This document shows, piece by piece, positions 1 to 64,000 of a stretch of DNA of 64,000 nucleotides (the stretch's first letter is position 1; each line of letters starts with the position of its first letter). The notes beneath the pieces were generated by a model. It had not been told where the DNA came from and made no database searches. It saw only the letters and a list, made by a program, of their open reading frames with translations. Position numbers and translations under genes: made by a program. Source of the DNA: a bacterium. GTDB taxonomy: Bacteria > UBP6 > UBA1177. Location of the stretch: NCBI GenBank assembly GCA_017405875.1, contig JAFQZM010000035.1:1-64000 (forward strand), given 5' to 3'.

Positions 1-1116
1 CATAAACATCGACATTCCGGCGAGAATTATCCCCTGGTCGTCAAAGAGGAAGTAGATGGTTCCGTGTGTTACGCCGGGAATGGAAACGAGGCGGATGAAT
101 GCTTCGAAATCTATTTTGTCGGTTAGAGTTACACCGATTATTCTGTCAGGTTCGAACATGATGTTTTCTACCGAGTCGTCTATGGCGAGGACGTTTCTCT
201 GCTGGAAATTTTCGTCAAAAACAGTCTGCTTTTCTATCAGAAGGTCGTTGAAAACCGACTCGAAAACTTCGGCGGTCAGAGTTCCCGCTTCCTGAGGAAC
301 GGCATAGTTCTTGAAAAAAGTGGTTCCTGCGCCGCGTTCCGCGTGACTGAGAAGCGTATAGTCGCCGGTAAAAAGAGCCGAAAGAACGGTTTCCGAGCGT
401 TTCATGCAGAAAACGTCCGAAATCTTCCGCAGAGCCCCGGTGTAGGCGATGTCGTTTATCTTAACGTCCTCGATTTCATCCCAAAGCGTCATCTGCTGGA
501 GAAGCGGAAGTGTGTTCTGCTGAAGAAGCTCGACATCCTCGGAATAGCGGTTGTTTTCAAGTACGTTCGCCTGAGCCGAAAAGCGTATCCCGGGTTTGGC
601 AAGTTCCTTTCTAGCCGTATCGAGCGAAAGACGGCTTCCCGCGAAAATAATGTTTGGTTTCAGTTCGAGGAGTTGCGGATTCTTTCCGAGAGAGACGATC
701 ATGCTGTTGAGCCTGTTATTGACCGAATTGTCATAACCGCCTGAAATTATTATATAATCTATGTCGGTTAAATCTGCTGTTGAAATCGCATCGGAAGCGG
801 AGTAGGTCTGCTTTACATTCAGAAGTTTCGACCATGCTAGCCTTTTTGCCGAGCGGGTCGAGCCCTCTTCGCTTATCCCGAAAACCGCGGCGTTCATAAG
901 CCTTTCAGGAATAATGATGCGCTGTATCGTTTTTTCCGCTTTTGTGCCGTTTTTTTCATAAAATTTAGCTATCTCGCCCCGAATGTCATCGTTTACTCCG
1001 AGCGTTCTTTCTTCGGTTTCGGCAGATATGCTTTCGTTGTAGTAGTCGAAGTCGATTCTGATTTTTCTTACGATGTTGCGCATCGAGAGAAATACGGTGA
1101 AGTTCTCGGAATTCAT
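1..1116 (-). CDS. GlmL/MutL-like protein, C-terminally truncated by the window edge
   Basis: The reading frame is open from an ATG at 1116 to the window edge (372 codons, no stop). The N-terminus lacks an obvious ASKHA phosphate-1 motif. Around residue 130 an Asp-Tyr-Ile-Ile-x-Ser-Gly-Gly-Tyr-Asp stretch is followed by an Asn-Ile-Ile-Phe-Ala-Gly-Ser strand and then an Ala-Asn-Val-Leu segment. That order matches the GG(T/Y)D, (V/I)xAGN and ENVMP blocks of the GlmL/MutL family, known next to glutamate mutase and other B12 mutases. This is my reading of a motif pattern, not a search result. No mutase subunit lies in the window; it could be outside it. The start overlaps the stop of the upstream small ORF as ATGA, so the two are probably translationally coupled. 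Could instead be an unrelated hypothetical protein. Confidence 0.5.
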   Translation of the reverse strand, partial: MNSENFTVFLSMRNIVRKIRIDFDYYNESISAETEERTLGVNDDIRGEIAKFYEKNGTKAEKTIQRIIIPERLMNAAVFGISEEGSTRSAKRLAWSKLLNVKQTYSASDAISTADLTDIDYIIISGGYDNSVNNRLNSMIVSLGKNPQLLELKPNIIFAGSRLSLDTARKELAKPGIRFSAQANVLENNRYSEDVELLQQNTLPLLQQMTLWDEIEDVKINDIAYTGALRKISDVFCMKRSETVLSALFTGDYTLLSHAERGAGTTFFKNYAVPQEAGTLTAEVFESVFNDLLIEKQTVFDENFQQRNVLAIDDSVENIMFEPDRIIGVTLTDKIDFEAFIRLVSIPGVTHGTIYFLFDDQGIILAGMSMFM

Positions 1117-1412
1117 CCTTCACCTCTTTCTAGTGCTTCCTTCAACGCTTCGAAAGAATTTTCCCCGCTGGAAAAATCGAGTATTTCACAGGTTTTTTTC
1201 TGACCGATGAGAAGCGAGGAGAGAGGTTCCGCAATAGAGAGAAAAGCTGAAATCTGCCTTTTGAAAGGGATCATCATGTCAAGCAGTATCAAAGAGGCGT
1301 GTTCGAGTTTTTTCGACTTTAAAAAGCTGGCGATTTCCTCTGCCTGAAAGCTGTTTCCCGAACTTTTGTCTCCAAAATCGGATTCTCTGCCGGTTGCCAA
1401 GTTCCGCTCCAA
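1113..1412 (-). CDS. Small hypothetical ORF upstream of the MutL-like gene, uncertain 5' end
   Basis: A 99-codon frame that opens at a TTG (1410-1412) directly after an in-frame TGA (1413-1415), and ends with ATGA overlapping the next gene. An ATG at 1414-1416, in the neighbouring frame, would read for only 45 codons. The -10 box of a near-consensus promoter ends at 1428, so transcription would begin about 1421. The message would then be nearly leaderless, with no room for a Shine-Dalgarno site. Either this gene is translated from TTG without a leader, or the ATG frame was the original start and a frameshift has broken it. The product has an Ile-Leu-Leu-Asp-Met-Met stretch but no domain I recognise. 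Confidence 0.45.
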   Translation of the reverse strand: MERNLATGRESDFGDKSSGNSFQAEEIASFLKSKKLEHASLILLDMMIPFKRQISAFLSIAEPLSSLLIGQKKTCEILDFSSGENSFEALKEALERGEG

Positions 1413-1427
1413 TCATTAAAACGCGGC

Positions 1428-1456
1428 ATATTACGTTAGCACGTCTGTTTTGTCAA
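1428..1456 (-). promoter_or_regulatory. Sigma70-type promoter for the MutL-like operon
   Basis: On the minus strand TTGACA (1456-1451) is followed by exactly 17 bp and TAATAT (1433-1428). This is one of the best promoter matches in the window. It places the transcript start about 5 bases before the ATG at 1416. Confidence 0.7.
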
Positions 1457-1477
1457 TTAGAGGTTTAATTGAAAAGC

Positions 1478-1504
1478 AAAAAAAAAGGGGAGCCGGAGCT
1501 CCCC
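1478..1504 (-). terminator. Intrinsic terminator of the metalloprotease operon
   Basis: Read on the minus strand, GGGGAGC-TCCG-GCTCCCC forms a 7-bp perfect stem (1504-1487) and is followed by a run of nine T (1486-1478). It lies 25 bp after the stop of the giant lipoprotein gene. It ends that operon just upstream of the promoter at 1428-1456. Confidence 0.9.
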
Positions 1505-1528
1505 TGATAAAACCCGTTTCAGATGGGT

Positions 1529-4500
1529 TTAGTAATGCGAAACATAGAATGTCGCGGTGCCGAGGTTGTCAGCTGCGAAAGAGTTGAGCTGATCAATCGT
1601 TGTTTCCATGATGACCAGTCTTGACCAGCCTTCAGCGCCTTCCTCTATAGAATCGCTTTCGTTCTGTTTAAGAATGCCTGCGCTCTTAACAAGTCTGAAC
1701 GACGGAGAAAGTCTCGAGTATTTGTCTGCAAGATACTGTCTGAACTGTTCTTTGGGTTCGTCTTTGCCAGAAGCTGCAGGGAAACGTTCTGCGCCTGCTT
1801 TGATACATACATCGGAATCTTCCAATTCGTCTTCTGCATTTGCAGGGATAACAACACAGCGGCATTCTGCAGGATCTTCCGGTCTATCCTTGTTGTCAGG
1901 AACGCACAAACTTGTATCGTTTCCTTTGCTGTCAACGAATTTAACACCGAGTGCACTGTTGGCTGTATTTGCTCCGTCTTCTGTGAAGGCGACTTCCTTC
2001 ATGCAAAGCTCATCGTCTGCGGGATCGTAAGGATCGTTGCAGTCTTTCCATTTTGTAAGACCGAACTGATCCTGAACATCGAGAACCGACATAGCAAGAA
2101 CAGCTCTGTAGTAAGCGTTTCCGTCCTTGTTGAGGAACTGAACTTCGTTTACGTCGGGTTCCGGATAGTTGCCGATATCGTAAGCGTTGATTCTGTAAGA
2201 TACGAATCTCTGGAGAACTGATGTATCAGCGGAAATGTTTGCAACGTTGCCCATTGTCCAGTACATCGGCCACATCTTGTCGAAGTAAGTCCAGCCTGCG
2301 TGAACAGGAGTGTAGCCTTCGCCAAGCTGCGAGCAGAGGTTTTTCTTGGGAGCATAGGTGTAATCTTCTTCAAGGCAATCCTGTGTTTTTGCGCCTGAAG
2401 ATGTAGTAACGTCTACCATGATGTAGTTACCGTCTTTATCTTTCTGGCAACCTGGGAACGGCGGATTTACAGCCCAGTTTGTAAGAAGGTTGATAGGAGC
2501 ATCAACTTTTACAATCTCTTTTGTTTTTGTAGAGTAGCAGTACGGTGAGAATGAGAACAGCGCTTCTTCGTCAACAATATCGGAAAGCATTGTGAATTTA
2601 ACATTCTCAAGACCTTCGAACTGCTGGTCGATGCTGTTTGCACGGCTTTCTCTTCTGTACTTCGCATCGAACCATCCTGTGTTGCCGATTGCAAAAATAG
2701 CAACCATTTTTTCTTCAGCATAGCCTCTTCTCAAGACTTTGTCGTAGTAAATGTTCTCGTTGTCCTGAATATCCCAGCGGTCTTTCTGGAAACGGCCATA
2801 GAGAGGAGTTACTTCGATTGCGCCGCCGACAAGATCTTCATAACCTTCGATGTAGTTTTCTGTCGACTGATAGTAACCGGTCTGGCTGCCTTCAAGTTTG
2901 TCTTCAATATCAGGATCGGTGTCTTTGCCGTCAACAAGGATGTATTTGCCGACAGCCGGTCTGTAAAGGACATTGTAGTAGAAGTAGTTGACACCTTCCA
3001 TACCTGCGATTACGTGGTCAGCAGGTCCCATCGGAGTGAGGGTTCTAAGCTCGCCGGTGTTTTCGTCGATCCAGTATTCCTCACCTCTGAGAGCTCTGTG
3101 GTATTCTTCACAGATATAGTTGTCAACAGATTTTCTTGAGAACATCGGAGTTCCGTCTTCGTCAACGTCGGTTCCGGGCATTTCGAACTGATCCGGACAC
3201 GGTTTACCATAGAAAAGTTTAACAAGGTAGGGCATCCATTTTCCGTAAGCATAGAAGTTGAAATCAAGAAGGAAGTGGATGTATTTGTATTTGCCGTAAA
3301 GTGTGTCGTAGATCATCTTCATAGATGTTCTGCCGCGGAATTCTCTGAACTTCGGGTTACCTCTTCTGAAGAATCTCAAGAAGTAGTAAGCATCATCCAT
3401 GTCAACCATGCTTCTGATTACATCGGAAGCCATGTAGCCGGCATCGAACGTGTTTGCTTTCGGATCGTCTGAAGATTTTTCATCGGAAACGAAAGTGTAT
3501 TCGTAGTGTCTGCCGTCGTTGATAAGATAGGTGAGGTTCTTGGTGCACTGAGGATCTGAAGACTCGCAGTCGTAGTCATATTCATATCCGGAAAGACCGT
3601 CTTCGTAGGTCTTTGTTTTAAGAGCTGCCAAGAGGTCAAGTTTTGCGTTCGGAGCCAAAGTTTCGCTCTTTACACCTTTGTTGTAGGTGACATAGATCTT
3701 CGACGGGAATTTAACGGTTTTAAGTTTGCCGTTTTTGTCGAGGTATTCTTCGTTGGTTCTTACATAATCAGGATATGCAGCATCTCTGAGCGGATGGATC
3801 TTGTTGCTTCCTTTGTAGGTATCGTCTTCGTCGCCCTGACGAACGATTGCACCGTATTGTTCTCCGCCTGCAACTTTAATCTGCTCGAAAGAACGTCCGT
3901 AAACGAACTTGAGTGCTGCAAGGTCGTATTTTCCAAGACCTACTGCGTGGATGTAAACTTCTCTCTGGTAGTCCATTACAGAAGTGTAGGTGTAGTAGTT
4001 GATGTCAGTTTCAAATGCTTTTTTGTATCTGTAAGCCTTGATACCGAATGTTGCAGGATTGTAGTTTTCACCTTTCGCTTCCTTCTCGTCGAGAAGCATC
4101 TGTTTGATTCCGTCCATCATAGCCGGATAGTTGTCGCTAGCATAGTAGTTGTCGACATAGTTCTTCTGGTCGGTAGAACCGGCAAAGTTGTGTCTGAGAC
4201 CCATGGTGTGACCCATTTCGTGTTCAGCAACACCTTTGTACTGCATTTTTTCAAGAACATCGTAGATAGCGTAGATAAGCTTGTCTTCGTATTCTTTTCT
4301 TGTCGAGCTGTTGTCGTTCCAGTTCGGCATTTCCTTGCGGAGTTTTGTCTGTCTTTCCTTTATGAACTGGATAATGGAACCATCCATGAAGGATTCGTCG
4401 AAATCGAAGTCGAGAGCTTTTGCCTGGATATATTTGGTCATTTCAGCTTCCATAGCAGCCGGACCAACGAACCAAGGTCTCATGATCTCTTTCTGCTCAT

Positions 4501-6988
4501 CGGTGTAATTCGGATTGTCAGCCGGATTCATCCACGGGAAGAGGTTCTTTTTGATCGAGTAAGGAACCATTTTTGTTTCCCATTTCTGATTTCCGACCAG
4601 AGATGAGAAATCGAATCTGCCGTAGTTTCTGGTTTTAAGTTCCTGCTCAAGGTTGATGTCACGAATTTTTTCTTCCAGTGTTTTGCCTGCGGAAGAAGCT
4701 TTGACCATGGTCATAAGGTTGCCTTCGCCGTAGGGTTTGTTCGAATTGTTGGAAGCAAGACCCTTTGTCGAAGCTTTCGCCTTTTTGTCCCAGATAACTT
4801 CAGGGGTATTTGAGTAATCGGGGTTGATGAGTTCTTTCCAATCCCAAGCTGCCGGATCGTCGTCGGAAATAAGGATTCTTGCAAGCTCTATTGCTCTGGT
4901 GTTTGCCCATGCAAGAACCGATCCTGCGATGTTCGAACCGCCGCCCAAGCTCATACCGGTTTCAGGGTTTACGTTCCACTGGGAAACACCGAGAATACCG
5001 TATTCTGTCGGTTTGTCGACCCAGTTGATAAGAGCTGCGTACGGGTTACCGTTGTCATATTTGTGACGAAGAACGGGAAGTCCGTCTTCAACTTCACAGG
5101 TTCTTTCTTCGTTAAGAACACATGCAGCTTTTACAGCAACGTATTCAGCATCGTTGCCAGCAGCATCTTTTGTCGGGCAAGCTTCATCTTCGCCGAAAAT
5201 CTGGCAATCCCAACGGTCGCCTCTCCATTCCGGATAACCGAAATCGTTTACATAGAGTTCCGACATTTTCTGGTCGTTGGAGTAGCATGTCGTGAAGTGC
5301 ATAACTTTTTCTTCATTGTAAAGGTCTGCCTCGTCTTTCTTTACGCAGATTTTTACAGCGTTTTCACGGCTGTCGGAAGAAAGGTTGTAGTAGTTTCCGA
5401 AACCGTAGAGAGCTTTGCCGTCTCTAGCCGGAACGTAGGATTCTACAGGGTTCTCGACCATAACGACGATATCGTTTTTGTACTGATCAAGAAGATCAGC
5501 CATCTTCTTAGCGTCTTCATCATCTGTATTTTCATCAATGAAGTCACCGTCCCATTTCTGGATCCATGCCTGTCTGTCAGGAACAAAGCATTTTTCTCTC
5601 CAGTTTTTGTGCGGGTTGTTCGGATCGTTGAGGTCTGAAGTGTACCATTCAAGGTCTCTTACTTTAACGGTTTTGCCCTCAGCGTTTTTAACTTCTTTGA
5701 AGAAGTCGTTTTTGTAGTTTTCGAAATACCATGCATCAAAAGCACGTGTATCGCTTCCCGGATTCATAGCTGCATATCTTGCGGCAAGCATTGCGTAGTT
5801 GTAGTCTTTCGTGATTGCGCAGTTTGCCGGAAGCATGCGGAGGGGAGTCTTCGGAGAAGAAGTGAAAACGATCTTCTGCTGATATTTGATTTTCCTCAGA
5901 CAGGTGTTGTAGTCTTCGTCGCCGTCAGCACATTTGAAGTTCCACTCTTTCTTGTCGTTTGCCCAAGCCATATTCCAGTAGTTTGCAAGGGTGTGATAGT
6001 TGTCTTCACGGTATCCGTGATAGTTGTCGTAACCTTTGAATTTGTTGGTGAAGAAACCGTATTCACGGAACATTTCATCCGGATATTCAAGCGGTCTGAA
6101 ACCGTTGTCTTTTGCACCGGGAGTCCATTTGAAGGTCTTGGATGCGATGTCGTAGTCTCTCTTACCTACAACGTCTCTGTTGATTTTCGAGAATACGAAA
6201 CGATAGGTAACTGCAGCCGGTTCGTTGCCGATGAATTCATCGATATCGTCCCAGTTTTGGATCTGGTAACCAGCCCACAAGTCAGCATTGTTGGGTTCGA
6301 AGTATTCGGTTGAGAAGAACTGGAACCATTCAACTTCCTTGTTGTATCTTTCTGCATCGTCTGCGATTGCAGTGTAGTCGCGATACTTCTTCGGAACGAT
6401 GAATGTACCGTCGTGAGCATAGAATTCCCAGTCTGTAGCAGTCGTGAGACCTGCTTTGTAGAAAGGAGCACCCCATTCTCTTGTGAGATTGAGATATTGA
6501 AGTTCGTAGTTCGTTACACCGCTCATCGAGTTGGTTGCGAGAGAGAAGTAACGTCTTTCGTTCCACGGTCTGTCGGTGTTCGGAACGAGAACGGGAAGAG
6601 CTTCGCCCGTCGTCGGGTTCTCACTCGGAACGATGTCGTAGTGAGCTGCGATCGGGTAAGCAACGATCGGGGTTTCGTTGACGTCAACGATTTCGTTGGT
6701 GTCAACAGCGGTGAGTTTGTCCCAAATGCTGTAAGCAATGAGCCAATTCTCCGTGATTTTCCATTTGATAACTTTACCGCCGCTTGATTCGCCTATGAAT
6801 GCGTAGTCCGCAGTGTAAGGCAGATCAACGATGGTCTGACGGAAAAAGAACTCGCCTTCGAACAACCTTTTGTCGAGAGCAAGTTCGTCTGTTTTGTCGA
6901 CTGCACTTCTTTCAGTTGTGCATGATACCGCCATCATTACAGCAATGAGAGCAATAAGCAGCGACAATGCTTTTTTGGTCAAATTCAT
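1529..6988 (-). CDS. Giant metzincin-like zinc metalloprotease lipoprotein (1819 aa)
   Basis: Probably a cell-surface or periplasmic zinc peptidase. The signal peptide ends in an AVS|C lipobox (Cys23). A zinc-binding consensus HExxHxxGxxH lies at residues 923-933 (HEMGHTMGLRH). It is followed by a metzincin-type Met-turn, SVMDY, with Met1005. The HEMGHTMGLRHNF form resembles the DUF4953/DUF5117 group of bacterial metalloproteases. The roughly 900 residues before the motif and 800 after it are rich in Asp, Tyr and Trp and show no domain I can name. At 1819 residues it is about twice the length usual for that group. It follows the outer-membrane protein gene by 13 bp with its own AGGAGG site, and ends at a strong terminator. 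The substrate is unknown. Confidence 0.85.
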   Translation of the reverse strand: MNLTKKALSLLIALIAVMMAVSCTTERSAVDKTDELALDKRLFEGEFFFRQTIVDLPYTADYAFIGESSGGKVIKWKITENWLIAYSIWDKLTAVDTNEIVDVNETPIVAYPIAAHYDIVPSENPTTGEALPVLVPNTDRPWNERRYFSLATNSMSGVTNYELQYLNLTREWGAPFYKAGLTTATDWEFYAHDGTFIVPKKYRDYTAIADDAERYNKEVEWFQFFSTEYFEPNNADLWAGYQIQNWDDIDEFIGNEPAAVTYRFVFSKINRDVVGKRDYDIASKTFKWTPGAKDNGFRPLEYPDEMFREYGFFTNKFKGYDNYHGYREDNYHTLANYWNMAWANDKKEWNFKCADGDEDYNTCLRKIKYQQKIVFTSSPKTPLRMLPANCAITKDYNYAMLAARYAAMNPGSDTRAFDAWYFENYKNDFFKEVKNAEGKTVKVRDLEWYTSDLNDPNNPHKNWREKCFVPDRQAWIQKWDGDFIDENTDDEDAKKMADLLDQYKNDIVVMVENPVESYVPARDGKALYGFGNYYNLSSDSRENAVKICVKKDEADLYNEEKVMHFTTCYSNDQKMSELYVNDFGYPEWRGDRWDCQIFGEDEACPTKDAAGNDAEYVAVKAACVLNEERTCEVEDGLPVLRHKYDNGNPYAALINWVDKPTEYGILGVSQWNVNPETGMSLGGGSNIAGSVLAWANTRAIELARILISDDDPAAWDWKELINPDYSNTPEVIWDKKAKASTKGLASNNSNKPYGEGNLMTMVKASSAGKTLEEKIRDINLEQELKTRNYGRFDFSSLVGNQKWETKMVPYSIKKNLFPWMNPADNPNYTDEQKEIMRPWFVGPAAMEAEMTKYIQAKALDFDFDESFMDGSIIQFIKERQTKLRKEMPNWNDNSSTRKEYEDKLIYAIYDVLEKMQYKGVAEHEMGHTMGLRHNFAGSTDQKNYVDNYYASDNYPAMMDGIKQMLLDEKEAKGENYNPATFGIKAYRYKKAFETDINYYTYTSVMDYQREVYIHAVGLGKYDLAALKFVYGRSFEQIKVAGGEQYGAIVRQGDEDDTYKGSNKIHPLRDAAYPDYVRTNEEYLDKNGKLKTVKFPSKIYVTYNKGVKSETLAPNAKLDLLAALKTKTYEDGLSGYEYDYDCESSDPQCTKNLTYLINDGRHYEYTFVSDEKSSDDPKANTFDAGYMASDVIRSMVDMDDAYYFLRFFRRGNPKFREFRGRTSMKMIYDTLYGKYKYIHFLLDFNFYAYGKWMPYLVKLFYGKPCPDQFEMPGTDVDEDGTPMFSRKSVDNYICEEYHRALRGEEYWIDENTGELRTLTPMGPADHVIAGMEGVNYFYYNVLYRPAVGKYILVDGKDTDPDIEDKLEGSQTGYYQSTENYIEGYEDLVGGAIEVTPLYGRFQKDRWDIQDNENIYYDKVLRRGYAEEKMVAIFAIGNTGWFDAKYRRESRANSIDQQFEGLENVKFTMLSDIVDEEALFSFSPYCYSTKTKEIVKVDAPINLLTNWAVNPPFPGCQKDKDGNYIMVDVTTSSGAKTQDCLEEDYTYAPKKNLCSQLGEGYTPVHAGWTYFDKMWPMYWTMGNVANISADTSVLQRFVSYRINAYDIGNYPEPDVNEVQFLNKDGNAYYRAVLAMSVLDVQDQFGLTKWKDCNDPYDPADDELCMKEVAFTEDGANTANSALGVKFVDSKGNDTSLCVPDNKDRPEDPAECRCVVIPANAEDELEDSDVCIKAGAERFPAASGKDEPKEQFRQYLADKYSRLSPSFRLVKSAGILKQNESDSIEEGAEGWSRLVIMETTIDQLNSFAADNLGTATFYVSHY

Positions 6989-7001
6989 AATAACCTCCTA
7001 A

Positions 7002-8252
7002 TTAAAAACTGTATGAATAGCCAATGTTAGCAAAAACTGTCGTATATTTAGCCTTGAACGGGTAGTTTGTGTTGCCGTTCTTTACGTCAGGATCGCCGGG
7101 AAGTTCGTTGTATCCTTCGTAATTGCCGTTGTCGAATTCGGGTGCGTTCGTTCTTACACCGAGAGCGAAGACAAAACCTTTGTACGCATACGATGCCGTA
7201 GCGCCGAACGAGAAAAGGTAATACCATTCGGAATCTTCGATCGAACCCTGGAATCCGTCATAGTAGTAGTCTTTCGCGTTGAGTTTGAAATCTGAACCGA
7301 AGCTGTATCCGCCCGAAACTTTAAAACCGAAACCTTTGTAGTTGATTCCGAGACCGAGGGTAAGACCTATGTCGTGATTCTGGAGATAACCGAGCGGTTC
7401 GTTTGAGTATTTATCCCAAGCTGCATCGTATTCCGCGAATGTTTTCGCGTAGTTGAATCCGAACGAAAGTCCGAGGACGACGTCTTTCGGAAGCTTGAAA
7501 TTCTTCGCAAGTCCGAAATCAACACCGAGAATGGTTCTGATTCCGTAAACGTCCCAAAGTTCCTTCGAGGTGAAAGGAAGCGAAACGCCTATTCCGATCG
7601 AACCCATGAGACCGGCGATTTCAAAGCCTTTTGAAAGACCGATGTTGAGCGGAGTTCCGTCGAATTTCGAGTAGTTTACGTCATCTGTCGATTCCGAACC
7701 GTCTTCGTTCGAATAAGCGACGCTCATTCCGTAGCGGTAAGATTCTCTGAAACCGAGATCCACAGCAAGCGAAAATTCCAACGGAAGCTGATAAGCTACG
7801 TAAACATTCAGAGTGTAGCCGAAACTCTTTCTTTCTTTTGCAAAACCGTGTGACAAGCCGTTGTTGATGCCGATAGTGAGTGTCGGCTGAGCCGGCTTTT
7901 CGGCAGCGGCATCTGGAGCTGCCTCGGTGTCGTTAGCCTGAGCTGCAAGTTCCGCTTCGAGATCGGACTGTTCTTCTTCAGCGGGAGCTTCTTCCTTCGC
8001 AGGAGCTTCCTCTTTTGCAGGCTCAGTCTCTTCTTTTGCAGGTGCAGGCTCTTCTGCCGGAGCTGCTTCTGCCGGTTGCTCGGCTGCTGCTGCTTCATCC
8101 TGCTGTGCAGCTTCCGCCGGGGCTTCCTGTTGTTCGGGAGCCGCAGCTTCGCTTTGTTCCGGTGTGCCTTCCGAAGCTGGTGCTTCCTGTGCAAAAACCG
8201 GCAACGCACAGATTAACAGCAGAGCGAGAAAGTAAAACCTAAACACTTTCAA
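7002..8252 (-). CDS. Outer-membrane beta-barrel protein with Ala/Pro/Glu-rich N-terminal linker
   Basis: Starts at a TTG (8252-8250) 5 bp after a perfect AGGAGG (8263-8258). Longer starts would read through the promoter. The product (416 aa) has a cleavable signal peptide ending PVFA|QE. About 100 residues of Ala, Pro, Glu and Gln repeats (AEEPAPAKEE-like) follow, then about 290 residues of alternating amphipathic strands rich in Gly and aromatics. The protein ends in YSYSF, a typical C-terminal phenylalanine of outer-membrane barrels. The linker could span periplasm or peptidoglycan. It is the first gene of a two-gene operon with the giant metalloprotease, so a shared surface function is likely (for instance anchoring, export or presentation). 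This is inference. Family not identified beyond porin-like barrel. Confidence 0.75.
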   Translation of the reverse strand: MKVFRFYFLALLLICALPVFAQEAPASEGTPEQSEAAAPEQQEAPAEAAQQDEAAAAEQPAEAAPAEEPAPAKEETEPAKEEAPAKEEAPAEEEQSDLEAELAAQANDTEAAPDAAAEKPAQPTLTIGINNGLSHGFAKERKSFGYTLNVYVAYQLPLEFSLAVDLGFRESYRYGMSVAYSNEDGSESTDDVNYSKFDGTPLNIGLSKGFEIAGLMGSIGIGVSLPFTSKELWDVYGIRTILGVDFGLAKNFKLPKDVVLGLSFGFNYAKTFAEYDAAWDKYSNEPLGYLQNHDIGLTLGLGINYKGFGFKVSGGYSFGSDFKLNAKDYYYDGFQGSIEDSEWYYLFSFGATASYAYKGFVFALGVRTNAPEFDNGNYEGYNELPGDPDVKNGNTNYPFKAKYTTVFANIGYSYSF

Positions 8253-8301
8253 TCTCTCCTCCTTTAATATGAGCAAGTTTCCATTTCCAAAAAAACGCGC
8301 T

Positions 8302-8330
8302 AAAATAGTTGAAACATAAATCAAAGTCAA
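8302..8330 (-). promoter_or_regulatory. Promoter of the OMP-metalloprotease operon
   Basis: On the minus strand TTGACT (8330-8325), 17 bp, TATTTT (8307-8302), about 50 bp upstream of the TTG start at 8252. Confidence 0.55.
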
Positions 8331-8425
8331 ATGAAAATGAGCAAAAATCCCGAACCTTTTTGTAGCAAATAGTGTCCCGAACTTTTTTTTTTAGTCATGT
8401 CAATAAGTTATCCGTCAATATTTTT

Positions 8426-9751
8426 TCAATCTTTCGCAATTTCTTCAACCAGATTCATTCTGTAAATTTTTACCATTGCCGCAAGTGAAAGAATGATGCC
8501 CGCAATGAGCGTGTAAACTGCTCCGCGGAATTCGATTTCAGTGAAGAAGAAAGGCTCCAGATTTATTCCCAGTTCAAAGTCGATTGCCGGTTTGCAGAAA
8601 GCGAGCAGTGCGTGTCCGCCGAGAATTCCCAGAGCGATCCCCGACACCGAAATAAATAAGAGCTCAAGAAAAATCATCAGTGAAATCGGCAGTTTTCCTA
8701 TTCCGAGAGTCCTCATCAGAGCCATTTCGCGCTTTCTTTCGTTTACCGACGTCAGTATCGCCACGAAAACCATTATCATTACCAGAAAAAGTGTTCCGTA
8801 GCTGAAAAATCCGGCCGCGTCCTCAGCTTTGTTCATGTATGACATGAGTTTACGCACGGTTCTTCCGGTGTCGGTCGCGCTGGTAAATCCGTTTTCGGAG
8901 TATTCCCGCTCAAGTGCCGCCGTAAAAACCGGATTTTTCGTCTTCACAAGCACTGCCGTGATCTTTCCTTCCGAAGAATGTTCGTGCTCATCGTGTTCCG
9001 CTTCATGATGATTGTGTTCTTCATGTTCTTCTTCGGCTTCTTCGTGTTCATGTTCTTCATCTTCCGCGTCTTCGTGATGATGGTGGTGATGTCCGTGTTT
9101 GTGGATTTCCCATACGGATTTCAGGCTGGTGAAGATAGCAAAGTCTTCGGGACCGTTCAAAGGTTCCATAACGGCGCACACTTTATATTTGAAATCATGG
9201 ATATGTGCATCTTCATCGCCGACAGTTCCGTGACTTCCGAAAAAGGTATCCCACACAGACATGTCATAGCGCATAGCGGCCTTGGCTCCTACGACGGCGC
9301 AGTTTATGTTCTGACCTCCGAAAATGTCTTTCGCATCGATCATCGGGTCTATATCCCAGAAACGGCTGACGATTTCATTGATGTAGGCACTTTCGACGCC
9401 CGTGATCGGGATTCCCATGTAGCTGTCGGAGCGCGCGATCGGGAAAACTGACGAAACTCTTTCGTCTTTTTCCAATTTTTCGGCAACTTCATAGTCGATG
9501 GTTCCCGCCGGTTTGTCGGTATTGAAAAGTGTTGACATCACGAGCGTCGTGTCGCTTGCTCCCGCAGGACCGACGATGAGCGGAAAGGCGAGGGAAGAAT
9601 TTACCGCAGTTGCCGCAAGTCCGAACGAAACGCACCCTATCGCGGCAAGGAACGCAAATGCCGCGGAAATTGCGAAAATGCTGGTAAAAACCGAGAATTT
9701 CCGGTGACTTATGCTGTGAAGAACAGCTTTTAAAATAAACGCATATTTCAT
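8426..9751 (-). CDS. MacB/FtsX-type ABC transporter permease with His-rich loop
   Basis: Integral inner-membrane permease of the MacB/LolCE/FtsX type (441 aa). One N-terminal membrane segment lies near residues 20-48. A large periplasmic domain follows, then three C-terminal segments near 318-335, 355-385 and 408-428 with the usual NERKREMALMRTLG cytoplasmic turn. The periplasmic domain contains an unusual acidic, histidine-rich insert at residues 217-258 with 17 His in 42 residues, including six in a row. Such inserts bind Zn or other transition metals. The gene overlaps its ATPase by 4 bp (ATGA), and a DUF3299-like lipoprotein gene precedes both. In Gammaproteobacteria a similar permease, LolD-like ATPase and DUF3299 trio occurs in zinc-responsive (zrg) loci, so metal handling is the leading idea. 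Not experimentally assignable from sequence. Confidence 0.85.
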   Translation of the reverse strand: MKYAFILKAVLHSISHRKFSVFTSIFAISAAFAFLAAIGCVSFGLAATAVNSSLAFPLIVGPAGASDTTLVMSTLFNTDKPAGTIDYEVAEKLEKDERVSSVFPIARSDSYMGIPITGVESAYINEIVSRFWDIDPMIDAKDIFGGQNINCAVVGAKAAMRYDMSVWDTFFGSHGTVGDEDAHIHDFKYKVCAVMEPLNGPEDFAIFTSLKSVWEIHKHGHHHHHHEDAEDEEHEHEEAEEEHEEHNHHEAEHDEHEHSSEGKITAVLVKTKNPVFTAALEREYSENGFTSATDTGRTVRKLMSYMNKAEDAAGFFSYGTLFLVMIMVFVAILTSVNERKREMALMRTLGIGKLPISLMIFLELLFISVSGIALGILGGHALLAFCKPAIDFELGINLEPFFFTEIEFRGAVYTLIAGIILSLAAMVKIYRMNLVEEIAKD

Positions 9752-10428
9752 GACAGAACCCCCGTTTCCAGATTGAAGTCAATGTCGGGTTTTACATCGT
9801 CGAAAATCGAGTCATGCGAGGTGAGAACGAGCGTCGTTCCCTTTTTATTGAGTTCAAGAAGCGTGTTTTTGACGAGTTCAGACGAGTTCCTGTCAAGGCT
9901 CGCGGTCGGTTCGTCGGCGAATACCAGAGGCGGATCTGCAAAAAGAACTCTTGCCGCCGCAACGCGCTGTTTCTGTCCGACGGAAAGGTGGTACGGCTTT
10001 TTTGCCGCGAAATCTTTCATTCCGACTTTATCCAATGAATCCAGCACCTTATCTTTGTAATTTTCTGGAAGTTTCCCTGCAAAGGCAAGCGGTGCGTAAA
10101 CGTTTTCAATTACCGAAAAAGGGGAAAGCAGGTTGAAAGTCTGAAAAATGTAGCCGATATTTTCTGCGCGGAATCTGTCTTTTCCGCCTTCGTCCAGGCT
10201 TGTAATATCAATGTTCCCGAAGAAAATAGAGCCTGAATCGGGCTTTATCAGACCGGACATGACGTTCATGAATGTCGTTTTGCCGCTTCCGCTCGCTCCG
10301 GAAAGCCTGAGAATTGCTCCGGAATTGAGTTCGAAAGTGACGTTTTCAAAAATCGTATTTTTCCCGCCGTCCGCGTTTTTAAATGACTTGGTAAGATTTT
10401 TTATCGAGATTCTTTCAAATGACGCCAT
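9748..10428 (-). CDS. LolD/MacB-type ABC transporter ATP-binding protein
   Basis: ATPase of the same transporter (226 aa). Walker A GASGSGKT is at 44-51, Q-loop IFQTFNLL near 94-101, signature LSVGQ at 148-152 (Val replaces the usual Gly), Walker B LVFADE at 168-173, and the H-loop TSHD near the C-terminus. Length and motifs fit the LolD/MacB/FtsE family that drives mechanotransmission exporters rather than pumping through a channel. It sits 39 bp after the lipoprotein gene and shares ATGA with the permease gene, so all three are one transcription unit. Confidence 0.9.
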   Translation of the reverse strand: MASFERISIKNLTKSFKNADGGKNTIFENVTFELNSGAILRLSGASGSGKTTFMNVMSGLIKPDSGSIFFGNIDITSLDEGGKDRFRAENIGYIFQTFNLLSPFSVIENVYAPLAFAGKLPENYKDKVLDSLDKVGMKDFAAKKPYHLSVGQKQRVAAARVLFADPPLVFADEPTASLDRNSSELVKNTLLELNKKGTTLVLTSHDSIFDDVKPDIDFNLETGVLS

Positions 10429-10467
10429 AGTGCCTCTAAAACTTTTTTATTTAGTAAAATCAAATGG

Positions 10468-11211
10468 TTAATTTAAAACTTCTATTTCTTTGACGAGTAT
10501 GCTGTTGAGGAAAGTCTGCCCGTTTATCGTGTCGGGACCGAAGAAAAAACGCCCCGTAATCTGGACCAGAAGCACCTGCTTGAAAAGTTTTTCGCGCTCG
10601 AATTCAAAAGGCTTTTCACCTGCGTCTTTATAGGCATAAACAATGTCCCCCATCGTCGGCGGGTTGCAGAAAACGCATCCTTTCATAACGATTGCCGGAT
10701 TCGAGAGCCAGAAAGTCGAAAATTTTCCGTCTTCAGGGATTTTTTCAAACGGCATGACTGCTCCGACCATCGTGACGAGCGAGCCGTTGAGCGACTCGAC
10801 TACCGGTTCGGGCAGTTTTTCCTTCAGTCTGAAGTAGGTATAGACTTTTTTCAGGCTTTTGAATTCGATCGGACGCGGCGGCATATCGTAGTCCGGCTCG
10901 TTGATTTTGTACTTTCCGTGCGTCATTTCGTTTCTGTTCAGCTTGTCGGAATGGTGCAGAACCGAGCCCCGGCCGTGTTCTCTGAAGCTGTCGGAAATCA
11001 ATTCGTTCGCTTCTTTCAACTTTTCTTCAGGCGTTTTTTCCTTCTTGGGTTCGGCGGGATTTTCTTCTTTTTTTTCTGGTGCTTTGACTTCTTCTGTTTT
11101 TAACTGAACCGGCTGTTTTTCCACCGCTTTACGGCTTTCCGGAGCAGCATCTTTCGAGCACGAAAGAATTGAAAAAACAAGGATCAAAAAAAGATAGATA
11201 ATTTTTTTCAT
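10468..11211 (-). CDS. DUF3299-like lipoprotein of the ABC transporter operon
   Basis: A 247-aa lipoprotein with lipobox ILS|C (Cys18). About 60 residues of Lys/Glu/Pro-rich, probably unstructured linker follow. The C-terminal domain from about residue 130 reads LNGSLVTMVGAVMPFEK, then FWLSNP and GCVFCNPP. This matches the layout of DUF3299 (a V-x-GxxxP strand followed by a cysteine and NPP/PPP segment). A CxxC pair (GCVFC) is present and could bind metal. It is the first gene of the operon with the ATPase and His-rich permease, and probably the periplasmic partner of that transporter. The family assignment rests on motif pattern only. Confidence 0.6.
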   Translation of the reverse strand: MKKIIYLFLILVFSILSCSKDAAPESRKAVEKQPVQLKTEEVKAPEKKEENPAEPKKEKTPEEKLKEANELISDSFREHGRGSVLHHSDKLNRNEMTHGKYKINEPDYDMPPRPIEFKSLKKVYTYFRLKEKLPEPVVESLNGSLVTMVGAVMPFEKIPEDGKFSTFWLSNPAIVMKGCVFCNPPTMGDIVYAYKDAGEKPFEFEREKLFKQVLLVQITGRFFFGPDTINGQTFLNSILVKEIEVLN

Positions 11212-11220
11212 GTTGTTTAA

Positions 11221-12618
11221 CTACTTAGATTTATTTAACATTTCATTAATTGCGTTTGCCGCTGTCTTTCCGTTTGACATTGCAAGAATTACGGTCGAAG
11301 CGCCGCTGACGGCATCGCCTCCGGCATAAACGTGCGGAAGGTTCGTCGCGCAGGTTTCGGGATTGACGACGATGCACCCTTTTTTATTGACTTCAAGTTC
11401 TCTGCAGTTGCTTGTCAAAGTCGGGTTCGGACTCGTTCCCGTCGCGAAAATTACGACTTCGCAATCCATCGTGAAAGTTTCGTCTGTCTCGAAAATCTTG
11501 CTTCTGCCGCCTTCAGGGTCGTCTTCGGCGCGCATTTTTCTGAAAACGATGCTTGCAACGTGTCCTTTGTCACCTTCCGTTATTTCGATGGGAGAAATGA
11601 GGAAAATCGTCTCGATTCCTTCTTCTCTTGCATGCAGAAGCTCTTCGCGGCGCACCGGCATGTCGGCTTCAAGCCTGCGGTATGCAATAACGACGCGCTC
11701 GCTTCCGAGTCTGAGAGCAACTCTCGCCGCATCCATCGCAACGTTTCCGCCGCCGATGACGACCGTCGTTTTTCCGACAGTGATCGGAGTCTTGCTCCAA
11801 AGTTTTCCTGCGTGCATCAGATTTGCGCGGGTAAGGTATTCGTTTGCCGAATAAACACCAGGAAGGTCTTCGCCCGGAATTCCGGGAAATGAAGGAACTC
11901 CCGCACCCGTTCCGATGTATAATGCGTCAAATTCATTGAGAATTTCTTCAACGGAAATAGTTTTGCCGATGATCGTGTTCATCCTGAATTCGACACCGTA
12001 TTTTTTCAGAATCTTGATTTCTTCAGCAACGATTTTGCGCGGAAGCCTGAAAGCGGGGATTCCGTAAGCAAGAACGCCGCCCGGCTCGTGCAGAGCCTCG
12101 AAAACAGTGACCTTGTGACCGTACAGAGCCGACTGGTAAGCGCAGGCAAGACCGCCGGGGCCGCTTCCCGCGATCGCGATTTTTTTGCCTGTCGAAGAAT
12201 CTATTTTCGGTTTCGGCAGCTCGTTTGAAAAGTTGTCCGCCAGAAATCTCTCGATATTTCCGATAGATACAGGTGAATTTATCTTTCCCATCGTGCAGTT
12301 TTTCTGGCACTGGCTCTCCTGAGGACAGACACGGCCGCACACCGCCGGAAGAGAATTGTCGTTGCGGATTACCTGCAGTGCTTCGACGAAACGCCTTTCG
12401 GCAGTGAGCTGCATCACTTTCGGAATATCGATATTTACAGGACATCCGCTGACGCAAGGCGCGTTTTTGCAGCCGAGACATCTCCACGCCTCCAGGATAG
12501 CCGAATCCTCGCCGTAACCTACCGGAACCTCGTCGAAAGTATGCTTTCTGAAGCCCGGATCGAGCGTCGGCATTATCTGAGGCGGAATTTTGATCTTGTC
12601 TTTAGGATTCATATTCAT
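11221..12618 (-). CDS. gltA: NADPH-dependent glutamate synthase small-subunit type oxidoreductase (GltA/NfnB-like)
   Basis: A 465-aa FAD/NAD(P)H oxidoreductase. N-terminal cysteines at 47, 50, 55, 59 and 94, 98, 104, 108 bind two [4Fe-4S] clusters (CLGCKNAPCVSGCP, CGRVCPQ). FAD-binding GSGPGG is at 151-156, a NADPH-binding VIGGGNVAMDAAR segment lies near 290, and the C-terminal YAGGDAVSGASTVI loop is typical. Family members feed electrons to glutamate synthase, or pair with NfnA as an electron-bifurcating transhydrogenase in anaerobes. No nfnA-like gene or glutamate synthase large subunit lies next to it, so the true partner is unknown. A homotetrameric GltA is the other possibility. It starts at ATG 12618 after AAGGAAG. 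Confidence 0.9.
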   Translation of the reverse strand: MNMNPKDKIKIPPQIMPTLDPGFRKHTFDEVPVGYGEDSAILEAWRCLGCKNAPCVSGCPVNIDIPKVMQLTAERRFVEALQVIRNDNSLPAVCGRVCPQESQCQKNCTMGKINSPVSIGNIERFLADNFSNELPKPKIDSSTGKKIAIAGSGPGGLACAYQSALYGHKVTVFEALHEPGGVLAYGIPAFRLPRKIVAEEIKILKKYGVEFRMNTIIGKTISVEEILNEFDALYIGTGAGVPSFPGIPGEDLPGVYSANEYLTRANLMHAGKLWSKTPITVGKTTVVIGGGNVAMDAARVALRLGSERVVIAYRRLEADMPVRREELLHAREEGIETIFLISPIEITEGDKGHVASIVFRKMRAEDDPEGGRSKIFETDETFTMDCEVVIFATGTSPNPTLTSNCRELEVNKKGCIVVNPETCATNLPHVYAGGDAVSGASTVILAMSNGKTAANAINEMLNKSK

Positions 12619-12751
12619 GGTTTCTTCCTTAAAACCTTAAAAATAACAAAAAAGACGCGCTTTATTAGCACATCTTTTCGGAAATTTGAATTTTTTGGGA
12701 AATTTCAGGAGAGTTGTCTCACAAAATCCGTCAAAAACATTCCTTCCTGTA

Positions 12752-12779
12752 TTGCCAGATTTTTAAAAAACCGTAATAT
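12752..12779 (+). promoter_or_regulatory. Promoter of the UvrD-like helicase gene
   Basis: TTGCCA (12752-12757), 16 bp, TAATAT (12774-12779), 28 bp upstream of the ATG at 12808. A GGGTGA ribosome site lies between them. Confidence 0.55.
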
Positions 12780-12807
12780 CAGCCCGGTTTGATTTTTCGG
12801 GTGAAAA

Positions 12808-14910
12808 ATGGCGAGATACATTGTTTCGGATGACGGTGAACTTGAAGAAGATCTTCCGTTCACGAGTGATACTTCGGAGTATGAGTTTCCTGAACTTGAC
12901 AGCTCTGAGCGTGCCCGTTACAGCGAGCTGAGAACGGTCATCAAGGGGATAGAGGAGCGTCCGGCGGATGTGCTGACTCTGAAAAAAGGTGAGATCGAGA
13001 AGGTTTACGAAAATCAGCTCAATGCCGCTCAAAGTGATGCTGTTTTCGCGCTTACGGGACCTGTTCTCGTCATTGCCGGAGCGGGAAGCGGAAAGACTCG
13101 GACGATCGTTTACCGCACGGCTTACATGCTTCAGAAGGGGATAAAGCCCGAATCGATACTCCTTCTCACTTTCACGAGGCGTGCTGCGGGAGAGATGACT
13201 AAGCGCGTAAATCAGCTTATCGGATCGGAGCTTGCCGACAGGATAACAGCGGGAACTTTCCACAGTTTTGCAAATATCCAGCTGAGGAAATACGGGCGTT
13301 TCATAGGGATCATGCCCAATTTCACGATATGCGATACGGTCGATTCCGCCGATATGATAGACCTCATAAAAAACACTCTTGATATCAAGAAAAGCGGCAA
13401 GACGATGCCTAAAAAAGGGACTATCGCCGAGATCATAAGCCGCGCGAGGAATCACGTTCAGCCGATAGCGCAGGTGGTTGAGAACTACTATTCAAAATAC
13501 ACCGAATTTGCCGATGCGATAAAGCAGATCGCCGGAGAGTATGAAAAATACAAGGCGGAGCGCAATATGCTCGACTACGACGACCTTTTGGAAAAGTTTC
13601 TGAATCTGCTCGAAACTTCGCCGGAAGTGCTTGAAAAGATACAGGACCGCTACGAATACGTCATGGTCGACGAGTATCAGGATACCAACATTTTTCAGGG
13701 GAAAATCGCCGATCTCATCGCCGGGAAAAGCCGCAATATCATGGTCGTGGGCGACGATTCGCAGAGTATTTACGCTTTCCGCGGGGCAAATTTCGAGAAC
13801 ATTCTCCGCTTCCCTCAGAAGTGGGAGGATGCCCGTCTCATCAAACTTTTCAGAAACTACCGCTCCGAAAGGACGCTTCTTGACTACACGAACGAGATAA
13901 TCAAGAACTTTTACGTTTCCTACGAAAAAGCGCTTGTCTCAAACATCGAAAGAGTGGGGGAAAGACCTTGCGTAAAGCGCTTTCTTGCAGCTGAAGACGA
14001 GGGAGAATTTGTTGCGTCTGAAATCGAAAAACTGCTCGAAAGCGGCATAAAACCTGAAGATGTGGCTGTTCTTTACCGCTCGAGTTTCCATGCCAATTTC
14101 GTTCAGGCATCCCTTCTTAAGCGCGGCATAGATTTTGCGGTTTACGGCGGGATAAAATTTGTAGAAAGGCGGCATATAAAGGATGTCCTGAGCTATGCAA
14201 AAGTGATCCAGAATCCGAAAGATTCGGTCGCTTTGAACCGCATTTTCAAGCTCGTTCCCGGGATCGGCGCTGCGACTGCCGCGAAAATAGCGGAAAGTTT
14301 TGCCGAAAAAGGGGCAAAAGCGATAGAAGCTCACGCGAAAAAGAAATATTATGGCGAACTCGTGCGCCTCTGCGATATGCTCGAAGCGGCTTCAAATGAC
14401 GAACTTAAAATAACAAAAGTGCTTGAAATAATTATTGAATTTTATAAGCCAATTCTCGAAGAACTTGAAGACGATTCCGACGACAGACTGAAGGATTTTC
14501 CCACTCTAATCCAGCTTGCCTCAAAATACAGCAGACTTGAAAACTTTCTCACCGATTTTGCTCTCGATCCGCCCGATTCAAAGCTCAGTTCATCGAAAAT
14601 CCCGACAGATGCGGAAGAAAACCGCAACAAAGTCGTTCTTTCGACTATCCACAGCGCGAAAGGGCTCGAATGGGACACCGTTTTCGTGATAAGTCTCAAC
14701 GAAGGGAGTTTTCCGAGCGAAAAGTCGATCTCCAAAATTGACGATCTCGAAGAAGAACGCCGCCTTTTTTATGTTGCATGCTCACGCGCCAAATCGCGCC
14801 TCTTCCTTACTTATCCGCAGATAAAGCTGATGTACGGAAAACTCAATTCGACTGCGCTTCCGAGCCGGTTTCTGGCGGAAATATCAAATTCCTACTACGA
14901 TATTCTTTAA
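12808..14910 (+). CDS. UvrD/Rep/PcrA-family superfamily 1A DNA helicase
   Basis: A 700-aa 3'-5' DNA helicase. After a 65-residue acidic extension come the Q motif (LNAAQ, 71-75), motif I GAGSGKT (91-97), motif Ia LTFTRRAAGEM, motif II VDEYQDT near 290, motif III GDDSQSIYAFRGA, motif IV LFRNYRSE, motif V TIHSAKGLEWD and motif VI EERRLFYVACSRAK. All motifs look intact. The family works in excision repair, mismatch repair and replication-fork clearance. It is slightly shorter and more acidic at the N-terminus than E. coli UvrD. It is transcribed alone and ends back to back with the convergent DnaQ-like gene, the two stop codons touching at 14910/14911. Confidence 0.92.
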   Translation: MARYIVSDDGELEEDLPFTSDTSEYEFPELDSSERARYSELRTVIKGIEERPADVLTLKKGEIEKVYENQLNAAQSDAVFALTGPVLVIAGAGSGKTRTIVYRTAYMLQKGIKPESILLLTFTRRAAGEMTKRVNQLIGSELADRITAGTFHSFANIQLRKYGRFIGIMPNFTICDTVDSADMIDLIKNTLDIKKSGKTMPKKGTIAEIISRARNHVQPIAQVVENYYSKYTEFADAIKQIAGEYEKYKAERNMLDYDDLLEKFLNLLETSPEVLEKIQDRYEYVMVDEYQDTNIFQGKIADLIAGKSRNIMVVGDDSQSIYAFRGANFENILRFPQKWEDARLIKLFRNYRSERTLLDYTNEIIKNFYVSYEKALVSNIERVGERPCVKRFLAAEDEGEFVASEIEKLLESGIKPEDVAVLYRSSFHANFVQASLLKRGIDFAVYGGIKFVERRHIKDVLSYAKVIQNPKDSVALNRIFKLVPGIGAATAAKIAESFAEKGAKAIEAHAKKKYYGELVRLCDMLEAASNDELKITKVLEIIIEFYKPILEELEDDSDDRLKDFPTLIQLASKYSRLENFLTDFALDPPDSKLSSSKIPTDAEENRNKVVLSTIHSAKGLEWDTVFVISLNEGSFPSEKSISKIDDLEEERRLFYVACSRAKSRLFLTYPQIKLMYGKLNSTALPSRFLAEISNSYYDIL

Positions 14911-15519
14911 TCAGCAGATTTTCGGATCGATAAGGTAGATATCGTCCTCATCCATTGAATTCATGAGGAGCTCCACCTCTTTTTCAAACTGGCTCATCGT
15001 GTCGGTTCCCCAGTTTTTCGTGAGTTTGAGGTACAGCTGCGCCGTGACGTATGCATCTGAAAGTGCGCGGTGCATCGCTCCCATCGGCTTTAAGTTGAAG
15101 TGGTTTTTCAAAGTCGAAAGTCTGAAATTCGCGGAAGTTTTTACCTCTTTGCGCGAAGCTAAAAGTGTGCAGTAAGTCTCGAAATTCTTGTTTATGCCGC
15201 ATTCTTTCAGTTCGTAGTGCAGAAAAGATGTGTCGAATTTTGCGTTGTGCGCCGCGATGAGATCATCCTGAACGAAATCCATGAAAAGCGGCAAAACCTG
15301 CGATATAGTCGGTTTGTCGGCAACCATTTCGTTAGTGATTCCGGTTATTTCCACGATTTTTTCGGGGATTTTCCTTCCCGGATTCACCAAAGTCTGAAAA
15401 ACGCCGCAAAGTTTGTTGCCGGAAAGTTTTATCGCGCCGATTTCTGTTATTCTGTCGCCGCAGCTTGGCGAAAGGCCGGTAGTTTCAAGGTCGAAAACCG
15501 TGACGTTTCTATTCTGCAT
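14911..15519 (-). CDS. DnaQ-like DEDDh 3'-5' exonuclease
   Basis: A 202-aa exonuclease of the DnaQ/PolC type. The DEDDh residues are visible: Asp10 and Glu12 in FDLETTG, Asp in HNAKFD near 96, and His/Asp in HRALSDA near 156-161. It is close in size to the proofreading epsilon subunit, but family members also act alone in repair. The ATG at 15519 lies inside the 3' end of the DUF2062 gene (11-bp overlap), so the two are co-transcribed. Confidence 0.85.
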   Translation of the reverse strand: MQNRNVTVFDLETTGLSPSCGDRITEIGAIKLSGNKLCGVFQTLVNPGRKIPEKIVEITGITNEMVADKPTISQVLPLFMDFVQDDLIAAHNAKFDTSFLHYELKECGINKNFETYCTLLASRKEVKTSANFRLSTLKNHFNLKPMGAMHRALSDAYVTAQLYLKLTKNWGTDTMSQFEKEVELLMNSMDEDDIYLIDPKIC

Positions 15520-16063
15520 TTTTCTTCGCCTTTTTCTTGTTGCGGTAAGCGGTGATCGATTTTTTCGTGATGAAGTATGTCGGTATCATCGCGATAAGTC
15601 CCACTACCGCGCCTCCTATGCACATCGGAAGAAAAATGTCTGCGCCGAGTGCGAGAAAGCCTTTTGTCTGCTCGATAAAGCCGTCAAGTTTGAGAACATC
15701 CGTCATTTTCGTCATGATCGTGCCCGGCGTTACGACGTGATCGGCCGGATAGAAAAATGTTCCCACCCAGTAGATGAAAGCGTAGATCGGAATGACCGTG
15801 AGCGGGTTCGTGATCCAGACTCCAGCGACCGCAGCAGGTTTGTTTGCATGCTTGAAAGGAAGGCACACAAGCCCTGCGACCACCATCTGAATTCCCATAA
15901 TCGGCAGAAAACCTACAAAAATCCCGAGCGCGAGCCCGAAAGCGATATCGTGCGGATCTGCATTGAGGTGGATCAGATTTTTCCAGATGTTTATAAGCTG
16001 CGCCTTGAGGTCGTACCACGGAATCTTCTGTTTTATTTCTTCTGTATTTCTCTTTTCTTCCAT
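15509..16063 (-). CDS. DUF2062 family membrane protein
   Basis: A 184-aa predicted inner-membrane protein. Hydrophobic segments lie near residues 40-70, 78-102 and 145-168. The ADPHDIAFGLALGIFVGFLP and ITNPLTVIPIYAF segments are the hallmark of DUF2062, a family of unknown biochemical role often found near glycosyltransferases or lipid genes. The C-terminus is strongly basic. It precedes and overlaps the DnaQ-like exonuclease gene. The overlap is likely an operon accident of genome compaction rather than a functional link. Confidence 0.85.
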   Translation of the reverse strand: MEEKRNTEEIKQKIPWYDLKAQLINIWKNLIHLNADPHDIAFGLALGIFVGFLPIMGIQMVVAGLVCLPFKHANKPAAVAGVWITNPLTVIPIYAFIYWVGTFFYPADHVVTPGTIMTKMTDVLKLDGFIEQTKGFLALGADIFLPMCIGGAVVGLIAMIPTYFITKKSITAYRNKKKAKKNAE

Positions 16064-16169
16064 ATTTCAAATCCTTGTCTTCAGTCAACTGGCACTCAGC
16101 CGGGGCGGGGAATATTATTCAAACTTTCAAGAAGATAAAGGTTTTATTTTCAGCAATGTTCTCTCAAAC

Positions 16170-16197
16170 TTGAAAAAGATCTTTCATTTTATAATAT
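16170..16197 (+). promoter_or_regulatory. Promoter of the cyclophilin gene
   Basis: TTGAAA (16170-16175), 16 bp, TAATAT (16192-16197), 35 bp before the ATG at 16232. A GGAGG site lies at 16222-16226. Confidence 0.5.
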
Positions 16198-16231
16198 CTC
16201 TCGGTTTTATTCTTTAATTTTGGAGGAAACA

Positions 16232-16723
16232 ATGGAAGTTACGAACAAGGCTGTCATCGAAACGACGAAAGGAAAAATGGTCATCGCGCTTTACGGCAAC
16301 GAAATGCCGATCACGGTCGCGAATTTCATCAAACACATCGAAGCGAAATACTACAACAAGCTCATTTTCCACAGGGTCATCAAGGATTTCATGATCCAGG
16401 GCGGCGGAATGAACAAGTTCATGATGGAAAAGGCTGCAATGCTCGATCCGATCAAACTTGAAAGAAGCCCGAAAGTCCTTCACAAAAAATATGCGATCTC
16501 GATGGCGAGAACAAGCGATCCCAACAGCGCATCGAGCCAGTTTTTCATCTGCAACACCGACTGCGACTTCCTTGACGGTCAGTATGCGGCATTCGGCGAA
16601 GTAATAGAGGGAATGGATGTCGTTGACGCGATTTCCGATGTTGCGACACAGTCTGTAAAAGTTTACGACGATGTTCCGGTAGAGCCGATAATGATTACCG
16701 ACGTCTACATGCTTGCAGAGTAG
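16232..16723 (+). CDS. Cyclophilin-type peptidyl-prolyl cis-trans isomerase
   Basis: A 163-aa cytoplasmic cyclophilin (no signal peptide). Catalytic-site motifs are FHRVIKDFMIQGG (Arg of the active site) and SSQFFICNTD. The TTG at 16220 would place the GGAGG site inside the gene, so the ATG at 16232, 5 bp after GGAGG, is the better start. Its 3' end overlaps the convergent radical-SAM gene by 19 bp. Confidence 0.92.
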   Translation: MEVTNKAVIETTKGKMVIALYGNEMPITVANFIKHIEAKYYNKLIFHRVIKDFMIQGGGMNKFMMEKAAMLDPIKLERSPKVLHKKYAISMARTSDPNSASSQFFICNTDCDFLDGQYAAFGEVIEGMDVVDAISDVATQSVKVYDDVPVEPIMITDVYMLAE

Positions 16724-17970
16724 ATCCTGTAAAGCTGTTCTTTCAGTTTTTTCACTACAACGGGTGTAAAAACGGGGCTTCTCCACGCTGAAACGGAGTT
16801 GTTCTGATAAAGCGGCTCGCTCTTGAAATCGAGTTTGCTTTCCTTGAAATGCTCTTCAAAAAGTTTGGTTTTGGGAACTGGCGAATATTCGTTCAGATAC
16901 GGTCTAGCTCCTATTTCGGCAACTATTTCAATAGTTTTTTCGACTTCTTCGACTGTTTGCCCCGGAAGTCCGCAGAGAAGGTACACGCCGATTCTTTCAT
17001 TTGTAAAACCGTGTTCTTTCAGCAGTTTGACGACACTTTTGAGCTGATTTAGCGAAGTTTTATCTTCGTAGCGCGAAAAAGCGGTCTCGAAACCGAAACG
17101 GAGCTGCGGGAAGCTGTATTTTTCTAAATATTTGCAGAGATCGTCGTCGATTTCACGCAGATGAAGGCCGTTCGGAGTGTGGAAACGGTAGACGTCAGAG
17201 GGAAGTCTGTCGAGAAAATCGCGCAGCATCTCACCGTTACGCAGCATCAGGGCGTCATCGTAAAAGGCAACATCGCAGAAACCGGTCTCCGCGTGCCATT
17301 TTTCAAGGTTTTTTGCAAGGGTAGGAATATCTTTGTAAGAAACTTTCGGATTGAAAATGACGCTTGAGCAGTAGGGGCAGCGGTTAGGGCAGCCTTCAAT
17401 GAGATTTGCCGGAAAAAAGTGAAGGTTCTTGAGATATTTCATCCCTGTCCCCGTGATATTTTCAGGGATCTGTGCCTTTCCGGTGTTGACTGTAACGTTT
17501 TTTCCTTCAAAAATTTCAGGCATCAGAATAGCCGAGATCCCGCCGACGTTTATTTCGATGTCTCCGAAAATTTCTCTGACAAAATCAATGATTTTGAGAA
17601 CCGAACGGTACCAGTATGTCATTCCGGTCGAAATGTAGACTTTGTCGGGTTTTTCAACTTCTGAAAGTGTTTTTCTGACGGTGTCGTCGTTTGCTCCGAA
17701 GCGGTAGTATTTGCGCGGGATCATTTTTAAACACTCAGGTTTTTCGATCTCGCGCTTCCAGTATGAATGTCTTTCCCACGAGCGGTAAACCGGCGGAGTT
17801 GCGGCATCGTCTCCGACAAAATTTCCGTCCAGAAAATCGAGATAAGTGACGTCATCGCCGATATTTTCGTGATACTCCATGATCCTGAAAAGGCCAAGCG
17901 GCGCCGCCCAGAGGTTGTAAGCCGTGAAATCCTCGACAAACGGGTTTATGAAAAGAAGTTTTTTAGTCAC
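16705..17970 (-). CDS. B12-binding-type radical SAM protein
   Basis: A 421-aa radical SAM enzyme. The GCPNRCPYC motif (CxxxCxxC) near residue 195 holds the [4Fe-4S] cluster. The first about 170 residues (LLFINPF, APLGLFRI, DVTYLDFLDG, VYISTGMTYW, INVGGISA) have the alternating strand pattern of a cobalamin-binding Rossmann domain. The layout matches the large group of B12-dependent radical SAM proteins, whose reactions include methylation and ring rearrangement. Substrate unknown. The start is a GTG at 17970 with GAGGAG 3 bp upstream. It overlaps the end of the patB-like gene by 8 bp. Confidence 0.8.
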   Translation of the reverse strand: MTKKLLFINPFVEDFTAYNLWAAPLGLFRIMEYHENIGDDVTYLDFLDGNFVGDDAATPPVYRSWERHSYWKREIEKPECLKMIPRKYYRFGANDDTVRKTLSEVEKPDKVYISTGMTYWYRSVLKIIDFVREIFGDIEINVGGISAILMPEIFEGKNVTVNTGKAQIPENITGTGMKYLKNLHFFPANLIEGCPNRCPYCSSVIFNPKVSYKDIPTLAKNLEKWHAETGFCDVAFYDDALMLRNGEMLRDFLDRLPSDVYRFHTPNGLHLREIDDDLCKYLEKYSFPQLRFGFETAFSRYEDKTSLNQLKSVVKLLKEHGFTNERIGVYLLCGLPGQTVEEVEKTIEIVAEIGARPYLNEYSPVPKTKLFEEHFKESKLDFKSEPLYQNNSVSAWRSPVFTPVVVKKLKEQLYRIYSASM

Positions 17971-19135
17971 GATCTCCTCGGGTCATTCCTTTTTTCAAGC
18001 GGTTGAGGCCGTCTTCCAAAGTGGTTTTCGGACACGCGATGTTCATTCTGAGGAAATTTTTGCCTGTCTCACCGTAAACAGATCCGGCCGTGAGGAAAAG
18101 ACCGGTCTTTTCCCGGAGTTCTGCTGCAAACCTGGTGCTTTCCATGCCTGTTTTTGAGATATCGAGCCACAAAAGATAGGTTGCATCGCTTTTGACGACA
18201 GAAATTTCAGGGATTTCGTTTTTCACGAACTCACAAACCCGTTTTCTGTTTTCCGAGACATACTTTCTCATTGCGTCAAGCCATTCAGCCCCTTCGTTGA
18301 ACGCGGCAACGGCGGCAGTGCAGGCAAACGAATTCGGTTCGGCGATTTCGTCCGTGTTGAGGGCACGCCATACTTTGTGGCGGAGAACCGGATTTTCGGC
18401 ATAGACCGCGGCGCTCTTCATTCCTGCCATGTTGAAAGCCTTTGTCGGAGCGATGCAGCTGACCGAAATTTCGCGGCAAGTGTCAGAAACCGATGCGAAA
18501 GGAACATAGTTTTTTCCAGGCTCGGTTATGTCGCAGTGGATCTCGTCGGAAACCACCGTTACGCTGTGCTTTTTCGCAAGATCTCCCACTTTTTCGAGCG
18601 TAATTTTCTTCCAGATTTTTCCTGCCGGATTCTGCGGGTTGCAGAGTATCATCAGAGTCGTCTGCGGGTCGGAAAGTTTTGCCTCCAGATCTTCGAGATC
18701 CATGCTGTATGAACAGGTTTTCCTGTCGTAGACAAGCGGACTTTCGAGAACGCGGCAGCCGTTGTTCAAAATGCTGTTGAAAAACACATTGTAGACCGGA
18801 GTCTGGATCACGACATTTTCATTCGGAGTAGTGAGTTTTCTCACGATCGATGAAATCGCGGGAACGATGCCTGTGCAGAAGATAAGTCCTTCTTTTTTCA
18901 TCGAAAGACCGTGTCTGTTTTTCCACCAGTTCATGTATGCTTCATACCACTCGTCAGGGATCATGGAATATCCGAAAACTCCGTGTTCAATGCGTTTTTT
19001 TATCGCTTTTTCGATTTCGGGAGCGAGCCTGAAATCCATGTCTGCGACCCACATCGGAAGTTCGTTTTCAGCGACATCCCACTTTACGGAATCTGTTCCG
19101 CGGCGGTTTATTACGGTATCGAAATCGTATTTCAT
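17963..19135 (-). CDS. PatB/MalY-family PLP-dependent C-S lyase / aminotransferase
   Basis: A 390-aa fold-type I PLP enzyme. WVADMDF near 30-35, the NPQNPAGKIW loop, SDEIHCD (PLP ring Asp) and APTKAFNMAG (Schiff-base Lys, about residue 232 from this start) are PatB/MalY hallmarks. These enzymes cleave cystathionine or other cysteine conjugates to pyruvate, ammonia and a thiol. The family normally begins MKYDFD. That ATG at 19135 has GAGGTGAAG just upstream, whereas the ATG at 19150 has no ribosome site. It lies 2 bp after the DUF3737 gene, in one operon with it and the radical SAM gene. Confidence 0.9.
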   Translation of the reverse strand: MKYDFDTVINRRGTDSVKWDVAENELPMWVADMDFRLAPEIEKAIKKRIEHGVFGYSMIPDEWYEAYMNWWKNRHGLSMKKEGLIFCTGIVPAISSIVRKLTTPNENVVIQTPVYNVFFNSILNNGCRVLESPLVYDRKTCSYSMDLEDLEAKLSDPQTTLMILCNPQNPAGKIWKKITLEKVGDLAKKHSVTVVSDEIHCDITEPGKNYVPFASVSDTCREISVSCIAPTKAFNMAGMKSAAVYAENPVLRHKVWRALNTDEIAEPNSFACTAAVAAFNEGAEWLDAMRKYVSENRKRVCEFVKNEIPEISVVKSDATYLLWLDISKTGMESTRFAAELREKTGLFLTAGSVYGETGKNFLRMNIACPKTTLEDGLNRLKKGMTRGDRD

Positions 19136-19137
19136 CT

Positions 19138-20013
19138 TCACCTCAGCCATTCTGGTTTTTCTGAATGTTTTTCAATGTTTTTGCATATAATTTTTGTTTT
19201 TGCAGGGTCGGTTTTGTCACGCTCGATGATGAGCTCGCCGATCTCTTCCGCTTTTATAGTTCCGCTTTTCGGATTCAGCACGCTTTCTATCCTGGTCGAA
19301 ATGTCGGCTTCGACGGAAGAATATTCGAAAGCAAGTGTCGTGTTCAACAGCTTGCAGTTTTTCATGACAAGGTTTCCGATGTAGCACATCCCCTGAAGGC
19401 TTTCAATCGTGCAGTTTACCAAAGTGAGATTCTTCGAATTCCAGCCCAAATATTCGCCTGAAATGAAGGAATCGTAAACCTCGACGTTTTCGCAGTTCCA
19501 GAAAGCGTCCTTTGAAAGGAGGGTCGAATTGCGTACGACAACATTTTTTGCGCCGTCGAAAGAGTAGTTCCCGTCCAAAGTCAGCCCTGAAACTTCGATG
19601 TTTTCGCAGTTCATCGCGAAGTAGTTCCCTTTAGCAGTTACATTTTCCAGCTTCACGTTACGGCAGCTCCATAGCGTCTCCTCGGCATGGGTAAAAGTGA
19701 CATTTTTCAGGAGAAGGGTGCTGCAACGCCTGAAATTTTTTGGGGCCTGTATTACGGCGTTTTCAACCGAAACATTGTTGGAATACCACACACCGGCGCG
19801 TGCCGTTTCAAACCATTTGCACTCCTTTGCCGTTACGTTTTCACAGTACCAGAGCGGATATTTCCAGCGGAACAGTATATTTTCAAGCTCGATATCACGG
19901 CTTTCCTTGAGAGGTGATTCGCCTTCATCAAAAACAGAGTCAATAATCTTCACATTCCTGCTTCCGAAAAGGCTTCTTTCGCCTTTCAGGAACTTTTGCT
20001 TGATTTCGTTCAT
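19138..20013 (-). CDS. DUF3737 family right-handed beta-helix protein
   Basis: A 291-aa soluble protein without signal peptide, built of short repeats such as NCENIEVSG and GAKNVVVRN, with the spacing of a right-handed parallel beta-helix. The composition (many Asn, Cys-Glu/Asn, Val) and the ends EGKMNEIKQ and KPEWLR fit DUF3737, known mostly from Firmicutes, function unknown. The ATG at 20013 is preferred because GAGGGA precedes it by 5 bp. The upstream extension lacks a site. It is the first gene of a DUF3737-PatB-radical SAM unit behind a good promoter. Confidence 0.8.
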   Translation of the reverse strand: MNEIKQKFLKGERSLFGSRNVKIIDSVFDEGESPLKESRDIELENILFRWKYPLWYCENVTAKECKWFETARAGVWYSNNVSVENAVIQAPKNFRRCSTLLLKNVTFTHAEETLWSCRNVKLENVTAKGNYFAMNCENIEVSGLTLDGNYSFDGAKNVVVRNSTLLSKDAFWNCENVEVYDSFISGEYLGWNSKNLTLVNCTIESLQGMCYIGNLVMKNCKLLNTTLAFEYSSVEADISTRIESVLNPKSGTIKAEEIGELIIERDKTDPAKTKIICKNIEKHSEKPEWLR

Positions 20014-20054
20014 TTTTCCCTCGTGATCAAAGTAAAAAAACAATTTCCGGCGGC

Positions 20055-20083
20055 ATTATATTTATGAAAAACTGTTTTCACAA
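20055..20083 (-). promoter_or_regulatory. Promoter of the DUF3737-PatB-radical SAM unit
   Basis: On the minus strand TTGTGA (20083-20078), 17 bp, TATAAT (20060-20055), 42 bp before the start codon at 20013. Confidence 0.6.
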
Positions 20084-20108
20084 TAAAAGCGCTGTTCAGC
20101 TTCACATA

Positions 20109-20136
20109 TTGCAAAAAAAATCGTTCGCGCTATAAG
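20109..20136 (+). promoter_or_regulatory. Promoter of the ion-transporter-like permease gene
   Basis: TTGCAA (20109-20114), 16 bp, TATAAG (20131-20136), 64 bp before the ATG at 20201. It diverges from the promoter at 20055-20083. Confidence 0.5.
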
Positions 20137-20200
20137 AACGGGTTTTTTTCGAGCTGACGCTTTGCAAAAAGTTCAGCCTTTAAATAAATGAGGTGCGGTC

Positions 20201-21556
20201 ATGCTTCTGGCACAAATACTTTCAGTCGTGATTTTTCTTGCAATGTTCATTCTCATGGTGACTGAAAAAATCGAACGACATCTTGTGACGCTCGGCTGTG
20301 CGGTTCTTACGGCGATTTTTGTTTTCGGGCTCGGGATGCACAGTTTCGATGCGATCATGGAGACGCTGAACGTAAAAATAATTCTCACGAAAAGTTTCTG
20401 GTACAGCGCGGGCGACGTTCCCGAAAACTCGACCGGAATCAACTGGGCGACGATATTTTTTATTGCCGGAATGATGGTAATGGTCGAAGGAATGGCGGCT
20501 TCAGGCTTCTTCCGCTGGCTCTGCATGAGGCTCGCAAAACTTGTTCACTACCGCGTAATCTATATTTTTATCGCGTTCATGATCATGTCGTTCGCCCTTT
20601 CGATGTTTATTGACAGCATCACCGTAATCCTCTTTCTGGCAGCGGTCACGGTCGAACTTTCCAGACTCTTGAAATTCAATCCGGTAAGCATGATATTAGC
20701 TGAAATTTTCTGCGCCAACTTAGGCGGCTCGGCGACCATGTGCGGTGATCCGCCTAACATCATAATCGGCACAAGCCTCGGCTACTCTTTCGGAGACTTC
20801 CTCTCGAACACGGGAATTATTGCCTTTATCTGCCTTGCGTTCACGCTCGTTTATTTCACTCTCATGTGCCGCAAGGAATATATACACGCCGGAAAGGACA
20901 TCGATCTTTCGACGATTCCGAAACCCAAATCGGCAATAGTCAGCAGAGTAGGCTTCAGCAACAGCTGCATCATCTTTTCGATCGCGGTAGTGCTCCTCGT
21001 TACGCACGCCGAAACAGGGCTTACAGTCGCATCGATCGGGCTTGGAATCGCAACACTCACGCTTCTTGCTTCCCCCAGATACGCAACAAGGATATTAAAG
21101 CATGTAGACTACAAAACGCTGCTCTTTTTCATCGGACTTTTCTTTGTCGTAGGCGGGCTTGAACAGACCGGAATCCTCAAACTCATCGCCGATTTCATCG
21201 GAAAAGTTTCAGCCGGAAACGCCCATGTGATGATTGCAATAATCATCTGGGTTTCGGCAATTGCAAGTGCATTCATTGACAACATTCCTTTTGCTGCGAC
21301 AATGATCCCGGTCATAAAATCGCTTTCTGCAACGACCGGAGTTTCGCTTGAAACAATGGCTTGGGCGCTTTCGATGGGAACCGACATCGGCGGCAGCGGA
21401 ACACCCATCGGAGCCAGCGCAAACGTAGTCGGAACCTCGGTTTCGGCAAAATCAGGTCACCCAGTAGGCTGGGGCAGATACTGCAAACTCAGCGCACCCG
21501 CAGCTGTCATGGTCATCGTGATCAGCACGATCTACATTTTTGTTAAGTATTTGTGA
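20201..21556 (+). CDS. ArsB/NhaD/SLC13-type (IT superfamily) membrane transporter
   Basis: A 451-aa polytopic inner-membrane protein with about 11 hydrophobic segments. The two signature loops MCGDPPNIIIGTS (near 185) and GGSGTPIGASANVVGTS (near 405) are the paired conserved regions of the ion transporter superfamily that includes NhaD Na+/H+ antiporters, ArsB and the P protein. ArsB itself is unlikely, since no ars genes are nearby. Na+/H+ exchange or an organic anion is possible. GAGGTG precedes the ATG. The next genes downstream are remnants on the other strand. Confidence 0.85.
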   Translation: MLLAQILSVVIFLAMFILMVTEKIERHLVTLGCAVLTAIFVFGLGMHSFDAIMETLNVKIILTKSFWYSAGDVPENSTGINWATIFFIAGMMVMVEGMAASGFFRWLCMRLAKLVHYRVIYIFIAFMIMSFALSMFIDSITVILFLAAVTVELSRLLKFNPVSMILAEIFCANLGGSATMCGDPPNIIIGTSLGYSFGDFLSNTGIIAFICLAFTLVYFTLMCRKEYIHAGKDIDLSTIPKPKSAIVSRVGFSNSCIIFSIAVVLLVTHAETGLTVASIGLGIATLTLLASPRYATRILKHVDYKTLLFFIGLFFVVGGLEQTGILKLIADFIGKVSAGNAHVMIAIIIWVSAIASAFIDNIPFAATMIPVIKSLSATTGVSLETMAWALSMGTDIGGSGTPIGASANVVGTSVSAKSGHPVGWGRYCKLSAPAAVMVIVISTIYIFVKYL

Positions 21557-21559
21557 TTT

Positions 21560-21886
21560 TCAGCAGAATTTTTCATACATCGTTTTGATTCTATCCAGCC
21601 ACTTTCCGCGAAGTTCAGGCGGCGAAATGATCTCGCTGTCAGGAGAATACGAGAAGACTCTGGCGATGATCTCTTTGTCGCGCTTCCCCACCGGCAAAGT
21701 GATTTCAAGGCACTTCTTCCCGTCAATCACGCACTCTTTAACCTGCTGATTTTTATGCCATTTCTGATTTTTGACATAGTAGTATGAAGGCTCGATCAGG
21801 CGTTCGCTCTTCTCTCCGTCGGCATTCAGATACTTGATTAAAACGCAGCGTTTCAGCATGAACGAACTCAGAATGTTCCTGAAATG
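21560..21886 (-). pseudogene. Decayed WYL-domain transcriptional regulator
   Basis: The surviving 99-codon frame (start ATG 21859) matches the C-terminal half of the intact WYL regulator at 27014-28024: KRCVxIxYLNADGEKSERL, then CLEITLPVG, then YSPDSEI. Homology continues upstream of the ATG in the same frame (FRNILSSFM) to about 21886, where a TAG stop (21889-21887) and foreign sequence begin. The N-terminal helix-turn-helix half is gone. Inside, 75 codons present in the intact copy between RLIEP and YYYV are missing without a frame change. The deletion ends share GGCTCGA/GGTTCGA, suggesting a short-homology deletion. The two copies differ at many bases, so this is an old paralogue, not a recent duplicate. 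Confidence 0.85.
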
Positions 21887-22110
21887 CTACGAATCAGTAC
21901 CGCATTTGAAAAGCGAACTCGGCAAATATTTCAGATTTTATGATTACAAAAGAGATCATTCAGCTCATGGATACAGAACTCCGTGGGAAATTTATGAAAA
22001 TTCCAAATTTGGGAATACGGGAGAAACGGCATGACAGCTCATGCTGCGATAAAAAACACTTTTTGGGAGGATTTTTTCTGTCCAGAAATGCTTGACCATT
22101 ATATTTTATT
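21887..22110 (+). mobile_element. IS3-family transposase C-terminal remnant and right end
   Basis: From about 21888 the plus strand encodes YESVPHLKSELGKYFRFYDY, then HSAHGYRTPWEIYE, the conserved tail of IS3-family OrfB (normally HSALGYRTPxExY), ending at TGA 22034. Beyond it, CTGTCCAGAAATGCTTGACCA (22079-22098) resembles the CTGTCC...GACCATTATA ends of such elements. Everything upstream of the last 50 or so codons, including the DDE residues, is missing. The break coincides with the end of WYL homology, so the fragment is fused to the decayed regulator. Not functional. Confidence 0.75.
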
Positions 22111-22132
22111 TTTATGAGATTTTCCGGTTAAC

Positions 22133-23491
22133 TCATAGACAGAATGTCATGTAAGCCGGAATACACAGGATGCCGTCGTTTTCAACAAGATTTCTCGGAT
22201 GAATGATGTAAGAGTCTCCGATTCTTTCCTTGAATTTATTGTTGAATTTGAGCAGAGACGCGGTTTTATAGCGGTTTGAAGACTTCACTTCGACCGGAAA
22301 AATCTTGTATTCCAGTTTGCTGTTGTTGGAAAGAATGAAATCTATTTCCATGTCGTTACGATGTTTTTCATCGTTGTAGTGATTGTAAAAATAGAGTTTG
22401 TGACCGTTAGCGGCAAGCATTTGGGCTACAGCGTTTTCGTATAGCATTCCTTCATTGAAAGAAAGTGCGCCGCTGAGAATCTGATTGTAAATTTCTTTCT
22501 CAAGCAGTTCGTTTTCATCAAAAGTGTGACTTAAAAGCAGCCCTGTATCGCCGAGATAACATTTGATGTAACCACGGCTTTCATTCAGTGACAGACCGAC
22601 ATTCGGATCAGTACAGAGAAAACATTCGTTTGTCACCATGGAATCCGACAGCCAGAAAAAAGTTTCGTTGTAATCTGTCACATCGGATTTTTCCGAAACT
22701 TTCTTGAAAACAACGCGCTTTTCGTGTTGCGAAAGAAACCCTGGAATGGCATCGAAAATGGAAATGACTTTACTTCTGTAACGGGCTTTAATTTTCATCA
22801 TATCGCTGCGGTACAAATCAAGAATATCCCGTTTTTCTCTATCCACAGAATAAAAATCACGTCCGCTTTCAATAAAAATATCAACGCATTTCGGCATTCC
22901 GCCGACAAGAATATACTGCCTGAAAAGAAGCATCGCCCGATTGTGAAGACTTCTTTCAAGCGGTTCTTTTTTCAAAAAGCAGTTTTTTATGTAATTTATA
23001 AGGTTTTCCTCTCCTAATGCCTCCGCAAACTCCTCAAAGTCCATCGGAAACATTTTAAGATGACGTTCTTCAGACGGGATTACGATATTTTTAACATTCT
23101 CCTTTATCGAAATCAAAGAGCCCGTCTCGATATAATCGTATCTTCCGTCGGCAACAAGATATTTTATTGCCTCCCGTGCTTTGGGGAAGCACTGGACTTC
23201 GTCAAAAATTATCAAACTTTTACGCTTGTAGAGTTTTGTCTTGAATTCAGAGGAAAGAAGCATAAACAAAGTGTCGAGATCGTTGAGATAATCGGTAAAA
23301 TAAGATTTGACATTTTCGCTTGCGATTGCGAAATCGACCGCAATGAAACTTTCATACTCCTTTGCTGCGAACTCTCTGGCAACAGTCGATTTACCTATTC
23401 GTCTGGCACCTTCAATCAAAATTGCCTTGCTTCCGCGGCATTCTTTTTTCCAGTTTAGAAGTCTGTCATAAATTTTACGTTTAAAAATCAT
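22133..23491 (-). CDS. AAA ATPase with C-terminal DUF4143 domain
   Basis: A 452-aa protein. The N-terminal AAA_14 domain has Walker A GARRIGKS (28-35), Walker B LIIFDEVQ near 97-104 and an ETGSLISI sensor segment. The C-terminal DUF4143 region contains NDMEIDFIL and FPVEVKSS, the D-x(n)-E-x-K layout of a restriction-endonuclease-like fold, which may be catalytically active. The family is abundant and patchily distributed in anaerobes; its role is unknown and may be defence or mobile-element related. The ATG at 23491 is preferred because GAGGAA precedes it. The ATG at 23536 lies upstream of the likely transcription start. The promoter region carries three phased repeats. Confidence 0.85.
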   Translation of the reverse strand: MIFKRKIYDRLLNWKKECRGSKAILIEGARRIGKSTVAREFAAKEYESFIAVDFAIASENVKSYFTDYLNDLDTLFMLLSSEFKTKLYKRKSLIIFDEVQCFPKAREAIKYLVADGRYDYIETGSLISIKENVKNIVIPSEERHLKMFPMDFEEFAEALGEENLINYIKNCFLKKEPLERSLHNRAMLLFRQYILVGGMPKCVDIFIESGRDFYSVDREKRDILDLYRSDMMKIKARYRSKVISIFDAIPGFLSQHEKRVVFKKVSEKSDVTDYNETFFWLSDSMVTNECFLCTDPNVGLSLNESRGYIKCYLGDTGLLLSHTFDENELLEKEIYNQILSGALSFNEGMLYENAVAQMLAANGHKLYFYNHYNDEKHRNDMEIDFILSNNSKLEYKIFPVEVKSSNRYKTASLLKFNNKFKERIGDSYIIHPRNLVENDGILCIPAYMTFCL

Positions 23492-23507
23492 TTTTTCCTC
23501 TTTTGTC

Positions 23508-23536
23508 ATTATGCGCACATATAAAAAAGCAACCAA
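23508..23536 (-). promoter_or_regulatory. Promoter of the AAA/DUF4143 ATPase gene
   Basis: On the minus strand TTGGTT (23536-23531), 17 bp, CATAAT (23513-23508), 17 bp before the ATG at 23491. The -10 box lies inside the first of three ATTATGCGCA-like repeats. Confidence 0.5.
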
Positions 23537-23585
23537 CTCCGATTATGCGCATGTTTAACAAGTAAACAAAAACCGATTACGCGCA
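23508..23585. repeat. Three ATTAYGCGCA repeats at exact 34-bp spacing (operator-like)
   Basis: ATTATGCGCA at 23508-23517, ATTATGCGCA at 23542-23551 and ATTACGCGCA at 23576-23585. Both steps are exactly 34 bp. The flanks are partly shared (CCGATTA before copies 2 and 3, and TTWTAAC after). Copy 1 overlaps the -10 box of the ATPase promoter, copies 2 and 3 lie upstream of the -35. The arrangement suggests a set of protein-binding sites rather than a CRISPR array. Confidence 0.65.
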
Positions 23586-23671
23586 GTTATAACAGAAAAA
23601 ATAAAAAACACAAATTATTAGACTGTCAGAGTTTTCGGGACACACATTGCCTAAAGTAGAAATTTTTCTCC

Positions 23672-23711
23672 ATACCAATCGGCAATAAAAGCAAAAATTG
23701 CCGATCGGTAT
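23672..23711. repeat. 40-bp palindrome related to the AbiE operator
   Basis: Arms ATACCAATCGGCAAT and ATTGCCGATCGGTAT (15 bp, one mismatch) around a 10-bp spacer. The core TCGGCAA-12 bp-TTGCCGA (23679-23704) is the same length and sequence as the core in the promoter of the AbiE-like antitoxin at 26269-26294. It lies downstream of the LRAT gene and about 190 bp upstream of the ATPase start. It may also form an RNA hairpin after the LRAT gene, but no T-run follows. Confidence 0.6.
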
Positions 23712-23754
23712 AGAATTTCTTGTCAATGAATTTGAAAAGCAGAGATGGGAAAAA

Positions 23755-24366
23755 TCAGATGTTTGTTGCTCTTCTTTCTGCGATCGCCTCAAGAAATCTC
23801 TGCACCTGACTTGATTCGCGTACTCCTGTTTTGCACCATACGGCGAAATGCTCGCAGTTGTTGAACACAAGGTTGTACTTGCCTTTTCTTCCGAGCTGGC
23901 TTTCGGCTCTTTTGACGGTCTCTTCAGGTGAATAGATGGTGATTTCGTTGCCGAAAAAGGAGTCGATAGCGAGTTTGAGAAGTCCTCCGAAGTCAAACAG
24001 TTCGGGATTTTCGACATAATCGCGGTAAGCTTCGAAATCAACGACGAAAACATTTGAGGCACCGTCTTTGAACTGTGAGAGCGTCGCCCTGCGGACACAG
24101 ATATCGCCGCCGAAATCGCTTCCTTCATTGGAAAAATGGATGACTTTGCCTCTGCCGGTGTATATTCCGTAGTGGTCATAAACTCCGCCGATCCTGTGAA
24201 CGCCGATGACATCGCCTTTTCTAAGTTCCGAATCGGAGACCGTGCACTTGAAATCGCAGGCTTTTTTGCGCGTTTTCTTTGGAAAAGGTGGTTTTTGAAT
24301 GATTGTTCGAGTCAAATCATTGAGAGGATTGTTAGATTTGCCGAAACCTGAACCGAAAATACTCAT
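23755..24366 (-). CDS. LRAT-domain (NlpC/P60-like) protein
   Basis: A 203-aa protein. After about 45 basic, loosely ordered residues comes RKGDVIGVHR, then DHYGIYTG with His65, VIHFS with His77, and NNCEHFAVWC with Cys171. This His-His-Cys layout and spacing equal the catalytic triad of the lecithin:retinol acyltransferase (LRAT/HRASLS) branch of the NlpC/P60 superfamily. Family members are acyltransferases or phospholipases; a few bacterial forms may be peptidases. No signal peptide is seen, so it acts in the cytoplasm or at the inner membrane face. The ATG at 24366 has AGGGAG 8 bp upstream. It lies 95 bp after the AbiE-like toxin gene on the same strand. Native substrate unknown; lipid attack as a defence effector is a speculation. 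Confidence 0.8.
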   Translation of the reverse strand: MSIFGSGFGKSNNPLNDLTRTIIQKPPFPKKTRKKACDFKCTVSDSELRKGDVIGVHRIGGVYDHYGIYTGRGKVIHFSNEGSDFGGDICVRRATLSQFKDGASNVFVVDFEAYRDYVENPELFDFGGLLKLAIDSFFGNEITIYSPEETVKRAESQLGRKGKYNLVFNNCEHFAVWCKTGVRESSQVQRFLEAIAERRATNI

Positions 24367-24461
24367 TTTGCTCTCCCTAAAAATTGATAATAAACCAAAA
24401 CCACTTGATTTTACGCATGAGACTGGGCGTATGTTGACCAAGGTGAAATAAAATCAGATTT

Positions 24462-25517
24462 TTAGTTGAGAATGATTTTATCCCCTTCCATTATCCGCAG
24501 AGCTTCGACAGCATAGGCAAAACCATCGATATCAAGTTTTCTCAAGAAAGAGATTTTTGAGTATTTTGAAGCCGAAATATTGGCATTTTTATAAATCATC
24601 GGATCTTTGATATGAGTTATCTCGCGATTTTTCAGGATAGAGGCTGCAAGATACATTACTTTACCGGCTTTCCCGGGAAATTTTTCGGTACTGAAATGCT
24701 CCTCAAAAATATAAGTTTTCAAGGCTTTTATTCCTGTAAGTAACAATGGATAGGAAGTGCCGATCATGCCTCTTCCGACTATGCAAGCCGCTGTTTCAAA
24801 AGTGTCGTTCAGGACATCATCAACGGAAATATTTTTATTTCTGTAAGATATTTCGGCATTTACGTTCATCATATAAGAATCGTATATATCTTCCGAATTT
24901 TCACAAAAATCGAAAAGATTGGCGATATCAAACATTTGCTTTGCTATTTCCAGTTCTTTGCCGATTCCGAACGGAATGCCTGTTGTATGAGGAGCAAACG
25001 CTGTCAGTTTGTCACCCAAGAGAGAGTCAACAGTCGGCACCGTTACGAAAGAATACGGCTCTTCAGTAACAATCAGGCTGTTTCTGACAGGTATTTTTAT
25101 CGTTTTTGAATAGTGGTTCTCCTCGAACAGAATATCCAGCAGGATGTAAAGTTCATTATCCGAGCAGGGCGAATTATATGTGAATCTGTAGTGGTGCTTT
25201 TCAATGTTTCCTCGTCCTTTTCTTATCTGCTGTTCGACCTTTTGAAAAGGAAAAATCCTGGCGGCTTCATCCAGAAAAGAGGCGACATCCGTGCCGGGTT
25301 TTACTACGATATCGATATCAGTTGAAAGTCTCTTCGGTGATTCAGAGAGCAGCATCACCGCTGTTCCTCCTTTGAAAATAAAGGGTAATCCGACTCCTGC
25401 CAGAACATCCAGCAATCCCAAGGCGTAGATGCTTCTTTCAAGAATCGCAGGATCGACTTTTCCGGATTTTCTTAAAAACTCGATATGATTTTTTGAAAAA
25501 TTTTCCTTGGAAAGCAT
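24462..25517 (-). CDS. AbiEii-like nucleotidyltransferase toxin
   Basis: A 351-aa nucleotidyltransferase of the AbiEii/MenT type. Motif I is FKGGTAVML followed by STDIDIVV (the GG-T...DxD metal and nucleotide site, about residues 48-71). Further C-terminal GDKLTAFAPHTTG supplies the conserved Lys-Thr pair. AbiEii toxins transfer nucleotides and halt growth in type IV toxin-antitoxin pairs and abortive phage infection. Its ATG directly follows the TAG of the antitoxin gene (TAGATG), so expression is coupled. Confidence 0.88.
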   Translation of the reverse strand: MLSKENFSKNHIEFLRKSGKVDPAILERSIYALGLLDVLAGVGLPFIFKGGTAVMLLSESPKRLSTDIDIVVKPGTDVASFLDEAARIFPFQKVEQQIRKGRGNIEKHHYRFTYNSPCSDNELYILLDILFEENHYSKTIKIPVRNSLIVTEEPYSFVTVPTVDSLLGDKLTAFAPHTTGIPFGIGKELEIAKQMFDIANLFDFCENSEDIYDSYMMNVNAEISYRNKNISVDDVLNDTFETAACIVGRGMIGTSYPLLLTGIKALKTYIFEEHFSTEKFPGKAGKVMYLAASILKNREITHIKDPMIYKNANISASKYSKISFLRKLDIDGFAYAVEALRIMEGDKIILN

Positions 25518-26246
25518 CTATACTCCGGTCAGCAGATCAACAGATGTGTTGTTTTTCAAGAAAGCGGTGATTTCTTCAGATTTGTTCCGTCTTCCGGCAT
25601 AGCGGAAAAGTTTGCTCCGATCCACCGCATATTTCTCGAACATTCTTTCAACGGCTTCAGGATAATCATCAACAGAAAGGATGGATTTCACATTTTTGTC
25701 GGCAAAAAGATCTACAATTATCTTTTCTATAGCCACATGATGGGAATTTATGCGTTTTTTCGGCGTTTCACTTATAAGGCGGTCGATGACCACCGTTCCG
25801 TCGAAAGAATAATATTCCAGTTCCTTTTGAGAAGGACGGAGCAGCACGCCGCTCTTACGGGTTTCAGACAAAAAAGAATAAACAAATTCGCAGCCGCTGT
25901 TTTCGACCTCAAGAAAAACAATATTCTTTGCGATCAGATGGTTAAAAAACTCGTTAAGCCAGCTGAGTTCCCAGACCTGAAAATTCAAAAGCGGAAATTT
26001 TATCTCGACTTCGCTAATGATTTCAGAAACTTCTTCTGAATAATGATTTTCATAACTCTTTAGATTTTTATTGATATAGCGGTTCCTTCCGACCCTGACA
26101 ATAGTTTTTGAATCAAGCAGACGAGCCATCAGATTGCGGAATGAAGTGGCTTTGAAATCGGAATTTTCTTTATAAGCCGCCTCTAAAATCTCCTCTCTGC
26201 CAAAAACCTTTTTATCTATATTTTTGACTAAAATTTCTCTTTCCAT
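25518..26246 (-). CDS. AbiEi-like antitoxin/transcriptional regulator (DUF6577 type)
   Basis: A 242-aa partner of the downstream toxin. The first about 70 residues (FGREEILEAAY, SFRNLMARLLDSKTIVRVGRNRY) form a winged-helix-like DNA-binding domain. The rest, including FPLLNFQVWELSWLNEF and FLEVE, matches the DUF6577 antitoxins found beside AbiEii toxins. Type IV antitoxins often repress their own promoter through inverted repeats, and such a palindrome sits right across this promoter. The start at ATG 26246 has GAGGGG 7 bp upstream. The ATG at 26303 would lie within the promoter. Same-strand genes on both sides make a six-gene block. Confidence 0.82.
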   Translation of the reverse strand: MEREILVKNIDKKVFGREEILEAAYKENSDFKATSFRNLMARLLDSKTIVRVGRNRYINKNLKSYENHYSEEVSEIISEVEIKFPLLNFQVWELSWLNEFFNHLIAKNIVFLEVENSGCEFVYSFLSETRKSGVLLRPSQKELEYYSFDGTVVIDRLISETPKKRINSHHVAIEKIIVDLFADKNVKSILSVDDYPEAVERMFEKYAVDRSKLFRYAGRRNKSEEITAFLKNNTSVDLLTGV

Positions 26247-26262
26247 TTTTGTTTCCCCTCTA

Positions 26263-26303
26263 ACCATTTCGGCAAATTTTATAATTTTTGCCGATTTGGT
26301 CAA
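26263..26303 (-). promoter_or_regulatory. Promoter and palindromic operator of the AbiE-like pair
   Basis: On the minus strand TTGACC (26303-26298), 16 bp, TAAAAT (26281-26276). A palindrome, core TCGGCAAA-10 bp-TTTGCCGA (26269-26294), extended arms to 26263-26300, covers the spacer and -10 box. That is the placement expected for autorepression by the antitoxin. Confidence 0.7.
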
Positions 26304-26466
26304 GAAAAAATCCTAAATGAACTCAAATTTCACGTTTATTATAGCAAATGATAAATATGTGTCAAATATTAAATTTTAAAAAATTGCTAAAAATTAAAAT
26401 ATTTTTATTGTTTGATGTCTGTTGTTGTAAAATAGAAAAACAAAAATTGTCGAAGTAAACAGTGTG

Positions 26467-27042
26467 TTAGTACGAACGGCCTTTTCTCATGCTTGCCACG
26501 TATTCGCTGCGAAGTTCGTCGGTTTCTTCGAGAGAGCCGTTTCCGTTCTGAAGTTTTACCGCGCTTCTGAGAAAGCGTGCTTCGGCAGAATCTTCATCAA
26601 GTTCGGCGTATTCGATCCAGAGAGGGTTCGGATGCCCGTGCCTGAAAAAGCCGTCTTCGGGCGAGAGAAAATCGACAGTCGTCGCGACATCGGTGAAATC
26701 GACGAAACCTTTGAGGTCATTCTTTGTGCGTTTGTCGAAAATCCAGAAATCCTCGTCGCTTTTCGGTGCCCACATGATGCCAATTAAAGGTTTTTTCCTT
26801 CTGTCTTTGCCGTAGACTGCCACGATATCGCCTTTTCTGAAAGGATGCGGCAGGGTGATGTAATTCTGGTCAAACCAGACGCTTTCGTAGTCGGCTTTGT
26901 TTTTCGGTTTGAGGTATCTGCGCAGGATATCGCGGTCGTGTTCGCTGAACTGCCAGCCGATCTTTATAAGGTATTCGCGCACGTCCTTTGAGGGGATCAT
27001 CGCGATTATTTCTTCATTTGTAGGGATCTTCTTTTCTCTCAT
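26467..27042 (-). CDS. Hypothetical protein linked to a WYL regulator
   Basis: A 191-aa protein, no signal peptide or membrane segment. Near residue 25 is YLIKIGWQFSEHDRDIL, then LPHPFRKGDIVAVYG near 63-77 and HGHPNPLWIEYAELDE near 138-153. I recognise this pattern (an iGxxFS N-terminal helix, then PxPFxxGDIV, then HPNPLxxEY) from hypothetical proteins common in gut Firmicutes, with no assigned function. Its ATG, with AAGAAGG 5 bp upstream, lies inside the last codons of the WYL regulator gene (29-bp overlap), so it is translated from the same message. It may be the target or partner of that regulator. Confidence 0.7.
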   Translation of the reverse strand: MREKKIPTNEEIIAMIPSKDVREYLIKIGWQFSEHDRDILRRYLKPKNKADYESVWFDQNYITLPHPFRKGDIVAVYGKDRRKKPLIGIMWAPKSDEDFWIFDKRTKNDLKGFVDFTDVATTVDFLSPEDGFFRHGHPNPLWIEYAELDEDSAEARFLRSAVKLQNGNGSLEETDELRSEYVASMRKGRSY

Positions 27043-28024
27043 TTTTGCCTTCTTTTTTTACTTTGCAGAACTTCTGATACATATCTCTGATCCTTTTAAG
27101 CCACTTTTCACGCAGCTGCGGCGGTGAAACGATCTCGCTGTCGGGGGAATAAGACAAAACTCTGGCGATTATCTCCTTGTCGCGGTCTCCTACCGGAAGA
27201 GTTATTTCGAGGCATTTTCTGCCGTCAACCGTGCACTCTCTGACTTTCTGGTTTTTGTGCCAGATCTGGTTTCTCACATAGTAGCAGGCCGGTTCGAAAA
27301 CGCGGATCACGGCAGTTGACGAAGTTTCAGACTTGAACATTCCGAAAGAGCCGTCGATATATTCGTCAAGCTCGCGCTTCGTGACGGGATATTCAAAATT
27401 TTCGCCGCTCACTTCGCTTGAAATAAAGCGCGAAAGAAGAAAAACGCGGAGTGCGTTCCTTTTGCGGCAGAAGGCGATGACATACCACTTTCCGAGATAG
27501 TTCATGAGCTTCAGCGGCTCGATGAGTCTCTCGCTCTTTTCACCGTCGGCATTCAGGTAGGTTATCTGAACGCACCTTTTTGTCATGAAAGAACTGAGGA
27601 TATTCCTGAAATCCTTCAGATCCATGATGTCGATATCGGATGAATCGTAGGCAATATGATCCATGATCTCGTCGAAATCGGGCGGAATGTAGCCCGAAAT
27701 GCTCTTCAGAATATCTTCGGAAATCACCGGAATGTAGGGCAGGCCGTCAAGTTTAAGCGATTCGCTGATGCGTTTGACGAAAATGTAATAAAGGACGGCG
27801 TCTTCAAGCGAATCGAAAAGCATGTCGAAGGGCGTTTCATAGACATATCCGCCCGCACTCTGCCTGTATTTTATCGGCGCGGAAAGGAAATCTCGCATAT
27901 ATTCGATATCGCGCTTTATTGTGTCAATGTGGACTTCAAAGCGGTCTGAGACCTCCTTTCTCGTGACGAAACCTTTAGTTTTTATCACGTGGTTGATGTA
28001 AACGATCCTTTCAAGATTTGACAT
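27014..28024 (-). CDS. WYL-domain transcriptional regulator (YafY/BrxR/CapW-like)
   Basis: A 336-aa regulator. N-terminal winged helix-turn-helix (residues about 1-55, TRKEVSDRFEVHIDTIKRDI), a middle WYL domain (VQITYLNADGEKSERLIEPL then GKWYVIAFCRKRNALRVFLLSRF) and a C-terminal WCX-like extension. This architecture is common in repressors of defence loci (BrxR, CapW) and in general regulators. ATG 28024 follows AAGGAGG. A 15-bp palindrome at 28073-28087 sits in its promoter region. It heads the co-directional accessory block, which suggests it controls at least the next gene. A decayed paralogue lies at 21560-21886. Confidence 0.88.
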   Translation of the reverse strand: MSNLERIVYINHVIKTKGFVTRKEVSDRFEVHIDTIKRDIEYMRDFLSAPIKYRQSAGGYVYETPFDMLFDSLEDAVLYYIFVKRISESLKLDGLPYIPVISEDILKSISGYIPPDFDEIMDHIAYDSSDIDIMDLKDFRNILSSFMTKRCVQITYLNADGEKSERLIEPLKLMNYLGKWYVIAFCRKRNALRVFLLSRFISSEVSGENFEYPVTKRELDEYIDGSFGMFKSETSSTAVIRVFEPACYYVRNQIWHKNQKVRECTVDGRKCLEITLPVGDRDKEIIARVLSYSPDSEIVSPPQLREKWLKRIRDMYQKFCKVKKEGKNERKEDPYK

Positions 28025-28072
28025 TCTAGCCTCCTTAATCAAAAAAACCGGCCGCATTTTACCGGCGAGGGT

Positions 28073-28087
28073 GGGCATATAATGCCC
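28073..28087. repeat. GGGCATATAATGCCC palindrome, operator-like
   Basis: A perfect 6-bp inverted repeat (GGGCAT/ATGCCC) around ATA, 49 bp upstream of the WYL regulator start, containing -10-like sequence on both strands. Its position between the divergent WYL and endA genes suits an autoregulatory operator. Confidence 0.5.
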
Positions 28088-28143
28088 AAGCTGAGAAAAA
28101 TTTCACTTTTTTGTGATTTTTTTCGGTTTTTATTGAAAAAAAC

Positions 28144-28152
28144 TGTTATAAT
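28144..28152 (+). promoter_or_regulatory. Extended -10 promoter of endA
   Basis: TGTTATAAT (TGn-TATAAT) at 28144-28152, with no good -35. The ATG follows 33 bp downstream. Confidence 0.45.
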
Positions 28153-28184
28153 GCGCCGGTTTTGGCTGGCTGAGGAATTAAATT

Positions 28185-28940
28185 ATGAAAAAACTTCTGA
28201 TTTTTCTTACTTTTTCGTTAGTAATAGCCGTTTTTGTTTTCGCGGCGGAACAGCAGAAGGGAAACACCGAAATAAACTCGTTTTCAAAGTCGAAAAAATT
28301 TCTCGACAAGGTGATTTACGGCGATGAGAAGGTGAGAAAGACCTTTTACTGCGGCTGTTCCTACGACAGAAAGCAGAAAGTTATTGCTGAGGGTTGTAGC
28401 TATTTTGATGCAAAGAATCATTCGCGCAGCAAAAGGGTAGAATGGGAACACATCGTTCCGGCGGCCGCTTTCGGCGGAAAGCTGAAAGAGTGGAAAGATG
28501 GCGCTCCGCAGTGCGTCGACAGCAAAGGAAAACGTTTCAAAGGGCGCAACTGCGCTTCAAAAATGAATAAACAGTTCCAGTTCATGCAGGCAGATATGTA
28601 CAACCTCGTTCCCGCGATCGGAAAGGTCAATGCAGACCGCTCGAATTTCGATTACGGCGAGATTCAGGGCGAAGAAAGGGTTTACGGCAACTGCGATTTC
28701 GAAGTCAAAAACAACACCGCCGAGCCGAGAGAATCGATCCGCGGCGATATTGCCAGAACCTATTTTTACATGGATTCGGCATATCCTGGTTTCGGGATCG
28801 TGAACGACAAAAACCGCAGAATGTTAGAGGCGTGGGATAAAGCAGATCCCGTTGACGAATGGGAATGCAAAAGAGCCGCAGAAATAGAAAAGATCCAGAA
28901 AAATCAGAATCTTATCTTAAAAGACCGCTGCAAAAAATAA
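28185..28940 (+). CDS. endA: Periplasmic endonuclease I (EndA family)
   Basis: A 251-aa secreted non-specific nuclease of the endonuclease I family. A signal peptide (cleaved near FVFA|AE) sends it to the periplasm. The CGCSYDRK motif, EWEHIVPA with catalytic His89, CxxR..NCASKMNK and NLVPAIGKVNADRSN segments match EndA/Vvn/Dns proteins, including the disulfide cysteines. Typical roles are degrading incoming DNA or scavenging nucleotides. It ends back to back with the convergent lipoprotein gene (stops touch at 28940/28941). Confidence 0.93.
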   Translation: MKKLLIFLTFSLVIAVFVFAAEQQKGNTEINSFSKSKKFLDKVIYGDEKVRKTFYCGCSYDRKQKVIAEGCSYFDAKNHSRSKRVEWEHIVPAAAFGGKLKEWKDGAPQCVDSKGKRFKGRNCASKMNKQFQFMQADMYNLVPAIGKVNADRSNFDYGEIQGEERVYGNCDFEVKNNTAEPRESIRGDIARTYFYMDSAYPGFGIVNDKNRRMLEAWDKADPVDEWECKRAAEIEKIQKNQNLILKDRCKK

Positions 28941-30458
28941 TTATTTAAGGAATTCCAGCGGCGGCATGAATTTGTCCGCTTTGTAGAGAGATGTCTGCCA
29001 GTCTTCAGTTTTCTCCATGAAGAGTTCCCAGACGACTTCGCCTTCATGTGTTACCTCGAAAAACCTTGAAGTCTGCTGCATATCGTAAAATCCTGCCGTA
29101 ACGAAAATGTTGTCGTTTACCATACGGTCGGCATCGCCCCAATATTCGCTCCACCATCCTTTTCCGAGGTCTCTGCCGTCGAATTCGAAAATCATTTCGG
29201 CGGTCATATTCGTTTCATCAATGGCGTATTCGACTATTCTGCTAAAGCCTCTTTCCGCCGTGCCGTTGTCAAAGAAAATGACTTTGTTTCCGTTGACTCC
29301 GTTGATTTCAGGTTCGTGGGCAAGTTCAAACCACGGATTTTCGCTGTTTCCGACAAATGTGAAATCGCCGTTTTTGCCAAGGCGCCAGATTATAGCTCCT
29401 GTCGCCATATCGATTTTGAAGAAAGTAGAGAAATTGCGTGAATTGATATAAACAATCCCGTCTTCCTTGAACATTGAAACGCTGTTTGTGTGCGTCCAGT
29501 CAAGCCATACGTCGCCGCTTGTGTTGTCTGAACAGTCGGGTTTTTCAAAATAATTTCTGTAATCCCAGCTCCAGAGTTCAGCGTATGAATCGGCATCGAG
29601 ATTGACGATCCTGTCTCCGACGATACAAGTGTCATAAACTGCCTGCGGAAATGTCACCGAGCCGTCTTTCATTTTGTAGTATGCGTGATTCCAGCTTCCT
29701 GGACCGTAGTAATAACTCATTATTTCCGGAGATTTCCAGACGATGTTGCCTTCGAGATCTATTTCGATCGCCTCTTCAGCCAGGGAATCGTATGCTACCG
29801 CATCTTTAAGGAGACCTATAAGGATCGTCTGCTTTTCAGGATCCCATGCGACATCCCCCAATGCACTCAGATACCACTGGTCATATTCGTAGTACCAGAC
29901 GACTTCGCCGTCAGTATCAACCATTACGGTTATGGGAAAAATATGGTCGTAACTTGTCGCGGCATATTGGAACAGGACAAAACCTTCAGCTGTTTTTTCC
30001 AAATTCCTGTCGCCGAGATACATTGCGGGAATATGATCCGGAGCGTTCCCGGAACGGAACTCTGTCGTTGCAAGAAGTTCGGGTTCTTCTTCGTCTGAAT
30101 AGATCTCAATTTTGTAGTCGAGATTTTCTCTCATTCCCCAAAGAAAGAAATAGTGCTCGTTTTTAGCCGTTTTCTCGCTGATTTTGTAGCCTTTGTGGGT
30201 GTCGGAATAGTATTTCACGAAAGTTTTCCGTTCCTCTGTTGTCGAGAAGGTGAGCCTGCACGAAAGTACATTTTCTTTGTTTTCCTCGACTTTCAGGTCT
30301 GAAATCAGTTCTGTTCCGGAATCGCTGTCGTCATCGGGGATTTCATCTGAATCGGAAACTTCGTCCGCATCTGATTTTGACGGAACAAGAGCCTTGTTCT
30401 CGCACGAAATGCACAAAAATGCTAAAAAAATTAAAGTGATAGTAAAAAATCTAGTCAT
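28941..30458 (-). CDS. Arylsulfotransferase (ASST)-like lipoprotein, copy 1
   Basis: A 505-aa lipoprotein, lipobox CIS|C (Cys19), followed by an Asp/Ser-rich linker (about residues 28-50). A small beta domain (to about 135) is followed by a six-bladed beta-propeller region with repeated VDTDGEVVWYY, IDLEGNIVWKSP, and MATGAIIWRLGK blades. Histidines in SWNHAYY, WTHTNS and LAHEPEI sit where ASST-family propellers carry catalytic and substrate-binding His. ASST enzymes move sulfate between phenols; whether this one is active is not known. It is paralogous over its full length to the upstream gene, with which it overlaps 8 bp. Both end in KFMPPLEFL. Confidence 0.78.
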   Translation of the reverse strand: MTRFFTITLIFLAFLCISCENKALVPSKSDADEVSDSDEIPDDDSDSGTELISDLKVEENKENVLSCRLTFSTTEERKTFVKYYSDTHKGYKISEKTAKNEHYFFLWGMRENLDYKIEIYSDEEEPELLATTEFRSGNAPDHIPAMYLGDRNLEKTAEGFVLFQYAATSYDHIFPITVMVDTDGEVVWYYEYDQWYLSALGDVAWDPEKQTILIGLLKDAVAYDSLAEEAIEIDLEGNIVWKSPEIMSYYYGPGSWNHAYYKMKDGSVTFPQAVYDTCIVGDRIVNLDADSYAELWSWDYRNYFEKPDCSDNTSGDVWLDWTHTNSVSMFKEDGIVYINSRNFSTFFKIDMATGAIIWRLGKNGDFTFVGNSENPWFELAHEPEINGVNGNKVIFFDNGTAERGFSRIVEYAIDETNMTAEMIFEFDGRDLGKGWWSEYWGDADRMVNDNIFVTAGFYDMQQTSRFFEVTHEGEVVWELFMEKTEDWQTSLYKADKFMPPLEFLK

Positions 30459-31998
30459 TTAAAAACTCCAGCGGAGGCATGAATTTTTCGGCATTGTAAA
30501 GCTCTATCATAAAACCCTCTTCCTGATATGTGTAAATCTCCCAGACGACTCTTCCGTCACGCGTGACTTCAAAAATCGAGGAATTCTGCGATTCGTCGAC
30601 ATTGCCTTTGGTAACAAGGAAGTTTCCGTTTTCAAGATAATCGGCATCTCCGCTCCCTATGTCTGCAAACCAGGGGTGTCCTGAAACAAATCCGTCATAT
30701 TCAAAAGTTATCTCGGCAGTCATGGCATCTTCGTCGATTTCATATTCAATGATTCTTGAATAAAAACGATCCTTCATCCCGTTATCGTAAAAGAGGAGAC
30801 GCTTTCTCGAAGCATCCATGAATTTCGGGTCATGCGTATTTGTCGGCCATGGGTAGGGGTGTTCGGAAAGCATGGTGAAATCAGCGTCTTTGCCGAATTT
30901 CCAGATAACTTCCTTTGTTTCCATGTTCATTTTGTAGAAACCGAGCCAGAGAGAGTTGAAATAGAGAATATTTTCATCCTTGAACATCTTGGCTGAATTC
31001 GTATGAGTCCAGTCGCACCAGAGAACATACGCATCATCATTGCACGTCACCGTGTCAAAATAATCGGGTGAATCAAAATATCCCCAGTTCCAGAGTTCGT
31101 TGTAGTCCCTGTCAACATTCACTATTCTGTCGCTGACTACATGATTATCGAAATCATACTGTGCCCGGATAAAAAGGAGCGTGTCATCATCGAGAAGCCT
31201 GTAGATATGATGCCACGTCGTTTCGGTGTAGAGGGAGCCGGGAAGTCCCGGAGATTTCCAGAGAATGTTTCCTTCCATATCGATTTCCAGACCTTCTTCA
31301 GTCAATACATCTTCCATAAACCATTTCTGAATGCCTAAAAACAGAGTATTCGTCTTTTTCTGGTAGGAAGGATCAGTCAGAAGTGAAAAACCTGGAAGAT
31401 AGTGCTCGAAATACCAGACGACAAAACCGTCGGTATCTACCATGAAGACTATAGGTTCCATTCTCTCCTGATCGGGTGAGGACTGCTGCGTCACTATAAG
31501 AAAACCGGGCTGGACACTTTCTTTTTCATTTGTGACAAGGCGCAGAGGGAAAATGGAACTCGGAACTTTTCCTGAATGGAACTCTGTCGTTGCAAGAAGC
31601 TCCGGTGTTTTTTCATCCGAATAGATTTCAATTGTGTAATTGAGATTTTCCCTCATTCCCCAGAGGAAGAAATAGTGCTCGTTTTTAGCCGTTTCTTCCG
31701 TGATTTTGTAGCCGGAATGATTTGCTGAGTAATATTTCACAAAAGTTTTTCTTTCATCAGGCGTTGAGAATGTGAGTCTGCACGAAAGGACGTTTTTATC
31801 GTTTCCCTCGACTTTCAGATTGAAAAGAGGTCCCTGCTCCGTGTCGGCATCGTCATCAGGTGTTTCATCTGCATCTCCGTCGTGAGCAGTATCGCTGTCA
31901 TCATCGGAAATTTCCTGAACAGGACCGGAAAGTTTGTTTTCGCACGAAACAGAAAAAATCAGCACAAACACACAAAATATTATCGAAAATCTACGCAT
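30451..31998 (-). CDS. Arylsulfotransferase (ASST)-like lipoprotein, copy 2
   Basis: A 515-aa paralogue of the following gene: lipobox SVS|C (Cys19), an Asp/Thr-rich linker, the same NVLSCRLTFST domain, the same propeller blades, and WTHTNS plus the ending KFMPPLEFL. Start at ATG 31998, with AGGAAG 5 bp upstream. The ATG at 32025 has no such site. The THD segment (NTHDPKF) replaces copy 1's AHEPEI, keeping the His. The tandem, overlapping arrangement and clear divergence show an old duplication. Both are first in the unit behind a good promoter, probably facing the periplasm or cell surface. Confidence 0.78.
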   Translation of the reverse strand: MRRFSIIFCVFVLIFSVSCENKLSGPVQEISDDDSDTAHDGDADETPDDDADTEQGPLFNLKVEGNDKNVLSCRLTFSTPDERKTFVKYYSANHSGYKITEETAKNEHYFFLWGMRENLNYTIEIYSDEKTPELLATTEFHSGKVPSSIFPLRLVTNEKESVQPGFLIVTQQSSPDQERMEPIVFMVDTDGFVVWYFEHYLPGFSLLTDPSYQKKTNTLFLGIQKWFMEDVLTEEGLEIDMEGNILWKSPGLPGSLYTETTWHHIYRLLDDDTLLFIRAQYDFDNHVVSDRIVNVDRDYNELWNWGYFDSPDYFDTVTCNDDAYVLWCDWTHTNSAKMFKDENILYFNSLWLGFYKMNMETKEVIWKFGKDADFTMLSEHPYPWPTNTHDPKFMDASRKRLLFYDNGMKDRFYSRIIEYEIDEDAMTAEITFEYDGFVSGHPWFADIGSGDADYLENGNFLVTKGNVDESQNSSIFEVTRDGRVVWEIYTYQEEGFMIELYNAEKFMPPLEFLND

Positions 31999-32032
31999 GA
32001 TCACTTCCTGAAAATCAACAAACAACCCTCTT

Positions 32033-32060
32033 ATTTTACAGATGAAGCGTGAAATGACAA
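32033..32060 (-). promoter_or_regulatory. Promoter of the tandem ASST-like genes
   Basis: On the minus strand TTGTCA (32060-32055), 16 bp, TAAAAT (32038-32033), 35 bp before ATG 31998. Confidence 0.55.
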
Positions 32061-32154
32061 CTAATTGAAGGAAAAAAAGGCTTGATAGCGAAATAAACTA
32101 CACAAAAATTTAAAAGATATTATATTGTCTTGCATTTTGCTGCTTATTTAAAAG

Positions 32155-32182
32155 TTGAGACTGAAAAACGGTTTTTTATATC
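32155..32182 (+). promoter_or_regulatory. Promoter of the pepP-mutS2 unit
   Basis: TTGAGA (32155-32160), 16 bp, TATATC (32177-32182), 19 bp before ATG 32201. An AGGAGG site lies at 32190-32195. Confidence 0.45.
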
Positions 32183-32200
32183 AATTTTTAGGAGGTTACC

Positions 32201-33979
32201 ATGCAGATCACGTCTAGACTTGAAGAGCTCAGAGCTTTGATGAAGAAGAAAAACATTGCGGCTTACATCATTCCGAGTGCCGACCCGCACCAGAGCGAAT
32301 ACGTTGCGCCGCGCTGGAAATCGAGAGCGTGGATAAGCGGATTTACCGGTTCGGCGGGAACAGTTGTCGTCACGATGAAAAAAGTGGGGCTCTGGACTGA
32401 CGGAAGATATTTTCTTCAGGCTGAAAACCAGCTCAAAGGAAGCACGATAACCCTTTTCAAAATGGGACTCCCCGAAACTCCGAGCTACACCGACTGGATT
32501 GGCAAAGAACTTAAAAAAGGCGACACGGTCAGTTTTGACGCGGCTGTAATGTCGATAAACGATGTTGACGACCTTAAAAAGACTTTCGAACCGAAAGGGA
32601 TCAAAGTTGCTTCAAGCGAAGACCTCATCGATAAAATCTGGAAAGACAGACCTGCATTCCCGAGCGGAAAAGCTGTTCAGCATCCCGTTAAATATGCAGG
32701 CGTAGGCAGAAAGGAAAAGTTTGAAAGGATCCGCGGCAAAATGGCTGAACTCGGCGTCGACTACCACCTTTTCGCTTCTCTTGACGATTTGGCTTGGATC
32801 TTCAACATCCGCGGAAACGATGTCGAATGCAACCCTGTAGTCATGGGTTTCGGCGTTATCGGCAAAAAAACTGCCGACCTTTTCGTAAAAGAGGGCAAAT
32901 TCTCTAAAAAAGATGCAGACGCTATCGCAAAAGACGGCGTAACTATTCATAAATACGAAGAAATCTATGCTTTCATCAAAGGACTTAAAGGAAAGATCTT
33001 CATTGACAAGGCTAGAACTTCGCAGAGCCTTCTTGACGCAGTTGACTGCAAAAAAGCGGAAGTCGTCCACGGCGAAAACGTTTCGCAGATAATGAAGGGA
33101 ATAAAAAACGCGACTGAGATCGAAGGAATGAAGAAAGCTCACGTCATCGACGGCGTCGCGATGGTAAAATTCCTCTGCTGGCTCGACAAAAATATCGGCA
33201 AAACCAAAATTACCGAGATTTCGGCAAGCGACAAACTTGAAGCTTTCCGCAAAGAGGGCGAAGGCTTTGTCGGACTTAGCTTCGACACGATTTCGGGCTA
33301 CGGTGCTCACGGCGCTATAATCCACTACAGCGCGACTCCTGAGACCGACTGCGAGCTTAAACCTGCAGGACTTTACCTCGTTGACAGCGGCGCTCAGTAT
33401 CTTTTCGGAACGACCGACATCACGAGAACTGTCGCAATGGGAAAACTCACCAAATATATGAAGAAAGATTTCACGAATGTTCTCAAAGGCCACATCAGAA
33501 TAGCTCTCGCGAAGTTCCCGCAGGGATTCACGACCGGTGCCAATATCGACGCTTTTGCTCGCGAGGCACTTTGGAAAGACGGCAAGAACTATCTCCACGG
33601 CACAGGTCACGGCGTAGGTGCTTACCTCAGTGTTCATGAAGGTCCGATGAGCATTTCGACCCGCAGAAGCGACACGAAGATCGAGCCCGGAATGGTCGTT
33701 TCGAACGAGCCCGGCTACTACGAGCCGGACCAGTACGGAATCAGGATCGAAAACCTCGTTCTTTCCGTTCCGAAAGAAAAAACTGCATGGGGTCAGTTTG
33801 TCGGTTTCGAAAACCTCACGATGTGCCCGATAGACATCCGCGCGATAGAACCTGCGCTTCTTTCAGCGGAAGAGAAAAAATATCTCAACGACTATCACAA
33901 ACTTGTCTTCAAAACTTTGTCTCCGATGCTCGGCAAAGAGGAGAAGGCTTGGCTCAAAAAGATGACTGCCGCTATCTAA
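32201..33979 (+). CDS. pepP: Xaa-Pro aminopeptidase (M24B, large APP1-type)
   Basis: A 592-aa cytoplasmic metallopeptidase that removes N-terminal residues next to proline. Two creatinase-like N-terminal domains (about 1-300) precede the pita-bread domain. Metal ligands are visible: Asp in LVDSGAQYLFGTTDITRT (two Asp), His in HGTGHGVG, Glu in SNEPGYYE and Glu in IRIENL. The length matches the long eukaryotic-like APP1 group rather than the 440-aa E. coli PepP. First gene of a unit with mutS2, a lipoprotein and tmk. Confidence 0.93.
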   Translation: MQITSRLEELRALMKKKNIAAYIIPSADPHQSEYVAPRWKSRAWISGFTGSAGTVVVTMKKVGLWTDGRYFLQAENQLKGSTITLFKMGLPETPSYTDWIGKELKKGDTVSFDAAVMSINDVDDLKKTFEPKGIKVASSEDLIDKIWKDRPAFPSGKAVQHPVKYAGVGRKEKFERIRGKMAELGVDYHLFASLDDLAWIFNIRGNDVECNPVVMGFGVIGKKTADLFVKEGKFSKKDADAIAKDGVTIHKYEEIYAFIKGLKGKIFIDKARTSQSLLDAVDCKKAEVVHGENVSQIMKGIKNATEIEGMKKAHVIDGVAMVKFLCWLDKNIGKTKITEISASDKLEAFRKEGEGFVGLSFDTISGYGAHGAIIHYSATPETDCELKPAGLYLVDSGAQYLFGTTDITRTVAMGKLTKYMKKDFTNVLKGHIRIALAKFPQGFTTGANIDAFAREALWKDGKNYLHGTGHGVGAYLSVHEGPMSISTRRSDTKIEPGMVVSNEPGYYEPDQYGIRIENLVLSVPKEKTAWGQFVGFENLTMCPIDIRAIEPALLSAEEKKYLNDYHKLVFKTLSPMLGKEEKAWLKKMTAAI

Positions 33980-34016
33980 ATCTCTTGTCTGCTTCAGACT
34001 GCTTTTCGGAGGATAA

Positions 34017-36335
34017 ATGCTGACTGAATGGAATTCGATAATCGACTGGATCGGTGAAAAATCACTTTCTGAATACGGAAAAGCCTCTCTCCACAAAACT
34101 GAAAGGCTCTCGATTGATGACTGCGAAAAGGAATTCGCGCTGATCGGCGAGGCTGCGGCACTTTCAACGGAGTACCGCTCGCTTTTTTCGTTCAATCTCG
34201 ACAGTGTCCGCCGCGTCATGTCGCAGTTTGAGGATAACGAACCTCTTGAAGCCGCTGATTACAGGGTGATCGGAGACTTTTTAGGAATTGTCCGCAAGAC
34301 AGGCGAAGAGCTTAAAAGGCACGGATTCACGCCGAAAATCCACTCTCTTCTCGATTTCGAATACAACGTCAGTCTGGAAATGACGATAAAGCAGGTAGTC
34401 AACGAAAAAGGTGAGATAAATTCAAACGCAAGCCCCGAGCTTGCCGCGATCAGGCGCCATCTTGCCGATACGCACAGAAATATCGGCGAAGAGATAAAAA
34501 AGATGATAAATTCGCCCGAATACGGCGGTTTCCTGCAGGAAGACTGGTTCACGATCCGCGATGACAGATACGTGCTTCCCTTCAAATCGGTCTACAAAAG
34601 AACGGTGAAAGGCGTCATTCACAACTACAGCCGCACAGGTCAGACGGCGTTTTTAGAGCCGATGACTTTAATCGAGCACAACAACTCTCTTTCGCTTCTG
34701 GCTGCGCGGGAACTTGAAGAAATAATCAGGATCCTGCGAGAACTTCGCGGACTTCTTTTCAGGAATTACAACTATCTTGAAAAGTGCGTTGAAAGGGCAG
34801 TCAGGATTGAAAACGTCTTCACAAAATATTTCTGGATGAAGGAAAACGGCTGCGCGATCCCTGAATTTACCGAAGATTCGATGAAGCTTGAAAACGCATG
34901 GTTCCCGCCGGTTTATTTGAGCCGCGGCGAAAACCTGGTAAAGAACGATTTCATCTTCAGCGATGAAGAAAAAATCATGGTCGTAAGCGGTCCCAACGCA
35001 GGCGGAAAGACCGTTTCGATAAAGACTGTCGCAGCTATTGCAGAACTTGCGGTGCGCGGTTTTCCGGTTCCTGCAACCGCGGCGAGACTTCCTTTTTTCG
35101 AAAATATTTTCCTTATTCTGGGCGACAATCAGGACGCTTTTGCTGGCGAATCGAGTTTTTCAAGCCATCTGCGTCTATTAAGCGCAACTGCAGAAAAGCT
35201 GGGCAGCCGTGATTTAGTACTTATTGACGAGATCGGAACAGGAACTGATCCGCTTCAGGGCGGCGCGATTGCAGGTGCTTACCTTGAATTTGTCGCGGAA
35301 AAAGGATGTTTTTCGGTCGTTACGAGCCATCTTGCCGAAGTAAAATCTATTGCACTGCAGAATAAAAAGTTCATTCCTGTCGCAATGGGGTTTGACGAGG
35401 CAAAAGACAAGCCGACATACAAGTTTTCATACAACATCGTGGGCTCAAGCAACGCACTTTCGCTTGTGAGAAAGATCGGATTTCCGCAGGAATTCATCGA
35501 AAAGCTCGAAAAACTTCTTCTTGCAAAGGAAAGCGGAGTCGAACCGCTGATAAACCGCCTTCACAAAAAAGAGGAACAGCTTGCTGTGCTCACCGAAGAA
35601 GTCGAGGCGGCGAAAGCCACGATCAAAGCGGAAGAGCAGGAGATAACTGAACTTCGCAGAAAGCTTGAAACCAAGGAAAAACGGTTCGAAGAAGAGAGGC
35701 TGCGCAGTCTCAAAAAACTTGTCGAGATGGAGGAAGCCGAGTTGAAGAAAAAAATATCGAAAGTCGAAGAAAAAGAGGCGGCACAACGTGTCGTTCTCAT
35801 CAAAAAAGAGAAGGAGACCATTCAGGACGCTATAAACCGCCAGACCGTCGCACTCGATACGAAAGAGGGTGACAAACTTGAAGACGTTCTCGATAAAGTC
35901 ATTCCGGGAAAAACCGTGATTTACGACAAGCTTTTGAAACTGGAAGGAATTTTGCAGAAAGTGAAAGGTGCGAAGGCTGAATACACGAGCAGCGGAAAAC
36001 AGCTCGTTGCTCCGACAGAAAGGCTCGTTGTGCTGAAACTTTCGCAGGAAGTAAAGACGAAAGCTTCGAAAAACACGGTCGAATCGAAGTATATCGAAAT
36101 GTGCGACGTTCGCGGAATGTTCGTCGAAGATGCGGCTGAAAAAATAGAAAAATCGCTTGACACAGCTTTCGGCGGCGGCGCGGTATCGCTTACGATAATC
36201 CACGGTCAGGGAAGCGGAAAACTCAAAAAATTCATCCGCGATTTTCTTCCCGACCTGCAGAAAAGATACAAATTCACATTCGCGCCCGGCAGCAGTGAAG
36301 AGGGCGGTGATTCGGTAACGGTAATAAAATTTTAG
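34017..36335 (+). CDS. mutS2: MutS2 family ATPase with Smr domain
   Basis: A 772-aa MutS2. The core domain is followed by Walker A GPNAGGKT (325-332), Walker B LVLIDEIGTGTDP near 398-410, a SSHL-type signature, a long charged coiled coil (about 505-600), and a C-terminal Smr domain with CDVRG and IIHGQGSGKLK (698-772). It lacks the mismatch-binding domain of MutS. The family suppresses recombination or, in Bacillus, splits collided ribosomes (RqcU). 37 bp after pepP, 8 bp before the lipoprotein gene. Confidence 0.93.
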   Translation: MLTEWNSIIDWIGEKSLSEYGKASLHKTERLSIDDCEKEFALIGEAAALSTEYRSLFSFNLDSVRRVMSQFEDNEPLEAADYRVIGDFLGIVRKTGEELKRHGFTPKIHSLLDFEYNVSLEMTIKQVVNEKGEINSNASPELAAIRRHLADTHRNIGEEIKKMINSPEYGGFLQEDWFTIRDDRYVLPFKSVYKRTVKGVIHNYSRTGQTAFLEPMTLIEHNNSLSLLAARELEEIIRILRELRGLLFRNYNYLEKCVERAVRIENVFTKYFWMKENGCAIPEFTEDSMKLENAWFPPVYLSRGENLVKNDFIFSDEEKIMVVSGPNAGGKTVSIKTVAAIAELAVRGFPVPATAARLPFFENIFLILGDNQDAFAGESSFSSHLRLLSATAEKLGSRDLVLIDEIGTGTDPLQGGAIAGAYLEFVAEKGCFSVVTSHLAEVKSIALQNKKFIPVAMGFDEAKDKPTYKFSYNIVGSSNALSLVRKIGFPQEFIEKLEKLLLAKESGVEPLINRLHKKEEQLAVLTEEVEAAKATIKAEEQEITELRRKLETKEKRFEEERLRSLKKLVEMEEAELKKKISKVEEKEAAQRVVLIKKEKETIQDAINRQTVALDTKEGDKLEDVLDKVIPGKTVIYDKLLKLEGILQKVKGAKAEYTSSGKQLVAPTERLVVLKLSQEVKTKASKNTVESKYIEMCDVRGMFVEDAAEKIEKSLDTAFGGGAVSLTIIHGQGSGKLKKFIRDFLPDLQKRYKFTFAPGSSEEGGDSVTVIKF

Positions 36336-36343
36336 GTTTTTAA

Positions 36344-36967
36344 ATGCGTTTTTTTTCAATATTCTCACTGATTCTGCTTTTGAATTTTGTTGCTTTAGGG
36401 TGCAGTTCCGAAAAAAAAGCGGTTCTTGTTTTTGAAGACAATTTTGACCGCGCCGGAATAGGGGGTAATTACGAAATTCAGGGCGGTGACTGGAGGATCG
36501 AAAACGGAAAATTAAGGTGCGGAACTGCGAAAAACAGAAATCTCGTACTGAGATCGGTCGATCTGCCGCAGAACGGAATAGTCGAGCTCACGATGAAAAG
36601 TTACAGCGACGCAGTTGATGTAAAATTCAACCTCTGGGGCGACGGAAAGATCCACGACCACGGCGACGGCTACACTTTCATTTTAGGCGGCTGGAACAAC
36701 CGGATCTCTGTAATTTCCAAACTTCACGAGCACGAAAAGAATAGAAGCGAAAAGAAAGAAAAACTTGAAAAAGAGAAGCTCTACAAAATAAAAGTCGAAA
36801 GATTGTCGAGTAAAATCAAGTGGTTCGTAAACGGAGAACTTTTTTTGGAATATAGCGACGAAACACCGCTCAAAGTAAGCGACGGCTTTTCAAAACTCTC
36901 TTTTGCGAACTGGAAATCGGATGTCGAATTCGACGATTTGAAAATTTATGCTTTGGAGGAAAAATAA
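36344..36967 (+). CDS. Lipoprotein with concanavalin/LamG-like (DUF1080-type) domain
   Basis: A 207-aa lipoprotein, lipobox ALG|C (Cys20). The mature part (EDNFDR..., GDWRIENGKLRCG, DGYTFILGGWNN, KIKWFVNGELFLEYSD, FDDLKIYALE) has the strand order of the concanavalin-like jelly roll found in DUF1080/LamG proteins, which usually bind glycans. It overlaps tmk by one base (TAATG), so it is in that operon, but the functional link is unclear. Confidence 0.7.
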   Translation: MRFFSIFSLILLLNFVALGCSSEKKAVLVFEDNFDRAGIGGNYEIQGGDWRIENGKLRCGTAKNRNLVLRSVDLPQNGIVELTMKSYSDAVDVKFNLWGDGKIHDHGDGYTFILGGWNNRISVISKLHEHEKNRSEKKEKLEKEKLYKIKVERLSSKIKWFVNGELFLEYSDETPLKVSDGFSKLSFANWKSDVEFDDLKIYALEEK

Positions 36968-37578
36968 TGTTTATCGCAGTTGAAGGGATCGACGGAAGCG
37001 GCAAAAGCACGACTATCCGCGAAATAAAAAGATACCTGGAATCAAAAGGAGAGGCTGTTTATCTCACCGCGGAGCCGACAACGCTTGCAACCGGAAAAAT
37101 CGTGAGGAATTTCCTGAGCGAAACAAACAGCGATACTCCGCTTATACACGAAATGCTCGCTCTTTCCTTTGCTGCCGACAGGATAAACCACCTGCGTGAA
37201 GAAATCTGGCCTGCGCTCAGAAAAAAACAGACGGTCATTACCGACAGATATTTCTTCAGTTCTATCGCGTATCAGTCGCTTAACGTCAGCTACGAGTGGG
37301 TTAAAGGGATAAACCGCTTTGCAACTCTGCCTGATGTACTTGTTTTTATTGATGTCAGCATTGATAAGGCAGTGGAGAGACTGACAAAATTCCGCGCTTC
37401 AACCGAGATTTACGAAAAGCGCGAACTTCTGCAGCAGATCGACAGAAACTACCGCGAAGTCATCAAAGAATTTGAGGGCAATCTCAAAGTCATCTACCTT
37501 AACGGAAACCTTGATATCGACAAAATTTACGGCGATGTCGAAGAAAAATTCTCGCCGCTTTTCGCAGATAAAAAATAG
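36967..37578 (+). CDS. tmk: Thymidylate kinase
   Basis: A 203-aa dTMP kinase making dTDP for DNA synthesis. P-loop GIDGSGKST (8-16), TAEPT, TDRYFFSSIAYQ (DR(Y/H) motif) and a LID near FRASTEIYEKRE. The usual basic LID arginine pattern of class II enzymes is not obvious. The start ATG overlaps the previous stop (TAATG). The convergent UDG-like gene lies 6 bp beyond its stop. Confidence 0.93.
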   Translation: MFIAVEGIDGSGKSTTIREIKRYLESKGEAVYLTAEPTTLATGKIVRNFLSETNSDTPLIHEMLALSFAADRINHLREEIWPALRKKQTVITDRYFFSSIAYQSLNVSYEWVKGINRFATLPDVLVFIDVSIDKAVERLTKFRASTEIYEKRELLQQIDRNYREVIKEFEGNLKVIYLNGNLDIDKIYGDVEEKFSPLFADKK

Positions 37579-37584
37579 TTCGAG

Positions 37585-38262
37585 CTATTTCCCGAAAATA
37601 TTCAGTGACGCCGCTTTCAAAGCCTCTCTGACGCTCATTTCAGGATGTTCCGCGCGGACTGAATTGAGATTCCGGCTGAAGTTTCCGAAAGAAAAATGGG
37701 GATAGAAAAAGATTCTTTCTTTAAGTTCAGGATTTTCTGCGCATCTTTCCTTCAAAGTTTTGAGATACGGCGCAAAAAGTCCTTTTTCTGTAAGTTCGCT
37801 GCATCCAGTGATCCAGAGTTCGCAGAGGCAAGCTTCAAGCATATCTACTGCAAGGTTTGCCATGAAAATCTGTGAATCAAAAAACAGATTTTTGAACTCT
37901 TGGAGCTTTTTCAAGTCGATCGTGCTTTTGGTGTGAATGAAAGTCTTGTTCAAAACGGCGACTTCTTCATCAAAATCATTTACCAGTTCATTGTTTTTGA
38001 AGAAATTCCGCGCCGTTTTTCCCGCTTTTCCGACCAAGTAGCACTCTTCTTCCTGTTCGGTAACTCCGGGATTGTCTGCGACAAGAATGTATTTCAGCTC
38101 TTTTAGCTTGAGCAGGTTCTTATTGAATACAGCAGCGTTTGAAAGAGGGTAGCCGTAAGTTTTTGCGATTTCTGCAACCGCTTGAAAAAACTCCGGATTT
38201 TCGTAATTTACTTTTGAAACGTGATTTTCGAAATTTCGGACTAAGTCCTGGATTTTATTCAT
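37585..38262 (-). CDS. Uracil-DNA glycosylase superfamily-like protein
   Basis: A 225-aa protein. YILVADNPGVTEQEE followed by YLVGKAGKTARNFF resembles the motif A region (GExPG..E..G.PFVG.AG) of family 4/5 UDGs. VLNKTFIHTKST resembles the ILNKTPIHTK segment of UDG-fold proteins. The canonical catalytic pattern is not clean, so activity is uncertain. The ATG at 38262 overlaps the buk stop (ATGAATAA), which suggests coupled translation from the buk message; the longer ORF starting at 38313 lies inside buk. Confidence 0.5.
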   Translation of the reverse strand: MNKIQDLVRNFENHVSKVNYENPEFFQAVAEIAKTYGYPLSNAAVFNKNLLKLKELKYILVADNPGVTEQEEECYLVGKAGKTARNFFKNNELVNDFDEEVAVLNKTFIHTKSTIDLKKLQEFKNLFFDSQIFMANLAVDMLEACLCELWITGCSELTEKGLFAPYLKTLKERCAENPELKERIFFYPHFSFGNFSRNLNSVRAEHPEMSVREALKAASLNIFGK

Positions 38263-39337
38263 AAACGTGAACCGGAATTTCTCCTTTGATTCCGTAGTAG
38301 CAGCCTTCTGCAAGAGCTTTCATTTCGTCTTCGCCCGGGAAAACTTCGACATTGGCGATAAATGATACTCTCTCTTTGATCCAGCCGACAAACATTTTGT
38401 CGTAAGCGATGCCGCCGGTGAGGATGATGACATCAACTTTGCCGTCAAGAGCAGCTGCCAGTGCACCGATTCCTTTTGCAACCTGATAAGCCATTGCTCT
38501 GTAGGCAAGTTCTGCTTCCTTGTCGCCGGCTTTTACGCGCTGTTCGACTTCGTATGCGCTGTTTGTGCCGAGGTAAGCTACAAGACCGCCTTTTCCTTTG
38601 ATTTTCTTCATGATCTGGTCTTTCGTGTATTCGCCGCTGAAGCACATATTTACAAGCTGTCCTACCGGAACGCCGCCGCTTCTTTCAGGAGTGAAGGGGC
38701 CTTCGCCGTTGAGAGCGTTGTTGACATCGATGACTCTGCCGCCTTTGTGTGCGCCGATCGAGATTCCGCCGCCCATGTGAGCGACGATGTAGTTCAGATC
38801 TTCATATTTTTTGCCTCTTTCGCGGGCATATCTTCTGGCCACTGCCTTCTGATTGAGAGCATGGAAAATGCTGCGTCTTTCGATTTCGGGCATACCGGAA
38901 AGTTTTGCTATAGGATCCATCTCATCGATGACCGAAGTGTCTACAGTGTAAGCCTTGACGTTTTTTCCGCTCAGTTTCGATGCCTCTTTCGCGATTTCGT
39001 AAGCGATAGGAGCGCCGAGGTTGCAGACGTGCTCACCGATTTTCGGATGTTTGATGTCGTCAATCATAAGCGGGTTGATCTCGTAAACGCCGCCGAGAAT
39101 AGGTTTGTGGAGACCGCCTCTACCTGCGATCACGTCTAATGATGCGACATCGATCCCTTCTTCTTCGAGTTTTTTGAGAACGATATTTTTTCTGAAGTCA
39201 TATTGATCGAAAACACAGGTAAAACCAGCCAGTTCTTCTACATCGTGTTTGATGTTTACAGTCAAAATCTCTTTTGTGTCTTCATAAACCGCCACTTTTG
39301 TGGAAGTTGATCCGGGGTTGATTGCCAATATTTTCAT
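38255..39337 (-). CDS. buk: Butyrate kinase
   Basis: A 360-aa acetate/butyrate kinase-family enzyme that converts butyryl phosphate plus ADP into butyrate plus ATP. ASKHA-fold motifs: INPGSTSTKVAVY (residues 6-18), IAGRGGL, VAHMGGGISIGAH near 186-198 and ILTGGIAYDK. The length and the GG(L/I)HKPI pattern fit Buk rather than AckA. It is 8 bp from ptb on the same strand. The pair gives substrate-level phosphorylation at the end of butyrate fermentation. A GGAGGA site lies before ATG. Confidence 0.93.
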   Translation of the reverse strand: MKILAINPGSTSTKVAVYEDTKEILTVNIKHDVEELAGFTCVFDQYDFRKNIVLKKLEEEGIDVASLDVIAGRGGLHKPILGGVYEINPLMIDDIKHPKIGEHVCNLGAPIAYEIAKEASKLSGKNVKAYTVDTSVIDEMDPIAKLSGMPEIERRSIFHALNQKAVARRYARERGKKYEDLNYIVAHMGGGISIGAHKGGRVIDVNNALNGEGPFTPERSGGVPVGQLVNMCFSGEYTKDQIMKKIKGKGGLVAYLGTNSAYEVEQRVKAGDKEAELAYRAMAYQVAKGIGALAAALDGKVDVIILTGGIAYDKMFVGWIKERVSFIANVEVFPGEDEMKALAEGCYYGIKGEIPVHVYE

Positions 39338-39345
39338 GACTCCTC

Positions 39346-40245
39346 CTATTTCATTGCCGCAGCGAGTGCGATTGAATAAAGTTTTGATTCTTCGGAATCA
39401 GCTCTGCTTGTAAGAACTATCGGAACGCTTGCTCCCATGATTACAGCCGCCGAATGAGCACCTCCTAAGAAGTTCATCGATTTGTAGAGGATGTTAGCAG
39501 CTTCGATGTCGGGGCACATAAGAACATCAGCGTCTCCGCCGACTTCTGTAACGATTTTCTTGTGAGCGCACGCTTCTTTCGAAATTGCGTTGTCGATCGC
39601 GAAAGGACCGTCTACGATGCAGCCGGGGATCTGGCCGCGTTTGTTCATCATCGTGAGCATTGCCGCGTGGATCGTGGGTTCCATCTTCTCGTTTACGACT
39701 TCAACAGCTGCAAGCACTGCAACTTTCGGGTTTTCGATGCCGACTCTGTGGCAAGCTTCGACAGCGTTGTTGACGATCGCGACTTTCTCTTTGAACTCAG
39801 GCGCGATGTTCATTGCAGCGTCTGTGACAACGACGAGTTTGTGGTAGTAAGGAGTTTCGAAAAATGCGATGTGGCTGATAGTGCTGCCTTTTCTGAGACC
39901 GTTTTCCTTGTCGAGAACGGCTCTGAGCAGATCAGCGGTCGGAACGAGACCTTTCATAAGGATCTCAGCTTCGCCGTCTTTGATGACCTTTACGGCTCTC
40001 TGGCATGCGATTTTCGGTTTCGGTTCGTGGATGATCTTGATTCCGTCGAGGTTGAGTCCGATCTTCGCCGCGATCTCTTTGATTTTCTCTTCGTGGCCTA
40101 CAAGGACAGGAATTACGATTCCTTCGCCCATCGCATCTTTAATAGCCGCAAGTACCGGCTCGTCTTCCGCAGCTGCAACAGCGATTCTTCTGGTTTCATG
40201 TCCTTTTGCCATAGCGATAAACTCTTTGATCGATTTGAATTCCAT
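39346..40245 (-). CDS. ptb: Phosphate butyryltransferase
   Basis: A 299-aa phosphotransbutyrylase/phosphotransacetylase-family enzyme, butyryl-CoA plus phosphate to butyryl phosphate plus CoA. Family blocks are ILMKGLVPTADLLRAVLD, TDAAMNIAPEFKEKV, VDGPFAIDNAIS and NILYKSMNFLGGAHSA. It directly precedes buk. Same strand as the D-Ala-D-Ala ligase-like and kamA genes, but about 190 bp after them with a likely own promoter. Confidence 0.93.
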   Translation of the reverse strand: MEFKSIKEFIAMAKGHETRRIAVAAAEDEPVLAAIKDAMGEGIVIPVLVGHEEKIKEIAAKIGLNLDGIKIIHEPKPKIACQRAVKVIKDGEAEILMKGLVPTADLLRAVLDKENGLRKGSTISHIAFFETPYYHKLVVVTDAAMNIAPEFKEKVAIVNNAVEACHRVGIENPKVAVLAAVEVVNEKMEPTIHAAMLTMMNKRGQIPGCIVDGPFAIDNAISKEACAHKKIVTEVGGDADVLMCPDIEAANILYKSMNFLGGAHSAAVIMGASVPIVLTSRADSEESKLYSIALAAAMK

Positions 40246-40439
40246 TTTTCCCTCCGAAGATTGTTAATAATCAAAAACCGCTACACTATAAAAAATTTTT
40301 TCGGAAAGTTCCATTTTTCTTTTATTTTTATCAGAAGAATTTTGAAAATTTATTTTTCAGGCGGGAGAAGGTCAGGGAAGAGTTACGGATTCGTGAATAA
40401 AAACAAAACGATACGCGGTTTTTGTATAAATCAGGCGCT

Positions 40440-41417
40440 TCAGCCGGAGATCCTCTTTTCTGCGCTTTTCATTATCCTGGCGATGATTTCGTCGTATGAG
40501 ACGCCGTTCATCCTGCCGAGGATCGGGAGATCTGAATCGGAGGGGTTGAGTCCCGCCAGCGGATTTACTTCGATAAACTCGGGGATCCCTGCTTCGTTGC
40601 AGCGGAGATCTATTCTTCCGCCGTCGCGGCATTCAAGGACTTTCCACGCTGCAAGGGCCGTTTCGATGCACTTTTCCGCGATCTCATGTTCGGGGACAGT
40701 GTAGCGCATCAGCGACTGATAGTGCTTTTTGTTGACAAGCCCGTAAGCTTTGCTCTCGGCATCTTCCAGGAAGTTGATCTCGATAACGCCGACCGCTTTG
40801 GCATCTTTTCCCGTCCCTGTGATCCCGACTGTGAACTCTCTTCCGGGGAGGAATTTTTCGACAAGCACCGGCTGCCCGTGTTCCTGAAGGAGTGCCGTGA
40901 CGTTTTCGACCAGCTCTCTGCGGCTGCCTATTATCGATTTTGCTCCTATCCCTTTGCCTGTTCCCTCGGAAAGCGGCTTTGCAAAGAGGGGAAAGTCGAT
41001 CTTTACCTTGTCGATATCTTCCGGCGAATAGACGATCTGAAAGTCGGGTGTCGCTATCCCGGCATCGCGGACGATCCTCTTAGCCATCCCTTTGTGGAGA
41101 GCAAGGGAGAGGACCATCGGGTCGGAAAAAACGAACGGGATGCCGTATGCTTCGAGAACTGCGGGGACCTCCGCCTCTCTTCCGAAACCGTTGACTCCCT
41201 CTGCGATGTTGAATACGAGATCCCATCTTTCGCCTGCCGCGACACGACTGACAAGCGATTTTACGTTTCCTATCCTGTCAACTTCGTAGCCGAGCTTCTT
41301 AAGTGAATCTTCTATCCCGTCTATCGTTTCCGCAACGTCGAATTCAGCGGCTTCCTCAAGTGAAAATCCCGCTTTTATATAGTCGTCCTGCAGATCGTAT
41401 GTGAAACCTATTCTCAT
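40440..41417 (-). CDS. D-alanine-D-alanine ligase-like ATP-grasp enzyme
   Basis: A 325-aa ATP-grasp ligase related to Ddl. VFNIAEGVNGFGREAEVPA near 69-87 is the first substrate loop, KPLSEGTGKGIG the glycine-rich ATP loop, VEKFLPGREFTVGI the ATP-clamp strand and FIEVNPLAGLNP the metal-binding end. It lies 12 bp after the lysine 2,3-aminomutase gene with GGGAGG before its ATG. A pairing with KamA is not usual for cell-wall Ddl. It may ligate beta-lysine or another amino acid. Confidence 0.88.
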   Translation of the reverse strand: MRIGFTYDLQDDYIKAGFSLEEAAEFDVAETIDGIEDSLKKLGYEVDRIGNVKSLVSRVAAGERWDLVFNIAEGVNGFGREAEVPAVLEAYGIPFVFSDPMVLSLALHKGMAKRIVRDAGIATPDFQIVYSPEDIDKVKIDFPLFAKPLSEGTGKGIGAKSIIGSRRELVENVTALLQEHGQPVLVEKFLPGREFTVGITGTGKDAKAVGVIEINFLEDAESKAYGLVNKKHYQSLMRYTVPEHEIAEKCIETALAAWKVLECRDGGRIDLRCNEAGIPEFIEVNPLAGLNPSDSDLPILGRMNGVSYDEIIARIMKSAEKRISG

Positions 41418-41429
41418 TTTTTACCTCCC

Positions 41430-42647
41430 TTATGAATGTTTGGGGTATTTGTAGTCTTTGCCTTCGAAATTCTTCAGGTAGACGTAATCATCGTCTTCTC
41501 CCTGAAAATATTTCGGGATGAGGGGGATCTTTCCTCCTCCGCCGGGAGCGTCTATGACATAGTGGGGAACAGCGTAGCCGCTCGTGAATCCGCGGATCTG
41601 CCTGATCATGTCGAGTCCCTCATCGACACTTGTCCTGAAGTGGGCCGAGCCGATGACCGGGTCGCACTGGTAGAGATAGTAAGGTCTGACTCTTGCCATA
41701 AGGAGCTTGTGGAAGAGTTCTGTCATAACTTTTGCATCGTTGTTCACCCCTTTGAGAAGGACTGTCTGGCTGCCGAGAGGGATCCCCGCATCGGCAAGTC
41801 TCGAGCATGCAGCAGAGCTTTCCGGCGTGAGTTCGTCCGGGTGGGTGAAGTGGATGCTTATCATAAGAGGATGGTATTTTTTGAGTATTCTCAGGAGTTT
41901 AGGTGTGATCCTCTGCGGAAGGACGGCGGGGACTTTTGTTCCGAGCCTGATTATTTCTACATGAGGGATAGCCCTGATCCTTGAAAGAAGATAGTCGATC
42001 TTTGCGTCGGGCATGGTGAGCGGATCGCCGCCTGAAATCAGGACATCGCGCACTTCGGTGTGCCTTGCGATGTAGTCGATCGATTCGTTCCAGCACTTCG
42101 AGTTGAATCTGTGAAGTTCGTTTTTGTTTCCTACGACTCTGTGCCTCGTGCAGTAGCGGCAGTATGAGCTGCAGAATTCGGTCGCCAGAAAAAGGACTCT
42201 GTCGGGATAGCGGTGGACAAGGTTCGGGACCGGCGACATCGATTCCTCCGAAAGAGGGTCGGCTGCTTCACCGAAGCTCCTTATAAGTTCGGATGTCCGC
42301 GGGATCATGGTCTTTCTCAGCGGATACTCCGGATCGCGGCCGTAAAGCAGCGAGGCGTAGTAGGGTGTGATCCTGAAGGGAAGCGAAATCTCCTTCATCG
42401 CCGCAAGTTCGTCCTCTGTCAGATCGAACATTTTTGAAAGGGTTCCGGCATCGGTGATCGAGTTTTTGATCTGCCAAAGCCAGCTGTCCCAGTCAGCTTT
42501 TGTCGAGCCCGGGAAAAATTTTTTCTGAAAATCGGAAAGAACTTCCTCGCCCTCAGAGACAAGGGGAACGGAATAAAACGGAACGGAATTCGACCGGCCT
42601 GAGCCAAGCGGGACCTCATCCTCGAGGGAACGCAATTCTTCTTTCAT
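41430..42647 (-). CDS. kamA: Lysine 2,3-aminomutase family radical SAM enzyme
   Basis: A 405-aa PLP- and SAM-dependent aminomutase converting L-lysine to beta-lysine. The cluster cysteines 159, 163 and 166 sit in FCSSYCRYC. Asp329 (QCDP) and Asp366 plus Lys373 (VIDAPGGGGK) correspond to the Asp pair that holds the substrate amino group and the PLP lysine in characterised KamA, so a true lysine enzyme is likely rather than EpmB. Its partner is an ATP-grasp ligase, not the usual N-acetyltransferase (ablB) or kamDE. GC-rich third positions and Gly GGG/Ile ATC codons look more frequent than in ptb-buk. An AGGAGG precedes the ATG. Confidence 0.9.
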   Translation of the reverse strand: MKEELRSLEDEVPLGSGRSNSVPFYSVPLVSEGEEVLSDFQKKFFPGSTKADWDSWLWQIKNSITDAGTLSKMFDLTEDELAAMKEISLPFRITPYYASLLYGRDPEYPLRKTMIPRTSELIRSFGEAADPLSEESMSPVPNLVHRYPDRVLFLATEFCSSYCRYCTRHRVVGNKNELHRFNSKCWNESIDYIARHTEVRDVLISGGDPLTMPDAKIDYLLSRIRAIPHVEIIRLGTKVPAVLPQRITPKLLRILKKYHPLMISIHFTHPDELTPESSAACSRLADAGIPLGSQTVLLKGVNNDAKVMTELFHKLLMARVRPYYLYQCDPVIGSAHFRTSVDEGLDMIRQIRGFTSGYAVPHYVIDAPGGGGKIPLIPKYFQGEDDDYVYLKNFEGKDYKYPKHS

Positions 42648-42802
42648 GGATAACCTCCTGAAATTGTTTGATTTTTAATAGGAATGTGCCGAACGCAGCG
42701 AGAGCTATTCTGCTCTTTTCATAAAAAATGCAAGATAATTTTTTAAAAATCGACAAGTGCAGTATTTTATTGATAAATTTATGCAATAGACCCTGCGGTT
42801 TT

Positions 42803-42830
42803 TTGACAGTAATCTTGCAATTCATAAATT
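42803..42830 (+). promoter_or_regulatory. Promoter upstream of the LPP20-like secreted protein gene
   Basis: TTGACA (42803-42808), 16 bp, TAAATT (42825-42830), 57 bp before the TTG start at 42888. Confidence 0.5.
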
Positions 42831-42887
42831 ACAGGGAATAATGTCCCGCAAATGCGCTTGTGTTGTTCCGGTAAGCAGGAGGATCGA

Positions 42888-43727
42888 TTGAAAAAATATT
42901 TAAAAAAAGTCCTTTTTTTCCTTGTTTTTTTCTCCTTCTTTTCTATTTCGGCTGCAGAAAAGCCGGAGGATTTTTCCCTTTCAAGAAAGGTGACCGACGG
43001 AACTTTGAACTATTCGACATTCGAGCTCGTTATCACTGGAAGCGGCATTCCCGAAACGAACGTCACCAACCTCAACTCTGCCCGCATAACGGCTGAAAAG
43101 GCGGCTGCGGCAAACGCACGCCTGAAGATCGTGAAGATTCTTTCTGGGCTTGTTCTTTCGGGCAAAACCACGGTCGGCGCATATTTCGAGGGCAAAGGTG
43201 ATCCTGATTTTGTCGACAGGCTCGTGAATGTTGCCGACATAAAGGATGTGACTTACGAAAGATTTTATTCCAATTCATCGGTCGATCTGACTTATAAAGT
43301 CAATGTTTCAGGATACTTGCGCAGGATCGTTGAAGAAGCGCGCGAAGAATTTTCAAACAAAAAGGAGCCTCTTGCGGCGGCATCAGATGAAGCTGCGAAA
43401 ACGAAATCAGTCCTGGTCATAAATTTCAAAACGAAAGTCGAGTCGCAGCTTTTCTTTTCGATAGTGAATGAGAAGGGGGAGAAAATCTACGACATTTCGA
43501 TGACTAAAGAGACCCGCAAAAGCCCTGCATCACTTTTTTTCGCAAAGAAAAAGGCTGAAAAACTGATTGAAAAAGAAGGGCTTTCGGGTGAAATCCTTTC
43601 GGTTCCCGCACTTAAGATCAGCGGTTCAGAGATCGTGATAAAAAACAGCGAAGCCGAAAAAATCATGTCGGAACTCAAAAAAGAGTGTTTCGAAGAAGGA
43701 AAAATCGTCGTCGTTTCGGCGGAATAG
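42888..43727 (+). CDS. LPP20-like secreted protein
   Basis: A 279-aa protein starting at TTG 42888, 5 bp after GGAGGA, with a signal peptide ending FSISA|AE (not a lipobox). The first about 140 mature residues resemble the LPP20/DUF-type domain: FELVITGSGIP, ITAEKAAAANARLKIV, then YKVNVSGYLR. The second half repeats a similar theme, INFKTKVES to ALKISGSEIVIKN. This suggests two linked copies or a related domain. Same family style as the lipoproteins at 49479 and 50689. Role unknown; envelope. Confidence 0.7.
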   Translation: MKKYLKKVLFFLVFFSFFSISAAEKPEDFSLSRKVTDGTLNYSTFELVITGSGIPETNVTNLNSARITAEKAAAANARLKIVKILSGLVLSGKTTVGAYFEGKGDPDFVDRLVNVADIKDVTYERFYSNSSVDLTYKVNVSGYLRRIVEEAREEFSNKKEPLAAASDEAAKTKSVLVINFKTKVESQLFFSIVNEKGEKIYDISMTKETRKSPASLFFAKKKAEKLIEKEGLSGEILSVPALKISGSEIVIKNSEAEKIMSELKKECFEEGKIVVVSAE

Positions 43728-43738
43728 CCCGCAAATTC

Positions 43739-43765
43739 TTGACAAAAGCCCTACAATTTTAATAA
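43739..43765 (+). promoter_or_regulatory. Possible promoter of the fabD-acpP-fabF cluster
   Basis: TTGACA (43739-43744), 15 bp, TAATAA (43760-43765), in the 71-bp gap before fabD. The spacer is one or two bases shorter than usual. Confidence 0.4.
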
Positions 43766-43798
43766 AAAAGCGCCCGTAACGCGGCTTTTTGAGGTGAT

Positions 43799-44743
43799 AT
43801 GGCTAAAACAGCTTTTATTTTTCCGGGTCAGGGTTCGCAATATGCCGGAATGGGGCGTGAATTCGTCCATGATTTCAAAGTTTTTTCCGAAGTTTTCGAA
43901 GAGGCGTCAGCTAAGCTCGGTTTCGATCTGCTCAAAACTGTGACTGAAGGAACAAACGAAGAACTGATGCAGACTGAAGTGACGCAGCCGGCGATACTCA
44001 CAGTTTCAAAGGCGATACTTGAAGTTATAAAGCAGGAATTCGGCGTAAACAGCGATTTTACGGCGGGCTTAAGTCTGGGTGAATATACGGCGCTCGTTCA
44101 TGCAGGTGCTTTGAATTTTGCTGATGCGGTCGCTATTGCTAAAGAGCGCGGTCGTATAATGCAGGAAGCGGTTCCCGAAGGTGTCGGCGCGATGGCTCCG
44201 ATAGTAGGGTTAACTTATGATGAAGTTGCTGAATTTATTAAAGAAATAAAAGGTCTTGGGGTTGTTGAGATTTCAAATTTCAATTCTCCCTCGCAGGTCG
44301 TTGTTTCGGGAAATATCGAAGCAGTCCAAGCGGCTGTCGATTTTATAAAGAAAAACGCAAAAACAAGGATAAAAGCGCTTTTCCTTCCCGTCAGCGCACC
44401 TTTCCACACTTCGATGCTTAAAGACGCTTCCGAAAAATTTGCAGAAATTATCGGAAATGTTGAGGTCTCGCCGATGGATCAGCCTGTTCTGTCAAACGTT
44501 ACGGGCCTGCCTTACACCGATATTTCCGAAGTGAAACCTGCACTCGTAAAGCAGTTTTACAGCACCGTTCTCTGGAAGCCTTCAGTCGATTTCATGCTGC
44601 AAAACGGCGTTGACAGTTTTGTCGAAATAGGGCCGGGAACTTCGCTTTCGGGGCTTGTAAGAAAAACTGCCGCAGCGGCTGGAATTGAAGTGAAAATTCA
44701 AAATGTTGAAAATATGGAAACTTTTAAGAACCTGAATTTTTAG
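43799..44743 (+). CDS. fabD: Malonyl-CoA-ACP transacylase
   Basis: A 314-aa FabD, moving malonyl groups from CoA to ACP in type II fatty-acid synthesis. FPGQGSQYAGMG near 7-18 and the nucleophile Ser in GLSLGEYTAL near 95-99 are clear. The QQ/ER pair (VTQPAIL, KERGRIMQ) and the His of PVSAPFHT follow. It is first in the FabD-ACP-FabF row. Confidence 0.94.
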   Translation: MAKTAFIFPGQGSQYAGMGREFVHDFKVFSEVFEEASAKLGFDLLKTVTEGTNEELMQTEVTQPAILTVSKAILEVIKQEFGVNSDFTAGLSLGEYTALVHAGALNFADAVAIAKERGRIMQEAVPEGVGAMAPIVGLTYDEVAEFIKEIKGLGVVEISNFNSPSQVVVSGNIEAVQAAVDFIKKNAKTRIKALFLPVSAPFHTSMLKDASEKFAEIIGNVEVSPMDQPVLSNVTGLPYTDISEVKPALVKQFYSTVLWKPSVDFMLQNGVDSFVEIGPGTSLSGLVRKTAAAAGIEVKIQNVENMETFKNLNF

Positions 44744-44752
44744 GAGAAAGTC

Positions 44753-44986
44753 ATGTATTTCGAAAAAATCGCCGACATCGTAAGACATCATCTCGCTCTT
44801 GATGAAAGTATCAAAATAACTCCCGAATCATCGCTTAAGGAAATGAAGATCGATTCATTGGATGTTGTTGAAATAATCATGAAAATAGAAGATGCTTTCG
44901 AAATCGAGATTCCTGATGAAAAACTCAAGGAATTCCAGAACTTGGGCGATATCGCAAATTATATCAAGTCAGTAAAAGAGTCTTAG
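44753..44986 (+). CDS. acpP: Acyl carrier protein
   Basis: A 77-aa ACP with a DSLD motif. Ser35 receives the phosphopantetheine arm (MKIDSLDVVEI). Length, acidity and the four-helix pattern are standard. It sits 9 bp after fabD and 3 bp before fabF. Confidence 0.95.
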   Translation: MYFEKIADIVRHHLALDESIKITPESSLKEMKIDSLDVVEIIMKIEDAFEIEIPDEKLKEFQNLGDIANYIKSVKES

Positions 44987-44989
44987 TTC

Positions 44990-46231
44990 ATGCTTAAAAG
45001 AGTCGCTGTCACCGGTCTTGGATGCGTAACACCTTTCGGTATCGGGAGGTGCGCGTTTTTTGAGAGCCTCGTTGCCGGAAAATCGGCAGTCTCGCTGATT
45101 TCTTCTTTCGACACATCGGATTTCAAGACAAAAATCGCCGCTGAAATCAAAAATTTCGATGCAAGTTTATATCTTCCGAAAAACGAAACGCGGAAAATGG
45201 ACCGTTTCACGCAGTTTGCGGCAGTTGCGGCAAAGGACGCACTTCTTGATTCAAAAATCGATTTGGAGAAACTCGACAAAAGCCGTTTCGGAGTTGTTTT
45301 AGGGGTCGGTTTCGGCGGGATTTCAACAATCTTAGAGCAGCACAAGATCCTGCTCGAACGAGGTCCAAGGCGGGTTTCGCCTTTTGGTGTGCCGATGTGT
45401 ATCCCGAATATGGCGGCGGGAAATCTTTCGATCCTTTTCGGTGCAAGAGGAGTGTGCGAAACGGTTTCCACTGCCTGCGCTTCTGCTTCGCATGCGATCG
45501 CTACTGCTGCAAGACTCATTCAGAGAGGAAATGCCGACATAATTATCTGCGGCGGAAGTGAAGCGCCGATAAATCCGCTTGTTCTCGCGGCGTTTTCATC
45601 GATGCAGGCCCTTTCAAAACGAAACGACGAGCCGGAAAAAGCTTCAAGACCTTTTGACAAAAACCGCGACGGATTTGTTTTGGGCGAGGGGAGCGGGATA
45701 GTGATTTTAGAATCTTTCGAGCACGCTCTTTCGCGAAATGCCAGGATTTATGCCGAGATTGCAGGAGCCGGAAGTTCGGCCGACGCTTATCACATAACTT
45801 CGCCCGATCCCGATGCAAAAGGGGCTGAAAGCGCGATGCGTGCGGCGCTTCTCGATGCAGGAACGGATGCTTCGGGAGTCGATCTGGTCGTTGCCCACGG
45901 AACTGGAACTTTGGCGAATGACCCGATTGAAACAAAGGCAATCAAAGCGGTTTTCGGCGAAAAAGCTTACAAAACTCCGGTCGTTTCAATAAAATCGATG
46001 CTCGGGCATACTTTGGGCGCGGCAGCGGCATTGGAAGCGGTCTCGGCAGTTTCTTCGATAGTTTACAGCATTATTCCGCCGACAATAAACCAGGAGATGC
46101 AGGACTCGGAATGCGATCTCGACTATGTTCCGAATGTCGCAAGAAAAGCTGATTTAAAGTATGTCATGACCGATTCATTCGGTTTCGGCGGGCAGAATTC
46201 AGTTTTGATTTTTAAATCTGTAAACAGTTGA
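44990..46231 (+). CDS. fabF: Beta-ketoacyl-ACP synthase II
   Basis: A 413-aa condensing enzyme elongating acyl-ACP with malonyl-ACP. The Cys-His-His triad is Cys163 in STACASA, His303 in AHGTGT and His340 in MLGHTLGAAAA. Family length. The cluster here lacks fabG and fabH. It converges on gmd, with 11 bp between stops. Confidence 0.94.
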   Translation: MLKRVAVTGLGCVTPFGIGRCAFFESLVAGKSAVSLISSFDTSDFKTKIAAEIKNFDASLYLPKNETRKMDRFTQFAAVAAKDALLDSKIDLEKLDKSRFGVVLGVGFGGISTILEQHKILLERGPRRVSPFGVPMCIPNMAAGNLSILFGARGVCETVSTACASASHAIATAARLIQRGNADIIICGGSEAPINPLVLAAFSSMQALSKRNDEPEKASRPFDKNRDGFVLGEGSGIVILESFEHALSRNARIYAEIAGAGSSADAYHITSPDPDAKGAESAMRAALLDAGTDASGVDLVVAHGTGTLANDPIETKAIKAVFGEKAYKTPVVSIKSMLGHTLGAAAALEAVSAVSSIVYSIIPPTINQEMQDSECDLDYVPNVARKADLKYVMTDSFGFGGQNSVLIFKSVNS

Positions 46232-46242
46232 TTTTCTTGGGA

Positions 46243-47382
46243 TTATTCGCCGTAATTTTCTCTGACAAAGTAGTTGTTGCCGATAAGAAGAGCCTCTTTT
46301 TTCGCGTCTTCGATATCTGCGAGCATCATTTCTTTTGCAAGTTCTTCGACAGATGTTCCGGCTTTCCAGCCAAGCGTTTTTTCAGCTTTCGCCGGATTTC
46401 CGAGAAGGATATCGACTTCAGTCGGACGGAAGTATCTGGGATCGACGCTGATTACGACCTGGCCTTTTTTGATTTTTATTTCTTTAGTAAATTCAGAGAG
46501 TTTTGCTTCATCTATCTCTTCAACTACTCCTTTTTCGTCAACTCCTTTTCCAATAAACGCGACCTTTATTCCGACGCATTCGAAAACCATTCTGACAAAA
46601 TCGCGGATCGAAGAAGTCCTGCCGGTTGCGATGACGAAATCGTCAGGTTTTTCGTTCTGCAGAATGAGCCACATCGCCTTGACATAGTCTTTCGCATGTC
46701 CCCAGTCGCGCTTTGCATCGAGGTTTCCGAGGTAAAGCATATCCTGAAGACCGAGGATTATCCTTGCCGCCGCGCGGGTTATCTTTCTCGTGACGAAAGT
46801 CTCGCCTCTTCGCGGTGACTCGTGGTTGAAAAGTATTCCGTTGCTTGCGAAAATCCCGTAAGATTCACGGTAGTTCACCGTTATCCAGTATGCGTAGATC
46901 TTTGCCGCCGCGTAAGGGCTCCGCGGATAAAACGGCGTTTTTTCGCTCTGCGGAACTTCGGCGGCTTTTCCGAAAAGCTCTGAAGTCGAAGCCTGATAGA
47001 ATCTCGTCGTTTTCTCCATGCCTAAAATCCTTATTCCTTCAAGCAGACGGAGAGTTCCCAAAGCATCGGAATTTGCGGTGTATTCCGCTGTTTCAAACGA
47101 AACTTTGACGTGCGACTGTGCCGCTAAATTGTAGATCTCGTCAGGCTGGACTTCCTGCATGATTCTGATGAGGTTCGTCGCGTCGGTGAGATCGCCGTAA
47201 TGCAGCGTGAATTTCCTGTTTTTATCGTGGATGTCTTTGTAGATGTGGTCTATCCTGTCGGTGTTGAAGGAGGAACTTCTCCTTTTTATGCCGTGGACTT
47301 CGTAACCTTTTTCAAGCAGCAACTCGGCCAGATACGAGCCGTCCTGCCCTGTGATGCCGGTGATGAGAGCTTTTTTCGTCAT
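46243..47382 (-). CDS. gmd: GDP-mannose 4,6-dehydratase
   Basis: A 379-aa short-chain dehydrogenase/reductase making GDP-4-keto-6-deoxymannose, the precursor of GDP-fucose, rhamnose and other surface sugars. [14 protein letters not shown] (9-22) binds NADP, and the [12 protein letters not shown] motif carries the YxxxK pair near 150-154. [16 protein letters not shown] and [16 protein letters not shown] are Gmd hallmarks. It starts at ATG 47382 (GGGGGT upstream), not at 47403. No partner enzyme (Fcl/Rmd) is next to it. Confidence 0.94.
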
Positions 47383-47549
47383 TTTTGACCCCCGAAAAAA
47401 CATTGACCCGAAATTTTAAGGAAAAGGGAGGAAAAGGCAAATTTCGCCGCGCCGCTTTTGCCGCCGCTGTTTTTCTGTCGAAATATTGAAATGTCGTTCC
47501 GCCGCCTCGAAATATCGACATAAAATTGGCGGCAAAGACAGACAAAAAA

Positions 47550-47578
47550 TTGCTTTTTTATCATGGTTTTCAATAATA
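47550..47578 (+). promoter_or_regulatory. Possible promoter of the OMP-LPP20 lipoprotein cluster
   Basis: TTGCTT (47550-47555), 17 bp, ATAATA (47573-47578), 28 bp before ATG 47606. A partial inverted repeat (TGTCGAAATATT / AAATATCGACA) lies between 47477 and 47521 and could be a regulator site. Confidence 0.4.
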
Positions 47579-47605
47579 ATACGATTTTTATTTTTTGAGG
47601 GAATC

Positions 47606-49453
47606 ATGAAAAAATTTCTGCTTATTGTCTTTTGCCTGATATCGGTTTTCCAGCTTTCCGCCGTCGAGGACACTTCTCTTCTGAAATCTGACGAAACTCA
47701 GAAAAGTTATGAAAGAAAGGCTGTCATGGGATTCGGCGACATCGGCTTCATGCAGGATTCTGTCAAAGTTCCTATGCGCTACTGCGAATACAACGAAAAA
47801 GGCGAGGGAAGGTGCGTTCCGTGGACTTTTTCGGTGAATTATCCGCTTGACGCAAATGAAAAGCTGAAAGCTGCGAAGATTTTCTACCAGTGGACGATCA
47901 CAAACCGCTTCGACAAGATAATTCTTGGCGACAACGTCGCTTTCATGCGGACAAAAGGCGGTGAGGTGAAGATCGATTTAGGAGGAAAGATCCCGACTTT
48001 CCGTGCAGGAACGAGCGACCGCGCCACTTTCAGAAGGCATCTGGAGCACTATCTCAATTCTGATGTCAGAAAAGTTTTCGGAAACCTGCTTGACGCGAGT
48101 GCTGAGCAGAGGTATTCGGAACTTTCCGAGAAAGAGCAGGAGACTTTCATGGTGACGAAGGCGAAGGAACTTGGTCTTTCGGCGGCTTTTGTCAAAAATC
48201 TTCTCAATTCTTCCTATGTTTTCGCGGCTCATGTCGCTCCGATCGGCGGAGCCGGCAGGGTCATCCGCTCAAAGCACAAATCGGCTGTTACCGGGCTTCA
48301 CTACTATTCTTTCGATGTCGAGATCGAACTTTCGGTAAACGTTGTTTTCATGATTTACCGCTACAACTACGAGACGAAACGCTTCGAGCATTACGGTGAT
48401 ATCGTGGGACATTCGGGCGGAATTACAGGCTCGACCGATACCGCGCTTCAGATAATCCCGACTCCGAAGCAGGTCATGTCTGTTTTCAACGACACTTTCC
48501 GCACCGCGATAAAGGCGGCTTCGCTGAACGCAAACTATCAGCTTAAGCAGGATGACAATTTCGCGATCTTCATGCCGGTAAAAAGCAGCGACGGCAAAAA
48601 AATCGAAAGCAGTTTCGGAGTTATGGAAGATATCAGAATCGACCATCCTTTCGAGATCCTTGAAACTGTTGACGGCAAGACTCAGCGCAAAGGTTTTGCA
48701 AGGGCTCGTGAAGTTTCTATCAACTGCAATGACAGTGCCGCGCCGACAATAATCAAAGTGACGAACGGTGACGCGGAAGAAGGCGACCAGCTGCGCGAAT
48801 ATCCGTGGACCGGCCTTTATTTCAATCTCGGACTGGAAAACAGCGGAGTGCAGATAAGCGGATTGCAGGTAGATGGAAGAGATGATAAAGAAGGAGATGC
48901 AGGAAAATGGATGTTCGGTCCCGGACTTCATCTCGGAACAACGGTCGATCTTGGTTTTGTGCTGAACAGATCTGCTCTCAGCGAATTTTATTTGAGTGTA
49001 TTTTTGGATTTGAATTTTGGTATGAAAACTTGGTACGATGCAGCTGAAGACAGTTATGATCTGGATACTTTTCCTGTTTGGTTCGGCGGTGGTTTAGGCA
49101 TTGCGAAAAGGTTTTATATGGGGTCGGCAGGATTTTTCATTGCTCCGGCAATCGACGCTTCTTATCACGGCACTCTGAATGAGGGATTGGATTTTCAGCA
49201 TTTTACGGTGACACCGCAAATTCAGCTTGGTTTCAGCACAACCCCGAGTTTTGATTTTATAGTAAAAGCGGGTTGGAATTTAGGTTTTCTTACCAAAGCA
49301 GAATCGCATGGATATGGTGCTGAAAAAGATGCTTTAAGCAGTTATTCTCCTTTTGTCCACGGAATTTATACCTCGCTCGACTTCAACTTCCATCTTCCGA
49401 TAGTGAGCGCGATGGCGAGAATGTATACGCCTTCTTCAAATGTGTGCAGATGA
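47606..49453 (+). CDS. Outer-membrane protein with N-terminal globular and C-terminal beta-barrel parts
   Basis: A 615-aa secreted protein; signal peptide ends QLSA|VE. ATG 47606 has GAGGG 5 bp upstream, unlike the ATG at 47486. Residues about 20-400 are a globular domain rich in charged strands. From about 415 (YFNLGLENSGVQISGL) to the end it is a string of amphipathic strands with Gly and aromatics, as in 8-stranded OMPs. Ends SNVCR, not the usual Phe/Trp. Next genes are LPP20-like lipoproteins on the same strand, so it may be their outer-membrane anchor. Family not identified. Confidence 0.6.
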   Translation: MKKFLLIVFCLISVFQLSAVEDTSLLKSDETQKSYERKAVMGFGDIGFMQDSVKVPMRYCEYNEKGEGRCVPWTFSVNYPLDANEKLKAAKIFYQWTITNRFDKIILGDNVAFMRTKGGEVKIDLGGKIPTFRAGTSDRATFRRHLEHYLNSDVRKVFGNLLDASAEQRYSELSEKEQETFMVTKAKELGLSAAFVKNLLNSSYVFAAHVAPIGGAGRVIRSKHKSAVTGLHYYSFDVEIELSVNVVFMIYRYNYETKRFEHYGDIVGHSGGITGSTDTALQIIPTPKQVMSVFNDTFRTAIKAASLNANYQLKQDDNFAIFMPVKSSDGKKIESSFGVMEDIRIDHPFEILETVDGKTQRKGFARAREVSINCNDSAAPTIIKVTNGDAEEGDQLREYPWTGLYFNLGLENSGVQISGLQVDGRDDKEGDAGKWMFGPGLHLGTTVDLGFVLNRSALSEFYLSVFLDLNFGMKTWYDAAEDSYDLDTFPVWFGGGLGIAKRFYMGSAGFFIAPAIDASYHGTLNEGLDFQHFTVTPQIQLGFSTTPSFDFIVKAGWNLGFLTKAESHGYGAEKDALSSYSPFVHGIYTSLDFNFHLPIVSAMARMYTPSSNVCR

Positions 49454-49478
49454 TATGAAATATTTTATGGAGGAAAAA

Positions 49479-50681
49479 ATGAGAAAGTTTTTGGTATTAA
49501 TGCTTGTTTTGGCGCTCTGCCTTGCCGGTTGTTCCAACAAATGCGATTTCAAAAAACAGCAGACTCCGGCTCTTTACGAAGCGACTTTCGTCGAAAGCAG
49601 CGGCACTGGTGAAATGATGATCAAGGCGACGGGTATCGGCTGCTCGGTCGAAGAGGCACTGGAAGAAGCCAAAAAAACTGCCGTCTGGTTCGTTCTTGAA
49701 GGCGGTGACAAGCCTATCCTCAAAACTCAGGCTGAAAAAACGAGAGCTTACGGCCTTGAAATGCAGATGTATGCGAATCCGGTCAAATATATCCGCTGGA
49801 TCTCCGACATAAAATCGAAGAAAAAAGAGGGCGGAAAAACAAAAGTCACATACCTCTTCAAAATTGATGTCGCGATGATTCAGCAGGAGCTCGCGGCAGC
49901 CGAAATAATCACTTCGACTGAGGATCTGGGCGAAAGCATGGGACTTCCGACAGTTTCCGTTTTTGCCGACAAAGGCGGTGATTTCGCAAAAACTGCTGTC
50001 AGCGCGCTTCAGGAATACCTTCAGGACAACTCTTTCGAAGTTTACAAGGCGGCTCAGGGAGACACTGTCAACAAGATCGTTGCAAAAATGGCTGCTCTCG
50101 AAGGTGCTGAGACCGATCCGATGCACGACATGGCTTTGAGTTTCGGCACGGACATCTATGCAAAAGTCAACTATTCCGGTGTTCAGGGAAGCGTCGGCAC
50201 GAAAGCATCGGTCGCAGTCGAAGTTTTTGAAACGGCGACGGGCAAAATGCTCGGAACGACGACCGGATATTCGGCTGAAAGGCGTGTTACCGACGCAAAC
50301 GCGCTCGTTCAGGAGGCGATAAACGACGCAAGTGCCAAAGTCATCAGCCAGATCCGCAAAGAGTGGATGGAGATGAGCAAAAAAGGGAAACCTTTCAAAC
50401 TTGCAGTCCTTTCCAACAGCACTGACGGCGCGGCTGTCGATGAAGCAGTATATAGCGCTCTCAAAGGGCTTTCCACAAGGCAGATCAAACGTCAGGCGGG
50501 TGGAAAATCGACATTCTCATACATCGTTTACCTCAAGGATATTCCGAACGCTTACGAGTTTTTCCTTGCCCTCAAGAAGGCTTACAGCGGTCCCGGTCAG
50601 CTTGAAAAGGTGAGCGACGCCGGTTCTTTCCTTGTTATCAAAGCGGCAGGAAACGGGGAAGTCGAACTTGTAATAGAATAG
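49479..50681 (+). CDS. LPP20-like/DUF6175-like lipoprotein
   Basis: A 400-aa lipoprotein, lipobox LAG|C (Cys18). An LPP20-like domain MMIKATGIGCSVEEALEEAKKTAV near 45-68 is followed by a domain (PTVSVFADKGGDFAKTAVSAL, then LSFGTDIYAKVNYS, then DANALVQEAINDASAKVISQI) whose layout recalls the CsgG/FlgT/DUF6175 group that forms envelope complexes. A last domain (KLAVLSNSTDGAAVDEAV) may repeat this fold. Start ATG 49479 has GGAGGA 6 bp upstream. 25 bp after the OMP gene. Confidence 0.65.
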   Translation: MRKFLVLMLVLALCLAGCSNKCDFKKQQTPALYEATFVESSGTGEMMIKATGIGCSVEEALEEAKKTAVWFVLEGGDKPILKTQAEKTRAYGLEMQMYANPVKYIRWISDIKSKKKEGGKTKVTYLFKIDVAMIQQELAAAEIITSTEDLGESMGLPTVSVFADKGGDFAKTAVSALQEYLQDNSFEVYKAAQGDTVNKIVAKMAALEGAETDPMHDMALSFGTDIYAKVNYSGVQGSVGTKASVAVEVFETATGKMLGTTTGYSAERRVTDANALVQEAINDASAKVISQIRKEWMEMSKKGKPFKLAVLSNSTDGAAVDEAVYSALKGLSTRQIKRQAGGKSTFSYIVYLKDIPNAYEFFLALKKAYSGPGQLEKVSDAGSFLVIKAAGNGEVELVIE

Positions 50682-50688
50682 GTGTTAT

Positions 50689-51954
50689 ATGAAAAAAGTG
50701 CTTTTTTGTAACCTGCTGTTTTTAATGGTTTTTTGCTTTGTTTCGTGCGCGACCGTGGCAAAAACGGAAAATTATGAAAATATAAGAAAAAATTCATCCG
50801 CCGCTTTTGCCGAACTTGAAGGAAAAGAGCCGGCTGCATCTGAGGAAAACCGTACCGTAGAAACTGCTTTTGACGAGGCCGGAAGCGGTGAAGAACCTCT
50901 TTTTGCGGCGGTCCTCAAGGGAACCGGAACGGGTGAAGACGAAAAATCGGCTAAAAACGACGCTTTGTCGCAGCTCGCAAATTCGATAGTTGCCGACATA
51001 GTTTCCAAAACAGTGATAACGCAGGAGGAGCGCGACGGCAAATATACCGAATCGCTTAAAAACGACATACTTATCCGCTCGAATGTCTTTCTGAAAGGAG
51101 TTCTTTTCACAAAACCTGCAAAAAAGGAGGGATTTGTCGAAGTAACGGCGTTTATGACGCAGAATTCGATAGTAAATACGATAACTTATCTTCTGAAAAC
51201 CATGCCGGAAGACATCGAGACGCTTTCTCCTGAAAAGTATGACGACGTTCTCACGATGATTTATCTTTCATATTCGCTGCTTTATGCCGTAAGCGAGAGG
51301 CAGGTTCCTGAAAGAGAAAAGTATATTGCGGCGCTGAGTGCTCTGAAAGCCGAAATAGAAAAGCTCGCTTCTCATGGTTCTATATATTTTCAGACTGCTT
51401 CCGATGCAAAAGGCAATGTTGAAATCGACGGAAAATCATACGAACTCAACAAAAAGATTTTTCTTAAACCGGCCAACTACAAATTTTCAGTAAAATTGGA
51501 TGGTTACAGAAATATAAACGGGGCTGTAAATCTTTTTAAAGGAGACAAAAAATTCGTCGAAATTCCCCTCGTTCCGGAACTTGCCGGTAATCATGAAATA
51601 TTTTTGAAAGTCGAAAGTCAGGTCGAAATGACCGGAGAAATCGAAAAGGCGCTTCTTGATTTCGGCATTGTTCCGACTCAGAAAGAAGAACTTCCGCATA
51701 AAGTCGCCGTTGTCGTCAAAACCGCTTCAGTCCAGGTCGAAGGCTATGAAAGAATGACGGTTTCTGTTGATATCGAGACATTTAAAAACGGAGAAAAATT
51801 CAAGATCGCGCACTATGACCACAAACCTTTTTTTGTTACCGCGCAAAATAAAAATGAAAAGGTGAAGGACGAGAGCCGGAAAGTCGCTCTTGCGGTCGTA
51901 AAAAAGTTCCTTTCCTCAATAGATCTCAAAGCGTTTTTCGACGTGCCGGAGTAA
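50689..51954 (+). CDS. LPP20-like lipoprotein with PEGA-like domain
   Basis: A 421-aa lipoprotein, lipobox FVS|C (Cys20). After an acidic linker comes the LPP20-like motif LKGTGTGEDEKSAKNDALSQ near 76-95. A helical region follows, then a PEGA-like beta domain near 240-285 (GNVEIDGKSYELNKKIFLKP, NYKFSVKLDGY). A C-terminal domain ends VVKKFLSSIDLKAFFDVPE. PEGA domains are typical of bacterial surface proteins, often facing the outer membrane. 7 bp after the 49479 gene, so clearly operonic. Confidence 0.65.
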   Translation: MKKVLFCNLLFLMVFCFVSCATVAKTENYENIRKNSSAAFAELEGKEPAASEENRTVETAFDEAGSGEEPLFAAVLKGTGTGEDEKSAKNDALSQLANSIVADIVSKTVITQEERDGKYTESLKNDILIRSNVFLKGVLFTKPAKKEGFVEVTAFMTQNSIVNTITYLLKTMPEDIETLSPEKYDDVLTMIYLSYSLLYAVSERQVPEREKYIAALSALKAEIEKLASHGSIYFQTASDAKGNVEIDGKSYELNKKIFLKPANYKFSVKLDGYRNINGAVNLFKGDKKFVEIPLVPELAGNHEIFLKVESQVEMTGEIEKALLDFGIVPTQKEELPHKVAVVVKTASVQVEGYERMTVSVDIETFKNGEKFKIAHYDHKPFFVTAQNKNEKVKDESRKVALAVVKKFLSSIDLKAFFDVPE

Positions 51955-51965
51955 GAAAATATTCC

Positions 51966-51993
51966 TTGAAATTTTTGCAAAAATCGTTAAAAT
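51966..51993 (+). promoter_or_regulatory. Promoter of the lipoprotein-rsfS-rlmH unit
   Basis: TTGAAA (51966-51971), 16 bp, TAAAAT (51988-51993), 29 bp before ATG 52023. Confidence 0.5.
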
Positions 51994-52022
51994 ACTGCGT
52001 TTTTTTGTTTTATAGGTGAGAA

Positions 52023-53003
52023 ATGAAGAAAATTTTGTGTTGTTTTGCCGCTCTTTTGATGATTGTTTCGTGTTCGGGAAACAGTGAAAATGTCGAAAGC
52101 AAGTGGCGCGTCATAAATGAAGAGACTTACGAACCGAAGATAGACGAAAGTCAGCTTTACACTTCGCTTGACGAACTTGAAAAGCTGATTGTCGCTCCGG
52201 TTTCCTATTTCCGCGACAAAAACGGGATTTACTCGTTTTCCCAGAGTGTCGATTACGAGACGGTTTCTGTTATAAAAACTGCTGCGGAAGACGGAGAAAA
52301 CGAAAAGACGACCGAAAGAAAGCTCTCTCTGCATGAAAGTTCAAAGTATAAAAGCGACAAGTCAGGCAACTTTTCTATGAGTTACCAGAACAGCAAAAAC
52401 GAAGGCTGGGATATAATCTGGAGAAACAACTTTTTTTACCGCAAACAGTTCGGCGGCGAATTTACGAAAACTTTCAGCATGGGGGAACACGTTACGCTCC
52501 GAGACAACCTTTTCGGCGCGATTCCTTCGATTTATCTCATGCTCCGCGACCACGCTTCGATAGAATCGGAAAAAGGCTGGAAGGTAGGCGGATTCAAAGG
52601 TCATCTCGTAACGATAGTGTTCAGCGATAAAAAAACTGACCGCGCCGCACTTCCCGAAAAGAAGTATCTCCAGAATCTTCAGGGTACCGAGGAAATGCGT
52701 GACGACTCTCTTATCGCAGGTCTCTCCGGCAAAAAGAAAGATCATATTAAAGGAAAAATGACGGTTTTCGTCGCTCTTGACGGAACGGTCGCCGAAATGA
52801 AAATTGAAGAACTTTCGTTCAGATTCACCGATGAAGACGTAACTTTCGGCATCAAAGGAGTGCGCACACTTTCGACTGATTTCGCCGAAACGATCCTCGA
52901 ACCTGAGTACAACGAGGAATACCACAGAAGAACGCTTGATTCTTCGGTAAACATAATGAAGAAAAAGTCAGAAAAAAAGGAAGAAAAACATGACGAAGAA
53001 TGA
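52023..53003 (+). CDS. Lipoprotein of unknown function
   Basis: A 326-aa lipoprotein, lipobox IVS|C (Cys17). The mature protein is rich in beta-strands, charged residues and Ser, with a C-terminal Lys/Glu-rich tail (KKKSEKKEEK). Strand pattern (FSQSVDYETVSV, GNFSMSYQNSKNEGWDIIWRNNFFYRKQ, GKMTVFVALDGTVAEMKIEELSF) suggests a lipocalin- or LolA-like lipid-binding barrel, but I cannot name a family. It overlaps rsfS by 14 bp, so expression is coupled to RsfS-RlmH although the function is likely separate. Confidence 0.6.
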   Translation: MKKILCCFAALLMIVSCSGNSENVESKWRVINEETYEPKIDESQLYTSLDELEKLIVAPVSYFRDKNGIYSFSQSVDYETVSVIKTAAEDGENEKTTERKLSLHESSKYKSDKSGNFSMSYQNSKNEGWDIIWRNNFFYRKQFGGEFTKTFSMGEHVTLRDNLFGAIPSIYLMLRDHASIESEKGWKVGGFKGHLVTIVFSDKKTDRAALPEKKYLQNLQGTEEMRDDSLIAGLSGKKKDHIKGKMTVFVALDGTVAEMKIEELSFRFTDEDVTFGIKGVRTLSTDFAETILEPEYNEEYHRRTLDSSVNIMKKKSEKKEEKHDEE

Positions 53004-53343
53004 AAAATTAGAGACGGTTCTCCGCACGCTTTCCGATAAAAAGGGCGTTAACATCATGGCTTTCGATGTTGATAAAAAGTCAGGTTATACCGATTTCATC
53101 GTGTTTGTGACGGGAACAAGCACGCAGCACAATACGACTATGGCGGATTCGCTTATGTGTGAACTCAAAAACGCCGGATTTGCAAAACCGCTTGTTGAAG
53201 GCGAGACGAGCGCGAAGTGGATTCTGGTCGATGCCGGAAGCGTCGTAGTCAACATCATGCTTGAAGAACTGCGCGACTACTATTCTCTGGAAGATATCTG
53301 GTCAGGCTGCGCGAAAGTTGACGTAAGTTCTTATATTCAGTAA
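52990..53343 (+). CDS. rsfS: Ribosome silencing factor RsfS
   Basis: A 117-aa RsfS/Iojap-family protein that binds L14 on the large ribosomal subunit and blocks subunit joining when nutrients are scarce. YTDFIVFVTGTSTQH, VEGETSAKWILVDAGSVVVNIM and REYY/RDYYSLEDIWS segments match. It starts inside the upstream lipoprotein gene and overlaps rlmH by 1 bp (TAATG), a common rsfS-rlmH pairing. Confidence 0.93.
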   Translation: MTKNEKLETVLRTLSDKKGVNIMAFDVDKKSGYTDFIVFVTGTSTQHNTTMADSLMCELKNAGFAKPLVEGETSAKWILVDAGSVVVNIMLEELRDYYSLEDIWSGCAKVDVSSYIQ

Positions 53344-53774
53344 TGAAAATCACTCTAATCGTTGTCGGAAAACTCAAAAGTCAGTTCAAGGAAATCGATG
53401 ATTTTTTCCAGAAAAGGATAAAAATCTATTCTCCCCTTGAAGTGATCGAACTGAAAGAGCGTAACGATCTTGAACTTGAAACTGAAAGCATAATAAAATC
53501 AATACCAACGAATTCTTTTGTCATCGCTTTGCGCGAAACAGGAAAGTCGATGGATTCACTTGCTTTTGCAAAACTTTTAAGCGAAAAATCGGTCTCTCAC
53601 GGATCAATCTGCTTTGTGATAGGCGGAGCATACGGCTTCGGCGATATCAAAGAGGACCTCGCTCTTTCGATTGCGCCGTGGACTCTGCCGCATCAGCTTG
53701 CCAGGATCAACATTCTTGAGCAGATCTACCGCGGACTTTCGATAAACAGCGGCTCAGGTTATCACCACGGGTAA
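53343..53774 (+). CDS. rlmH: 23S rRNA pseudouridine-1915 N3-methyltransferase RlmH
   Basis: A 143-aa SPOUT methyltransferase acting on pseudouridine 1915 of 23S rRNA. MKITLIVVGKLK, ALRETGKSMDS, FVIGGAYGF and LPHQLARINILEQIYRGLSI are standard. The C-terminus ends in YHHG instead of the usual YH(K/R). It overlaps the end of rsfS by one base. Confidence 0.94.
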   Translation: MKITLIVVGKLKSQFKEIDDFFQKRIKIYSPLEVIELKERNDLELETESIIKSIPTNSFVIALRETGKSMDSLAFAKLLSEKSVSHGSICFVIGGAYGFGDIKEDLALSIAPWTLPHQLARINILEQIYRGLSINSGSGYHHG

Positions 53775-53787
53775 ACAAGCGTTTTTA

Positions 53788-53859
53788 GGCGCCGCCACTA
53801 AGGTCCCTAGGGTCCTTAAGGTCCTTAAAGTCCTTAAAGTCCTTAAGGATAGCGGCGCC
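53788..53859. repeat. 9-bp minisatellite inside an 8-bp inverted repeat
   Basis: GGCGCCGC (53788-53795) and GCGGCGCC (53852-53859) bracket five copies of a nonamer (GGTCCCTAG, GGTCCTTAA, GGTCCTTAA, AGTCCTTAA, AGTCCTTAA; 53802-53846). The unit itself is nearly self-complementary (AAGGTCCTT-like). This makes a long cruciform/hairpin in the gap between rlmH and the transglycosylase gene. Confidence 0.85.
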
Positions 53860-53868
53860 ATAAAATTG

Positions 53869-53896
53869 TTGAAAAATAATCTCATTTCCTTAATAT
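53869..53896 (+). promoter_or_regulatory. Promoter of the lytic transglycosylase gene
   Basis: TTGAAA (53869-53874), 16 bp, TAATAT (53891-53896), 24 bp before ATG 53921. It lies just past the minisatellite, whose arms could affect it. Confidence 0.5.
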
Positions 53897-53920
53897 TGCC
53901 AGGATTTTGATGAGGTTCGC

Positions 53921-56290
53921 ATGAAACCGTCCTTTCTTGTTCTGTTTTCATTTTTGTTTTTCACTTTTCCGCTGTTTTCATACCACGACTGTCTGAATGA
54001 CGAAAATGTAACGGAGGCCTGCATCAGAGAGCTTTTCAAGGCGAACGAATTTGCCCTCGCCGCATCGCATATCGACAAGGCGGAGTTTGCCTCAAAAACC
54101 GATTCGACGATACTGAAGATCGAGCTCCTTCTCAAACTCGCAAGGTATGACGAGACCGAAAAACTGATCAATACTCTGCCGAACGACATCAGGAACACGC
54201 TTTACTACAAAATGATCCTCGTCAAGACTTTTATTGCGCGGAAGCGCTTCAATCAGGCTCTTGAGATAATCGATGAGATCAAAAGTTCGTATCAGATCTA
54301 CTATCTTTTCAGCGATCTTGAGTGCATAAAAGGCGATATAGCGCTTTACAGGAAACAGTATGATTCGGCGATCGAATTTTACGACAGATGTCTCGACGCG
54401 CAGGATAACGGTGCGGCCGCTTTCAACAGGATCCTTGCTCTGGAAAAAAACGGCGAGCCGCAGGCCGCGTTTCTTAAGGATTATGTTGAATACATCGATA
54501 GTTACGGTTCTCTTTCGTGGAAACCGCAGATCGTTGAGAGGCTCGTAAAACTCAAGAAAAACAAAGGTGTGCCGAACTCATCTTCGCCTTATTACGTGAG
54601 ATGGCTTTCGATAATGCGGCGCGAAAACAGACTTTCGCAGTTTTTCAGCGATGAATACCTGACTCTCCCGCATCCCGCAAACCTTGAAATTGCCGACTAT
54701 CTCGTCGCCGCGAAACGCTATTCCGACGCGCTGAAAATGCTTGACGAAGCTCTTTCAAAGCAGACCAAAGCGAATGATGCGAAGTATAAACTCGTAAATA
54801 AAAAATACAGGATATTGAATCAGGCTGGGCGCGAAGTGGAAGCGGCCGATTTTCTGCTTAAATCGTCGGATGAGTTTGCCGGGACGCAGAAAGACAGGAT
54901 GAAATTTCTCTCGGCTCTGGTCTACTTTGAAAACGGCATGGCGGAAAAGAGCAAGGAGATTCTGAGCGGAATAGTCGCAATGAAGCAGAATTCCAAATAT
55001 TTTATGCTTTCGCTTTATAAGCTCGGGCTCATCTATCTTTTTGAAGGAAACGACCTCTACGCCTTCACAATGTGGTCGGAATTTCTGCTTTCCGAAAAGG
55101 TAAACTGCGACAAATTCGTTGACGGGAAGGGAAGTTATGAGGCGATAAGCGGGCTTACCGCGCTTCTCGACAGGATAAACGGCTACTGCGCCGCGCTGTC
55201 TGACGTCAATTTCAAGTGTTCTGTCGATGAAAACGGCATTTCCGAAAGTGTCAGCAGCTTCATTTCATACTACGATTTCACATATTTCCACATAATCGAG
55301 CGTGATGAATTCAAAAAGAAGCCCGATTTCAGCAATGTTTCGGCAACTTCGCAGAAGTGGCTTGCAAACAGAGTCGAAAACAGTGCGACGAAAGAGGAGT
55401 TCATCGACTCTCTGAACCAGCTTCCGCCAAAAATCAAAAAGCGCGAGCCGGCAGTTATGATCGATCTTTTTCTTAAGGCTGATGACTTTGACGGAGTTGA
55501 ATTTTATGTCGATATGATGCGCATCTACACATCTTACAACGAGGCAAAACACGCGAAAAACGCTTCTTCAATGAAGGTTCCGATGCCTGAAGCGCAGATA
55601 ATTGACGAATTTTCATCGAACTACAAGGAAATCCTTTCAAAAATCCACCTTGTCTACAACAAGTTTTTCAAAAAAACGGCGAAAGTGACGAGCTACTACT
55701 ACAACCAGCTTAACACCGATCTCACATATTCGCCGCACTACGGCAAAAAAGAGGAGTGGCGTCTGCTTTATCCGACGCCTTACCTCGAAGTCGTCCTTAA
55801 ACTTGCAGGAGAATTCAATGTTCCCGTGCAGCTAATCTATTCGATAATGCGCGCCGAAACTTACTACAGGGAGTCGCTTTCATCGAATGTCGGAGCTCTC
55901 GGACTAATGCAGATAATGCCGCAGACATTCGAAAAAATCAGCAAATTCGGCGGGATAAAGATAAAAGACCCGATGGATCCGTATGACAGCATGAAGGCAT
56001 CGGTCTGGTATCTTTCAAAACTTCTAAAGCGCTTCGATAACAACCTTATTGCAGCTACTGCCGCATACAATGCAGGTCCGCACAATGTTTCCGACTGGAT
56101 TTCGCGCTACGGCGGGAAAGAAGCCTATCTTTTTGTCGAAATGATTCCCTACAAAGAGACGCGCGACTACGTCAAAAAGGTCATGCGCTTCTACATGATT
56201 TACAGCTATATCTACGAAGACGAATTCTTCAATGTCGGTCTTAACGGCGTTTATGATGTTAACGAAAACCGTGATGTTGTAAATTTCTGA
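53921..56290 (+). CDS. Soluble lytic murein transglycosylase (Slt-like, TPR-rich)
   Basis: A 789-aa secreted enzyme; signal peptide ends PLFSYH. Residues about 25-600 are helical, TPR-like repeats forming the U-shaped or ring domain of Slt70. The C-terminal catalytic domain has Glu646 in RAETYYRES, GLMQIMPQT, and AATAAYNAGP, the family 1A motifs. It cleaves peptidoglycan between MurNAc and GlcNAc to give 1,6-anhydro products, for wall recycling or envelope assembly. It is longer than E. coli Slt (618 mature residues). Monocistronic. Confidence 0.9.
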   Translation: MKPSFLVLFSFLFFTFPLFSYHDCLNDENVTEACIRELFKANEFALAASHIDKAEFASKTDSTILKIELLLKLARYDETEKLINTLPNDIRNTLYYKMILVKTFIARKRFNQALEIIDEIKSSYQIYYLFSDLECIKGDIALYRKQYDSAIEFYDRCLDAQDNGAAAFNRILALEKNGEPQAAFLKDYVEYIDSYGSLSWKPQIVERLVKLKKNKGVPNSSSPYYVRWLSIMRRENRLSQFFSDEYLTLPHPANLEIADYLVAAKRYSDALKMLDEALSKQTKANDAKYKLVNKKYRILNQAGREVEAADFLLKSSDEFAGTQKDRMKFLSALVYFENGMAEKSKEILSGIVAMKQNSKYFMLSLYKLGLIYLFEGNDLYAFTMWSEFLLSEKVNCDKFVDGKGSYEAISGLTALLDRINGYCAALSDVNFKCSVDENGISESVSSFISYYDFTYFHIIERDEFKKKPDFSNVSATSQKWLANRVENSATKEEFIDSLNQLPPKIKKREPAVMIDLFLKADDFDGVEFYVDMMRIYTSYNEAKHAKNASSMKVPMPEAQIIDEFSSNYKEILSKIHLVYNKFFKKTAKVTSYYYNQLNTDLTYSPHYGKKEEWRLLYPTPYLEVVLKLAGEFNVPVQLIYSIMRAETYYRESLSSNVGALGLMQIMPQTFEKISKFGGIKIKDPMDPYDSMKASVWYLSKLLKRFDNNLIAATAAYNAGPHNVSDWISRYGGKEAYLFVEMIPYKETRDYVKKVMRFYMIYSYIYEDEFFNVGLNGVYDVNENRDVVNF

Positions 56291-56317
56291 TTTTGATAAA
56301 ATAAATCAAATTTATAT

Positions 56318-56345
56318 TTGACAAATTTCTTTTTGTGAGTAATGG
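56318..56345 (+). promoter_or_regulatory. Possible promoter of the beta-helix lipoprotein pair
   Basis: A consensus TTGACA (56318-56323), 16 bp, then a weak TAATGG (56340-56345), 41 bp before ATG 56387. Confidence 0.4.
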
Positions 56346-56386
56346 ATAACCGTTGTATTGTTGTTTGTTAATGTGTGGTGAAGTTT

Positions 56387-57424
56387 ATGATTGTTCTTAT
56401 TTTTATTCTTGTTTTATTGATTTCGTGTTCACAGAATGTTTCTCTTGATTATGATTTGCCCGAAGAGTGCGGCGGAAAGTGCTATGCGGCGCATGACATC
56501 AATTCTCTGCAGGATGCGCTTGTCAATTCAGCTGCTGCTTTTTCAAACTGCGTATGCTTAGGCAGCGGAGTTTTTGAAGGTTCGGTAACTGTTGCGAAAC
56601 CGCTTCGCGTCTTTGGCAGGAAAGACGGCTCGACTTATTTGAAAAGTCTTGCAATTTCAGATACTTCAGGAGTGTTTCTGCGCGATTTTTCCTTTAAAAA
56701 TATATCTAGCGATTCGGCGGCGCTTTTTATTTCGGGAAGTTCTGTTGAAATGGAAAATATCTCTTTTTCGGGAGTAAGCGCGAGTTCCGTTTTCGGCGGC
56801 AGGGGAATCGTGATTTCGGGCAGAGAATCCGAGGTTTTGATAAAAAATTCAAAAATGGAGCGTACTGACGGAACGGGAATTCTGATAAACGGCGCGCACA
56901 AAGTGACTTTGGAAAACGTCGATCTTTCAAAATGCGGTTTTGCCGCTCTCTGGGCACAGAACAACAGCGGAAACAGAGGCGTTTTGTCTGTTTCAGGCGC
57001 TGCTTTTTCAGATAACGGTGCGGCTGCAGTCGAAATTTTGGGGAACACTGCCATTAAAATTTCAGAAAGTTCCATCGAAGGAGTTAGAAAAAGAGATGTT
57101 ATGCTTGAAAGCGTGGGTGACGGAATCGTCGTGAAAAACTCTTTTCTTGCGGAAGCGGGCTCTGTAACGATTGAAAACAGCTCGATCAGCGGTTTTGCGA
57201 GAGCGGGAATAATTCTCGACGGAGTTGATGGTTCTGCTTCTGCAGGCGTAACATTCGAAAATCTTTCTGTTTTTTCAGAACAGGGAAGCTTCGGGCTTGT
57301 CGTGCAGAATGCAACAGAAGAAGCCTCTCTGCGTGAAGGGATAACACGGAACGATTTTTTGTCAGCCGACATAAAGCGTGACGAAGAACTTTTTATAATC
57401 GATACTTTCTTTGAGCTGCAATGA
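56387..57424 (+). CDS. Right-handed beta-helix lipoprotein 1
   Basis: A 345-aa lipoprotein, lipobox LIS|C (Cys14). After a Cys-rich N-terminal piece (ECGGKCYAA) the protein is a ladder of short strands (GIVISGRESEVLIKN, GILINGAHKVTLENVDLSKCG, GIVVKNSFL) typical of pectate-lyase-like parallel beta-helices. Such folds often bind or cleave polysaccharide; no catalytic site is identified. ATG 56387 has GGTGAAG upstream; the GTG at 56375 lacks a site. It overlaps the next gene by ATGA. Confidence 0.75.
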   Translation: MIVLIFILVLLISCSQNVSLDYDLPEECGGKCYAAHDINSLQDALVNSAAAFSNCVCLGSGVFEGSVTVAKPLRVFGRKDGSTYLKSLAISDTSGVFLRDFSFKNISSDSAALFISGSSVEMENISFSGVSASSVFGGRGIVISGRESEVLIKNSKMERTDGTGILINGAHKVTLENVDLSKCGFAALWAQNNSGNRGVLSVSGAAFSDNGAAAVEILGNTAIKISESSIEGVRKRDVMLESVGDGIVVKNSFLAEAGSVTIENSSISGFARAGIILDGVDGSASAGVTFENLSVFSEQGSFGLVVQNATEEASLREGITRNDFLSADIKRDEELFIIDTFFELQ

Positions 57425-59115
57425 TAGTGTTTGTTATTGTTTTTATTGCGTTTTCTCTCTTTTCGTGCGGCGGGGCTTCCGAAAATGTTACGGAAGGAAA
57501 TGAGGATTTTGATGAAATTCCAGATGAGGCGGCTGAAGAGTGCGCTGAAAACGCCGTCTTATATCAAAAGCCTGAACTGCCTGAAAAGCCTGAGATTCCT
57601 GAAATAAAAAAATACGACAGAAATTCTGACTGCATTCCTCTGCCTGAAGCGGAAAACGGAAAACTGATTTTGGGCGAAGGGTGTTTTTCAGGCTGCATCA
57701 AAGCGGAAAAAGAGCTTTATATTTCAGGAAAGGGTGCAGAAAACACGATGATTGTCTGTAATGATGAAGAAAATCAGGCTGTTATTGAAGTCGCACAAAA
57801 TGCTGAAATTACTTTGGAAAATCTTTCTCTTTCGGGCAAGGTCCGCTGTATTTTTGCCGGAAACGGAAGCAGGACAACTGTTACAAAGAGCGTTCTTTCG
57901 CACTGCACGAAAGGGGGGATAAACATCTGCCCCGATGAGGCGGGCTGCCGAGCTGATCTTACGGTCACTGACAGTTTTATAGGCGATATCGACGAAGCTG
58001 CATCAGGGATAAGTTACGGAATTTCTTTCGGAAACGGCAGTTTGAGCGTTTCGGGAAGCGAAATAACGGGTGTCAATTCTTTCGGAATAGCGGTCTGGGG
58101 CGAAAGCGGCAATTCAAACAAAATAAATATAGAAAATTCCGTGATTTCAGGCGTTTTCGGTGGACTCAGAAGTTATGAAGGACACGGCTTTTATGCAGAA
58201 AATTCAGCCGACATAACAATAAAGAAGAGCTTGATTTCCGATACTGCGACTTCATTTATTTTAGTCTCTTCTGAAAGTGACGAAATAAATTTAAAACTCA
58301 TTGATTTTACTGCTGAAAACATGCTTGAAACATTGGAAGAGCAGGGGGGCATCGTTCTTGACGGAAAGGTGAACAGCTGCTTTGAGCGGGTTTCAATAGA
58401 AAATAGCAGGGGAAACGGTGTTTTTTCGCGCGGAGCGGTGCTTTATGCCGAAGATCTGGCTGTAAAATCGGTTTTTTCGGATGGTCTTGGAGAGAACGGT
58501 TTTGCTTTGCAGCTTGTTGACGGAAGTGAAAGTTTTATAAAACGTCTTTCTGTAAATTCTGCTGAAAAGGCTGGTATCCTGCTTGACGGAGCGTGCAGTG
58601 CCGACATTGAAGATTTTGAAATTGTTTCAACGAAATCAGATAGTTATACTGGAGAATTCGGAGTGGGTGCGGCAATTCAGGATGGTGCAAATGCCGTAAT
58701 GAAAAACGGACTTTTTTCAGAAAACAGAGAAACGGGAATACTTGCAGTAAGTGCTGAAATTTCTTTGGAAAATATTGAAATCAAAAATACTCTGCCGCGC
58801 AAATGCACGGAAACTGAAAGCTGCGTTTTTGCTCCGAAAACCGATTTTGGTCACGGAATATCGCTCTATTCTTCATCACTTCTCAGATTCGATTCAATGA
58901 CACTTTTCAACAACAACAACGGTTTGAATATCGCCGATTCCGAAGTCAGAAGTTTCGGTTCGAAAAAGCTCTTATTCGGGAACAATATGACAGCTGTTAA
59001 TGCTTGGAATATAAGTGATTTCAACATGTTGGAAGAGAATCTTTCAAGTTCGTCGTTTTGCGGCAACGGCTCTGTTTTCACTTCCGATTCGCAACCTGTG
59101 AGGGATGCTCTGTAA
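57421..59115 (+). CDS. Right-handed beta-helix lipoprotein 2
   Basis: A 564-aa paralogue-like lipoprotein, lipobox LFS|C (Cys16), then a Glu/Pro-rich linker (PELPEKPEIPEIKK, about 51-64). The N-terminal piece (CFSGCIKAEKELYISGKGAENTMIVC) resembles the start of a DUF1565-type beta-helix. The rest is a parallel beta-helix with repeated GISFGNGSLSVSGSEI, GIVLDGKVN and GILLDGACS rungs. Presumably on the cell surface. ATGA overlap with the previous gene shows translational coupling. Confidence 0.75.
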   Translation: MIVFVIVFIAFSLFSCGGASENVTEGNEDFDEIPDEAAEECAENAVLYQKPELPEKPEIPEIKKYDRNSDCIPLPEAENGKLILGEGCFSGCIKAEKELYISGKGAENTMIVCNDEENQAVIEVAQNAEITLENLSLSGKVRCIFAGNGSRTTVTKSVLSHCTKGGINICPDEAGCRADLTVTDSFIGDIDEAASGISYGISFGNGSLSVSGSEITGVNSFGIAVWGESGNSNKINIENSVISGVFGGLRSYEGHGFYAENSADITIKKSLISDTATSFILVSSESDEINLKLIDFTAENMLETLEEQGGIVLDGKVNSCFERVSIENSRGNGVFSRGAVLYAEDLAVKSVFSDGLGENGFALQLVDGSESFIKRLSVNSAEKAGILLDGACSADIEDFEIVSTKSDSYTGEFGVGAAIQDGANAVMKNGLFSENRETGILAVSAEISLENIEIKNTLPRKCTETESCVFAPKTDFGHGISLYSSSLLRFDSMTLFNNNNGLNIADSEVRSFGSKKLLFGNNMTAVNAWNISDFNMLEENLSSSSFCGNGSVFTSDSQPVRDAL

Positions 59116-59139
59116 AGTTAAAAAAATGAAATTTTTCAG

Positions 59140-59167
59140 TTGACACGACGAGAAAAGAGCATAATAT
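59140..59167 (+). promoter_or_regulatory. Promoter of the Asp-rich lipoprotein/TSP3 protein unit
   Basis: TTGACA (59140-59145), 16 bp, TAATAT (59162-59167), 41 bp before ATG 59209. GGAGG lies at 59198-59202. Confidence 0.65.
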
Positions 59168-59208
59168 TTCCTGTTGCTTTTAAATAATCAGTTTACGGAG
59201 GTTCCGCA

Positions 59209-60885
59209 ATGCAAAAGTTGTTAAAATTTTTGATGATTTTATCAGTCTTTTTTCTTTTTTCCTGCTCGTCGTCAAAATCAGAAAATGATTCCGATTCTAT
59301 TCCTGATGTTGACACAGACACGCAGGATTCAGAAATTAGGGATGATGACTCCGACACTCAAGAAACTGAAATTGTTGATAATTCTGATGAAACATCGGAT
59401 GCTGATTCTGATTCAGACACAGATTCAGAAGATGAAGACTGGCAGCGTGACATCGACATTCCCGAAATGAGTGACGATCCATATTTCGAAGCTTACGGCG
59501 ATGCTGGTTATAATGTTGCTTATTATTATTACGGCGATGATCCGACACCGGCAAAAGACCCTGAAAATGTCAAAACTCTTTGGTCCAAAAAGTGTGGTCT
59601 TGACATGTGTGCTGAATGTGAACCGAAACCTTATGATTTATGTGCAGAAAATTATCCGTTTGAACCACAAATAGTTGATGATTCAAAAAATTATGCAAGT
59701 CAAAAAGCAACGACAGCCGGAAAATTCCAGTGTGATGCGTTGCTTAGTCCAGGATTCTGGAAAACGTCTGATTTAATACCTTCAATGATGTTTAATGAAT
59801 TTGAAGGTAAAGTATTATTCTTATTGGATCACCCCAAGCTTTCTTGGCAAGCAGGGGGTGCTTATGTCTACGATTTGAATACTCGCAAAGTTGAGAGATT
59901 AGGCAGAGGTTATGTGGACGGTTGGCAAAACAAAAAATATTATTTTGTTTCAACTCGTGATTATAAAATAGACAGTATCAATGAAAATAGCATATATTAT
60001 GGCGAAACAAACCGGCATTTGTTGTTTTATGACAAGGAAACAAACACTTATGGTACCGCTTTGAAATTTTCAGAAACACCGACAGGAAATGTGGATGTAA
60101 GAGCAAGTGAAAAATATGTCTTTATGACCGCATATTTTGCCGAGAATACTAGTGATGTACGGATTTTATATACCAAGATTGGTGAATGGGACAAATGGAA
60201 AGAGTTGACTTATAAGAAGGAAACTCTTTACGGAAACAGCAGGAGAGCAGGGTATCCGTCAATGATAGGAAGTCTGGTCACCTATTTTGATTATGACATC
60301 CAAGTCCAGGTCTGTGATCTAAATGTCGGAGATTCAAGCTGTTTTCAGGTTTCAAGAGCCGATGAATACGGCAGATACCCGATTTTTAAGGATAAAAACA
60401 CTGTGGTTTATGCCGCTGAAGACATAAAATTACATAAAGACTCTTTGGTTATCGCAGATATTTCAGACAAAAAGAATATAAAATATAAAACCATTTACGA
60501 ATGGCCGGATCTGACAGCTATACAAGCAGCTGATTTTGAAGGCGATCTTATGCTTTTCATGAGAAAATACATGAAAGATGAAGTTTCAGTGAAAGATACA
60601 TGCTTTTACAACTATAAAACTGAAAAGGTTGTTTGCATGGATGAGGATTTCGATTTAGAGTTTCAGAAAGATGACGGGGTTTTATATAAAAATCTCTATA
60701 TTTTCCGTAGTGTTCAGGATTTGGTAATCCGCGATCTTGAATGTTATTGCGACTTTTATCCGAATAAATGTCCGCTGATTGAATATAAACCGAATCCTGA
60801 GAATCCGAAAAAGCCGTGGGGATTTGACTGGAAACCTGAAAATTTTAGGAATGTTAACAACAAGAAAGATGGAGAGAAAAGATGA
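59209..60885 (+). CDS. Asp/Ser-rich lipoprotein with propeller-like domain
   Basis: A 558-aa lipoprotein, lipobox LFS|C (Cys19). About 60 residues of Asp/Ser/Thr/Glu (DSDSDTDSEDED-like) follow, likely a flexible, calcium-binding or surface-spacing linker. The globular part has repeated strands such as KVLFLLDHPKLSWQAGGAYVYDLNTRKVERL, HLLFYDKETNTYG, KYVFMTAYF and NTVVYAAEDIKL, in the style of a TolB-like beta-propeller. Cys pairs (CGLDMCAEC, CYCDFYPNKC) flank it. It overlaps the TSP3 protein gene by 4 bp. Function unknown. Confidence 0.7.
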   Translation: MQKLLKFLMILSVFFLFSCSSSKSENDSDSIPDVDTDTQDSEIRDDDSDTQETEIVDNSDETSDADSDSDTDSEDEDWQRDIDIPEMSDDPYFEAYGDAGYNVAYYYYGDDPTPAKDPENVKTLWSKKCGLDMCAECEPKPYDLCAENYPFEPQIVDDSKNYASQKATTAGKFQCDALLSPGFWKTSDLIPSMMFNEFEGKVLFLLDHPKLSWQAGGAYVYDLNTRKVERLGRGYVDGWQNKKYYFVSTRDYKIDSINENSIYYGETNRHLLFYDKETNTYGTALKFSETPTGNVDVRASEKYVFMTAYFAENTSDVRILYTKIGEWDKWKELTYKKETLYGNSRRAGYPSMIGSLVTYFDYDIQVQVCDLNVGDSSCFQVSRADEYGRYPIFKDKNTVVYAAEDIKLHKDSLVIADISDKKNIKYKTIYEWPDLTAIQAADFEGDLMLFMRKYMKDEVSVKDTCFYNYKTEKVVCMDEDFDLEFQKDDGVLYKNLYIFRSVQDLVIRDLECYCDFYPNKCPLIEYKPNPENPKKPWGFDWKPENFRNVNNKKDGEKR

Positions 60886-63800
60886 GAAGTAAGATTGTTG
60901 TAATTTTCATTATTTTCTGTTTTTTTGAATTGCTTGCGAATGATGATGATATTATTGTACTAGAATACGAAAAAATTAGCGAAGATCCTAAAAATAATGA
61001 GATGGATGGTCATGGTGAAGAAGGACAGGGAATCGCTTCTGACAGAAAAAGCAGGTGGTTCTATTCAAACAAGAAAGAAGTCTATGTCGTTTATAATAAA
61101 AAACTTTATTTTGATAACAATTACGAAAAAATTATTTCATTAGAAAAAATTAATTCCCTTCTTAAACAAAGTGAAGGCGACAAATTAACTTGTAGCCATT
61201 TAGGAGACATAGATTTTTTTGACGGATTTTTATATATTGCTGTAGATCAATGCTACAGCAGTCTGAATCTTAAAGAATTAGGTCTTGAAAATAAAACAAT
61301 GCAGGAGGTCGAAGAAGAACTTGTTAACCGCTATAGCAATATTTGGAGTAATTTATCTGATGAAGTAGAAATTTCTGCCGAATTTAATTCAGATAAACTC
61401 GCAAGCGAAATTCTTATGAATGGAAGCAAATTTATGGCGTGTTCTGATAGAGGATTCCCTCCTATCGTTAAGGAATGTTATGAAACACCATCTTTTGTCG
61501 TCAAATATGATGTGGATGGGGATTCTGCTACAGAATATGTAGAATTTCGTACACAAAACAATGTCAGGATTTCATCTGCTGCCTGGGTTGCATACAATCC
61601 TATCGATAAATTATTTTATAATCAGTGTCCGGCAAACATGATTTACAATATTCCTGCAACTGCTGAAGGAGAAAAAAATCCAGTTAGAAACATAAATTCA
61701 ATATGTGGTTTTGAATTTGATTTTTCCCATCATTCAACAAAGTTAAAATCAATAATAAAGTTGGGGAAACAACATCCGAGAAACTTTACAAGTAACTGGA
61801 GCAATCAGGGAGCCACTTTTGCAGAAAACGGGGTTTTTTTGTATGTGCATGATGATAGAAAGGATGAGATAGAGGACGATAAAGAAAAAAAAGGTTTTCG
61901 AGTCTATGCACCCAATTATGATGAATTTGAAATTATTGACGGTATAAAAATATATAACAATCCTAAAATGTTTGCTTTTGGACATATTTCTTATGATGCC
62001 GAGTTGGGCAGTACAGGTTATAGAACCGGAGAACTTGAAGGAATTCATGTGTGGCATAACCCTCTGTTGGATGGAGATATTCATGTTTTAAGAATTGACA
62101 ATGAACCAGGGAATGTTGATGATAATACTTTGTGGAATTTTCGTTCAGGAGATCAAGATAAGGACGATGTAAACGATATGATTGACAAATGTCCGCTGGT
62201 TCCGAATCCAGATCAAGAAGATTGGAATGACGATGGTATAGGAGATGCCTGTCAAGACTCTGACAAAGACGGGAAATTGGATTTTGAAGACAACTGTCCG
62301 TCGATTTGGAATGAAGATCAAAAAGATATGGATGGTGACGGAAAGGGTGATGTTTGTGATGAAGATATTGACGGTGACGGTTGGTTAAATGAAAAAGATA
62401 ACTGCCCTCTTGTTGAGAATCCGAATCAGGAAAACTGGGATGCTGAAAAAGAAGGTTATTTTTATAAAGTGGGAGACGCTTGCGATGACAAAGATAAAGA
62501 CGGTTGGTATGACGATAAGGATCCTTGTCCCGAACATTACAATGAAGATACATGCGGTTATGCAGATTGCCGGCACTCAACTTCCGAATGCTGCATAAAA
62601 GCAAGAAAAGACTGTGACATGGACGGAGACGGCCGCTGGGATAAAGAAATAGAAGAGACTGGAGAATTATTCTATGATAATTACGGTTTTTCTGTCAGTG
62701 CTGACTGGGAAAAAGAAAGAGGTGAATGTACCACTACCTACAGCAGATCAGGACACTATGTTAGTTCCTGGTATGGGACATGTGAATACGGATACAGTAT
62801 AAAAATCAACGGTTCCGGTTCTTATATAAAAGATTCCAAGGATAAAGACAAAGTTATTGTTTCGTCTTATTACTGCTATTGCGGAAATACTGAAGTAGAG
62901 CATGATGAATCTAAGAGGGTTTGTGGCACAGACCATGCAAATCCAGGTGAAGTATGGAATAAAGTATATGATACCCAAACATGGCAGCCGCTTTACACTG
63001 AAGGAGACATTTCCGGAGAATCAAACTTCAAGAAACTGGCATCGGATGGAAACAGAAACAGCGAAGAAAAAATTGTAGACAATCCGTTCCATACAGTTTG
63101 GGAATATCTGAAAGATGATTGGCTTAAATTTAAGATTGTAGATAAAGATTTTTATCGTGCAAAAACTCCAGAAGAGAGAAAGGCAATGATTTTTGCAGAC
63201 AATTATCCGATGCTTAAAATTTCGCACGGAGCAGCTTTAGAACAGCAACAGTATTTGTTTACGTCACTTAATTTTATAAATCATGAAAAGGAATATATTA
63301 TAAACAAGGGATATTTTGCAAACATGTATCAACAGCACATAGATAAAGAGAGAGTTGACTTTACTTTGGCAAAATCTACGGAAGAAACTGTTGATTTAAT
63401 TATCGAAGTAAGACCATTTTTCGGAGCTTATATTCTTCCCGGCTACGGCAAATGGTATTGGGAAATGCTTCGTGATTACATCGGTGAAAAGCCATGGTGG
63501 ATGGAAAATCTGCCTTTTGCAAGACAATTTGAAGATATTGTTAAGGAAAGTCTTTATGAATCAATTTCACGTCCTTCACTTTTCTCGAGAGTTTCATACA
63601 ACGGTGACGAATTGAAAGTCAAAGCTGTAAGATATCCGAAAAACTATAATCAGATTTTTGCTTATGCAGCGAAGGATGGCATTTATTACAAAGAAAACGA
63701 TGCTTTCAAAGTGGCATTCAGTGATGAAAACGGAATTTTTGAAAACGCAAGAACTGTTCATAACGGCTTTGAAATGAGATCCGCTGCAGTTACAGTGAAA

Positions 63801-64000
63801 GGAGGAGAAATATATATGGCGGCTGGCATGACCGTCACGCCGAGCAGCCAGAAAAGAAATGCCTCCAATTCTGCTGCTGATCCGGCAGAGGAAAAGCCGA
63901 TAAGAAACCAGAGATTTGCAAGAATTTATTTCGTGAAAGGCGAAGCTGAGATGGAAGAACTTGCATCTTTGCCGTGGGCACCTGAATACATTACGCTTTT
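60882..64000 (+). CDS. Surface protein with thrombospondin type 3 repeats, truncated by window edge
   Basis: The frame stays open from ATG 60882 (sharing ATGA with the previous gene) to the end, over 1039 codons. A signal peptide (IIFCFFELLA|ND) is present; no lipobox. Residues about 423-555 are Asp-rich calcium-binding TSP3 repeats (DKDGKLDFEDNCPS, DMDGDGKGDVCDEDIDGDGW), with the Cys pairs of that family. They are followed by a Cys-rich domain (CYCG...CGTDH). The first 420 residues have a WD/propeller-like strand pattern. The last part shows further propeller-like strands. Likely extracellular, partner of the lipoprotein upstream. Confidence 0.75.
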   Translation, partial: MRSKIVVIFIIFCFFELLANDDDIIVLEYEKISEDPKNNEMDGHGEEGQGIASDRKSRWFYSNKKEVYVVYNKKLYFDNNYEKIISLEKINSLLKQSEGDKLTCSHLGDIDFFDGFLYIAVDQCYSSLNLKELGLENKTMQEVEEELVNRYSNIWSNLSDEVEISAEFNSDKLASEILMNGSKFMACSDRGFPPIVKECYETPSFVVKYDVDGDSATEYVEFRTQNNVRISSAAWVAYNPIDKLFYNQCPANMIYNIPATAEGEKNPVRNINSICGFEFDFSHHSTKLKSIIKLGKQHPRNFTSNWSNQGATFAENGVFLYVHDDRKDEIEDDKEKKGFRVYAPNYDEFEIIDGIKIYNNPKMFAFGHISYDAELGSTGYRTGELEGIHVWHNPLLDGDIHVLRIDNEPGNVDDNTLWNFRSGDQDKDDVNDMIDKCPLVPNPDQEDWNDDGIGDACQDSDKDGKLDFEDNCPSIWNEDQKDMDGDGKGDVCDEDIDGDGWLNEKDNCPLVENPNQENWDAEKEGYFYKVGDACDDKDKDGWYDDKDPCPEHYNEDTCGYADCRHSTSECCIKARKDCDMDGDGRWDKEIEETGELFYDNYGFSVSADWEKERGECTTTYSRSGHYVSSWYGTCEYGYSIKINGSGSYIKDSKDKDKVIVSSYYCYCGNTEVEHDESKRVCGTDHANPGEVWNKVYDTQTWQPLYTEGDISGESNFKKLASDGNRNSEEKIVDNPFHTVWEYLKDDWLKFKIVDKDFYRAKTPEERKAMIFADNYPMLKISHGAALEQQQYLFTSLNFINHEKEYIINKGYFANMYQQHIDKERVDFTLAKSTEETVDLIIEVRPFFGAYILPGYGKWYWEMLRDYIGEKPWWMENLPFARQFEDIVKESLYESISRPSLFSRVSYNGDELKVKAVRYPKNYNQIFAYAAKDGIYYKENDAFKVAFSDENGIFENARTVHNGFEMRSAAVTVKGGEIYMAAGMTVTPSSQKRNASNSAADPAEEKPIRNQRFARIYFVKGEAEMEELASLPWAPEYITL

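Follow-up and report, generated by a model that had tools for sequence, protein, structure and literature searches.

A candidate operator, shared by exchangeable defence cassettes, accompanies a WYL regulator in an island of uncultured, mostly rumen bacteria

Results

The stretch of DNA analysed (the window: 64,000 nucleotides, contig JAFQZM010000035.1, positions 1 to 64,000) carries, at 21560-28024, six intact minus-strand ORFs in the order DUF4143 ATPase, LRAT protein, AbiEii, AbiEi, 191-aa protein (p191), and WYL regulator. An earlier note on this DNA had described six accessory genes in a row, and ORF and Pfam analyses confirmed that all six are real. They lie in an inserted island (21558-28182) that exactly fills the gap between the stop codon of a CitMHS transporter gene (21556) and the ATG of an EndoI gene (28185). 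This site is empty in three genomes of the same genus (G002, G006, and G001), at whose junctions (G002:C77, G006:C18, and G001:C33) window positions 21557-21565 meet 28182-28185 within a few bp. GC content across 22-27 kb is 0.39-0.42, versus ~0.46 in the surrounding sequence. A decayed second WYL copy (21560-21895, minus strand), which lacks residues ~189-260 through an internal deletion, adjoins the C-terminal remnant (integrase core) of an IS3-type transposase (21855-22031, plus strand; rve_3, E 6.8e-5), and the flanking mobile-element remnant mentioned in the earlier note was thereby verified.

The WYL regulator (27014-28024, minus strand, 336 aa) contains HTH_11, WYL (Pfam, 4.2e-17), and WCX domains; an alternative ORF of 354 aa extends into the operator described below. 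Island-type orthologues with 76-97% identity occur in 10 relatives. G004, G005, G006, and G014 have no island WYL at >=76% identity, only paralogues of 58-65% or short fragments. The gene for p191 (26467-27042, minus strand) overlaps or adjoins the WYL gene in every copy whose contig reaches that far. Searches with p191 returned no match above threshold in Pfam, NCBIfam, PADLOC, or PHROGs and no match of note among PDB sequences, and the protein was found neither outside its genus in a scan of 84,980 species nor in viral contigs or phage records. Its structure model (pLDDT 70) matched no PDB fold at E<=0.001; weak matches to a Tudor/PWWP-like barrel lay above this threshold and were discarded.

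The 203-aa LRAT protein (23755-24366, minus strand; Pfam LRAT, 9.1e-25) has an invariant triad (H65, H77, and C171) and an NCEHF motif, and a fold search with its structure model hit human HRASLS2/PLAAT3 (E 1e-6, TMt as high as 0.85). It is a permuted NlpC/P60 enzyme of the LRAT/PLAAT fold with a His-His-Cys triad, and its proposed chemistry would be that of a membrane-lipid acyltransferase or phospholipase. Relatives with 28-39% identity exist in viral contigs, where none of the other block proteins of the window was found within ~5 kb, so phages do not explain the WYL-p191-LRAT trio. AbiEi (DUF6577; 25518-26303, minus strand, probable start ATG 26246; Pfam DUF6577 5.2e-54, PADLOC AbiEi 1.2e-75) and the nucleotidyltransferase AbiEii (24462-25517, minus strand; Pfam AbiEii 6.6e-15, PADLOC AbiEii 1.7e-119; GGT...DID motif) stand in tandem, which is the gene arrangement, antitoxin plus nucleotidyltransferase, of an AbiE type IV toxin-antitoxin system. 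The AAA_14/DUF4143 ATPase (22133-23536, minus strand, probable start ATG 23491; Pfam 2.5e-21/2.5e-17) has a 99% identical copy in G002. Repeats beside its gene, of the TTATGCGCA type, form a motif distinct from the operator palindrome. DUF4143 proteins, like the GTPases mentioned below, belong to families that have non-defence roles too. The PADLOC scan that the earlier note had proposed recognised AbiEi, AbiEii, and the DUF4143 protein (as candidate PDC-S01); it left p191 unmatched and contains no model for the LRAT protein.

Comparison of 15 genomes, in which the p191 gene is present in 11 copies, separated core from cargo. The conserved core is WYL plus p191, which occurs at three chromosomal sites and is joined by LRAT in 9 of the 11 copies. 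The AbiE pair accompanies a single copy; this insertion (24471-26473, minus strand) into the p191/LRAT slot is missing from G002, where its two flanks are 12 bp apart. A HEPN-MNT pair occupies the identical insertion point in three copies (G007, G008:C16, and G012), and others have nothing there. DUF4143 is recurrent cargo, whose presence, subfamily, and orientation all vary, the gene often being reversed. At G003:C19, LRAT is preceded by a GTPase pair instead of WYL-p191. The EndoI/CitMHS and yfiH sites are integration hotspots with common flanks, the latter being essentially empty in G000 and G006 and holding an island of ~12 kb in G010. Identity to G002 varies along the parts of the window island, which indicates that exchange is under way. 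Given this core/cargo split, the six genes are, on comparative sequence evidence, not one fixed multi-protein system. Of the co-function suggested in the earlier note, therefore, the keeping together of WYL, p191, and LRAT stood, and the six-gene unit did not. Its proposed check, at least three of the genes together in unrelated hosts, gave a negative answer: LRAT and p191 are co-located with WYL, and the trio is restricted to one genus.

In the window, both WYL and LRAT are preceded by a candidate operator, an 18-bp palindrome (TTGGGCAnnATnYGCCCA) that is followed at exactly 10 bp by a -10 box. The site of the WYL-p191 operon (TTGGGCATTATATGCCCA; 28072-28089, minus strand) has 0 mismatches to the genus consensus and a -10 box TAAAAT at 28056-28061; that of LRAT (TTGGTCAACATACGCCCA; 24424-24441, minus strand) has 1 mismatch and a -10 box TAAAAT at 24408-24413. 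The earlier note had mentioned operator-like palindromes in the gaps; the one upstream of WYL is real, and its recurrence before LRAT is far above chance: two sites at <=1 mismatch were observed in the window against 0.01 expected from dinucleotide shuffles, and they are the only two in the whole 2.5-Mb genome. At the same stringency, 15 genomes contain 53 sites (reversed-pattern control, 0), and the exact degenerate pattern occurs 46 times in 28 genomes of the phylum (control, 0), all within one family; these counts share kinship and are not independent, because the sites are related by descent. No site at <=1 mismatch was found in G004, G005, G006, or G014, which have no island-type WYL, and no operator with -10 box was found in viral contigs. 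The association between WYL and operator is partly one of physical linkage. At 39 of the 49 distinct sites, a TATAAT sequence (<=1 mismatch) starts exactly 10 bp past the palindrome, other offsets never exceeding 5, and information content is concentrated in the palindrome and the -10 box. The palindrome spans about -40 to -23, with its centre at about -32. A usable -35 at 17-bp spacing is absent, the sole TTGACA-like hexamer being the left half-site of the palindrome, at 21 bp.

Among the relatives, the operator precedes WYL, LRAT, an acidic protein (c6), an IIGP/AIG1-like GTPase pair, three dynamins, SLFN_AlbA_2, a BnzB operon, and a coiled-coil plus HerA cassette, with up to 6 operators per island; nearly every copy of acidic c6 is preceded by one. 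The c21/HerA and BnzB cassettes have the palindrome with a weaker or shifted -10 box. Across cassette classes, the palindrome and -10 are kept while spacer and flanks diverge. In G013 and in G003 there is a single island WYL, and operators are present on contigs other than its own. A WYL paralogue with 65% identity, present in six genomes, is accompanied by an altered palindrome, TCAGGC-n-GCCTGA, at the same location, and G016, from another genus, has a 59% WYL with two such operators. As far as sequence can tell, the genes are linked by a common promoter/operator, which in relatives stands in front of further defence cassettes too. In the window, neither the AbiE genes nor the DUF4143 gene has a separate operator, so they would belong to such a regulon by position only.

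Discussion

These data suggest that swappable defence cassettes form a modular regulon under a single WYL regulator, which probably acts at the -35 region, and we consider this reading probable. The defence-type island headed by a WYL regulator, as first read from this DNA, was borne out; the observation behind that reading is confirmed and its overall interpretation partly supported. The patchwork island seems to be set up for one joint response, because unrelated cassettes each carry the same promoter switch, beside a shared regulator. In the proposed mechanism, a small island of WYL and p191, usually followed by LRAT, would sit at one of three chromosomal sites, and each joining cassette would bring its own promoter, consisting of the 18-bp palindrome and a -10 box with no correctly spaced -35. 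The putative palindrome binder, WYL, would act in cis and in trans; when the cell is infected or its DNA damaged, a nucleic-acid ligand would be recognised by the WYL domain, and all cassettes would be switched together, with an anti-phage outcome. LRAT would attack membrane lipids alongside any GTPase, nuclease, or HerA cassettes present, and the AbiE and HEPN-MNT pairs would be toxin-antitoxin-type cargo inserted behind p191. On balance, though with some reserve, we favour the wider view of a plug-in immune regulon in which no fewer than eight mutually unrelated gene families, spread over three chromosomal sites, all carry the operator of one WYL regulator, p191 and acidic c6 are new alarm components, and LRAT is a lipid-attacking effector outside defence catalogues.

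This bears on two matters, whether the systems packed into an island work together and by what route a new cassette comes under control: if true, incoming promoters already carry the WYL operator, and newly gained defence genes would therefore be at once under the common alarm. Sequence alone would then predict the regulator, its 18-bp operator, how the promoter is laid out, and which cassettes are regulated, and operator searches would offer a route to defence genes, such as that of acidic c6, independent of neighbourhood.

Granted that the regulon is real, the direction of control may be debated. WYL-domain ssDNA ligands have been shown for DriD and PafBC (PMC12340889, PMC11804915), each a single regulator that serves several promoters; the DriD site is centred on a poor -35 at a fixed distance from the -10 (PMC12340889), and the same geometry is found here. 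DriD and PafBC, however, control DNA-damage genes rather than a defence island, and for the present island both ligand and direction are putative. Activation seems the somewhat likelier mode, a choice weakened by BrxR and CapW, the nearest characterised defence WYL proteins, both of which repress (PMC9122601, PMC9122588). Repression by a BrxR/CapW-type protein that obstructs the -35 region until infection frees it is thus a serious possibility, if short of an even one, and many WYL promoters do carry a second inverted repeat covering the -10 (GGGTATAATTTGCCC). The main site nevertheless lies at -40 to -23, whereas CapW palindromes overlap the -10 (PMC9122588), and the want of a correctly spaced -35 also argues against a repressor. 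The BrxR island of plasmid pEFER (PMC9122601) similarly has a WYL gene inside a defence island and inverted-repeat boxes before the regulator gene and the defence operon (R-BOX1 and R-BOX2); it has two boxes, whereas here the operators are more numerous, cover the -35, occur also in trans, and stand before exchangeable cassettes of unrelated kinds in several chromosomal locations. CapW, likewise a WYL-WCX regulator adjoining defence genes with a palindromic promoter site, serves one CBASS operon (PMC9122588).

It is unlikely that accessory genes merely piled up, the palindrome being a promoter relic copied with its flanks and answering to no common regulator. The two hotspots, the ongoing exchange, and the longer promoter stretches common within each cassette class would fit such accumulation; the conservation of palindrome and -10 across classes, the lack of sites in genomes without an island WYL, and the paralogue with its matching altered palindrome do not. 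Quite improbable is an integron-like recombination site that moves cassettes: the palindrome lies at cassette boundaries, and a 94% identical G000/G002 block starts beside one palindrome in G002, but the fixed 10-bp spacing to the -10, the orientation toward the downstream gene, and the cassette-specific alleles speak for an operator, and an integron-type array was rejected since the block ORFs include no integrase, only the IS3-type remnant. The palindrome may still aid homologous exchange. That all the named genes form a single undescribed defence system is the most doubtful reading, despite their contiguity, shared orientation, and recurrent trio, and was rejected on the copy table, given the rarity of AbiE, the inconstancy of DUF4143, and an LRAT gene with its own promoter that also follows a GTPase pair.

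No report of shared-operator defence islands, or of LRAT proteins in antiphage defence, was found in the open-access literature. RptR is similarly one repressor over a phage defence island and, in the part of that source available, is not presented as a WYL protein (PMC12255303). The LRAT protein shares the H-H-C permuted papain fold and lipid-acting relatives with the PLAAT/LRAT family and permuted NlpC/P60 toxins such as Tox-Act1 (PMC12994826); it differs from them in its candidate operator control and its place inside a defence island, and we nominate this LRAT/PLAAT-like enzyme as a defence effector. The core defence hotspots of P. aeruginosa and E. coli, from the portions of those reports available (PMC10250203, PMC10121019), also combine conserved flanks with variable defence cargo, whereas in the present islands a common operator links the cargo.

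Insertion and composition of the island

In three comparison genomes of the same genus (G001, G002 and G006), the stop codon of the CitMHS transporter gene directly abuts the EndoI start, and at this empty junction window 21557-21565 joins 28182-28185; 21558-28182 is therefore a single inserted island. The six minus-strand genes that the earlier note had named there are all intact, and Pfam and PADLOC assign them as follows: a DUF4143 ATPase, a 203-aa LRAT protein (LRAT), AbiEii, AbiEi, a 191-aa protein (p191) that has no family, and a WYL-WCX regulator (WYL, 27014-28024), for which 28024 is the better start because a 354-aa alternative reads through the promoter. A decayed second WYL copy with an internal deletion (21560-21895) and an IS3-type transposase tail (21855-22031) lie left of the DUF4143 gene. 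Identity to G002 is uneven along the island (DUF4143, ~98%; LRAT, ~94%; the p191 and WYL span, ~71-97%), which makes it look like a mosaic. The 3' third of p191 (26467-26700) is 95% identical to G002 DNA and the remainder about 73%; the C-terminal half of the protein is almost identical in all genus copies.

About 100 bp (23577-23677), containing the hairpin CCATACCAATCGGCAAT...ATTGCCGATCGGTATAG, is missing from G002 in a stretch otherwise 98% identical, and is either a small palindromic insert or a terminator. Upstream of the DUF4143 gene, 23505-23580 contains three repeats of the TTATGCGCA/TTACGCGCA type; they differ in motif from the operator described below and are perhaps that gene's own control region. 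Two neighbouring paralogous lipoproteins with Asp/Ser/Glu-rich N-terminal linkers (28941-32025) are conserved beside EndoI genus-wide.

Core and cargo

The genus has no cultured member. Most of the named records with homologues are MAGs from the rumen or of rumen type, several of them bearing the label UBP6, and the window is probably of this kind too. Comparisons were made with MAGs of related genomes, with many contig ends inside islands and mechanically called ORFs. Islands occupy three sites: EndoI/CitMHS, where a WYL copy also lies next to EndoI in G009, G010 and G013; xseB-yfiH, whose right flank is conserved and which is essentially empty in G000 and G006 and holds ~12 kb in G010; and the position before a transglutaminase-type gene, taken up by WYL-p191 in G003 and, in G013, by a 340-aa gene with the operator in front.

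Among 11 island-type p191 copies (window, G002, G003:C1, G007, G008 twice, G009 twice, G010:C17, G012 and G013), WYL is directly upstream in 10 of the 10 whose contig reaches far enough, and LRAT follows within ~2 kb in nine of the 11. The gap between p191 and LRAT holds AbiE (24471-26473) in the window only, the flanks being 12 bp apart in G002, and an MntA-like nucleotidyltransferase and HEPN pair in G007, G008:C16 and G012; the other copies have no inserted genes. Besides the window, a DUF4143 ATPase is present in G002 (99%) and in G008:C27 and G010:C17 (reverse orientation); the yfiH site of G004 holds one by itself. In G017 (locus L209, 1529-4187), which belongs to a different genus of the same family, an AbiE pair (DUF6088 and AbiEii) of a subfamily other than the window's comes immediately after a WYL gene, and thus the adjacency of WYL and AbiE probably arose more than once.

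A shared operator and its likely binder

WYL and LRAT each have in front of them an 18-bp palindrome (consensus TTGGGCAnnATnYGCCCA; 28072-28089 for WYL, 24424-24441 for LRAT), and the 2.5-Mb genome contains no further site at ≤1 mismatch. At this threshold, 53 sites were found in 15 genomes and none with a reversed-pattern control; about six, intragenic and lacking a -10, look like background. The exact degenerate pattern gave 46 sites in 28 genomes of the phylum (control, 0), all in one family. Targets include WYL-p191 (12 sites), LRAT (8 sites), an IIGP/AIG1-like GTPase pair, three dynamins in succession, SLFN_AlbA_2 proteins, a coiled-coil protein with HerA, an operon containing a BnzB homologue (PADLOC, 3e-115), PDC-M09A-like and TerB proteins, and an AAA-ATPase/PDDEXK protein. 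A further target is a 131-aa acidic protein (about 11 sites; ATG 37 bp past the palindrome in most), which had no match in PHROG or Pfam; it is encoded at L052 2924-3319 and 10 other loci, nearly all with the operator in front, and lies at the far end of yfiH-site islands. Operator alleles track the cassette and not the chromosomal site. An anti-phage function of the cassettes is suggested by homology only.

WYL is the likely binder, because it is the most constant target, co-occurs with the sites, and has paralogues with altered sites. Every genome with operator sites also has an island-type WYL (76-97% identity), a tally that includes a contig-end fragment in G001 and a copy with in-frame stop codons in G011; the genomes without sites (G004, G005, G006 and G014) have WYL only as 58-65% paralogues or short fragments. 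In G013 and G003, each with a single island WYL, operators are present in trans on different contigs. In six genomes, a core WYL paralogue (65%) is accompanied at the corresponding position by TCAGGC-n-GCCTGA, and the operators of a 59% WYL from a different genus are divergent (TTGGACA); regulator and site thus appear to have changed together.

Direction of control

A TATAAT-like box starts exactly 10 bp past the palindrome in 39 of 49 distinct sites (other offsets, ≤5 each). If this box is taken as -12 to -7, the palindrome covers -40 to -23, with its centre near -32, and an A/T tract lies upstream. No TTGACA-like hexamer is found at 17 bp in these promoters, the only one being the left half-site of the palindrome, at 21 bp. 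DriD sites likewise overlap the -35 element at a constant distance from the -10, with a poor -35 sequence (PMC12340889), and PafBC engages a -26 motif (PMC11804915), whereas CapW sites overlap the -10 (PMC9122588). This geometry therefore favours activation; a repressor covering -35 is a possible, less favoured reading of the same position. In most WYL promoters the -10 itself is covered by another inverted repeat, degenerate in the window, which suggests autorepression of WYL.

LRAT and p191

The LRAT triad H65-H77-C171 is kept in all aligned members. The sequence matches PLAAT (E 1e-8), and the predicted fold, at a mean pLDDT of only 62, resembles human HRASLS2/PLAAT3 (E 1e-6; TMt to 0.85); PADLOC contains no LRAT model. 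Because p191 is coupled to WYL, it may act as a co-regulator or sensor. Paralogues of p191 (~60%; L055 9351-10004 and L064 9976-10629) have an extra hydrophobic C-terminal helix and adjoin uncharacterised 241/265-aa proteins, not WYL. Almost all genomes of the genus also have a second LRAT paralogue (~50%; for example, L051 7875-8414) that lacks the operator and is possibly a housekeeping copy.
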